Shown: positions 1 to 64,000 of the stretch, piece by piece
How the letters are laid out: each line of letters starts with the position of its first letter
How positions within the stretch are numbered: position 1 is the stretch's first letter
DNA from: Dromaius novaehollandiae
Lineage: Eukaryota > Chordata > Aves > Casuariiformes > Dromaiidae
Length of the DNA: 64,000 bases
Reading direction: 5' to 3'
Assembly (NCBI RefSeq): GCF_036370855.1
Contig: NC_088112.1
Location: 21,506,469 to 21,570,468, forward strand
The notes under the pieces: generated by a model
The model's input: only the letters and a program-made list of their open reading frames with translations
The model's database searches: none
Told to the model about the DNA's origin: nothing
Translations under genes and position numbers: made by a program

Positions 1-309
1 AATGCTTGTTTTTGCTTCCTTTGCTCCGAGATGCCGGTTTGCAGGGAGAAGCGGGTGGCCCCCGCCTCGTCCCGGAGCCGCTCGGCTGCCACGGAAGTGC
101 TCCCCGCCTGGCTGGGGTTTGGGCCGGTCCCCTTCGCCTCGCAGAGCCCCTTCGCATTTATTTTTTAGCAAAACGTGCCCACGGCTCTTCCTTACGCTGC
201 TGAGACTGAGAGCTGCCGTGAGGATCCGGCTGGGAGCAGCTCGTGCTCCCCCGCGGTGCCTGGCCGGGCATCGCAGGCGGCGCTGGCTGCCGCTGCGGAG
301 GGGTGCGGG

Positions 310-420
310 GATGCTCGGAGGATGCTCAGAGGATGCTCAGGGGATGCTTGGAGGATGCTCAGAGGATGCTCAGGGGATGCTCGGGATGCTCGAGGTGCTC
401 GGGATGCTCGGGATGCTCGA
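310..420 (+). repeat. 11-bp then 9-bp minisatellite
   Basis: Six units of 11 bp of the type GATGCTCAGAG (310-375) are followed by five units of 9 bp of the type GATGCTCGG (376-420). The 11-bp units also form a 33-bp higher-order repeat: units 1-3 are nearly the same as units 4-6. Overlapping ORFs on both strands come from this repeat. Confidence 0.9.
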
Positions 421-3400
421 GCGACCCCGGTGCGTGCGGAGGGTCCCCCGGCCCGTGCGACGCCAGGGCACCCCGCTGCCGTGCCGTGCATCGCCCCACG
501 GCTGAGCCCAGCACAGCGCTCGCTCCCTTGCTCTCCCTGTAAACACCCTGTTTTCCACCAGTAAACCAGCGCGAGCTGCCAAACCGGTCCTGCCGCTCGC
601 CACGGGGAAGCGATCCCGTAAAACCGCCTTGCCCCCCTGCCCGGCTGCACAGCTGCTGCTCCGAAGAGGGCATTCGGCCGAGCAGCCGAGGAAGCAGCAT
701 ATGTCCGCGTTGAGATAAGGCGGCGGGAGAGATTAGCCGGCGAGGCGGGATTGGGTCGGGGCGCTCGACCCTTGGAGTTCAGACCGCGGCGGGCGGCAGC
801 CTGGGCGCAGCCTCCCGGGGCCGCGCTCGCTTTTGCACGCTGGTATTTTTAACCTGCTTGGGCGCAGCCAAGCCTTCCTCGGGAGGTCAGTAAACATGAC
901 AGCAACCGCTCGGTTTTGAAAGCCTCTTTCCTGAAACACCGAACAGGAGTGTGCAAAACAGCCGACACTTCTGCAGCGGTTGCCTCACCTTCCTCCGAGC
1001 ATGCCCTGCGGTCGGCAGCAGCGTAACGTGTGACAGCTCCGTGATAACAGGAGTGACTTCGCTTGTGTCGAACGTGCAGCGCAAATGAACCAGCTTGTGC
1101 GGTGCAGGAGGTGCTGCAGGCCCAGCGCCAGCGCCCGCAGCGCAGCACGAGCCCCGCGCCGGCTCGGGGGATGCTCTCTCGGGCGTCTGTGTTGTGGGGG
1201 GGCTGGAAGCGGCTCTGGGAATAAAATACAGCCTGTTTTAATGGTGCTGCTGGGATATTTCCTTGCAGCGACTGTGCTACTTTATGTCCAGCTGCGTGAG
1301 TAGCTGCGCTGCAGCTGTAACTATTTTTTATGGGTTTCGGCACGTGAAGTACAGCGCGCTATGAGCAACGGTGGCTTTTTGCTTTTCCAGTTTATGCTCT
1401 CTACTGCGTATGCCAGAGGAAACTGTTTTTTCCTGAATCAGTGGAGATGTCTCCAATCATTTGTGTTCCCGCGTTGTTGCTAATGAGCACGTCTGTTGGA
1501 GAGAGCGGATAAGGGCTTTCCTTGCCGCCTGCAGATGCAAGGAGCGTTGGTGGCAGGAGTTGACATGTCCCATCACAGGTTAGTGGCCTCCACCGTCGCC
1601 CAGGCTTTGCGTCTGCTCGAGGGACCTGACCGCGGGCGCCGAGGGGCTGAGCGAAGCCCCGGCTTGGCCAAGGTCCCCCGTCGGCTTTGCCGTGGGCTGT
1701 GGCAGGATCCCGGCCGCCGCCTCCGAGCGCGGCACGCAATGGGTGCCTCCGAGCTTCCCAGCGCCGCTGCCTTATTTTGAGAGAAAAACATCTGCTAAGT
1801 GCTTTTCTTCCTGTTTTCCGATGCTCAGCCCGTTCCCGTTGCGGCGCTGCCGCTTCCCGGCCGCGGCTCTCGGGGCCGTGCCCCAGCCAAGCCGGGTCCC
1901 GCGCTGGCGGCCTCGCTCGTGAGAGCCGCGTCGTTGGCTCGGCTTTTGTTTAGCCTGTTTGGAGGATGCTGGAGAACGCTGTCTCCTACCCAGCATAAAC
2001 ACAGAATTAATCTAGAGGATTTTTCCAAGATTGCGTTTCTGCTTGTTGAAGTCCATCTCTCCCAGCCGTCTCTCTCGCCTCTTCCCCGTCCCGCTCGGTG
2101 CCGGGCGGACGTGTCCCATCGGCCCGTCCCCCCTCGCACGGCTGCTTCCCCGGGGACGAGCCCTCGGGCTGCAGGGAGCATCCCGGGCTCCATCCGGGCC
2201 CCGGATGAGGCCAGTTTTGCACCAGAGCTGCGCGTGCCGGGGGCTTCGGCGTGGGCTGGACGCGGCGCCTTTCGCCCCTCTTGCCCTTGGAGCACCAAGG
2301 ATGGCAAGAGGTTTATCCAGAGCTCTAGAGAGAAGCTGGACTGGAAGGCAGCGGGAGTCAAAAACTCGGTTTTCTGCTAAAAAAGCAGATTCACAGGAAG
2401 GTTTGGACTAGCCCCCGTGTTTGCACACTAACATGTTAGGCACGCGGCTTCGTATCCAGCTAACCGCCGGCTAATAGCAGGCACGACGGTGACTGCCAAG
2501 CTGCGTACGCAGAAAGCTGCTCCGATGCCCGCGTATTATAAAACGCACCCGTATATAATTTGAACCCTCTTGCTAAATTAATCCTGCTGTATAGTGTAAT
2601 AGCTTGCAAATGGGGGTATGTATGATTTAATTATGACCGTTTAGCAGGACCTACTAGCGCTTTGTTGCTGGAGTTGTGCTACGGCCCTTGTTTCCCAGCT
2701 TTATTTACTTAGTAATTTAGCTTTATTTTTATCTTGCTACTTTAACCCCGTGTTAACCGGTCTGCCTGCCCTGTGGCGCATCTCTCCTGCCCCGGCTCCC
2801 TCGAGAGCGAGAAATGACCTGGGTAAGTGCGACTCGTAGGCAGCGCGGGCAGAAGAAAAGGTTTCCCGTTAAATACCTCGAAGAGCATCGTGGCGGGCCG
2901 GAGGTGCGACGGCCGCGCGTCCCCGCGCTCGCGGCGGATGAAGCCATCGGGGTTGCTCAGCTCCCTGGGGCCGGCGTTTTCCCACGGGCCCGGCTTGGCT
3001 TTTCTTTTTCCCACGTGCCTGGTTTTGCTTCGCTGCTGTTTTTGTCCGGTTGCTGGCCTGATTCAAGCCGCAGCTAAAGCCGCCGTCGCATCCCCGGGTG
3101 CTCCCGCGCCTGGCACTGTCCCTGCGGAAGCTCGCAGCCGCAGGGCCGGCTTTGGCAGCGACCTCCCGGCCAGGACCAAGCTTCGCCATGGGGAAACCAG
3201 GGAATTGCCTATAAACTGCAATCAGGACTCTCGTAGGAACTGCGGGCTTGGAAAACTGAGGCATTGCGTTAATTTGCAGCAGACACGTTTTGATGGCAGC
3301 AGAAAGAAACCGAAAACATGAGCTGGCAGTTTATAACGCAGAATAACAGACTCGGCTATTTACTGTGCTTGCTGGCCGCCGCTCCATCGCTTCTGCTTTT

Positions 3401-4274
3401 TCACACGTTACGATAGCTGTCTGTCCCCAGCGTGCCGGAGCCTAGGCGTTTGCCCGCGGCCGATGCTCCCGTACGTGGATCGGGTGAGAAGCCACCTTGG
3501 CGTGCTCCTTCCTCCAGCCCCGGGGTGCTTTGAGGAGCAGCGATACCTCTGCTCATCACTGCTGCGGCGATGCCGAGAGCTTTTTCAGCGAGGCCGTCAA
3601 TGACTAATGACTTTGGCCGATGTGCATCCACGATCCCCTGCCGCGAGGCTGCAGGGCCGTCGCCGGCCGGGTGGCAGGCGCGTTTCAGTGGCCAAAGTCA
3701 GGGACCACGAAGGGATGGTGAGGCTCAGCCACCCGAAGGTGCCTCAGCAGCGACGGGCAGAGCTTCGCCCAGCGCCGCTGCAGTTTTTTGGTAGAGAGGT
3801 GACCACAATGTCATTGCAATGGCATTTTAATGGCTTTTTTATTAGCAGTGTCAGTAATAGGATAATGGCACGGTTGTTTTGTTTGTGTCAGAATAATAAA
3901 AAGGAGGGAACACGCGTGCTGTAAAGACATAAAGGGTTATAGGCGTCCTGAGAACCTGGCCGAGGGCAGGATCACGCACCGGTTTCGGTGCCATCGAACT
4001 GGAAAGCTGTGGTCTTCTGTGGGCCTTAGCAGCCCTTGAGGGAACCAGCCCCGGCTGCATGGTTTTGTCAAATAAGTCGATTTTTTTTTTTTTTAGCTGG
4101 CACACTGATTAATATAGGTGAGGAAAGAAGTGTCGCTGGAGGAGCTGAGAATTTTTTTTGCTTAAAAAGCCACCTGCACCGCCGGAGGCTCCGGCCGCTG
4201 CCCGCGTCGGTGGCCGGGAGATGCAGCCCCGCGGCGCTGCCCGTTTGCAGGGTCCCGGGTACCGCGCCGGAGCT

Positions 4275-4304
4275 GAGACCGTGCGAGAGGAGACCGTGCG
4301 AGAG
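4275..4304 (+). repeat. 15-bp direct duplication
   Basis: Two exact adjacent copies of GAGACCGTGCGAGAG occur at 4275-4289 and 4290-4304, in otherwise unique GC-rich DNA. Confidence 0.9.
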
Positions 4305-6881
4305 GAGCATGCCAAAAAGATGAAAAAGCCAAAGAATCAAAAGCCCTAGGTGAAAAGGGAGAGAAAAGCACCCGAGTACGCAGACGTGCCTTCCCGGAGC
4401 AGCCCCCGGCGGGACCTGCTCTTAAAGGTCTGCGAATATATAAGAGCAGGAAGTCAGAGAGGTGAATGACCCTCTTGGGAGGAGCCGGCGTGTGCAATCC
4501 CTGCGGTCGCTCCGTTGCACCCCTGCGCCCGCCTGGGAGGAGGTTGGGGGTTTAGGGTCCCGCGGGTGCCGGGCACCTGCAGCCGGGTGGGCGCTGGCTC
4601 CGCGCACAAGAGCAGGGCGGTTTTAGCCAAGCATGGAAATGGGAGAAAAGCGGCGTTTCTCGATTTTTTTTTTTTTCTTAATTGAGCAGATGGAAACAAA
4701 TACGCGTGCACCGACCGTGCGATGCTGTGAAGTTTAGGTGTTTTCCCCCTTGGGCCGAAGCAAGCGCAGCTCCTCGGGCTTGAAATCCCCGGCAGGCGGG
4801 ACGGGGCACCGTTTTCCTGCCCGTTCTTGCGGGAAAGAAGTGCACGGAGTGATGCTCCCGCTCCTGGCTGCAGCAGAGCGGGAAGCACCGCCCGGAAAAC
4901 TGATGCTAGGAGAGGAAACGCAGAAAGGGCTGCGCGTCCAGCGCTTCGCTGTCGCCTCGGAGGGGGCAAAGCCGGGAGGCGGCTGCAGAAGCGCTCCCGG
5001 CGCGGTGGCTCCCGGATTTGGTTCGAGGCATTAAAATCTAATCGGGGAGTTTGCAAGGTGACGGCAAGGCCTCCTGGGCTGCACCGGCCGGCGGGCGTTT
5101 GCCAGCAAGGACTCGTCCGTCCGCAACGTCGCGTTGGCAGGCCCGTGCATCGGAGAGGGACTCTCCTGGGAGGCTGTCGCCTGCCTTTTTTTTGGGAGAC
5201 CCTTTGCTCACGGCTCAACTGGTGGTTTTCTCCTGCTGCTGCCTCTGCGCGTGCTGCCCGCTGCCCTGGGGCTTGCAGACGCGTCCTCCCCCCCGGGGCT
5301 CGGCGCGGGGCCCACGTTAAGCTCGCCAGGGACTTTGCTTGCAAAAAGCAGGGAATTTTCCTTCCTGCAGGCTCGTGTTACCAAATGCTGTGTCAGCATT
5401 AAATCTGACGCCAGGGGGGAAAAAAAAAACCCTCGATTACTGGAGCTGTGCCATGCACAAAGCTGTCTGAAGTCTGCTGGTTTGTGTGCTTGGCTGCGTG
5501 GCCGTGCCTCGACGGCGCGTTCCCTCCGCGTTTCCCACGGCCGTCTCTCCACGCAGGAGATCTCTGTCGCGTTGGGAGTGAAGCTCCGTGGCTCCGGACG
5601 CGGGGGATTCAGGAAGGCGTCACTAGCGAGGTGCGTCGCCTAGAGCTGTTCGTTATGGACTAAGACTTTTGGATTCTGATCTTATTATTTGCCCATTTAA
5701 CACCAGCGCAATTTTAATCACATCAGTTAAATTAATTGTGATTTACATCAGACTGAATTAGGACAGTGTTGGGCCCGTCTCACTTTTATTGCGAGCAACG
5801 TAGGGGCTTGCTGGTGAGTCCGGAGGAGCAGCAGGACAGCGCGGATCCACCTTCGCTCGCAGCAGCAGGGTTAGTGTGACCTGGCTGGTGGTCCTGGAGG
5901 CTTGTCACCGCGGGGTGACACAGCGGGGACATCCCTAAAACCCTGTGTGAAGCGGAGACCTGCACCCAGGAGAAGCGGCGGCCAAAGCCGGACAGGCACC
6001 CGAGTATCTCCCATGTGGAGCCTCCTTTTTTCCCCAAACCTTTAAGCAGGGAAAGGGGAATTTTATTGAGATCGCAAAGATTTTGCTCTTCCTACCTGTT
6101 TTTTGCAAGTTTAACGTTTAAAAGATGCCTGTTCCCAAGTGAGGGATCTCTGCTTTTCTGATGAGCATCAAGGGGGTGACGTGGGGCTTCCCGGAAAGGA
6201 GGGCGATTTGGCTGCTGCGTTTTCTGTCCCGTTGGCCTTGACGGAGGAGCTCGTGTTTCCGCGTATTCTCCCGGAAAAAGCATGTTTCCGAATATCCCTG
6301 TATATGCCCGTGCGCGTACAGCGCGTGCCTCGTCGCTGCAATGCGCAGGAACCAAACCGTTCGGCCCGTGCGCTTTCTGGAGCCGAGACGCCTTCCCGTG
6401 AAGCTTTTCGTCTTGCGTTTGATTTAAAAATCCAAGGGGTTTTGTGCGGGGAAGGACTCCAGTAAAGAAAAATATCAGTGTTTATCTGCTTTGCACAGAA
6501 ATGGCCCGTTTTTTGTGATTTATGAAAAACCGATTTCCTCCCGTCTTCCTCTGTTCTACTCTGCTTCCTTCCTCCTCCGCTCACAACAACCTCTTCTGCG
6601 CTTTTCAAGGCTTTTTTTTTTTCAGTTTTCTGCTGAAGCAAACGAGCTCTCTTTTGCTCTTTATTCTCTGGAAGCGAAATGAAAATCCCCCTCATTTTTC
6701 CTCTGAGCCCCCTCATTTTTCTGGCCGGTTTCGCAGCGCTTCCCTGTGAGATGGGGGGACCGCGGGAGCGGCTGCTCGGAGGGGACCGGCTGCTGCTGCC
6801 CGTTTTCCCACGCAGGCGCTCGGGATGCTCCGCGCTCGCGAAGGCGCCCGTTTTCCTCCCGTTTCCAACCAGAGGAAATGT

Positions 6882-6920
6882 GTATGCAAAATATGTATGC
6901 AAAATATATATGCAAAATGT
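6882..6920 (+). repeat. 3 x 13-bp repeat with octamer-like ATGCAAAA
   Basis: Three units of 13 bp (GTATGCAAAATAT, the same again, then ATATGCAAAATGT) each carry ATGCAAAA, one base from the POU octamer ATGCAAAT. The stretch is AT-rich inside GC-rich DNA. Confidence 0.85.
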
Positions 6921-8472
6921 GTGTGCGTACCCCACGTGCAGGGAGAGCAGCTATCGGCACGTGGAGAAACGGATGCGTTGGGCAAAGAGGGATCCGCAGC
7001 TGAGCTAGAAGCAGAGCCGCGCGCAGCACGTTGACTTTGTCCCTTCCTTTGCAGCGCTCGGTGCCTTCCTCCCCGCAGAAGACCCGTGGGCCGAGACGAC
7101 GGCCGGGCGGCTCCCCACAGCGCCCGGCGGTTTTGGGTCGTTTGCCGAGAAATGGGTGTTTCTGCCCGAACCGACGTGCGCGGCGGCGGCGGTGCGATAG
7201 AGGCGACGGCTGTTTTGCACCTCAGGTCTTCTCACCACCGCAGCTCTGAGCCCTGTTCACACCTCCGTCCTCGCCACCCGCTCCATCACCAGCTCTGCAG
7301 CTCGCGTCGCGATGCCGCCGAGGTCGTCAGGCGGCTGTGGGCTCCCGGGGCCCAAGCGAGCCCCCCCGGCCGAAGCGGGGCGGCTGCCCCAGCCGGGATG
7401 GAGACCACCCTGCGCCGAGCGAAGCCGCCCCGCTTCGCTTCTCCTCCGGAAGGGCTCCTTGCCCGTGCGGCACCGCCTTGGCCACTGGAAACCGGCTTTT
7501 GAACCCATTAAAAAAAGCAGAGCCCAAACCTCGCGTCCCCGTAGCTGCTTCTGGAGCCGCGGCGGGGCGCGGGGCGCGTGCAGCTCCATGCACCGGGTTC
7601 CTAGCCCCAAGGGCGAGCGTTGCACGGTGATCGGGTCACGCTCGGGATGCGTTTGGTGAGGAGCATCTGCTGCACGGGTGGGGAGGTTGGCTGGGAGCTT
7701 TTGGTGACAGACACCCTAAAATACCTCTTCTGCTTCGCACCTGAAGCTCGGATTTGCTCAGGTGTGTTGGCAGGCTTCATTTCTCCTTTGGGCGTGTAAC
7801 ACGTCTGCTCACCCATGTCGCTCGGCAGCTCCTCTCCGTCCGCACGTCGCGCTGGAGGAGACGAGGGCCGGGTTCGCGCTGGAAGCCGCCGGCAGCGGAG
7901 CAGCCCCGCGGGAAGGCCCCTCCGCCGCGCTCGCTTCCCCTTTCTGCAGCCCCGCGCACGCCTCTGCGCAGCGTCGCGGCGGCCGAGCTATAAAAAAAGA
8001 AAAGAAAAGCAAAAAAAAAAAGGCCGTGCGGCTTTGGCGATGCTCACTTCAGGCTTGCGGTTAGCGTTTCCCAGGCGGCGCGGGGGTGAGCGCGAGTTCA
8101 GCCGCTGCTGCCCTCTCTGAATGACTCCGGCGGGCCTCCGCGGTGCCCGGCGGGCTGCAACCTCGCGTGCTCGACGCTGTGGGTTACTCAAGGAGCAACT
8201 GGTGGGTTAAGCGCAGAGCCGTGCGTTGCCGCCCCTTTCCTTCCCTCCTTCGCGCTGCAATGGTGCGTTCGGCCGCGGGGCCGGGGCTCCCCGCGGCTCC
8301 CTGCCGGGAGAGGCGAAACGGCTCCCGCCGCCGGATCCGGCCCCGGCGAGCCGCAGCGCGCTGCAGCATCCCCGAACCGCCTGGCCCCGCTTTGCATTCC
8401 CTTCCTCTCCCACGCGCGCTGGCGTTTCCCCTCCCGAACCTGCAGAGACGTTGCATTAACCCCGTTGAAGCA

Positions 8473-8490
8473 GGTTACCCATGGGTAACC
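8473..8490. repeat. Perfect 18-bp palindrome
   Basis: GGTTACCCATGGGTAACC equals its own reverse complement. The half sites GTTACC and GGTAAC resemble the two arms of an RFX X-box, but the 4-bp spacer is longer than the usual 0-3 bp. Binding is not shown. Confidence 0.85.
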
Positions 8491-11400
8491 CGGGGCCCAT
8501 CCCCTGCCCGCGCGTGCTGCTGCACCGGGGTCGTGCTTTATTTGTGTGTAAACGCGAGGCAGCAGGAGTATAAACAGGCCGGTGTGCCCGGCTTGGCTGT
8601 CCTAAAATAACCCGGCCGCGTCGCGCTCCCGTGCGCTGGTGCGTTCGTCTCCTACGCCAAAATCCTCCGTGAAATGGAGCAGGAGCTGCGGATCCTCTGC
8701 TTTTCAGTGTGTTCTCCCCTGGCTAGGAAACGCCTCAGCGCTGCCAGCAGTAAAACAGATTTTGCAGCTAATAGGCTGCTTTCCCCATTGCAGCTTTTGC
8801 CCGGGAGGGAAAGCGGCGTCTGAGCTGGCGCCTCGCTCCGTGCCAAGGAGCTGTCGATGGCCCCGACGGTCGGGCTCGGACGCGGGGCTCTTTCCGCTTG
8901 TCGCCGTGCAGGGGGAGTGCGGCATGCGAGGAAGCGCGTGGACGTGAAACCAGCTGAGAAGCTTCCCAGCCACTTCTCTTTTCCCAGCAGTAGCTATTGC
9001 TTCAGTTCTCGTTTCCTAGTACTGACTCCGTAGTTTGCTCCAGGCCCTTTCCACCACTTGCTTGCCAGGGTTTCCTTGGACTAGGACGTAGTTGAGCCAT
9101 TTCAAATAGAATTTTCAATATTGTGTTTTCTCTTCAAGCGGACGTGTACCATCCTTTCTGCAAAATCCTCCTCTCGTGTGTGTCTACGAGCAGTACGAGA
9201 CGGGGTGAGAGGCCTTTGCAGCACGTTATTCGCAGCGCTCTGGCCGTAGGGGCAATCGCTGTCTCCACTCGCTCTTTTGGCTCACCCCCTCCGCAGTCTC
9301 TCTGTTTGTCACCTCGGTGCCACTGCTCCGTCACGTAACAACAAGCCGAAGGGGCCATCAGCTCTCTCAAAGGCCCTGTAGAAGTTTGCAGGAGTCAGAA
9401 CGGGTGAGAAGGGCTCAGATACAGGCTGCAGCTTGCCCAAGCGACACCTGCATCCACCGCCTCACCACCCCCCCCACCACGTAGCTGCTTCTGCAGTTTC
9501 TTTCCGGGTGTTTAGGGAGTGCTGGGGTCGACGCGTGCCCACGGGCCGGGCTGGAAAGCGGCGGGAGGATGGAGGCAGCCGGGCCGGTGCTGCTGCTGGG
9601 CCCCGGTGCAGGACCAGCTGTGCCCAGGGATGAGCCGCAGCTGGCGGCAGCAGCACCGGGCCCTGCAGCTCCCCGCGGCAGCTCGGCCCAGGGCGCCGGG
9701 CGTAGCCCCCGCTCCCCGGTCTCCACGGGGCATTTTAGCTGTGGCAGCGGCGGGTCCGGGGGGGATCCCGGCAGGGGAGCGGGGGGGGGAGCCGCCGGGG
9801 CCGGGGCGCTGCCCCCCTGGGCTCCCAGCGCCTGCTTTGGAGCTTGCATCTCCTCATTGGAGCTGCCTGGGGCTTAAAGCTGCTGCAGCAGTTTTTGATT
9901 TGATTGCTCCCCGGGAGAGTGGTAAGTGAATAAATAGGAGAGGCCTGGGGCACTGGGGTGCTGTGGGCTCTGCCCTGTGCTGCTGCTGGTGGGGATGCAG
10001 GAATGGCAGCGCAGAGCATCGCAGAAGGAGCCGGTGCGCAGAGGTGTGGCTCTAGCACGTGAGGAATGTTGCATTTTAAGACAAAATGAACCGTTTTCTT
10101 GCTATTCTTTTTTTTTTTCTTTGCATACAGAAGCAAAGCTCTTACCGGAGCTGGGGCTTCCTTTTCTGGTGCTTTGCAGGGTTTCCGTTCTGTCCCTCCC
10201 TGCGGCACCTGTCCCTCCCTCCCAGCCGCCGGGGCCACGCGCTGCCGCGCAGCCGGGATGCCCCTGCGCCGTCCCCGGGGCCGAGGGCGGCCGCTCCCCG
10301 CCGCAGCGTGGGGGGAAACACCGCGAGGGGCTGAGCGATGGAAACGGAGACCATGCAAATGCCTCTGTAACCTGTCTGTGCTAGTTGTCCTCAGCTCATA
10401 TGTACTGCGATGAAATGCAGGGATTTGCGTGTGCTGCCTCTGGCTTAATTCCAGTAATAGCAGGCATTAAGCAGCGCGTTTGGAGGCGTTTCCCACGCGG
10501 CGGAGAGGGCAGGGGGTCTCCTGCTCTCTGGCCTTCTGCATCTAGGCCGCTTCATCGGAGGAAGTTGCAACTGCTCTTGTGAGTAGCTGCGATGCTGATG
10601 GAGCCCCGACGCGGGCAGAGGCTTTCCGAAAGCCTTGCAGAGCTGCAGGCGGGCCGGCCGGGGGGGAGCGTCGCCGAGCAGGCGCAGCCCTCGCCCAGCA
10701 GCAGTGCGCGGCTGCAAGCGTTATTCCCCTGCTGATTTAGGGAAGGCTTTCAATCCGATATTTCCTGGTTTACGGGGGAAGAAGAGTTTTTCTTGTTGTT
10801 GACCATTCCCCTTTCCTCAGGTAGCGCGCTTGGGGTCTGGTTTTGCAGTGTGATAAAACAAATCTCAAGCCAGCGCTTGTGCTCGCTCGCTTTTTGGTAG
10901 AAACGCTGTGCAAAACGCGGCGGAGCCGATGCAGCCGGTCCTGCCCGGGAGCCGGGTCCTGTCCTGCCCGGTGCAGCTGCAACAGAGGGACCGGAGACTT
11001 AGTACCCAGCCTTAATGAAGGCTTTAGAAGAGTCTGGCTTGCCTGAAAGTGCATTTTCAAGCGGCAATACGCAGCGTGCCGCCCTTGCCTAGGTGAGCTC
11101 CTGGGAGCAGCCGCAGGCAGCGGCTGCCGCCGGGTGCAGAGCTCTGCCCTGTGCCCTCCGCGGCCCGGCCGTGCCGGTGGCCCGAGGTGACACTGCGTGC
11201 GAAGCACCGGTTGGCACCAACCTGGCGATGCCCTGAATCAGCAGCCGCAGGGAGAGGAGCGAAGCGGCCCTGGGCCCTGCACCGTGACTCGCGGCTGAGT
11301 CACGTCTCACCTGCTGCGCGGGATGGCAGGAGGATAAAGCCGCGCTGGCCGCAGGAACGAGGAGGCTATCGAGGGAAGCAGGTCCTGGGGTTTTTAGATA

Positions 11401-14400
11401 GGGCCTTATCCAGCGCTCGCAGGCGCTTCTAGAAACGCCGCTGCTGCAATGCACCTCGTTGCACCCGCGGCCAGCAATTGCGTAGAAACGCTGGCATGGG
11501 AAGCGGCTTCGAGGGTCGCAGCGGCCGTGCCGCGCGGGGGGCTCCCGCGGCAGGATCCGGCCGGCGGTGCAGAGCTCGCCCGGCGCCAGGAAGGGCTCGG
11601 TGCTGTTTGTCGCCGAGCCGCCGGCGACGGTTGCTCCCGCACCCCAAATATTTCATGCCTGACACCTCCGTTCAGGAAACGGCGGTTTCTCGGCAGAGGT
11701 GCAGGAGGCGGCGCCTCGTTGCCGAGTGTGACGCCGGCCCTCGGCAGGGGTTTTGCCGCTGCCGAGTTTGTCCGCTGCAGCGGAAAGCCGCCGGGGAGAG
11801 GCAGCGGGTGTAGGGAGACTGCGGCTGCGCGTGCTGCCCGGTCCCGGAGCTGATCCCTAGGGATGCACGCCCAGGGTACCCAAAAGCCGCTTCTCTGCGT
11901 GCCGTTTGGGTAGGAAATGCTGCAGCTCGTTAGTGCAATGCGGAGGGAAGGGGGTGGGAGCGTGCATCCCGCATGCATCCCGTGCTCCGAGCGCTCGCCG
12001 TGGCTCCAGCACCGGCCCCGTGCGGAGCAGCCATGCAGCCCAGCCCGTCCTGGTCGCCCGGACCCTGCTGCACCCGGGGGCTCCGGCGAGCTGCCGGCAC
12101 GCTGCCCGGTGGGGCCCGGGCTGCTGGAATCGGTGCAAAACATCCCATCGCCTCCAAGCGAGGATCAGTTAAGACGAGGTAGTTTCAATATCCCCTTAAT
12201 TAAAGATACCACCGATTTGAAATCCAGTGCGTCGCGAGCTGGGAGCAGAGCCCGTCCCTGCCTGTTAGTGGCCATGGCTTCTCCATCCCCTTCCCTCCCT
12301 CGCCGGCGGGCACCGCGCCGGGGGCAGCGCCCCGCGTCCCAGCCCCCGTCCATGCAGACGTGACTTTCCTCCCTTCCCAGGGAAGCCTTTCCCCTCTCCA
12401 AGCTCCGACACTGACTTTTTCTGGACTAATACGTGATACGGCATCTGCCGGGTTCCCGTTCCTCCGAACAGCGTCGGGCTCCGACACCCGGGAGGCGGCT
12501 TCGGGGGCAGCCGGATGGACGGTGGTGCCGCCTCCGCCAGCGCTGCCGAGGCCCCGGAGCAGCCGGCGAGGGCCGGAGCGGGACCCGTCCGTCGCCCCCG
12601 GACCAGGCACCAGCCCGGGGCTCCGGCTCTGCGGCTGTGAGCAGCTCCCGGACGATGCTCCGGGCACCGGGGAGGGGGGAAAGGCCCCGCCGGCCGCCCG
12701 GCGCGGGGTCCTGCGGGTTTTCCCACCCGGCCTCGCGGGTGCCAGCGGCAGAGCCCCAGCGTGCAGCGCCGTGCACACGGGGAGGGAAACGCACGTGGGC
12801 CCTGCGGGACCGGAGCGGGTCAAGAGCCAGGGGAAAGCTGCTTGCAGGCTGAGCCGCTTTGCTGCCCAAGCAGAGTTCGCCTTTGCCCTTCAAGCATAAA
12901 TTCTGCGCTCTCCTCGGCGGCTGTAAAGCCGAACCTTTGGCCCGAGGCGCCGCTGCTCCTTGCAGCTGTGACTTCGCCGATCCGGGGACTGCCTGGAAAT
13001 GCGGCCGGTTATCGGGCTGCGATCAGCACCGCAAATAAAGGCGCAACGGCAATCACAGGCGCTGCTGCACGCTGCTCCCGGGCAAAGCTCAGGCGCGGTG
13101 CCGGCTGCCCGGGTGAGGGGCTCCGGGAGCGGAGCCGGGGCTGCCTCTCCCTCGTGAGAGCTGCTCAAGTTATCAGCAAGGTGCTGGAAAGACCAACGGG
13201 GAGGAACAGACTTTCCCCTCCAAATGTGCAAGGGCATCTAACAGTCCATTTGGACAAAAAATCAGGGAAAAGCAATAAGCTCTTGTTTTGTAGGTCAAGG
13301 GCTTTCATTAGTTTTCACTAAAGGCTTCTGCAGCTTTAGGGCTGTGCCCGAGGCTGTCATCTAGTTCCAGTAGGTTTTTGTCCTGGGGGCATCCAAACTC
13401 ACCAGATAAGAGGAATTTTGGTCATGCTTTTAAGAGGTTTCAGCAGTGGTGCATGAGCTGCAGACCAGGGTGGTGTAACTGTGGCATCGCTGACCGGGGA
13501 CCACCCGGCCCATCGAGTGAGGCTGGTTATTGAATTCGTTTTCATCCAGGCTTTTCTTCCTGGCTCCTTTTCAGGCGGTTCCCGCGAGGCCGTGCAGGTT
13601 TTCAGAGCCGGCGCACTGCCTTTGCCCTCTCTTCCACGCCGGCTGTGCAAGGTTCAGCGTGCCGGGTCTGAAAGCGTGCCTGAGGTCTTGCAGGCTGTGG
13701 AAAAGCTTGCTCGGGACTGGCAAGTTTAGGAGAAGCCAACTGCAAGACTTTAGCTGTATTCGCCTTGGCTGCCCCTTGCAGGGAATCCCCCCGGCCCCGT
13801 GGATGAGCTGCTAAACCTCGGTGTCCTCCAAGCCCCGGCCCCTGCATCCCTCCTCCGGGGCGCTCCGGCCGCTGCTCGGCTCCATCTATCCCTTCTCTTT
13901 TTCCCTTCCTCCCCCCAAAAAAGTTCAAAATAAAAACTATTTTGAACTTGGCATCTATTTATCCAGCCGCGTGACGGGCCCGATCAGGTCCCTCCTGCCG
14001 TGGGATGTGGCGATATGGCTGCTGCCCGCGTTCCTCCTCGAGCCTCCGCTGCGGCTTTCGCCCGTGGGAAGCTCCCTGCTGTCCTCTCGTATCTGAGGTA
14101 GCTGCTAAAAAAAAAAAAAACCCTTTCTCTTTTTAACGCATGACTGGGGGAGCTGATCACCGCCGTGCCTCCCGGGCACAGCCTGGCCCTGCCCTTCCAG
14201 CGTGTCCTTCGCGCCCGCTGGGGTCCCGCTGGCCTTGTCCCTGCCCTGGTGGCAGCCAGGCCCCAGCTCTGGCCGAATTTGCATTGCTCCGCGTTGCACG
14301 GGGCCGTCCCGGCTGCGACACGTCCCACGGCTGCAGCTGGGCGCCCAGCTGTGGCACCGGCCCCTTCTCGCCCGCCCTCGGGGCGCGATGCTTGCAGCAC

Positions 14401-14599
14401 CTCTCAGACCCGAAAGCACGGCAAATGGGTAAAATGCACGGCGAAAACTCTGCTTTCTCCCCCGTTTCCTTCCCGGCAGCCCGCGTGCTTCTCGGTTTCA
14501 GCGAGCCGCCCCGTGCAGCTCGGGCTCCGTCCCCAGCGCTGCGCTGCTGGTCCGACCCGCGGCAGGGATGCGGCGCGCTCCCGAGGGAAACAGCAAACG

Positions 14600-15529
14600 C
14601 AGGTCGTATATAAAACATTTATTAACACAAATATACAACATTTTTATATACAAAAATAAAATGTACAAGAAAATATTCTATTACAACTTAGTGATTCCAT
14701 TCCTATGTATGATGCATAAACTAGCCCCCTTCCACCCCGCGCGCGCCCGCGACGCGCTCGGTGCGGTACTGCCAGCCTCCTCCTCGCGTGACGGCGGCCA
14801 AACGGATCTCTGAAAGGCAGCGTATAAATAAGAAGTTCTGCCCCTATCAGTGCAAAAAATTGTCTCATGCTGCAGCTTTTCACCTATTACGTGGAAAAAT
14901 AGATATGCCATGCCTACGAGCAGGGTAACGTCGTATGAGTGGATCTCCTGAATATGTGTGCTATACGGAAGCGAAGCCTAAACTGAATTTTCACATTTTA
15001 TTGGTCTAAACGTATTTACACAAGTTTTGAAGACCTGATCTGAAGATGAATTACGTGGTGCCGGAGCAGATCAAGGGAAAGGGCTGGTTAGTGCAATTCC
15101 TGCTGACTCTTGAGAGCGTAACGACAGTCCCGAAGCGCGCGGCTTCACCAGTGTTGCACAGGTAAGCAGCAACCAAAACACGCGTGTTAGCGGCTCCTTT
15201 GCACTGCGGCTCCCGGGGCGGTGATGTGCTCGGCCCCGCTCGCCCGGGGGGACGGCAGCCTCCCCCGGCGCCGGACCCCGGCTCGCGTCGGCGAGGGTTT
15301 CACGTCGGAAGCCACCGCCACGATCGTGCGTCTTCAGTGCAAGGAGTGCTGCCGACGCGCGCGGATCCCCTCTTCTCTTTTTTTTTTCCTCTTTTAATGG
15401 AGTTTTTCTTGCTAAGTTTTTTCAGACCTAGGAGTTAAACGGAATATAAAAGCTACTTTCTGCTTCCAGTCAGTAACAAACAGCTTCTTCCCCCGTCGTC
15501 GGGGCCGTGGAGGAGCCTCCGCCGGCGGC
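14600..15529 (-). other. IRF1: IRF1 3' untranslated region
   Basis: This is the stretch between the IRF1 stop and the AATAAA signal. It is AT-richer than the coding exons near its distal end, where several AU-rich pentamers are scattered (plus-strand TAAAT, for example near 14824). Its extent is inferred from the signal alone. Confidence 0.6.
14618..14623 (-). terminator. IRF1: IRF1 polyadenylation signal
   Basis: TTTATT on the plus strand reads AATAAA on the minus strand, about 0.9 kb beyond the IRF1 stop codon. It lies in an AT-rich patch (14610-14690) that contrasts with GC-rich flanks, as expected for the end of a 3' UTR. Cleavage would fall near 14600. Inferred from the motif and position only. 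Confidence 0.65.
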
Positions 15530-15630
15530 CTACAAGCCGCAGGAGATGGCCTGCATGGGGGGCCTGACCGTCTCCAGCCAGGAGAAGTCCAGGCTGCTTT
15601 TCTGGTCGAAGAAGCGGAACTCTAGTTCTC
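15530..15630 (-). CDS. IRF1: IRF1 exon 10, last coding segment
   Basis: Encodes [20 protein letters not shown] and ends MQAISCGL before TAG (15532-15530). The tail corresponds to the C-terminal enhancer region that ends IQAIPCAP in mammals. Acceptor CCTAG at 15632-15631. Confidence 0.94.
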
Positions 15631-18600
15631 CTAGGGAAAAAAAAGCGAAAATGAGTGATGAAGCGCGCACAGCGGGAGCAAAACATTTAATAGCTTTTAA
15701 CGGAAAAATATGCAAGGATTCCTCAAACGGTGAGTAAATAGATTAGTGTTTTGCTAAAATATTATTTTCTTTATTACAACTGTCCTATTTCTAAGCTATT
15801 GGTAGGGGAAATTCAATTGCATTACTTGCTGCTCCTGAAAATTGACACAGCTCAGAAGCATATAACCTTGAGGCAGACCTGCAGCATGCTCTTGCTGGTA
15901 TAATTTCTTTTTCCTGGATTTTTTTTTCTTTTTTTTTTAATCTCAACAAATTCCTTGCAAGCTTCCACCAGGCTGGTTGGAAAGCTCGGGAGGGAGGAAC
16001 GTACGAACTCCCCGATTCCCAGCTCGCACCTGACGTGGTGTCGACCTCGGCGTCCTGCTCCTTGTAGCCGTAGGTGCCGCAGGTGCTCTGCGAGCTGGGC
16101 TCGTTGGTGAGGTAGCCTTTCCCCCCGACGCTGGTCGTGTGCCACTCCGCCACCGGCTCCAGCAGCTGTAAGGGCACAAGGAGACCGTGGTAAAGGCCGA
16201 AATCGAGGGCAGGGGGGAGGAGAACGCTTTTTTTGGAGTAGAAGCATCCCTACCCCCAATGTGAATTCCCTACGGCCAACACGAGCTTAGCAATGGCAAA
16301 TACAGCAAAAAAAGGCTTGGTTTTGGCACAGGAATGGGCAAGGCTGGGTCTCCATGCGGGCACATCACAAAACCACGCTACGGTTCGCCCTGCAATCGCC
16401 AAAAGGCCAAAAACCAGAGCAAAAACCGGCAGCTCCTGCTTCCCGTGGGCCACGTTGTCTTCCTTTCGTCATAGGAAACTAACTCTAGTCCAGATTAAAA
16501 TTAAGCTGATGCAAAAGAGCCAGCGCACCTTCCAGGGAGGAAGCAGCCTATATATACACACATATATAATACATTTCTGGAGAGCAGAAGTCTCTGCAGA
16601 CTCTGATAGAGCCCCTTTGTTCCTAGCAGTGCCAAACAGCTTTTGCTTTCATAAAAATAGTAAATATTTCCGTGTATGGGGAGTCTCTAGTTCACGCCTG
16701 CAAAGGGGCCTGCCTGCATTTAATTTTTTCAAGCTTCCTCGTTAAATAGGCTCTTGGATTAGTAACTCCACGTTCAGCTTGTGCAGGATCATCAATGGAT
16801 CAGCTAACGACTCTTCTTCCCATCTCAGGGCCAACAGCAACCTTGACCAATTCCAGTCTCAACAGAAGGGCTAATTTTACCTTAAAAATCTCCGATTTCA
16901 TTTCGTCTTCATCTTCGTCTGTGACTGCTTCGTAAGTACATAGAAAAGGAGAAGGGACCAGGTAAGTCTTTTAACTTTTCTCACTAAGCTAGCGCTCACA
17001 CTTCTTATTTGCAGCCAGAACCCCCTTCACGTTGTCTTGTCGTGCACCACCGCTACCTTTTTCTATTTTTTTTTAAATAACTGCCCAGATTTATGAACGC
17101 CCGGTTGCTGGCGGGTGGGAGGAGGTTCGCTCGCCTCCGGGCATCGCCACAGCGGGGGCTGTCCCTGCGTCCCAGCGCGGCCCCCCCGGCACCGCTGCCT
17201 CCAGGCGCCCGGTCCCCCCTCCCTGCCGCAGCGCCGGGACCCCGGGAGGGAGCCTGCTCCCAGCGCGGGGCACGAGGCCTTTGCCCGGGCAGCAGTGGCT
17301 TCTGCAAGCCCTCGCTTCTGGGACCTGGTGGCTTTTCCCAGGCTGCTTTTCCTGCAAGGAAACTCCTCTTCCTCCAAACAGCCCAGGTTCGCTTCCACCC
17401 CGTCGCCTCGCCTGCTTCCAGCGGCCCGAAGAAAGACTAGGGGAGGGGGGGAAAAGCAGCACCAACCTTCCGAGGACGAGGCCAGGGGGGACACCTGGAA
17501 GGGGTAGAGGTCGTTGGTGCTGTCGGCCATGGCGATTTCCATGGGCGTCCTCCAGTCGGTCAGGGAGCAGCTCACCTCGCAGGGCGAGAGGTCTGCGGGC
17601 AGGCACCGGGGCGGGGGGTCAGCGCCGGCACGTCCCCCCGCCGCCCCCCTCGCGCCATCCTGCCGCAACGCTGCCGTCGCCCCAACGCTTCCCGCTCTGG
17701 TCAGCGAGCTCAAGCCGGAGTCTCACCCAAGGTGATGGACGCGCTCTCCCCCTCCGCTTCCTGGCCCGCGTAGCCGTGCACCGTGTAACCGCTGTGGTCG
17801 TCCGGTAGCGTAGCGCTGGCGAGTCTTTCTACCGACTCCTCCGTCCTCACGTCTTCGTACGACTACGAAAATAAGGGCGAAGCATGGGAGACTCGTCTAA
17901 GGCCGCGCAAGTTCCCATATGAAAAGAATTAAGCAAGAAAACCACCAAAACCTCGAGCTTCTTCAGCTGCTTCTACAAATTACGTACCTTTCTTTTGCTC
18001 TTGTTTCTTGCTTCTCTTGATGACTTTGACTTCCTCTCTGTTAAATAAAAACAAGACCGACGTGAGAAAGGGCTTCACGGCCAACGTTTTACGGGAGTCA
18101 TGAACCGCCGCAGCCCTGAGCGCGGTCTGCTCGGCCGCTTTGGCTGCGGGGCTCTGCACAAGTGCGTCCCGGTCGCTTCCCGAGGGTCCCTTCCAGGTAC
18201 GTTTTAGGAATTTGGGATAAAACGAGGTGTTTGTACAAACTGTTACCGCACACCTGCAAAGTGCCACTTTGCAACCCCAGGGACAGCGCGGCCGCCAGCA
18301 GCTCTGCTCGGCACTGGTGCAAGCGGGGCAGGAAACGGCAGCGGTGCGGGGGGTGCGGCAGCGGGGCCCCGCTCGCCCCGGCTGGCTTCCCCCGCGCTCA
18401 CCTTTCTTCTGATCCTTCGTCAGGGGCGGCAGCATTCGGTACACCCTGACGGCGCTGGAGCCCTTGTTGATGCTCTTGTCCTTCACTTCTTCGATGTCGG
18501 GCAGCGAGTTCATCGCGCAGCGGAAATTCGCCTTCCAGGTCTTGGGGTCAGGGTCCTTCTCACCTATCTTGTATCTTCCTGTAAATAAGAAACGGTGCGA

Positions 18601-19845
18601 ACGTTCAGACTTCTCATCGCAGTGGCAGGTCTTCCTGCAAAGAAGCAGCTCTACGTTGCTGCTCTTAAAAGTAAGTATGATTTCCTGAGCTGCAAATGCA
18701 GACACAATGAGCTCATCCATCCATCCGAGGGATGGAACCTTAAAGCCAGCCCGCACCTGTGTGAATGGCCCAGCTCCGGAAGAGGCAGGCATCCTTCTCC
18801 ATGTCCCAGCCGTGCTTAGCCGCGTGCTTCCAGGGGATCTGAAACATCATCTTATCCTGAAGTTGAACCAACAGAGTTTTGAGTTAAAAAAAGGAGATTC
18901 ACCACATGCCAATTTGTGCTGATGGATTTAATCAAGATACTCAGTGGCAGCACAGACGCTTTATAAACCCTCTGCCTCCATAGCTTCATTTAACACCCCT
19001 TTTGTCCCATCTCTTTTTCTTGGTGTACATAAGGTTTTCCAAGAGCTCTGGAATTGGGAAAGGCTTATGATTTGCAGCAGAAGTAGGAAATATTGTCAGT
19101 TTTATCTCAGAATCATTTGGCTATGTTGCCTCTCATCTATCAGTGTGTCAGAAACTACAGCAGGTTTTCCAGGTACGCTTTGGTGGAGGATCCCCTCCAA
19201 AGTTACCCAGAAGGACCCGCAGGCATCCTCAGAGAAACACGTCCTCGCTGAAATATCGCCTTCAGATGCAAAGAAAAACCTCAGAAAACGGCCCAGCTTC
19301 AGTGGGGCTAATGATGTCGCCCGCTGCACAGGTCCCAGGGCTGCGCCTTGCGGTACCACAGTGACACATGGCTTCTTTGAGGCCAGAGCTCACGGCTTAA
19401 TTAAGCAGTGCAGAGTGTAACACTAACCACTTAAATGGGACATAAGGCAACTTGGCTCAGTGGGGCCTCTGAGGTTAAAATAAGCCTTGGCGTTTTCTTG
19501 GTTCTCAACCCTGTTCAGACTGCTTTTGTTTAAATTTATCATTTCCCTCCTGGGGATTTCCAGGGGAAAAGATTGGAGCCGCTACATGCTGTAACCAATC
19601 AGAGCTACCTTTTCTGAAAACAAAAATACTTTTTTTTTTTAAACATAATGCATGCAAATTTTCTCCGTTTTCTTTTCCTCTGTGTGACCTTGCTTTATAT
19701 TTAGTGGCAGCTAAGAACGAGGATGGTTAAGGCTGCAGAAGCAATACTAAAACCTCACCTTGTTGATCCATATCAGCCCTGGTATTTGATTGGAATTAAT
19801 CTGCATCTCCAGCCAGGGCCTCATGCGCATTCGTGACACCGGCAT
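15530..19845 (-). CDS. IRF1: Interferon regulatory factor 1, complete coding span
   Basis: IRF1 is a nuclear transcription factor that binds interferon-stimulated response elements and drives interferon, antigen-presentation and antiviral genes. Coding exons on the minus strand are 19845-19759, 18856-18757, 18578-18402, 18037-17988, 17862-17727, 17592-17467, 16927-16881, 16165-16030 and 15630-15530. They sum to 960 nt: 319 residues plus stop, near the family length of about 315-325. Phases agree at every junction. The N-terminus holds the IRF DNA-binding domain with the five-tryptophan cluster W11, W26, W38, W46, W58 and the recognition-helix residues R82 and C83. A basic stretch at about 120-138 ([16 protein letters not shown]) is the nuclear localisation signal. 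The acidic run near 226-236 and the C-terminal half match the activation region. The start is the conserved [11 protein letters not shown]; a non-coding first exon lies upstream. It converges on no gene and points away from IL5. Confidence 0.97.
16030..16165 (-). CDS. IRF1: IRF1 exon 9
   Basis: 136 nt. Encodes [19 protein letters not shown] and [19 protein letters not shown], aligning with mammalian LLEQSEWQPTNVDGKGYLL. Acceptor TTACAG, donor TCAG|GTGCGA. Confidence 0.94.
16881..16927 (-). CDS. IRF1: IRF1 exon 8 with NAGNAG acceptor
   Basis: 47 nt, or 44 nt if the second AG of AAGCAG is used. Encodes (A)[15 protein letters not shown], an acidic patch equivalent to mammalian TTDEDEEGK. Both acceptors keep the frame and differ by one alanine codon. 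Donor AAG|GTAAAA. Confidence 0.88.
17467..17592 (-). CDS. IRF1: IRF1 exon 7
   Basis: 126 nt. Encodes [14 protein letters not shown] and [19 protein letters not shown], aligning with mammalian DSTSDLYNFQVSPMPSTSE. Donor GAAG|GTTGGT is a weak match to consensus, but phase and homology require it. Confidence 0.92.
17727..17862 (-). CDS. IRF1: IRF1 exon 6
   Basis: 136 nt. Encodes [14 protein letters not shown], then [13 protein letters not shown], which matches the family motif LPDDHSSYT, and ends ASITL. Acceptor CGTAG, donor TTGG|GTGAGA. Confidence 0.92.
17988..18037 (-). CDS. IRF1: IRF1 exon 5 (nuclear localisation signal)
   Basis: 50 nt, the length of the mammalian exon. Encodes [17 protein letters not shown], a lysine/arginine-rich bipartite-type signal. 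Acceptor AACAG, donor AAAG|GTACGT, ends in phase 0. Confidence 0.93.
18402..18578 (-). CDS. IRF1: IRF1 exon 4
   Basis: 177 nt. Encodes [19 protein letters not shown] and the rest of the recognition helix (R82, C83), ending at LTKDQKK. It completes the DNA-binding domain. Confidence 0.95.
18757..18856 (-). CDS. IRF1: IRF1 exon 3
   Basis: 100 nt, the length of the mammalian exon. Encodes [17 protein letters not shown] onward, with W38, H40, W46 and W58 of the DNA-binding domain. Donor ACAG|GTGCGG, leaving 1 nt. Confidence 0.95.
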
Positions 19846-19850
19846 GTTGT
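19759..19850 (-). CDS. IRF1: IRF1 exon 2 (first coding exon)
   Basis: Acceptor CCTAG precedes ACAACATG; the ATG is at 19845-19843. Encodes residues 1-29, [14 protein letters not shown] through IWINK, with W11 and W26. Donor AAG|GTGAGG, phase 0. Confidence 0.95.
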
Positions 19851-20468
19851 CTAGGAGGGAGAGAGCGGCTCAGCGCAGGCGGCCTCGCCGGGACGGTGCG
19901 ACGCCGCGGTGGCTTCTCTGTCCCTTCCCTCCCCGCTTCGGCAGAGGCAAAGCTTCGGCTGCAGCATCCCCCCGCCCCGAGCGATGCTCCGAGCCCCGGA
20001 GGCGGCGGCGGCCCCGGGGGGGCGAGCCCGGCCCCGGCCCCGGCCCGGCCTGGCGGGGGCAGCACGGAGCGCGGCACCGCGGTACCCGGGGACGAGGCGC
20101 AGCGAGCGGCTGCTCCCGGTGCGGGGCCCGGCCCGGCCGCTTCCCCCGGGCCTCGCGCCGGGGCGCCCGCGCCTGCCGCCGCCCCGGGCCGCTGCCCCGC
20201 GCTCGGCCTCCCCCCCGCACAGCCGCGTTTCCTGTTTTGGGTTTTTTCCAGCCAGACACAGCGCGATGCCCCGAACAATAGCGCGCACCGCCCCGTCGCG
20301 TCCCGTCCCGTCCCGTCCCGTCGCGCGGTTATGCCGGGGCCGCGGCGCCGCTCCCCGCCGGGGGATGCCCGGCGCCCCCCGACGGCACAGCGCCGCCGGC
20401 ACCGCACCGCTCCCGAGCTGCCGTCGGGACCCCCCGTCTCACCGCCTCCGCACGGGCAGCGCTGCAGC

Positions 20469-20508
20469 GAGCCGAGCCGAGCCGAGCCGAGCCGAGCCGA
20501 GCCGAGCC
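20469..20508 (+). repeat. (GAGCC)8 pentanucleotide array in IRF1 intron 1
   Basis: Eight perfect copies of GAGCC. On the IRF1 sense strand it reads GGCTC. The same unit recurs about 130 bp away in exon 1. Confidence 0.95.
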
Positions 20509-20619
20509 CCGCGGCCGCTCCCACGGCCCCCGCCCGCCCTTCGCGGGGCGCCTCCCCGCCCGGGATTCCCCGGCGCCGCGCGGCGGGTGCGGAAGGGGAG
20601 GGCAGGCGCCGAGACCCAC

Positions 20620-20700
20620 CTCGCCGCGCTGTGCTGAGCCGAGCCGAGCCGAGCCGAGCTAAGCGGAGCCGCCGCGCTCCGACCGCGCCGACCCGCCTCT
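20620..20700 (-). other. IRF1: Probable IRF1 non-coding exon 1
   Basis: A donor GCGAG|GTGGGT lies at 20620/20619, about 770 nt upstream of the exon 2 acceptor. The TSS is placed near 20700 because the kappaB site sits some 40-50 nt upstream of the start in mammalian IRF1. The exon contains a (GAGCC)5 array. Both boundaries are inferred; no transcript evidence is available. Confidence 0.5.
20636..20660 (+). repeat. (GAGCC)5 array in probable IRF1 exon 1
   Basis: Four perfect GAGCC copies and a fifth reading GAGCT. It falls in the predicted 5' UTR, directly upstream of the exon 1 donor. Confidence 0.93.
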
Positions 20701-20743
20701 GCGGCCCGCGGGGCGCGCCCTCGGGTATAACGCGGCGGCGGCC

Positions 20744-20753
20744 GGGATTCCCC
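20744..20753 (-). promoter_or_regulatory. IRF1: NF-kappaB site of the IRF1 promoter
   Basis: Plus GGGATTCCCC reads GGGGAATCCC on the IRF1 sense strand, the kappaB sequence I recall from the mammalian IRF1 promoter just upstream of the TSS. It lies 89 bp downstream (in the IRF1 direction) of the GAS element, so the mammalian order GAS-kappaB-TSS is kept. Confidence 0.75.
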
Positions 20754-20780
20754 GCCGCCCCGGGCACGGCTGCGCCGCGG

Positions 20781-20822
20781 CCAATCAGCGCCGCCGCCAG
20801 GGGCGGTCGCGCCGCCCATTGG
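20781..20822 (-). promoter_or_regulatory. IRF1: Two CCAAT-type boxes
   Basis: Plus CCAATCAG at 20781-20788 (reversed with respect to IRF1) and plus ATTGG at 20818-20822 (CCAAT on the IRF1 strand) lie between the GAS and kappaB sites, with a GC box (GGGGCGG) between them. They fit a TATA-less GC-rich promoter using NF-Y and Sp1. Confidence 0.6.
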
Positions 20823-20841
20823 CTGCCGCCGCCAGCATCAC

Positions 20842-20850
20842 TTCGGGGAA
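20842..20850 (-). promoter_or_regulatory. IRF1: GAS (STAT1) element of the IRF1 promoter
   Basis: On the IRF1 sense strand the sequence is CTGATTTCCCCGAAGTGATG, with the palindromic core TTCCCCGAA. It closely matches the mammalian IRF1 GAS, GATTTCCCCGAAATGA, which binds STAT1 after interferon-gamma. The flanks beyond the core match as well, so chance is unlikely. It sits about 150 bp upstream of the presumed TSS. Confidence 0.85.
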
Positions 20851-21053
20851 ATCAGGCTGTTGTTGCACCAGCGGCGCGGGGGGGAGCGCCGCCCCCCCGC
20901 CGCTCGCCCCGCCCCCGCCGCTCGCCCCGCCCCCGCGGCGGCCGGCTCCCCTCTGCCCCCCCCCACCGGGGCCGCGGCTCGGACGGGCCCCCGCGGGGCT
21001 GCGTCTCGCGTGGGGGCTCCACGCGTGCCGCCGAGCGCCCCGCTGCCCAGGGG

Positions 21054-21795
21054 ATGCTCAGCCCCACGGCCCGTGGGGGTGCCGTGCCCCACGGCATGCT
21101 CAGCCCCATGGCCCACGAGGGTCCTGCGCCCCACGGGTTGCTCAGCCCCACAGTGCATGGGGGTCCTGCGCCCCACGGGATGCTCAGCCCCACTGCCCGT
21201 GGGGGTCCTGCGTCCCATGGCATTCTCAGCCCCATAGCACATGGGGGTCTCATGCCTGATGGGGCAGCTCAGCCCCATGGCCCATGAGGGTCCTGTGCTC
21301 CATGGCATGCTCAGCCCCACGGCGCATGGGCATCCTGTGCCCCATGGCATGCTCAGCCCCACAGCCCACAAGGGTCCTGCATCCCATGGGATTCTCAGCC
21401 CCACAGCCCATGGGGGCCCCACTGCCCATGGGATGCTGAGCCCCACAGCCCATGGGGGTCCTGTGCCCCACAGGATGCTCAGCCCCACAACCCATGGGGG
21501 TCTGCACCCCTTGGGATGCTCAGCCCCACAGCCCACAAGGGTCCTGCATCCTGTGGGATGCTCAGCCCCACAGCCCATGGGGGGTCCCATGCCCCACAGG
21601 ATGCTCAGCCCCATGGCCCATGGGGGGTCCCATTCCCGACAGGGCAGCTCAGCCCCATGGCCTGTGAAGGTCCCACGCCCCACAGGATGCTCAGCCCCAC
21701 GGCCCATGAGGGTCCCGTGCCCCTTGGCGCACTCAGCCCCATGGCCCACAAGGGCCCCACGCCCCAGGGGATGCTCAGCCCCACGTCCCACGTGT
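21054..21795 (+). repeat. 42-bp minisatellite upstream of IRF1
   Basis: About 17-18 diverged copies of a 42-bp unit, each starting near ATGCTCAGCCCCA and containing a GCCCAYGRGGGTCCTG-like middle. Unit starts fall at 21054, 21096, 21138, 21180 and so on to about 21769. Because 42 is a multiple of three, reading frames stay open: a 14-residue repeat appears in ORFs on both strands. I do not regard these as genes. The array begins about 200 bp upstream of the IRF1 GAS element. Confidence 0.93.
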
Positions 21796-23500
21796 CCCCT
21801 GCAGAAGGGCCCGTGCTGCCACCCACGGAGGTGCCCCCGGGGCCGAGGAGCTGCTGTCCCCGAGGTGGCAGGACCACCCCACGGTGACACTGACAGCGCT
21901 CCCCGCAGCCACACCACCCAAGCAGCAAAGGCGGTGAGCGCAACGCGGGGTCCAGCCGGGACGGGCTTTAGCAGCCGGGAACGCGGCCGGGGCTCGGGCT
22001 GCCCTTTGCTGTGACGCTTCCGCCTCTGGTGCCCCTGCGAGCTCCCCGTCCCGCGCAGCGCCTGCGGGGCCCCCGCCCGGCACCGGCTCCGGATGATGCT
22101 CTGCCACCGGCGCCGGTCGACAGGGAGGGCCAAAGCTGTATTTTTATTTATCGGGTGCTAGCAATTTCCAGAAGGGAGGCACTAAGGCTCGGCGCAATAG
22201 GAAGGGTCCGCCGGCCTCCGCCAGATGTGCGAGCAGAGGTGCCGCGGCGGCACGCTGCCCGCGGGTCTTGCAGGTGCCCGGCCCGCGCGGCCGCAGGAGC
22301 AGGTCAGCGCACTCCCCGCGCACCTCCCCGCGCACCCGAGCCGGGGACGAAGGTCCCCAGCTCCTCAGCGGGTGCCTTTTGCGGTGAAAAGTGGTACCGC
22401 GGGCACTGGCTGGACTGCTGCGGTTCAGTTAGAGACGTGGGCTGCCTGACGGGGTCCTGGGTGTAATTACAGCTGCACTACAGCCTCTTTTCAGTGCTTT
22501 TTCTCAAAGAACTCCCTGCCGAGGGCTGGTCTTGGCCACCCCGTTTTAAGCGCGCTTCGTTTTTTTAACATGAACGTCAAAGAAACCCCCAAAGTTGGGC
22601 TTAAAGGCAGGAAAAAGGACCCACCCCTGTAAGGGGCCGGTGCTTGCTCTGGAGCCCTTTCTGGCCGCTTCGCGCGCTCCCGCTGCAGCCGAGGCCCCCG
22701 GGCAGGTCTTTGCAGGCACCATCCCCGGGGCGCTTGCGGCGTGGGTAAACGCGAGGCAGGTTAAACAAGTCGTCAGGGAGGCGAGAGGCAGGCGCCGAGG
22801 CAGGGATAGCCCTAGGACACGTGCAATTCCCAGCCCCTGAATCCACCCGTCGCTGCGAGGTGCTCGGGAACGACACAGAGCCGTAACCTGAAAAGGGACC
22901 GTGCAATGTTTTGGAGGCTGCGGTGCAAAAGCCGTCCGCAGAAGGAGTCACGGCCCCTTTTCTGCAGCCTGCGTGTTGACAAGAGATGAGCCCGTGGCGC
23001 GGCAAGCCCCGGCCGCCCACGCTTTATTTGTTTCCCTCCCAGGTACCTTTGAGAAAAACTCAGCCTGAGCTTCCTGGTCGCCTGGGACCGCGTGTGGGCA
23101 AGGTAAATGCACTGTGAATGCTTCAGAGCGCTACGTTTTCAACGGTGCCTTGTTTGATGTGCGGCTTGAGTGCTGTTCTGCTACTTACTGGCTATTTTCA
23201 GTCTGTATCAGCAGCAGCTGGCAGCAGGCATCAAAGGAATATGTGCAGAAATGCAGAAAGGGGGGGAGCGGGTCAGCCCTGCCCCTCCGCTGCTTCCCAC
23301 GGACCCGCGGCCGCACGGAGCCCGCGCGGGGTGACGAGCCCCTGCTCCGGCCTTTGCACCCGCGTTGCACCCCGGACCGCCGCCCGCCGCGCTCGGTGCG
23401 CGCTTGCTGCTCTGCCGCCGCTCAGCTCGGGCACGGAAATACCGATGGTCCCTCACCGACGTTTTGGGTCTGGGGCTGTGCTCACGCGGAGGTTTCGAAG

Positions 23501-23545
23501 CCTCCTCCTCCTCCTCCTCCTCCTCCTCCTCCTCCTCCTCCTCCC
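23501..23545 (+). repeat. (CCT)15 microsatellite
   Basis: Fifteen uninterrupted CCT units. It produces poly-Ser, poly-Leu and poly-Pro runs on the plus strand and poly-Glu on the minus strand in chance ORFs. Confidence 0.95.
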
Positions 23546-26500
23546 CCTTCATGCCGCCCCACGGGCAGCACGGGCGTTGCAGCCGCCGGGGAGCTGGTGG
23601 GTGACAGACACCCCACGGCGTGCACGCGCACCTGCGCTCGGTCTGCACTCGCGGGAAAGCACGCGCCACGAGTAAGCCACCCGCTCCGAGGAGTAAATAG
23701 ATGATTGGCCGTGGAAACATGCTGCTCCACCCAGTTTATCGGGCAGCGAGCGGCTCCGCGACCTGGACCCGCGCGGAGCCTCACACCGTGGCTGGACGGC
23801 GGCGTCACCCGGGCCGTGACCCGGTGTCCTGCTGCTTCCCGGCGCCCGGCGGTCCCCAAGGCGCTCGCTTTCACGGCACCCCCGTGATCTGCTGTTTAAT
23901 GGCAACCTGAGACACAGCGAAGAAGATCATTAAAAGCGTTTAATCGCATTTACCCGATACAGGGTGATCCCAAGTCTAGGACTGCTTCCCTAATCCGGAG
24001 GAAATGTTTAATAGTATTTTTACTTTAGACCTTAATAGTAATTTTACTGAAGACCAGGTCTCCGGCAGCGCTCCAGCACACGGTATTCCTTGTTCTGCAG
24101 CGGACCCCTGTCCATCCCAGTTAATAATGTCCCGAAATAAGGTGCTCCTGGGAAAGCTGTATCTCGAGTAACACTAAAACCCGGGAATTGCTCGGGATCA
24201 GCTGCAACGTTGCCGGCACGGTCTGCAGGAACAGCGCGCTCTGCGTCCCGCGTGCCGGCCAAAGCACCGCTCCGTGTCTCCCGTCCCGGCGGTGACGGCC
24301 AGCCGGGCGCCGTGAGCGGCGGCTGAGCCTTGGGCTTTAAACCCCCAAGGCGTGGGGACGGCCAGCCTGCGCCGGGCAGGGAGGCCCGACAGCTGAGGCT
24401 GCAGAAAGTGTTGGGAATATTGCTAAAAGCTGTTCAAACCGCGCCAGGGAGCTGCGAGAAAGGCTTTTGCCGCGGCCCACGAGGCCGGCGGCGGAGGTCT
24501 GCGGCGGGGACGAGGCCGCCGCCGAAATCTGCCTGGGCGGGTGCCGGCGAGCCCCCGGGGCGGCAGCGGGGCCGGGGCGGCCTCTCGGGCCGGGGGGGGG
24601 CCGGTCCCCACAGGATGGAGCGCGGCTTTGCGGAGGCAGCGCGGCGGGCGAGACCCCCTTATCTGCTTCCTCGCCGCTCCGCGTGCTTCCTCCCGTGGCC
24701 GTATCGTCACCTTTCCATGCCCACCGGTGCCCAACAGTCCCTCCGGGCCCAGCGCTGCCGGGACGTTTTCCCTCCCTCCCTGGGGGGGCTTTTAAGCTCC
24801 CCACGCGCTGCCCCTGCCCGGGAGCCGGCTGCCCCCCGTCCCTTCCCCACCTCCTCTCCTGCTTGCTCTCCCTCCTCGACAAGCAGCACCGGGGCCCCGG
24901 CGGGCACCGGCCTCCCGCCGCAGCCGCCGGCGCAGGGGGGGTTAAAGCAGCCCCGAATCCCCCCCCCCCCCGCCAAGGTGGGCGACCGGCCCCGCCGCCG
25001 CCCCGCGACTGCAGCGCCCGTTGCGGGCTGTTTCCATTTCTTATAAATGCCCCGCTTACAAAAAGGAAGTTTGGTTGGAGCACACGGAGGAAAATAATGT
25101 GAAAAATGCTGCAACGCTGCCCAGCTGGCGTGAGGTAATCGGAGCGGGCGCTCCGATCCCGGGGCTGCCGTAACTACGTCCTGGGATGGGCCGGCCGCCG
25201 CTCCCTGGAATCCCAGGGGCCTATTTTAGCACCTGATCCGAGCTCTCCCGAAGGGAGTTCGATTCTCCCCATCCGTCGCATGGTGAATTTTTAACTGAAA
25301 ATAAGGTGATGTTATGTGCTTGATTTGGTGGGAAAAAGTGGAATCCCGCTGCTCTCCGCTTTTCCCTCAGCCTGGCGGGAGGGGCGGATCTTCCGCGAGG
25401 CTCCTGCGGGGCGAAGGGGGGGTTGCCAGCGGGCCGGATCCGGCGAGGGGCCCGGCGCCCCGCCAGCTGCCCGGCGTTGGCGTGACGAGGGTGCCGAGCC
25501 GCCGGCTCCCCGGCTGCCCCGCCGACGCGCGGGGAAGCCCGGGCCGTCCCCCCTCCCGGCACCTCACTGGCGGGCGTCCTGCGGGACCCCAACCCCGTTT
25601 CCGCCGTCGGCCGTGGTGCGAGAGCGGCGGCGGGGCCGGCACTTTGCACCTGGAAGCTCCCCGCGGGGCTGCGGCAAAGGGTGACGGTGCAGCGTGCCGA
25701 GCGCCGGACGGCTCCGAAGCATCCGCGCTTATTCCCAGCGCGGCTCTTGGCTGCCTGTTCGACGCAGCTCATCCGGTGTCACCCGGGCAGGAGGGGGAAG
25801 ATGGGGCGTCTCCGAAACGATGGGATTAATTTCGGCACGGCCGTTAGCGTAGCCCGGTCCCCCTGCGCCAGGGCAGGTCCCCAGGCTGCAACACCAGCTT
25901 AGCCAAGCCAAGCTTAGCCGGGCCAGCGAGAGCCGCTTCTCCAGGCCCCGCTTTTGGGACACCAGGCCATCAACGCGGCTGCTGGAAGGACCCGCCGCGG
26001 GGCTCATCCTCGTGTCCCTGCCCTCCCCGGGGACGGCGCGGACGCCCCTCCGAGCGGCCCCGACGCACAGGCAACCTCGGGGGGCCGAAACCCCCCCCCC
26101 GGGCCACCAGAACCGGCCGGAGTGAGGCCGAGGAGGGGACACGTCGCGGGGACAGCACCGCCTCTTCGCGTGGCACCAGCGGGAGACGAGAACTGCTGGG
26201 AAAAGCACGCAGGGCCCTTTTCGACGCGGCGTGTCCTCGACGCCGGCGGGCTGCAGCTCCGCCAGGCCAGCGCAGGGCCCCGGGGAGGGAGGCGGCAGCC
26301 GCCCCGTGCGGGGGCACCGGGGGCTCCCGGGCCGTCGGGGGCCGGTCCCGGAGGGGTTTGCAGACGGGGCAGGACCGAACCGGAGCACGGCGGAGCCGCG
26401 GCAGCGGGGTTAAGCGGAGGATGCGGGACACCCGCTGCCCCCCCGGGGAGGGGGGGGATGCAAAACTCGCTCTCCCGCGCAGCTCCGCTTTGCCTTTTTT

Positions 26501-26638
26501 TTTATTTATTTATTTTTTTCCTCCGCAAAAAGCGGCTCAAGGCTGCCCCCCCCCGCGCTCCGCCGCCGCCGAGTTTCGGTTTCCCGCAAGAGGAGCGGCG
26601 GCTCCGGCCCCGCCGCTTCCGGGAATCGGTGCGGCCGC

Positions 26639-26709
26639 CGGGGGGGGCCGCCGCCGCCGGGGGGGGGACGGGGACGGGGACGGGGAGCGGGGGCCGGGGG
26701 GGCCCGGGG
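26639..26709 (+). other. G-quadruplex-prone tract
   Basis: Many runs of four or more G with short loops occur, including GGGGACGGGGACGGGGA, flanked by longer G runs. This satisfies the usual G3+N1-7 pattern several times over on the plus strand. Confidence 0.8.
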
Positions 26710-28052
26710 AATCCCGGCGCCGGCCCTGCGTCAGGGGACAGGAATCCGCCGGGACTTCCAGCCGCCGCGCCGGGAAAGCCCGCCCGCCCCGGGAACCCCC
26801 CCCCGGCACCTGGCTGCGGCGGCGGGGGGCGGCCGGGGCCCCCCCGGGGAACAACCCCCCCCTCCAGCCCCGCAGGGCCCCGGCCCCGGGCAAGGTGCAC
26901 CGCGACACTTGCTTTTTCTTTTCTTTTTCTTTTCTTTTTTAAAACCAATTTATGGTCAATATTTTGTGGTGTTCCTGTGCACGGAGTTTTCCTGACGTGC
27001 AAACATCGGGGTGTGGTTTGCAAACGCCTAAGATAAATTTGCTGGTAATTTATTGTATTTTGTTTATTTATTTATTTTTAGACCTGCCCTCTGCGCACCT
27101 TCGGTTCGAACTCTGCGGCGTTGGTCCCCCCTGAGCCCGGCCGGCGGGGTTTTTCTCCAGCCCCGCGCCCGTCTCCCTGGGACGCACTTGCAGCGATGCG
27201 CTCGTCCCCGCGGCGTGGGCCGTGCTGCCCCTGCGTGCCTGGAACCCCCCTGCCAGGCTCTCTGCAGAGCCCTGCCGGATCTCCCGGCCGGGACGACGGT
27301 ACCGATGGCACCCGGCCTTCAGCATCCCGGCGCAAGCGGCAGGAGCGCGGCTTCGTCCTTCTCCCGCAAACCGCTCACTTGCGAGAGGTTTCTGCGCGGC
27401 CGGCGCCGGCCTGGCCTCCCCGCCGCGGGGCCGTCCGGGTGGCAGGGGCTGGCGGAGGCACCGGGACATCCCCAAGCCCGCGGCGTGCCGGGGCCGAGGG
27501 CAGCGGCCGCTGTTCCCGTGCCGTCCGGGAACGGTCGAGCAGGTGAGCTGCCCCGCAGGCACCCTCGGCCGATGCCCGGGGAAGATTAGAAACGCACAGA
27601 AGCATGCATGGCATTTCCTCTTCGTGCTCTCCCAACCTCTGAGTATTCTCGACCCGGGACGTTTTTATTCATCCATTCGGTGACCCCCAAGGGTTTCCGC
27701 TGGCCCCCCGCGAGCTGCGTGCGAGGGCCAGCGCCGGCCGGGAGCAGCTGCTCCCCGTCCTCCTCCCCAAGGCATCCAGGAGCCGTAAAATCACGGTTTT
27801 ATAGAAAGCTGCTGCTGTTTGCCCTAAATTACAGCATCCAGCTCTGGAAATGAGTAATTTTTGGTTACCAGGGTAAAAATATAAAATGAAGTATAAGAGT
27901 AATAATTAATATCATTCCACATGAAGGCAGTGTTGAATCTTCCTGGGCGTGCTGGCAGAGACCATGACTTTGAGCCTCTTGCAGAAACTAGAAGGCAATT
28001 TTAAAAATACAGCTGAAATCCTTTACACTTGGAAAAGGACCTAGATGGATTT

Positions 28053-28066
28053 GGGGGGGGGGGGGG
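28053..28066 (+). repeat. 14-G homopolymer
   Basis: An uninterrupted run of 14 G in otherwise AT-moderate DNA. Its length is probably variable and prone to sequencing error. Confidence 0.9.
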
Positions 28067-31000
28067 TGCACTAACCGCCATGGTAGTTTTGGGGGACGTG
28101 ACTAGGATGCTGCTTTCCAGGTGGATCTAGCTACCCTGCAGGAAGGAGTTCCCGTCTTTGGTGACGTTTGACTTGTCCCGCTCGCCTGACTCCCGGGGAA
28201 CGCCTCGGTTTGTCGCGCATGGCGCTGTCGCCAGCGTTTTCCGTCCTTGCTTCGCTCCGTGTGCTAAGCGTTGCGGTTCCCCGGCGTTTTCCGTAGCCCG
28301 GTGAAGCAGGACGCTGCGAGGGCCCTGCGCGCCCGGCCGGGCTCCTCTGCAGCGCGTGCGCACGCTGGAGGGGAAATCTCCCGTGCCCTTTTGCAATAAG
28401 GGCTCGTGCGTGTGTATTTAACGGGCTTTCATGCTGCGAGCGTGTCGCCGGGTTTATGCCAGTTATGTTAGCGGCTGCTGGATTCCCCATTGATTTTCGG
28501 CTCCGAGCCCTCGCGCGGTCCCCGCTCCGCCGGCCACCAGCGCGGCCGCGGGAGTAGCCGCCCGTCTCGCCTTTCGCCTTGGCACCGCTCGCCGGGGCAG
28601 CTCTTCCCGTAAGCGCAGCACGTGCCGAGGTGGCGGAGCAGCCGCCTTCGCGCGGCCGCAGCATCCCGCCCCGAGCCTGATCCCGTGCGGCGGTAATAAA
28701 GCGGAGAAAACGGGCAGAGCTCAGAGGAGCAGAAGAGGCAGGGTCACCGGGAGCTGCTCCTGGGCGCCTCGCTGATGCTCTCGAGGTGCTACCGAAGGTG
28801 CCTTCTGCCCTGCGAGGCTGGGGCGGTGCAGCACCAACTTTTCCCTTATTTTCTGCTTTTTGGCCGAGCTCGGCTCTTCAGAGGTGACTTTGGGGTATTC
28901 AGCCCAGCGCTGCCTGGGCTAAGGCGGTGGTGTAGCCACGTGCCGGCGCGCGAGGCAGGACGGCGCCTGCGTTTGGGGTGAGACGCCCGGGAATCGGTGC
29001 CGAGGCCGTGTGCAGGGGACCCGGGGAGCGGCCGTGTCCCAGGCGGGGTTTGCAGCCGGGGCGAGGGTGCCGGCCGCCCCCACGGCCCCGTTTCCCACGG
29101 CTGCACTTCAAAGCCTGGGAAGAGGCTGGTTTCCAAGAGGTAACGCGGAGAGGAAGGGAAATTTTTGGAGTCAGGCTTAACGTCGACGCTGCAGAAAAGG
29201 GAACGTCTGCAGCGGCCGGGAGCTGGACTCGGCTCAAGGCAACCTCCAGCAATACCTGTCCTTTGCCTTCCCGCAGAGCCGCTCCCGGTGCGGTCATCAA
29301 GCGTGCAAGCCCGTGCCTGGCTAGGACTGACTTCATTTCTTCTTTTTTCCTGCTCTTTCCACCAATAACGCAGCCCCGGGGGGCAGCAGGCCCCTTGTCC
29401 CCTTCCAGGCTGGACGGGGCTCGGTGGCAGCGCGGCCGGAGCCCACCAGTGTCCCCAGTCCACCCGGGCTCGCCGCCGCGCTCCGCTCCCGCTCGTCCCT
29501 GGGGGAGCTGGGGGCTTTTCTGCACCGCGTCACGGGAACCGCCTCGCGGGAGCAGAGCGAAAACTGCGACGGATGGAGGCCTGCACAAACGTATGAACAA
29601 TAATTTTGCTGATTAATTCTTGGTTTGCAGCGGCCGTGGCTGCTCGCCCCGTCCTGTGGAGCTGCGCTGCAAACGCTGGCTGATCGCTGTTCAAAACAGT
29701 GTGTGGTTTCTCGTATTCGTCAATACGACAAAGTCATGCTTTGCTTGTTTTTTTCTGTTATCACCGATATTCTCGCCCGTGCTCGAGTGAAGATCCCCAG
29801 CGGGGAACGGAGGAAAGGAGGTTTCGTGGGGACATCTAGTGTCGAGAGACCGCGGGAACTCGGGCAACCGGAGCCCAGCGCTTGGAGATCCTCCCACCGC
29901 AGATCCCGCTCGGCAGCCCGCGTCCCCGCAGGGTGCCCGGGGGTCACGTAGCAGAACAACAGCAGAATCGCTGCTGTGCTGGCTGAGAGGGTCTGAGGAA
30001 CCATTTGCAAAAAAAAGTGTAAAGAAATTAAGGGTGAATTATTTCTTAACCCCTTGCAGAACAAGACGCTTCCAGAGAGTCGGCAGAGGCTGGAGCGCTC
30101 GGAGAAGGTAACAAGTGTCACTTCTCCAGTGAAATCCTCCCCTTCAAGATCTTTTTGGCTGTGTTTTTTACCAGATTGTTGAGTTATTGAGGCTTTTTTA
30201 TTATTAATGAATATTTTCCTGTTCCTTGTCTCCTACCCGCGTTGCCCCTCCTGCCGCATCCTTGCACCTGATGCCCGGGTTTGTCGTGCGCGTGGGAGGA
30301 CGAGGAGGTGGCAGCTCTGTGCCGGGGTCCCCCGCGACCCCAGCGTGGACGGACCCGGGGGACACGAGCGAGCCGCGCTGGAGGGCAGCGGCCGGCCAAG
30401 CGTCCCTCTCGCCCCAAGCAGCTCCCGTTCCCACGCCTGGGCTGGTCCGTAAAGGAAAAAACTGGAGCAAATCCGGGGAGGTGATAAAATGCTACGGCAG
30501 CGTGCTGCGGCGTCTCGTGGGAGTCAGATCCCCCATCATACAAAAAGCTCAGAGGTTGTCTTATCCCAATTCGGACTGAAATTTTGGAAAATTTGCTTTT
30601 TTTTCTGCTTTTTTTAATCAGCTCCAGTCTGTACTAACTTTCCTTGCCTGCTTGGGGCGTTGCTGGTCTCAGCCTTGTAGCGGTGATGGCGGTGGCTGAC
30701 TCTCTGCTGCCCCTTTGGGGCCAGGAAAATCTGTGTTTATTCTGAACGATGTTCGGTTAACGCGGGAAGACGCGGCTTTCCCGAGGGTCCTTTACCCCCA
30801 TCCCACAACCCCGCTCCGGCTTAGGGGAGCGTCGGGAAACTCGGCGCTGCTTCCCGGAGGAGGCTGGAGACCTTCCCTGCTGGAGGCCCGGAGGAGGCTC
30901 ATTGCGGACGGCGAAGGCTACGGATTAGCCCCGGGTCTGAGGAACTGGTGGAACTGGTCCGTGCCAGCGTTTTACCGGCAGGTCCGTGCGTGACCCCCCG

Positions 31001-31316
31001 CTGCCGTCTGGGTGGGCGGTGGGATGCTCGGAGGCCCCGGCAGCGGCTGCATCCCGGAGCACGGGGAGCTCCCGGCCGGCTCCGGCATCGCGCTGCCCGG
31101 AGCAGCGTTCGCAGCTAGACTGACTGGTTTCTTCCCCTTTTTTTCTAACTGTTAAAAGACGCAGAGAGAAACCAATACGCTCTTCTATGACCAGCCCCTT
31201 GGGTCTCCATGGACCATCTAATTCCACCCGTGCCCGGAGACTTGGCAGCGGCGAGACTCGCGCGAGCGCGGGAATGGCTTGGAGGACGTTTGTGGACGAA
31301 AGGGCAGCGAGGCGCA

Positions 31317-31322
31317 TTTATT
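31317..31322 (-). terminator. IL5: IL5 polyadenylation signal
   Basis: Plus TTTATT reads AATAAA on the minus strand, about 1.26 kb past the IL5 stop, where sequence changes from AT-rich to GC-rich. Use of this site is inferred. Confidence 0.5.
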
Positions 31323-32583
31323 CACCTTACCAAAAGCAGTAAAAACACAGAATAAATATTTTCTCCACAACACATATACCTGCAAAAGTAATATAACTTA
31401 ACTGGCAACATAAAAATAAATTCAGATCACTCCAAACACTATCAGGACCGTCATTTTTTTAGAAAAGAATATGAATTCTCCAAGCGGTGCATGCCCGCAT
31501 CCTCGCAGCTAGCAGTCACCAAATTCACACCGATCCTAACAAAGCCGTAGGTAGAGGAAAATCTCGGGATGTTTCTCGGGGCTTGTGAAACGTTTTGGGC
31601 TGAGTGCTAAGCACGCCGAATCCCATGGGCATGAGCGCAGTGTCGTACTCCTTGCTGTTAAGTGATATATAAGCAGCTAAGCTTATGCAAACCATAAAGG
31701 GTGAAATATTGTGTGAGTATAACTTTGCTGGTCATCCGGGTTTCAAAGCAGTGGCAAAGCCAGCTCTGTACTAAAAAATGTTGCTAATTATAATTATATT
31801 GATTAATTGTCGCCAGTGTCGGTGGATGTCGTAGTGGTGAGACTGCCGGTACAGCCAGTACCGGTTCCCTGAGCAAAATTAACTATTCCAGCAACATCAG
31901 TTGTGTACTGGTTTACTGGTCTATACAGGGATTTTTGCTCTTTTCAGCCTGTTTTTAAGAGAAATACCCGCATGTGGGCCCCGCTCCACTGAGACTGAGC
32001 AGCATCAGCGGATGTTTCTGGCGGAGACCTGACCCGCAACCCGAAAGGTTAGCGATTCCCAGCGCCGTCGCGCGAGGGCACGCGGCACCTTCCCGAGACC
32101 GTCCCTCCGCGACGATGGGCCTGAAAACACCAGCGAGGGAAACCCAGTCCTAGCAGATCTCCCTGCATCACGCGCTACTTAAGGCCGCGGCACGGTGCCG
32201 CGGGGAGATAACGAGGGCAGCGGCACCGCCCGCTCTTCTCGCTGCAGGCGTTCGCGCTCACTCCTGTTGTGACTGTTCTGCAACGAGCTGCAGCGCATCT
32301 AAGCTCGAGCTTCCCACGTCAGACTAAAAGGTTTTCTGAGTAGTCAGGTACTTGCATAATACTCCGGACTTTTTGCCTTTTCGAGCATTTAAACTTTCAT
32401 CCGAAAATGTGAGTGACATTTTGCCATCGATAACTTCAGAGATCGCATTCCCGGCGCGAGCGAATGCAGAGCCGCTGGAGCTGGAGACGTGTCCTTCTCG
32501 CTGTTAGCGCAAAGAGTACTTCTAAAACAAAAACGCATTTTACCGCTTGCTTAAATTTACAGCAATCCTAGAAACTAACAACT
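31323..32583 (-). other. IL5: IL5 3' untranslated region (inferred)
   Basis: AT-richer than the flanking intergenic DNA, with a few AUUUA pentamers on the sense strand (plus TAAAT near 31354 and 31415). A long 3' UTR is also typical of mammalian IL5 relative to its short coding region. The boundary rests on the AATAAA motif. Confidence 0.5.
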
Positions 32584-32676
32584 TCATGCTCTTCGGTTTT
32601 TCGATGACTTTCGGATGAACGTTTTCAGTTTTTCTATGAAATTTTTGGGGGTCTTTCTTTCTGTATCGCATTCCTC
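32584..32676 (-). CDS. IL5: IL5 exon 4 and stop
   Basis: 30 residues and TGA: EECDTERKTPKNFIEKLKTF, ending IRKSSKNRRA. It carries the second dimer cysteine and helix D, with a basic tail. Acceptor TTTTTCAG. Confidence 0.9.
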   Translation of the reverse strand, partial: EECDTERKTPKNFIEKLKTFIRKSSKNRRA

Positions 32677-34727
32677 CTGAAAAATTAACCAAGAAGATGA
32701 AATTGTTTAATATCTAACAATTATAGAGAGTTTTTTTTAATCTTGAAATCATCTTATAAATTTTCCTTAAAATATAAATAGGCTAATCATGTATATGGAT
32801 CCTTGTTTTAGAGATGAGTCAAACTGAAGACTAGAATAAGGGTAGAAATGTAAAGTAATACTAGGATTTCTTCTTGCATATACTAAACAAAACTGGTTCC
32901 CTTTTGTGCAGCAATAAGGGTTCAGTTGTGGGTTGTGCACCGCGTTTTAATAGATTGCCCTGCTGCATGATCTCTGCTAAAAGACACGATAGAAATGAAT
33001 TCCTACCTCTTTTCCTGGGCGTAGCGTGAGCGATTGCTTCAGTCTCTCAAATTTTTGGAAAAAAGCCCCAAATTTTTTCATATCCAGCTGATTTTTCAAC
33101 AGCTCCGTTCCTTCGAAGATTTTGTTCACGCAATTTGCATTCTAAGATGGAAGAAATAACAAAACTGAAATACAGGAATTTGTAACTGTGAACAACAACT
33201 AGTTCATTAAAAACTATCTCGATTTATATTCGACGAGCTGGGTGACGAATGCTGTCGCTGACTTGAGGACTCATTTGCAAACGATTCAGGCAGACGTGCT
33301 TAGTTTCTGTGCACATTTACTCTGCAGGCAGATGCCTGGAGATGGCAGTTTCTGCTAGCGTATGCTCTGCGATGCCCAGGCGAGCCTTGTAGTCACCTAC
33401 AAACTTAGCCCTAGCTCCTTTGTGGCCTTTTGAAGACCAATTTCATTTATTTGCTTGCATCAGCAGGTAACTGGTTCCTGGCTCCGGCGTGCCCGCGGGA
33501 GGCTGCCCGCCGTGGGAGCCGGAATCGCTGGATTTGTCCCCGAGACGTCACGAGGCTGCGTGCGGCTCCGTTAGGACACGTGAACGGCAGCCGTGCTCAC
33601 GCTGCATCCACGTTTCCAGGTAACGCACGGCAGAATAAAACCTTACTCGAGAGAGCGGGGTTATTAAAAAGCCAACCTGCAAATAAAATAGCCTCTCCAC
33701 GAAGAGTTAACGCAGCTCTCCTGAACTACCAGCGAACGCGAGAAATTCACGGGAGATGCAGAAGAGGATGGCGAGCCCGGAGAGAGGAGCTCAAGCTTTC
33801 CTTTGAGACAGATGTTGCTCCCAGATGTGTCGTGGTGTCTTATCCTCAGCTTGTGAAGGCTTTAAAACACCACCGTTCGGACAAAATGTGGTAACGCAAC
33901 TATTTGATCCTGTTGCTAATGCTAACGGTATGAAAATCCATTTCTGAAAGCAGACTGAGCGTTCTGGCATGGGAAAGCCCTTGTGCGAGCGGGGTGCAGA
34001 TGTGCAAGAAAAAATGTGAATGAGTTTCTCCTTCCCCTTTCACCTGCCCTTCGTGGGGAAGGTTGATTCACAAAATCGCTGGTGGCTGTGGGTGTGCTGA
34101 GCTGCAGAAAGGTTATAAAACCATAAACCAAGATTAATCACTATCCTTGGCTGCTCTTATGTCACAGCATGTCTTTGACTCACGTTTGAATGGTTTTAGT
34201 AACATTGAAATCATCTTATTATACCTTCCTCTAAAATGTAATTATTTGTATAGAAATCACAACGAAAGTGCAAAACTTTTATCTTCAATACAGAGTGAGT
34301 ACTGTGGGGAGATAACACTTCTAAGGCTATGTCTTAGTTTCAGATGACTAAATTTTTGAAGAAGTTAACTTTATTTAAAGAAAAAGTTTTACTTACATCT
34401 GTATGAAGTGGAGTCTCAATCCTCAGATTCTGAAAAATAATACATTAGTTAAGACTTTCGAATATATCCTTCACTAACTGTAATAAGAATATGATGCCAC
34501 ATTAATAGATTGTTGAACTTTTATTAAAAGCTGAATGTTCAGAGAACAGGATGGTTAAATATATCAGGTTTTAAATTAGAAAAGCGTAAACGTGAGCTTA
34601 CCTGCATGTCCGCTGTCACCGAGTCATAAATTCGTTCTAGCAGGGTGAGTAATTCGGCTGCGCTGCTGGTGTGGGGAGCAGCCCAGACGCCGGCAGCCAG
34701 CAAGATGAAACACAGATGCGTCTTCAT
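32584..34727 (-). CDS. IL5: Interleukin-5, complete coding span
   Basis: IL5 is a secreted homodimeric four-helix cytokine that supports eosinophils and B cells through IL5RA and the common beta chain in mammals. Exons on the minus strand are 34727-34602, 34429-34397, 33141-33007 and 32676-32584, all phase 0, giving 128 residues; mammalian IL5 has about 134. Exon 1 encodes a signal peptide (MKTHLCFILLAAGVWA) and helix A. Exon 2 is a 33-nt exon (NLRIETPLHTD), the size and sequence type of mammalian IL5 exon 2 (LRIPVPVHKNH). Exons 3 and 4 each carry one cysteine, NCVNKIF and EECDTER, matching the two cysteines that link the mammalian dimer. The long second intron (1,255 bp) also fits. No N-glycosylation sequon is present. 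I recall doubt about whether chicken IL5 is functional; here the frame is intact. Confidence 0.92.
33007..33141 (-). CDS. IL5: IL5 exon 3
   Basis: 135 nt, 45 residues: NANCVNKIFEGTELLKNQ, then KKFGAFFQKFERLKQ. It holds the first dimer cysteine and helices B and C. Acceptor CTTAG, donor GAG|GTAGGA. Confidence 0.9.
34397..34429 (-). CDS. IL5: IL5 exon 2 (33 nt)
   Basis: NLRIETPLHTD between acceptor TTTTTCAG and donor GAT|GTAAGT. The 33-nt length equals mammalian IL5 exon 2. It is too short to be found as an ORF. Confidence 0.9.
34602..34727 (-). CDS. IL5: IL5 exon 1
   Basis: 126 nt, 42 residues: signal peptide, then APHTSSAAELLTLLERIYDS of helix A, ending DMQ. Donor CAG|GTAAGC is near consensus. 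An in-frame upstream ATG (MQSRRGTRT) would spoil the signal peptide and lies in the 5' UTR. Confidence 0.92.
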
Positions 34728-34779
34728 TGTCCTGGTGCCTCGGCGACTCTGCAAGTGCTTCGGGACCGATCTCCTACCA

Positions 34780-34786
34780 TTTTATC
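34780..34786 (-). promoter_or_regulatory. IL5: TATA-like box of IL5
   Basis: Plus TTTTATC reads GATAAAA on the IL5 strand, about 55 nt upstream of the ATG, which allows a 5' UTR of roughly 25-30 nt. Further upstream the IL5 strand has TGGAAA and TTTCC motifs (34800-34890) of the kind bound by NFAT or ETS factors in cytokine promoters. Function is inferred. Confidence 0.5.
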
Positions 34787-34789
34787 AGC

Positions 34790-37700
34790 TCTCTAGAAGG
34801 AAATGATCAGTTTAGGGTGATTTTTGAAACTGATAAAAAAAACCGTGCCATTCAGTGAGACTTTCTGGAAGAGAAAGTTTCCAGTTAATTTTGTGTTTCA
34901 TGTTTGGGCATCCTCCTTACCCAATCAGCATTTCTGCAGAAGTAGGTAGCAAAGATGCGAGGATGTGGCCTTTTCCCTTTTAAAATCAGTAAAATGTGTG
35001 CTGGCCCGAGCCATGCCTGCGTCTCCACCGCTCTTCCGCAGAAAGCTGCTTCCCCGAGAGCTGCCTTCGGCCCCCTGAGGCAGGGAGAAAGGAGACTTGG
35101 GAGCAGGGAAAGAAAAAAAAGATCCCACGGGGGAAAAAATGTGAACTATTGCCTGGAAAGAAAAAGAGCAGCGTTTGTGCAATAGCCTGGCCAGATCTGA
35201 TCAAGCTGCAGGTCCGACGCGGGGAGGAGCCGGCGTCGGGCACCCAAGCTCGCTGACTTGCTCTTCCATCCTTTCTGCAAGCGTTTTCCCTCTTTTCCGC
35301 GGCGGCAGAGCGGCCGCTGCAGCCGGTGCCCGTGATCCCGTTGGTGCCTCAATGCTCCCCACGTCGGTGGTGGCCGCGGGGCTCAGCTGCGCCCGGCCAC
35401 CCGCCCCGGACGGGACCCACTCGGTTGTCTGCACATTGCGCTTTCCCACGACGCCGTTTCCGAGATCGGAAGCTTGCAGAAACGCGGCCGTCCCGCGAGG
35501 GCATCGGTCCGGGCTCGGCGGAGAGCACCCATGCACCGAGCTCCCGCGTCAGGTACCTGCGAATGCTTCCCCGCATTTTTGGCCCATGAAATTTTCGGCC
35601 AGAAAGCAGCGGCAGCAGCGGTTTGCAGGCATTGGCCTCCCAGAAGCTGGGCAAAGCCTCCGTCAGCCCGGGGCGGCCCCGGCTGCACCGTGCAGCCGCG
35701 CTCGGCTCGGACCCCTTTGACAACCCAGCTCCAGACTTGCTGCAGGGCTCCGGGGCTGGCCGGGAAATTTCCTTTCCTACGAACACAGCTGGCTGCCACG
35801 GGCCAAGCCGGACAACCCGGGATGCCCCGGACCCGGCTCGGCTCTACCGGGCTGGTGGGTCGGCCGTGCCCGACACGCTTTCTCCCTCAGCCCTCTCCTC
35901 TTCCTTTTTTTCCCACCTGCATCCGAGATTTCAGTCGCTTCTGCAGCGTCGTAGCACTGTCCTAGAACGTTATATGAACTAGGGGCTTTTTCCTTTTTCT
36001 TTATTTGTCTTGGCAAATTTTATTTAATCAGAAATTCCCAAGAACTCGCTTCGCAGTTCCCAAGAAGCATAGATAGGGATTTCTGTTACAAATGCCAAGC
36101 ATAAGGTGGTCTTTCATCAGGAACCTGGCTAGCTCCCAAAAAGCCAGGATTTGTTCTTCACCTTTGCACGATCGCTGGGTCTTTGTTAATTACTCCAAAT
36201 TAGTAAGGTTTGGTAATGCCATTTCATTTTTTTGCCTCTTCTGCTTGAGATAGCTTAAAACTGTTCAAGTGCTGGGTTTTTATCTTTAGGCAAGCTCAGT
36301 GTGCCTGCACAAACTGTAATCACATCTTCCAGCTTCAGAGTCCTTACTGGGCTGATGGCTTTTTCTTCATATGTGCGTGAAGGTGAAGGACCATGTAGGA
36401 ACAAAACGGGACAGCACTAGCAAGCAGAGATCCTCACCTTAGAGACGCTATGCGCAATGTTCATCTCTGTAGCTCTGCAGTGAGTCTGATTTGTGAGTGT
36501 GGACAGCGTGAAGGCACTGCAAGCACTAGCAGTGGTAGTGATAATAATAATAAAAAGCAAAGAAAATATTGCTGAGGAATCTTTGGAGGCTGGAGGAGAA
36601 AAGCAGGTGGCTGCTCTGTGAAAAACCTGTAAGAACTGAGCAAGTTAATTAGTTAAAGTCTGACGCTGGATTGTATTCACAAAGTCCTCGTGCGTCCCTG
36701 GAGGCTCGGACTGACGTGTTTAATCAGGCTGGCAGGGGAGGCAAAGCCGCCTGGGTTAGCAGAGGCCGGATCAGCCCCGCGTTGCTGTCCCTGTCCTCGA
36801 CCCGCGAGAGCCGGCACCTCAAACGCGGTCGCTCTGCCTCGGACGAGGTGGATACGCTGGACCAACGGTGAGGTTGCTCGAGCACTTCCATGGCTTTTTG
36901 CACCTCGGGGTGGCTCTGCTGCATGTCCTTGGGCAGGTCCCAGCACCAGCTCCGGCGGGAGCTGCTCAGCGCTTGTCGCTTGGCACCAAATACAGGGCAG
37001 AGCCGCTCGACTAACAGTGCCCCAAAACCCGCGCAGCAAACACCGCTGCAGTCCCCAGCGCAGGTAGACCTAAATCGACACGCAGGAGCTAACGAGCTGC
37101 TGCATGTTGCTGTCACCTTAGTGTCTTTTTGCTGGCATCATTAGCTCGAAGCTGCAGCTGTTTGCAGTAGCTGGTTTTGCTCATTCATCTAGATAAGCCT
37201 GAAGCTGCGATGCTCAGATAAGGCTTATTTACTGGCACACTGCGTTGGCGCAGCATGGAGGCCATGCGCTAACTTGTGCCTTTCTGGCTTAGCAGGCTCG
37301 AGCAAATGGAAACTCCTGAAAATCAGGAGACAGACTGCGATGACTTTCCTAGAAGAACTTTCCTCTGAAGACGGCAACGTCTGCGCGAGACCGTCAGCGC
37401 TCCTCCGCGCGGGCGCAGGTCGCAGCAAAAGTGGAGGAACTAGCTGGAGAAGCTCTGCAGAGTTGAGGTAAGGCTCTGGGGCGTTTCGGGGGGAGGAGGC
37501 CTCTGTGCACCCTCCTCCTCTCCCCTTTCGTGCCCCAGGTGAAAAGAGGGGGCAAAGGGCCCTTGCAGAGCAGGGCATCCCCGAGCGGCACCGCGTGCAG
37601 CGGCCGCGCTGGCCGGGGTCGGCACGCTCCGCCGAGGCCGGCAAAGGGATGCGGCGTGAAGCGACGTGGTAAAGGAACGTGGCAAACGGTGTCCTACAAC

Positions 37701-40700
37701 GGAGTGACGTTTGTGACCGACTTTGCGTCCTTTTCCTCCCTTCTGTGCACGGGCGGGCTAGAGGGACGCGTGGATCAGCGGCTTTGGAACTGCTCCTCAT
37801 CTCTTAAGTCCTCCTTAATAAATGGGCAACTTTTGACTAGTGTAATCTTGCACATCGGAACTGCATTTCATCAGTTAAATTCAATAGTAAATGTTGTATC
37901 ATTTGCTAAAGATAAGTGTTTCTTAGGAATTTCTTAAGTTGTTGCAATGTTTCACTTGATCTGCTGCTCTGGCAGATGCTGTGTGGCCCCATAGGGACTT
38001 CGGCAGCAGCCGGTGCCACATGTTTGGTCATACAAAAAATTGCAGCCCTGGTTTGTGGGAAAAACCCTCCTGGGTGGTTGTTCTGCACCCAGGACAGAAA
38101 CACGGTTCAGGACCAGAGAGGGCATCTCCTGCCTGGAGACCCGGCTTAATTCTCACAGAAGAGCGAGTGTCTCGGTGGGCCAAGAAGATTTCCAGAAATT
38201 GTTTATAGTTTCTATTACAATATAAATATGCTATTAGTGAATCATGGAAATGATCTGAAATGCTTTCTGCAATTGGTTGTGTTTAAATATTTTGCGTCAG
38301 GGGCCTACTTCAAAACGATGCAGCTGCAACCAGGTTCTCTCCTATCCTGGCAAGGTTTATGGCCCCAAGCTGGTCGTCATCTGAGGTCGCAGTGACTGTT
38401 TTACCTCTAGCTATCTTCCCGCCTCTTCCAGAGGGCAACAAAGAAAAGTGAGATGAACACAAAAAGCAGATCGCTAGCGGGACCCCGGAGTCCCTGCTCG
38501 GAAGGTGGTGGGACCCGGAGGATCCTTCCCTTGGCAGGTAGCGGATGAAGTTGCCCAGAGCAGCAACACCCCGGAGCACCGCTGCCCCAGCAAACTGCAC
38601 GGCTGCTTTTCCAAGAGTCAGTTCGAAGCCAGGAAAATTGAGAAATTTTGAAGAGACTGGTCTTGACCTAAGCAATAGGAAGCAAAATGCTTTCTTCGGA
38701 ACAGGCTGCTAGGAGGAATGTTGTTTACACTTCGGTCGTGGTCTGTGGGAGGGATCGTTTGCTGGAAACGACGTGTGAAATATCAGACTGGCTTTGCAGG
38801 GGAGAGTGGGCTGAACTCGGACCGGCGATCCGGAGACGGGACCTGCTGGACAGAGGTGCTGGGCAGTTCGGAATAGCTCCTCAGGGTACGTTGGGAGCAA
38901 TACACCGGTTTTACAGGGTTATTTTAAACCCCGTATTTAAGCCTTTCACCAAATACACCCCAAAAGAATAACGCACCTAAAGTGCAAGGCTTAACCAGGG
39001 CTTTCATTTCACAGCTACTCCCTTTCCTGTTATCCGCACAGAGCGATCCGCAGCGAGAAACGCCGGCTCTTGCTGGTCTCTGGTGGTGGTAAATGAATTA
39101 CACTGGTAGTTGGCCCTGTTGAAAGACAGAAAGCAGTGGCCGGCTGGCCCTGGCGGGTTTGTCCACGGTCCTTCCTTGCCTCCTCTTTAAGGCAAACCAG
39201 GGCAGGGGATGCACAGGTGGGAGAGGACAGCGGTGATGGGCAGGACACGGTTTCTGTCCAGCGCTGGATGATGCTGTTTTGGGGACCAAAAATGGAGTTT
39301 GGCCCACAAATGGAGTTGGTAGGAGCCTGAACACCTGTGACTATACAGCTCTTTCAGCTCGGAGGATTCAGTGTGTTTGTCTCTAGTTTGTTTGCTTTCT
39401 GTCATGGCTAAGGCGAGGGGCTGACTCTGAGTCCCCGCACGACGACCGTGCCCTGGGGAAGGGTGCTGGTGCGGTGGGCAGCGTTCTCCTCGCACAGCAG
39501 CTGCAGCTTTTGCCTGAGCATCTTGCAAACAAAAGCCTTGAGGCTTTCCTTAATCAAGTTTTTCTGAATACCGAAGCTTTTCCTATTCCCTCCCAGCAGT
39601 GTGCAGGGAGTGTCGAATGTAAATCTTAAATTTTGCACAAATCAGCTTCATAGACTCTCCTACAGCTTTTTAGTCCTGGGACTCCTAAAAATCTCATTCA
39701 TGTATTTTGATGGATCCGGTTTGAAATAGCACCTTTACTTTTTGTTCTAAAATGATTTTTCTGCAGGTCGGCCAGACCGAAAACAGCTAATACACAGTGC
39801 TGGCAACAGAGTCCCTCTTAGCACTGAAATCCCGTTTCTCCCACTTAACCAGGCAGGAGATTCCAAAATGTTCTAAAGGACCAGAAATTGTCTCTTATCC
39901 CAGCAGCAGTAATTTCTGAAGAGCAGATAGGTCGCATAAAATGAGAATTAAGTGCTCCAAGCACCGTTAGCTGCAGGGTCTAGTCTTCTGCTAACACAGA
40001 AAGAAGGTCTGGAGGTCTGAGAAGGGAAGGCTGGTTTCCCCAGGCTCCTCAAAAAGGGATTTCCAGAGACTCCAGCTTGCCGGCAGCCTTTTGCACGGGG
40101 CACCGTAACTGCGTGCTGTCTTCTCGGGAGTGTCCTATTCCAGCGAGAGCCGTCGTGAAAACAGAGTTCCACTATACAAAAATATTGTTATTTTTCATAT
40201 TTGGCCCCTTTTCAGGCCAGTGCCACCTGTAACAGCGAGAGGATGCTCCTGTGGGTAGGAGCTGAGTTGCATGGTTGCACGGTTGCATGAAAATCAGCGG
40301 TATCGGGGTGCTCTTTGGCTGTGAAGCTGCCTCGATTAGTTAGTCCCAGCGTGGTCTTTTAAGCAGTCAGTAGCATTAGTCTTGTCGCCTCGTGAGCTTT
40401 AGCCTGGCATTGGTGAGCAATATCGTCCCCACGTGTAGGTATATCCTACATTACAGCTTACACTTTGAAAATGTTTTAACATACTTTGGGAAGAAAGATG
40501 AGTTTTTAGCATGACCTATAATAATGGTTACAATCTCTCAATAATGTTTGGTTGAAAGGTTTGGGGTTTTTTTTTTATAGGATTATATGGTCTTTGCAAA
40601 CACTTTCTGTGGTAAAATGCTGGGTTTGATATTTTTCATTTTTGTGCAGAAAACTGAAATGAAGCATAAAATGGAAGCAAAAAATGAAGCTCTCCAGCGT

Positions 40701-41500
40701 TAGACGCTACATGCGGAAGCTGTTATTCAAGTACCTAATGCCCCTTCTCTGCTACAGGTCAGGTTTCCTGACTCATTGCATCTCCGAGGATGCACTGTCA
40801 TCTCTGCAATAGCTGAGTTAAAGGTCCTGGGATGAGTCACAGGAGCGCTGTTTAGAGAGATGCCCTTAAATGTTAAGCTGTTTCAAAATTAAATATTTCA
40901 ATATTTCCAATGGTTGCTGAATCTCTCGCAGTGACTAACGGTATAGACACTGAGCTGTGTGACTGGTCAATATTCTTGCGTTTCCTCTTTGCTTCTGTAT
41001 TTATTCCTTTCAGCTGAGGTTTGTAACTTCACAGTCTAATGGATTAAGCACTTTTACACTACGAATAACAATGTCTGATTTCATCCTCAATTTTCGCAGT
41101 CACCAAGGCGGGAATCACTTTGCCAAGCTGCCAGGACTTTGGAAGTCATCCTCAGCTCTCGGCCACCCTTTTGGTTCTCTACTTCTCATATTTTGGGTCT
41201 CTTTTACAATATCTTCCAAATGTACCTACCTGCTACATTCAGTTCCTTGGTCATAGTTTTGCTAAATTACTTATTCAAATGTTTTACTTCATAGGTGAGT
41301 TTCTACGACTTCCCCGAAATATGTCGATGGCAACGATGTTTGACTTAAAACTTGCATAGCGCCCAGATTAGGCAGTTCCTCAAACTGCTTTATGCCTCAA
41401 AAGCTAGATAGATGAGTTCACACCCACACAGAAGCCCTTTGCATTTAATAAACCTCATACGCTTCTGTTTATTAGCAAAAGTATCATTTTCCTCTCACAC
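34790..41500. other. Intergenic region between IL5 and the IL5-like gene
   Basis: No protein-coding exon chain is recognisable. The left half (to about 39 kb) is GC-rich; from about 40 kb the DNA becomes AT-rich and stays so to 50.9 kb. Short ORFs match nothing I know. No clear transposon was recognised here. Confidence 0.55.
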
Positions 41501-41526
41501 TTCAGATTCTAGAAGAATGAAGTATC

Positions 41527-41532
41527 TTTATT
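41527..41532 (-). terminator. Possible polyadenylation signal of the IL5-like gene
   Basis: Plus TTTATT reads AATAAA on the sense strand, about 0.87 kb past the stop, followed on that strand by a GU-containing stretch (AAGTGTGAG). Closer ATTAAA variants exist near 42062, so a shorter 3' UTR is possible. Confidence 0.4.
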
Positions 41533-41839
41533 TAGAAAAAATAAATCACAAATACACCTTTCACTTTACTAAAAAGTTACTTAATAATGGAAAGAAAACA
41601 AATCTAGCCTAAATTAGACATCATTTACTACTGTTTTTGTTTATATTGTTACAATTATCAGTAGTATATTTATATTGTAATAAGCCTTCAAAGACCTACA
41701 GAGTCTCATATTCGCCTGGCACTGTGTCAACAAACACACATTTTCCCCACTCTTTGCTCAAGAGTTTGAAAGTAGCTTGGGTTGAAAATAAATTTCAAGG
41801 TGGAGTAGTATTAAAATAAGTAGGTTCTGTTTTCATAAT

Positions 41840-42250
41840 AAATATATTAAATAAATAATGTTGATAATACTGATACACTGCACTACAGTTTTGTTACAGA
41901 ATTTCAGGAAAACACAGTGATTTCAAACTGAATGAAACACATATTTAAAAGTAAGCCTTTTCTCATTTTTTTTCTCCTGACTTCAGACAATAAAGACTGC
42001 CAATTTTGGAAATATTTGAGGTAGAACACATTTATGGATCTGCCTTCTAATCTATATATTTTTTAATTTCACTCACACAGTTTCATTTGGCTCTTAAAAG
42101 ACATACTAAATATTATATCACACAAAAATACAACAGTATTAATAATTTTAAATACTTCTTTCATTCACTATCACTTTGAACATTACAACTCCGTAAAATA
42201 TAAAAGCTCTCCATAAATTAAATAAATACATAAATACCCGTAGTAAGAAA
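41840..42250 (-). promoter_or_regulatory. AU-rich elements in the IL5-like 3' UTR
   Basis: At least eight AUUUA pentamers occur on the sense strand, including overlapping AUUUAUUUA at about 41848-41858 and 42215-42236. Clusters like these destabilise short-lived cytokine mRNAs. This supports a regulated cytokine message; the effect was not tested. Confidence 0.65.
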
Positions 42251-42395
42251 TAAAGCTATAAATATCCAATAAAATATCTAAAACATTCATGTTGAGGTTG
42301 CGCTGGCTCTTTGCGGAGTTCTCCGGGAGCTCTGCAGCGTGCTGTCAGAACGAGCTCTAGTGTTGCATAAGCCGCATGTCCAGCCGGAGGTGTTG

Positions 42396-42527
42396 CTAGT
42401 GTCCATCCTTGGCTGTTGGAGCACAGAAATTCGCTTCATTCAGCCTTTGAAAGAATATGTCGTAGTTGTACAGGGCAGTCTGAGGGTCCACTGTTCGCAC
42501 TTTGCAGGAACTGACTTCCTTAGGTCC
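42396..42527 (-). CDS. KK34: IL5-like gene exon 4 and stop
   Basis: 43 residues and TAG: GPKEVSSCKVRTVDPQTALY, then NYDIFFQRLNEANF and CAPTAKDGH. Acceptor TTATAG. Helix D is predicted near YNYDIFFQRLNE. Confidence 0.85.
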   Translation of the reverse strand, partial: GPKEVSSCKVRTVDPQTALYNYDIFFQRLNEANFCAPTAKDGH

Positions 42528-44817
42528 CTATAACAATAACAATAGATAACGATAATAATAAGGACAATAAGAAGAAGAATAAGAAGTGTGTATTGTTGCA
42601 GAGTATTGGCTGTTGTTCAAGGCAATATTTTAATGAGAAAGAAAGACAAATCTTCATGACTGAACTGAGAGAAGAAGACTTTTGAAGATCAGGAACATTT
42701 CTTCCTGACTTATTTTATAAGTTTCCTTAATAAGATGTGCTTAAGGCCATTTCTTATTTCTCTTTTGGCTAATGACAAATCCAGGATTTGTTTAAGGGTG
42801 ATACATCTTTTAGAAAACTGTGACTTCCATCCATACTCCATGAACTACAGGTAAGGTTTTTCTATAAAAGCATTGCTTAAAGGCAGCCGTAATGCTCAAC
42901 ACCACAAAATGAAGCGTGTCCAAAGATGGTATCAAAATTTTGTCATTGACTTTAGTGCACCAGGATGCTCAGAGCTGTTTGATTTCATATGTTTTGAAAA
43001 CATATGAGCCAGACTGGTCACAGTAATTTCAACTTTTTCCCTGTTTAATCACTATCAATAATGCATGAAAAACTTACTTTATATGTTTCAGTTATATTTC
43101 TTATTATGTGGGCCAAGTTTCCCTTCATCAGAGAAACACGTGTTATCATTTCGTTATCCTCAGAGCCTTTTTTTTTCCCCAGCTGTTCCATGGCACTATT
43201 AAGCTGATGATGAACACAGTTGCACTAAAAAAAAAGAATCAAACAACAGCAAAATTATATTCTGTCAAATGAGGTAAATTTTATCTCCCATTAAATTCAA
43301 TATCTAACTGTAGGCATAGCAAAACCAGAAATGATCTATTGTCTACTGTATTTATTTGTATATGATTAGGGAAGGGGGCACTTTTCTATTTTTTCTGGGA
43401 TTTTTTTGGTTTAAAAATCTACAAGAGGAGAGAAATGAACATGTTAAACAAGTCATTAAAAAGGACATACAAATCAACAATGGAGCAAGAGTTGCAAAGA
43501 GGAATCGAATCTGTCAGTGTTGCAGTTTTATAAATTGTAATGAGTATCCCAGGAAGATTAGATCTGCTAATTACCTTTCATGATGTTGACTTCTGATTTT
43601 ATTAACTTCGCTAACATCTTTGTGCGGAAGGACAGAAGCACCACACTCTTCTGTCTACAAAGTGCTGCTTTTCAACCTCTTTAAAATTGCAAACGCTTAA
43701 CAATTTTCCCCTACAAATAAGGCCTTCTGACGATAGGCTGCCTTTTCTTCGTTACTTTTCATGAGCATTTTACTTGTAGTTCGCAGAGCCTGAGGAATCT
43801 GCAGGCCACAGACTGAAAACCACTGATCTACAAGGCTTTATGTGACAACTTCTCATGCCTGCATGCTGTTTCTTTCAGTGACAAGCTCAATTACGTTTTA
43901 CAGTTCAAAAAAAAGTCAACAGAGCATACAGTTTGTAGATGTAACCTTAATTGTATTCATCTATTTACTGAGAGATAAGAACATTTCAGCACTGCCAGTA
44001 TTAGTTGTATTCACTGCCCTCTGCTCTAAATGAAAACAAAGTCACATTTAGGGATCTATGTAGCAGTCATATAGTAAGGATGCAAACAGTCTCAGCACTA
44101 AGCTCTCTATAAAAACTTAAGAAATTGACTTCCATAGGAATCAAACTAAGTCTCAAAGGCCCTGATCTCAAAATTTGCTATTTGTTTGCTTAACTTTATG
44201 CATACAAGGAATGTCACTGCATTTAACAGAACTGCCCATGCACATACAGTTAAGCATGTGCATTCAATTTTTGTGAGATTCAGTCTTCTTTGATAATCTA
44301 GCTCTCTCTTTCTCTTGCGATTTGTTACAAAGCAGCATCATTTTCCAAATGACTAATAGCAACAGTAGTAAAGAGCCTTTAAAAATCTTACCTTAAAATG
44401 GCCTTTTGGTACTTGAAGAAAGATCTAAAATTTAAAAAACAAGATAGCGTTAGAAGACACTTCTAAATGACTGCCACATTGTTAAGCATCTCTAACTACG
44501 TATCGTCTTCATCGGGTTTTCTATTTCTGAACTTCCTTTGGGGAAACAATTGCAGCGCCAGCTTCAGCAGAGAGGTTGTCACACAGTGCCTTCAGCATCT
44601 CAGATTCAACAAACAGAAAACAGGAGACATAAACCACAGCTGAAACTAGCCCATACTCGATTTTATTCTTCCATCACAAGAACTATAGAAAAATGAGGGT
44701 ACCCACCTCACTGTTTAGCTTCACGAAAGCCTTGAGGTTCGCTTTAAATTCTTCTATGGCATCGCCCATGGAGGCAGACAGACAGCAACTCAACAAGAAG
44801 AAGTAGAGTAGCAGCAT
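42396..44817 (-). CDS. KK34: IL5-like cytokine (probable KK34 orthologue), complete coding span
   Basis: A secreted short four-helix cytokine related to IL5. Exons on the minus strand are 44817-44707, 44424-44392, 43224-43078 and 42527-42396, all phase 0, giving 140 residues. Exon 1 encodes a signal peptide (MLLLYFFLLSCCLSASMG) and helix A. Exon 2 is again exactly 33 nt (IFLQVPKGHFK), comparable to IL5 exon 2. Exon 3 begins CNCVHHQL and holds an NIT glycosylation sequon. Exon 4 has SSCKVRT and an extra cysteine (NFCAP). The exon plan, phases, long second intron (1,167 bp) and a cysteine in exons 3 and 4 match IL5, its neighbour on the same strand, so the pair looks like a tandem duplication. 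Naming it KK34, an IL5-like transcript described in chicken, rests on location and gene structure, not on an alignment. Its receptor and role are unknown to me. Confidence 0.82.
43078..43224 (-). CDS. KK34: IL5-like gene exon 3
   Basis: 147 nt, 49 residues: CNCVHHQLNSAMEQL, then GNLAHIIRNITETYK with the sequon NIT. A run of nine A encodes KKK and could slip. Acceptor TTTTTAG, donor AAA|GTAAGT. Confidence 0.85.
44392..44424 (-). CDS. KK34: IL5-like gene exon 2 (33 nt)
   Basis: IFLQVPKGHFK between acceptor ATTTTAG and donor AAG|GTAAGA, phase 0 on both sides. Same length and phase as IL5 exon 2. Confidence 0.85.
44707..44817 (-). CDS. KK34: IL5-like gene exon 1
   Basis: 111 nt, 37 residues: signal peptide, then DAIEEFKANLKAFVKLNSE. 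Donor GAG|GTGGGT. An ORF extends upstream in frame to another ATG, but that crosses the TATA box, so the inner ATG is chosen. Confidence 0.87.
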
Positions 44818-44870
44818 TTTCACTTCCAGGAAGGCTACGTTTGATTTATGTCTTTTTAACTGATGCTGCC

Positions 44871-44880
44871 TATATATATA
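44871..44880 (-). promoter_or_regulatory. KK34: TATA box of the IL5-like gene
   Basis: TATATATATA lies 54 nt upstream of the ATG, placing the TSS near 44845. Immediately upstream on the sense strand are two TTTTCC motifs (within about 44905-44935) of the NFAT core type. This is the clearest TATA box in the window. Confidence 0.75.
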
Positions 44881-45982
44881 CTCATGTACACCTTGAATAT
44901 TAAATTGAAGGGAAAACTTTCTCATATAGGAAAAGGCACAAGAGTACTAATTATTATAGGCATTGTGGGACGCCTCAGTGGGGACAGGTGGGGGGTTTCC
45001 TTCCCGCTGACATCAAATAAGGGGAAAACACCTTTGTAGATAAGAGGTGTAATTTTCTTGCATGATATCAAAAACGCTTCACAGGAAATGGGAGTATTCC
45101 TTGTATAAAAAATATATTTATGTGGTACTATTCTTATTTTTGCATCATGTAAACAGGTAGATGGAGATCTGGAAGCCTAAGTAGCTCTTATATTACACTC
45201 AATTAATATAACATCCTTTGTTCAATAGGATTTTATACGATAAACTGCAATTCCAGTTATGGTGAGGAGGCATTCTCCTTCAAAAAAATAAAAGCAAATT
45301 TTTAAACATACACGGACGTTAACATCACCTAATAAATGTGACTTCTTTAGCCTTCCTCCTCTCCCCTCCTTGTTCTGTGAAATTCAGCTTATAATACATA
45401 GCTAGGAAAAGCATGGGTATAACTAGCAACAGCCAAATAGTAAAACCACAGGATAGATGGATAGAAATTCATAAGGGTAGAAATTAGCAGTCCTGGCATC
45501 AAGTAAAAACTTTGTGTGAATTTACAGAAGTCCTTCAATTATTAGTGGAAAGATGTACTGAAAAATACTGGTGTGTGTAAAAAAGACTTAAAACACTTTC
45601 AAATGCTTGTCAAGTTCTTGTCAGAGGGTAAGAATCACTCACAAAAAGGTTACAACTTTCCAGAAAAATGAAACAAATCACTGAACAACATGAGAAGAGT
45701 CATCTGGTTTTCCATAGTGTAGAAGCAACCTGCTTGAAGCCACAGAGATAAAGGAGATGGGCATGTCACGGTACTCATTTCTTGATACCTAAATTTATGA
45801 ACAGATCTGCCTCAGTCTTTTTGAAAACACTGTTAAAATATTTTAAATTTTATAAATAATTTTTGATACCCAAATACCTATTCTTGACCTAAAGTTCAGC
45901 AAGAGAAGTGTAACCAGAGGTTAAAAAAAAATCCTGAAAGAATCTTTTGATACAAGATATGCTTACATTCTTTTGCAGAAAT

Positions 45983-46050
45983 CAGCACTGGGCCACCATC
46001 AGAGACAGGATGCTGGGTAGGATGGACCACTACGGCCATTCTTTCAGAGA
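45983..46050 (+). mobile_element. CR1-type LINE 3' end, old fragment
   Basis: CAGCACTGGGCCACCATCAG, GGATGCTGGGTAGGATGGAC and CGGCCATTCTTTC follow the typical 3' end of ancient amniote CR1 elements (GGCCACTG...GATACTGGGCTAGATGGACC...GGCCATTCTTATG). Truncated and diverged; recognised from memory of the family. Confidence 0.7.
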
Positions 46051-47664
46051 GGGAGAGGCACAAGAAGCATCCATGACAAACCAGGCAGAAGAAAAACTGT
46101 GATCTTATGAAAAGTTTCCCTTATCCACAGTGTGGATATAAAGCACACATTTTGCTGTATTTCACAAATAGTCATAGTTTTATTAAGAGTAATTAACGTG
46201 GGAATTGGCATGTTTATCATATATCATATGCTAAAAGAATATATATTTTGTTATATTTAACAAAAATTAGAGGAGTAAATGTTTATTCTTCCTATATAGG
46301 CAAATACTCTAATTTTTATTGACTATCAATCACTGGCATGTGAATTATAGTATCACAAGAATGTCCTAAACAGTTTTGAAACACTGAAAGAGTCTGCCCA
46401 AAACTGATCACGTTCCAAGATGACATACCACCTATGTATGATTTGGGAGAGGGACAAAATGCACAGTATTTTTTAATAAAGCTAAAATAGATTTCTGTCC
46501 ATCATCCATGGACAGAACCATGGCAGTTCTTTTTATCACGGTATCAATGAGTCTTGTGGAAGAATTTGAATAAAGAATGAGTTGTGACATTAGGGGAGGT
46601 ATGTGGGAGTAGAGCGGAAAAAATGTATGAAGGCAACTATGGAATAAGAGTCTCCCAGTAAAATGCTATTCACCCAACTACAGCAGACAAATCAGATGAA
46701 CGTATAATCCAGATTATGCAGTGCAAATAAGCTGCACGTCAGATTTTCTGTCCATACTTATCCCACACTTATTATCTACCACTGGTGTGGTACACCGCAA
46801 AGAAATGAGAAGGAAGACAAAATGATCTGGCTGGGTCAGCAGGTCTTTGGGAAGAATGAGTCCTGCTGGGGTAGAGCTAGGCATCTGTTGCATTCCTGCA
46901 GGCCTGACTTGGATCTGAACTGAATTCTCAAATCAGGAAGACAATAAAAATCTACATCCTGCAATTCCCTATGAGGTGATGCATTAAATCACACATAAAA
47001 AGCAATTCGGACTAGTGAAAGCTGACTCTCCTTTTATGTTGGCCTTTAGAACAAGTTTGGAAGGAGAGCTGTGTTAAAGACATAGAAATATATGGTAGGG
47101 GAAGATAAAATGCAATATAGGTTGCCATAGATCGATAATGCCAGGCTGACTGGATATCCTTGATAAGACAGTTGATCCTCTAAGGAGAACATGTGGTATA
47201 TTCTAGATATCTGGGTTTTAGTTAAATAGTATATCAAATGCTAAATTATTCATTAAACTGGAGAAGATCTGAAACTCTTAAGGTAGGTGAGTAGTTTCCT
47301 GGGACATGGCAAGAATAGTGTTGAAAAGGAAAGTTATCAGGCTGGAATAGATAACTGATGAATGTCCTCAAGATTGAGTCTCTCTGTATTATTGTCATTA
47401 ATGTTGTTGATCAGGTGAACAGGGAACTCACATAGGAGGAAACCGGGGGAGCTTGGCTTGATTATCCGGGAAAATGAAGGCTGAGAATATTCACATTCTA
47501 TAAGCAGATGGGGAGAAAAAACAGGAAGAAGAGTATCTAAGATATAGGACAATGTTAACATATTAAAGGTAAAGTTATAAAGGTAAATTCAAAAAATTAT
47601 AAACCGTATAAATATATAAAATTTTAATTTTATAAATAAAAAATGTAGATTCAAATGGGGAACA

Positions 47665-47840
47665 ATCCAGCCATGAGAAGTTCAGGCTGGAAATTAAAAG
47701 AAAGTTTGTAATCACTAGTCGATCTTCTACCTAATGTTCCAACGAGTTTTAAAAGAGAGCTTGATAGATTTCTGAAAGGGATGACATGATCATATGCATT
47801 GCAGGGACTGGAAACAGTGAATCAGGTGTTCCCCTCTGCT
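47665..47840 (+). mobile_element. CR1-type LINE 3' region, old fragment
   Basis: The stretch starting at GGCTGGAAATTAAAAGAAAG and running through GAGCTTGATAGATTTCTGAA and GATTGCAGGGACTGG-like sequence follows the pre-terminal part of ancient CR1 elements. It is diverged and carries no coding remnant. Confidence 0.65.
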
Positions 47841-50800
47841 CCTCAGCCTTTCACTTTCATCCTTTTACATTTATAGATTCATATATTCTGAAAGGCTGGT
47901 AACTACGCTGAGTGTCCATCAAAGGAGATACATCACAGATGAAGAAATCATTCCCACAAAACAATCCCACAGTAGCTCAAAAACTGATAAATTGGTTTCT
48001 TATTGATTTTGATGGGAAAATACTGTATGTGAAACAGAAAACTCGTGTGAGAAACAACGCTAACAACTAAGTCTGCTAATGAACAAATTTTGGAGAATAT
48101 TCCAGAGACCAGACTGTGGTTCCAGAGTCTGGATACGGTTTGAGTATCGTCCAAAAGCAAAGCGGAAGAGTGTGGCCATGGAGGAAGCAGAGCCTGGTGT
48201 CGTACTGCTGAACAGCTGAATCATGAGACAGTTACACAGACAAAAGACAACATAAAAATGGAGTATAATCTATCTAGAGAAGTTGCATATGCTTCTGAAA
48301 GATGGGTAGGACTTTATCTTTGACTTCGTCAGCATTCATATAGCCTGTCTTGCCAGTAAGTCCCAATGAAGTGAGTACTAACCTCCTCTTGTCTCAAGAT
48401 CTGTAATGGCTGTAGTTGGTGTTTTGCCAGCCTCTCTCATAATAAAAAAAATTAGGATTATCACCAAACTACAATCATAGACAAAGCCTGAATTGTCCAC
48501 CACAAAACCGCCTGCTGGCTGCCAATTATCGATAAGGTCTAGGCTAATCTCATCTGTCCTTTATGTTCATCATTTTAATTGTAGATGATGGTGAGACTGA
48601 GTACAAAGGGCTTTCTCCAAAGTTTGCCTCTGTCATCTGACCACGAACTTGACCTGACACAAGACTTGCCACTTTGTTCCCCTTCATACAGGAAGCACAG
48701 CAAGCGCTAAAATAAGCTGGTAAACTATTAATCAGATTCAGAGTTGACCGAAAGCCTAAGCAAATGAGACCTTTGGGACTGGCAGCTTGCCTGGTATACC
48801 AGTCGGTGAGACGGAGATGGGCTGGGGCTGCGAGGAAGAGGTTCGTGTGTCGCAAAGCGTGCAGTGGCTGCGGCTGCAGGCACAGCCCATCCCTGCGTAG
48901 GGACCACCCTGTCCTCGGCAGTAGGATAAGACAGTCCTTGAGGAAGAAGGAAGTGGCCATCCTCTGACTTTTTGTCTTGGTTGGACCTTTCTCTCACTGA
49001 ATGAATAGAGGTTATTGAGAGATGAGGAATAGCTGCTTCTTGCAGTGGACGTGGGAGAAGGTTGATACAAGGGGGTAGAGGAAGCCTGCGGGACCTAGGA
49101 AGCAACGAGCTCGAGCGGAGAAAGAAAGACCCTTTTTCCTACCTTGAAACTTCCTCTAGCCCCACAAACTGCCCAAAAATTTCCCAGATCTCCCTCAAAA
49201 CTCCAGTACTCCTTTCCCACTCCTTTGCGTCTGTGAAGGCTCGCATCACCTCTGATTAAATAGTACTTGATGGCACTAACTGTGCAATAGCCAGAGTCTA
49301 TGTGCTGTAGATCTGATGGTACAGCTCTGGACACATTGTATTATCCAAATGATGCTCTATTAGGTGTCTTCTTTATGCACTTTGTACTTGTGATCATCAT
49401 TACCACTCTTTGGTGATATAAAATTGCAAGAGATTCACTTTCTCATAGAAATAATGACCACAGTAAAAATTCAGATTTGCCTTACAATCTCAGAGTTTCC
49501 AAAGTTCAGGGGTTTTGCTCAAATTCTTTTTCCAGGACAGACTGGTATGTTGAGTGTATATAATGAACTGTGCCAACCAAGATCATAAATGTCAGACAAT
49601 CAACAAGATTAAGAATTCGTGTTTTCACAGGTACCCAGGAAAGTATAGCTAATGGTTGAGAACCTAACGAGCAGTGGTCAAAGTTTTTGTATGGTAGGGG
49701 AAGTGGTTATCTCTTCTTTCCCCATTTACTTCAGAGTAAGAAATAAACATTTTTAAGTGATTTGAACTTCTGCATCCTCATCCTGGTGAACCGTGATAGT
49801 AAAAGCAGCTCTGCTTCTGCAGTTTCTGCCATTATATCCAGTGATGGATATACATATGATCCATTTGTTTCCTGTTTAACTGTTTCAGTTGTACTACTTG
49901 TTTTGCTGTTGAGGGCAGGACCTCTACTACACACGTACTAACTGCTACAAAACATGCACCCTTGCTGGAGACAACAGTTCTGTTTTCATTTTTTCTTTGG
50001 TTTCCTCTTGTTTTTCTACAAAACACAATTCAGGGTGCTAGCACTGTGATTAGGAAAACATATAAAACAGGTAGATTTAGTGGCAAAAGACTGCATGGAA
50101 CCTTGACTACATTATTTAGCAATCTCCCTTCAGACACATACAGAAGGAATTTCTGAGTACTTTCTAATTGTGTTATGATTTAGTTGGGAAAAGGAGTTTT
50201 TCTTTGGGTTTCATTCCAGATTATATAAATTGCTAAAATCACTCAAATAAAAACATGAAGTTGCTTTTGCTCAGCTGTTGTTGAGCTATTTGTTGAGCAA
50301 TGGGAATCTTCTTTCTTTTACTGTAAAAAGTTGTCACAATAGATTTTCACATTTTGATAACTCACCTTCGCACAAAACAAACATCAAGCCCCAAGAAAGA
50401 TTTTTCAGACATTAGCAGGTAAGAAGTGGGATTGCTAATGGAGGTAATACTGTTTCTTAACAAATGGCTTATGTTCCATTTCCAACAATGGTTGGAAATT
50501 TTTATAGGCAGGTGTAAAACGTGAAAAAGAATACGATATTCTTGTGCATACAACATTTCCACTTAATGAAAGGCCATCTGTCCGGGCTTCATACCACGTA
50601 CACTACAACAGTATTTGAACGGTTACAGGCATCAGTATTAAATATCGAAAATAGAAAGCTGACGTAGGAGTTTTGGTGGCTCACAACTGTTTATCTCGTG
50701 TAAGAGAAGGTATTGCTATTGCGGTGGACATGATGGAAGGTTTGTAAATGTTTTGTCTACTCTAACAGCACTTGTCTAAATTGTGATGCTTTTTTTGGAT

Positions 50801-50889
50801 CTCGTTAAGAAGCTGAAAGCAAGCAAGCTTTGAAAGCTTAAGAAGCTTTATCTGACGCCACTGAGCTCGATCATTCTTTCCCTAGCTAT

Positions 50890-52240
50890 TTTCCGTGCAG
50901 ATTTGAAGGAAAGTCCGCTCCCCGGCGTTCAGCCCAAGCGGGGCAATCCCGCGATCGCTGCGACGGGTGGTCGCACCTCGTCCATCGCCCCACCGGGCCG
51001 GGAGCGCCGGTGGCGGAAGCGGGGCCGCCGGCACCCTGGGTTTCCCGCCGAGGCCTGCGCGCCGTTACCGGGTGGCCTCACGCCCCAGACCTAAAAAACC
51101 ATTTCCTGGCTCTGGCGGGTCACTGCGAGAGAGGCACACGCCACGCTCGCGCTGCCACCGGCGCCACGGCCAACCGCCGCTCGCCCACAGCCCCGAAAAC
51201 TCCCTGCTGGAAACGCTTGTGGCAGGCACGATTACTAAGAACGCGATCAGCAGCAGCCATCGCACGGCCAGGAGAGGCCGGTGATGCCCCGTGCCACCTC
51301 CTCGCATGCAGCCTGCGGGACGGTGCCCGTGGGGAGGGCGAGCGGGCGCCACCGAGGCCTGCGGCGGGTCTCCTCAGCCCCGGCGCTGTGGGGGAGGCAG
51401 GTCGGCCATTACGCGACCCACCGCCGCGGGGGGAGGCAGGTCGGCCATTACGTGCCCCGCTGTCCCCTCGCGGCCTGTGGCGCGGGGACGATGTCGGCAC
51501 CACCTTGGTGACAGTGCCCGAAGCTAAGGGACGCCGAGTGGCAGCAGAAGGGCTAAAATACACAATGGAAAATAATCACTTCGGTTTTTTATTCAAAAAC
51601 AGGTTGTTTTGTTCTTAAAACTGCCGAAGAAGCATCAGCAGCTCCTCCGCGCGCACCTGCGCAGCAGGGCCGCCCTCCTCGCCGCCTCACGCAGCGCCAC
51701 GGGCGGCGCTGGCGGGGCGGGGCGGGGCGGCGGGCGCGGGGGCTGCCGGGAGGCGCGGGCCGCGGCGGTGCGGAGCCGAGGTGACGGGGTCCGCGGTGGG
51801 GGGGTGGCGGCGGCGGCGGGCTCGGGGGGCGCCGCTACGGCTCTCCGCGCCGGGCGAAGGGCCTCCCCGCGGCCGCTCGGTGCCGCTCCGTGGAAAATGT
51901 CCACCCCCGCCGCAGCGCGGGGCTCTTCGGGGGAAACTCCCGCTGCCCACCTCTGCGGCGGCGGCGGGCTTTCTCCAGGAAGTGCCCCCCCCCCGCCGCC
52001 TCCGCGGCCGGGACCGCCGGGCCTCCCCTCGGCGGCGGCCCTGCCGCGGCCCCGACGGGAGCGGGAGAGCCCCGGGGGAGTACCGGGGGGAGCGGGAGAG
52101 CCCCGGGGGGAAAGGAGAGCCCTGAGAAACGCTTGCCAGCGCGGAGCTGCTCGCTGGGCACGGTGTCCTGCCGCCGGCCCTGAGGGGGAAAGGTGTCCGT
52201 CCTGCGGGGAGGGGGACCGGTGACGGGGAGTGGGGCGGGA
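50890..52240. promoter_or_regulatory. RAD50: CpG island, probable RAD50 promoter
   Basis: A CpG-dense block sits in AT-rich surroundings 1-2.3 kb upstream of the RAD50 start codon. It has an array of GC boxes (GGGGCGGGGC type) at about 51711-51733 and no TATA box, as expected of a housekeeping repair gene. A donor-like GAG|GTGACG at 51780/51781 could end a non-coding first exon joined to the acceptor at 53199. ORFs inside the island are composition artefacts. Confidence 0.65.
51391..51452 (+). repeat. 23-bp direct repeat in the RAD50 CpG island
   Basis: GGGGAGGCAGGTCGGCCATT plus ACG occurs identically at 51391-51413 and 51430-51452, 39 bp apart. Confidence 0.9.
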
Positions 52241-52395
52241 GACGGGGACTGGTGTGGGAGATGGGGACCGGTGTGGGAGACAGAGAGTGGTGCGGGTGAT
52301 GGGGACCGGTGTGGGTGATGGGGACCGGTGCAGGTGGCAGGGACTGGTGCAGGTGATAAGAACCAGCGTGGGAGATGGGGACCGGTGCAGGCAAT
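52205..52395 (+). repeat. 18-bp minisatellite 5' of RAD50
   Basis: About ten diverged copies of an 18-bp unit like GGGGACCGGTGTGGGAGA, immediately 3' of the CpG island and inside the presumed first intron. The frame stays open because 18 is a multiple of three. Confidence 0.88.
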
Positions 52396-53254
52396 AACTT
52401 TGCTGCCCTGGCAGATGTGAACATTGACAGCCGTTTATTGAATTCCCCTGCTGACTCCTCATTTCTGGATTGTTTTATTGTGTTCTCTCATGCTTGTGTT
52501 AAACATATGCGTGTCTTAAATATGCATATTAAATATCCATAAATAACAATGTTCATTGCACATTAGGATAGGAATTGCGTTTATGAAGTACCCCGACCCT
52601 CTAACAGCAGCAGCGGAGCCGGCCCGGCGTGTGTGCGAAGGTCTGTCGATGGAAGGACTGCAGGGCTTCCTGCCTCCTTGTGGAATTTTGTTTATAAAGC
52701 GTCCTGTTCTTTTTTTATTCCCATATCAGGACAGAGATAATGAGAGATGTCCTGTATAAATTTGAACATGGCATTACAAAAAACGTACACAGTAGAAAAG
52801 TTTGCTCAATTTTGGGTATTGCAGTCCAACAGCAAACTTATTTAAAGAGAAAAAGAATATTAGTACTTTTGTTGTGCTCGGAGCATTCTAAAAGCATGTG
52901 CATAGTTTTTGTTAAGTGTATTTATCTTATAAACATTTTAAATTTTAATTTTTGCCATTGTTTTGATTCAGCAATAAATACTGTGGCAGGTCTGTTAACT
53001 TTGAGCTGATTGGCTTCTCAGTATAAAACAAATGTGTGTTTTGCCTCAGTATGTTTTGCACCTTCAGCCATAACTGAAGAACCTTTGCCATGTTTCTAAG
53101 ACACACATGATACTATGTGCTTATTTATATGTGTTGTCAGGTTTCAGTGGCATGGTACAGTTTTGCTATCTAGGTTTTTCACTAAGCTTTATTTTGTAGG
53201 GTTGATGACATTTAAGCTTCTGGCTTTGGAAAAGAAGAAAAATATTCTTCAAAA

Positions 53255-64000
<10,746 letters not shown>

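Follow-up and report, generated by a model that had tools for sequence, protein, structure and literature searches.

The locus described here raises the question of whether two neighbouring genes of Dromaius novaehollandiae form a pair made up of IL5 and a second, IL5-like cytokine, and of which cytokine that second gene would be. The window (the whole stretch of 64,000 nucleotides that was analysed) very probably contains an avian-type T2 cytokine locus with the gene order IRF1(-), IL5(-), KK34(-), RAD50(+), in which the gene nearer IRF1 is referred to below as gene A and its neighbour, gene B, would be the orthologue of KK34.

Both members of such a pair have a history in the literature. For the chicken T2 cluster, both KK34 and a gene for IL-5 are already named in the title that Avery et al. 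gave their 2004 paper, and a passage of PMC6412223 presents KK34 as the fourth cytokine of the IL-3/IL-5/GM-CSF (beta-common) family. As regards the cells that express it, the relevant passage of PMC8964181, citing Koskela 2004, names KK34 as the "IL-5-like transcript" that gamma-delta T cells of birds express, while placing its own KK34-positive cells in a Th2-like cluster and not among gamma-delta T cells; in excerpts of PMC10826067 and PMC13063687, single-cell RNA-seq of the chicken shows KK34 in gamma-delta T cells, as a cytokine or as a marker. PMC6306437, PMC10357484, PMC4913284 and PMC7416321 mention KK34 in their reference lists only. The pair of IL5 and KK34 is most likely ordinary for a bird and already known, having long been published for the chicken T2 cluster. 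The preliminary description of this DNA had added that mammals have only IL5 at this place. The literature contradicts it: KK34 is in print for many mammals (Yamaguchi et al. 2016 have the words "in many mammals" in their title), being a pseudogene in human and mouse, and the statement is therefore wrong as a general one.

The limits of the locus are set by two flanking genes of well-conserved families. On one side, the exons of the N-terminal DNA-binding domain of an IRF gene lie on the minus strand at approximately 18429..19845, where two pieces match the Pfam IRF family (E 1.3e-9 and 2.8e-14); from characteristic motifs and from its neighbours, we take this gene to be IRF1 and not another IRF. 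On the other side, the first two coding exons of RAD50 lie on the plus strand at approximately 53255..53879, with a match to Pfam AAA_23 (E 1.1e-17), and motifs that we take to be those of RAD50 are present in this flank as well. Gene A lies between IRF1 and RAD50, with gene B on its RAD50 side, i.e. between IL5 and RAD50, and with IRF1 beyond IL5. The minus strand carries both genes (gene A, 34727-32584; gene B, 44817-42396), which stand head to tail, their coding sequences being 7,668 bases apart. Among the matches listed when both proteins were compared with the window by tblastn, there was no third intact cytokine copy.

Rebuilding the two genes bore out the plan first proposed for them: a single strand, four phase-0 exons, a second exon of 33 nt and a long second intron (1,255 and 1,167 bp, respectively). 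All six introns are of the GT-AG type, and every coding exon is in phase 0. In gene A the coding exons measure 126, 33, 135 and 93 nt, and the introns 172, 1255 and 330. Exon 1 (34602..34727, minus strand, as are all the exons that follow) encodes the presumed signal peptide and helix A and is supported by the Pfam IL5 profile; exon 2 (34397..34429) encodes NLRIETPLHTD; exon 3 (33007..33141) carries C57 and a site for a published chicken IL-5 forward primer, at 33111; and exon 4 (32584..32676) carries C101 and the stop codon. In gene B the coding exons measure 111, 33, 147 and 132 nt, and the introns 282, 1167 and 550. Here exon 1 (44707..44817) encodes the presumed signal peptide, and exon 2 (44392..44424), which appears both in the rebuilt model and in the splice-chain scan described below, encodes IFLQVPKGHFK; exon 3 (43078..43224) starts with C-N-C (C49 and C51) and contains one N-glycosylation sequon (N91), and exon 4 (42396..42527) contains C105, C132 and the stop codon. 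It is followed on the same strand by a presumed 3' UTR (42066..42395) bearing a cluster of AU-rich elements.

How far such a layout exceeds chance can be judged from a scan for splice chains on both strands of the window. The strict rules called for a hydrophobic signal after the start codon, a 33-nt exon 2, a chain kept in phase 0, a long intron 2, splice sites of acceptable quality, and exons 3 and 4 each with a cysteine close to its beginning. Nine minus-strand chains were obtained, from two loci that correspond to genes A and B, and 0 from the plus strand; the top chain of each locus was exactly the model of the preliminary description, with splice scores of 53.4 and 52.7 bits. When the rules were relaxed (exon 2 of 24 to 72 nt, intron 2 of 100 to 2,500, cysteine rule dropped), the minus strand yielded 20 chains and the plus strand 66; apart from genes A and B, the top-scoring locus reached 34.8 on the minus strand and 26.8 on the plus strand. 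Twenty Markov-resampled windows, scanned on both strands under the strict rules, gave 0 chains, a result that backs the gene models and does not amount to a clean probability, because the thresholds were fixed after genes A and B had been seen and the splice-site frequencies were assumed. Genes A and B look real, and their common exon layout goes beyond chance.

Judged by its sequence, gene A is IL5. Its product passes the Pfam IL5 profile PF02025, whose cut-off is 24, with 41.2 bits (E 2.3e-10), residues 23-119 of the protein matching positions 9-102 of the 112 in the profile. In a search of PDB sequences it matches solved IL5 structures (3b5k, E 3.6e-8), and all six IL-5 sequences in the PDB that are matched by human IL5 are also matched by gene A, at E 3.4e-5 or better. 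Against human IL5 itself the alignment has a z of 11.7, a score reached by 0 of 1000 shuffles; the values for the other human cytokines are 3.6 (GM-CSF), 3.1 (IL-4), 1.5 (IL-3) and 0.0 (IL-13). The likeness to IL5 extends from the sequence to the two mature cysteines and to exon 2: C57 and C101 align with the cysteines of IL5, the further C6 lying within the presumed signal peptide, and the exon 2 peptide reads NLRIETPLHTD in gene A versus TLRIPVPVHKN in human IL5. Moreover, primers for chicken IL-5 (AJ621252.1) are given in the relevant parts of PMC3004833 and PMC7019883. The forward primer fits exon 3 of gene A at 20 of 23 positions (site 33111), the next-best site in the window reaching 15; taken with the locus, this fit is in keeping with a bird or a near relative of birds. 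The reverse primer attains at best 13/23 on spliced gene A, across the junction of exons 3 and 4 and near the end predicted by the 111-bp chicken product; its best site in the window (17/23) is far from gene A.

The identification of the pair as IL5 and an IL5-like cytokine with a common exon plan was upheld, the first-listed gene, nearer IRF1, being IL5. The very low identity noticed between the two genes was likewise confirmed, as no alignment score between them beats shuffled sequence. For the full-length proteins, the global score is reached by 203 and the local score by 544 of 1000 shuffles; for the mature proteins, whose signal-peptide cleavage sites were assumed and not predicted, the corresponding counts are 375 and 503. 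At the nucleotide level, blastn of the two 5-kb gene regions gave seven matches on the same strand, of 12 to 24 bases, with E 0.26 or weaker. An alignment of the mature proteins made with MAFFT was misaligned and was set aside. The old duplication that had been proposed is plausible from the gene plan, the place and the literature, with no detectable sequence similarity behind it.

Gene B shares with IL5 the 33-nt exon 2, the phases and the long intron 2 of gene A, but it differs from IL5 in having four cysteines and in showing no significant sequence similarity to it. Each gene had been credited with a single cysteine where exon 3 begins and another where exon 4 begins: this holds for gene A, with C57 and C101, and fails for gene B. 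Beyond its presumed signal peptide, which itself contains C11 and C12, gene B has four cysteines, exon 3 contributing C49 and C51, and exon 4 contributing C105 and C132. Sequence searches do not place the protein. Against Pfam it gave 0 families at E up to 10, so that the IL5 profile was not matched either, and against PDB sequences nothing significant was obtained, the three rows at E up to 10 all being one hydrolase (best E 0.95). Its scores against human IL5, GM-CSF, IL-3, IL-4 and IL-13 fall within or near the shuffle range; the best is that with IL5 (z 2.2), which 43 of 1000 shuffles reach and whose alignment is not collinear. Structure prediction was of similar outcome. AlphaFold2 returned four helices both for the whole protein (mean pLDDT 41), with a confidence too low for use, and for the protein without its presumed signal peptide (mean pLDDT 39), again at low confidence; in a Foldseek search with the latter, low-confidence model, 0 matches reached E 0.001 or better, and none of the 18 at E up to 10 was a cytokine.

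The features that tie gene B to the cytokine family are of another kind, namely its gene plan, its position between IL5 and RAD50 and its AU-rich presumed 3' UTR. The last of these contains 7 ATTTA motifs per 330 nt, against a null mean of 0.83, and 0 of 5000 resamples reach 7; the motif ATTAAA begins 329 bases past the stop codon. AU elements of this type occur in unstable cytokine mRNA. With an IL5-like gene plan inside the T2 cluster and beside IL5, gene B is most likely KK34, as inferred from place and gene plan. KK34 is an IL-5-like gene of the T2 cluster beside IL5, presumably located between IL5 and RAD50, and gene B presumably shares this place and plan. Gene B also resembles GM-CSF (CSF2) in its four mature cysteines, of which one falls early in exon 4 and another close to the C-terminus. 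CSF2 has a phase-0 four-exon plan too, with an exon 2 of 42 nt versus 33 in gene B, and the alignment of the two proteins is not significant (98 of 1000 shuffles reach its score).

Among the other readings, the one that survives best is compatible with the assignment to IL5 and KK34, and would have the IL5 member of the pair decaying, as reported for the chicken, where Avery 2004 says of IL-5, in its title, that it "appears to be a pseudogene". We consider this rather unlikely, albeit with a chance worth keeping in mind. It is the 3' end of gene A that speaks for it, since only one ATTTA occurs within the first 330 nt past the stop codon (null mean 0.44) and neither AATAAA nor ATTAAA appears before 1,262 nt; the gene could, however, be served by a further exon or by AGTAAA at 667, as a poly(A) signal of non-canonical type. 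The open reading frame and every splice site of gene A are intact, and its splice sites match in sum the strength of those of gene B, which argues against decay. Print is in conflict over the chicken gene: a passage of PMC8640176 speaks of chickens without IL-5 expression, whereas one in PMC3004833 gives chicken IL-5 mRNA as measured by qPCR. The absence of a cluster of AU-rich elements and of a near AATAAA or ATTAAA downstream of IL5 may reflect decay, or else an extended 3' UTR or the use of a non-canonical poly(A) signal. A bolder version, which we hold to be improbable, is that the two paralogues are trading places here: KK34 would keep an AU-rich mRNA under tight regulation and a build with four cysteines that may be monomeric, and IL5, intact in its coding part and lacking a cytokine-type 3' end, would be a step on the way to a pseudogene.

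The remaining readings would deny that gene B is KK34. It could be a cytokine of the IL-4/IL-13 type that came to lie on the near side of RAD50 through copying, the genes for IL-4 and IL-13 mapping beyond RAD50, on the opposite side. In keeping with this, gene B has four cysteines and not two, and its C-terminal piece scores best against human IL-4, yet 329 of 5000 shuffles are as good. Exon 2, on the contrary, measures 33 nt as in gene A, compared with 48 nt in IL-4 and 54 nt in IL-13, and the full-length z values for IL4 (1.34) and IL13 (0.68) are below that for IL5 (2.19), none of them being convincing; such an origin is very improbable. Hardly to be credited is a new, lineage-specific cytokine that is not a KK34 orthologue, for which gene B's lack of a detectable sequence relationship to anything tested might be adduced; against it, cytokines of this type usually diverge fast, and an IL-5-like gene of the chicken T2 cluster is already in print.

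With gene B taken as KK34, the two genes would be old paralogues of the IL-3/IL-5/GM-CSF (beta-common) family, and some proposals can be made as to their products. That of gene A should be assembled into the disulphide-linked dimer usual for IL5, through C57 and C101, and this dimer should act on IL5RA and the common beta chain. The gene B product may be secreted by T cells (in the chicken, gamma-delta T cells) and may signal through a receptor of which the common beta chain is a part. Its four cysteines could form two internal bridges, C51-C105 and C49-C132, resembling those of GM-CSF or IL-4; with this extra pair of cysteines, gene B may encode a monomer, as is the case for GM-CSF.

The analysis provides clean gene models for a fast-diverging cytokine that is missed by Pfam. 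Furthermore, the intact coding sequence of a bird IL5 is relevant to the question of a functional IL-5/eosinophil axis in birds. As a minor observation on gene B, the sequence TATATATATA is located about 60 bases upstream of its ATG.

Upstream of IL5, the stretch at 34728-34820 contains the motifs TGATCATTTCCT and CTGATAA, both located at no more than 90 bases from the IL5 ATG, and similar in appearance to the CLE0 and GATA elements of the mammalian IL5 and CSF2 promoters. On the downstream side (31284-32583), neither an AU-rich cluster nor, within the first 1,262 nt, any AATAAA or ATTAAA was found; the 3' flank of IL5 differs in this from that of gene B, the probable KK34 gene lying between IL5 and RAD50.

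Two tandem repeats were also recorded. The first, a 42-bp array of 17.7 copies (21046-21790) in very GC-rich surroundings, is followed by the IRF1 start codon approximately 1.2 kb downstream; the long ORFs spanning it on both strands look like by-chance products of the repeat. The second, with periods of 19/38/57 bp (52206-52391), precedes the RAD50 start codon by approximately 0.9 kb.
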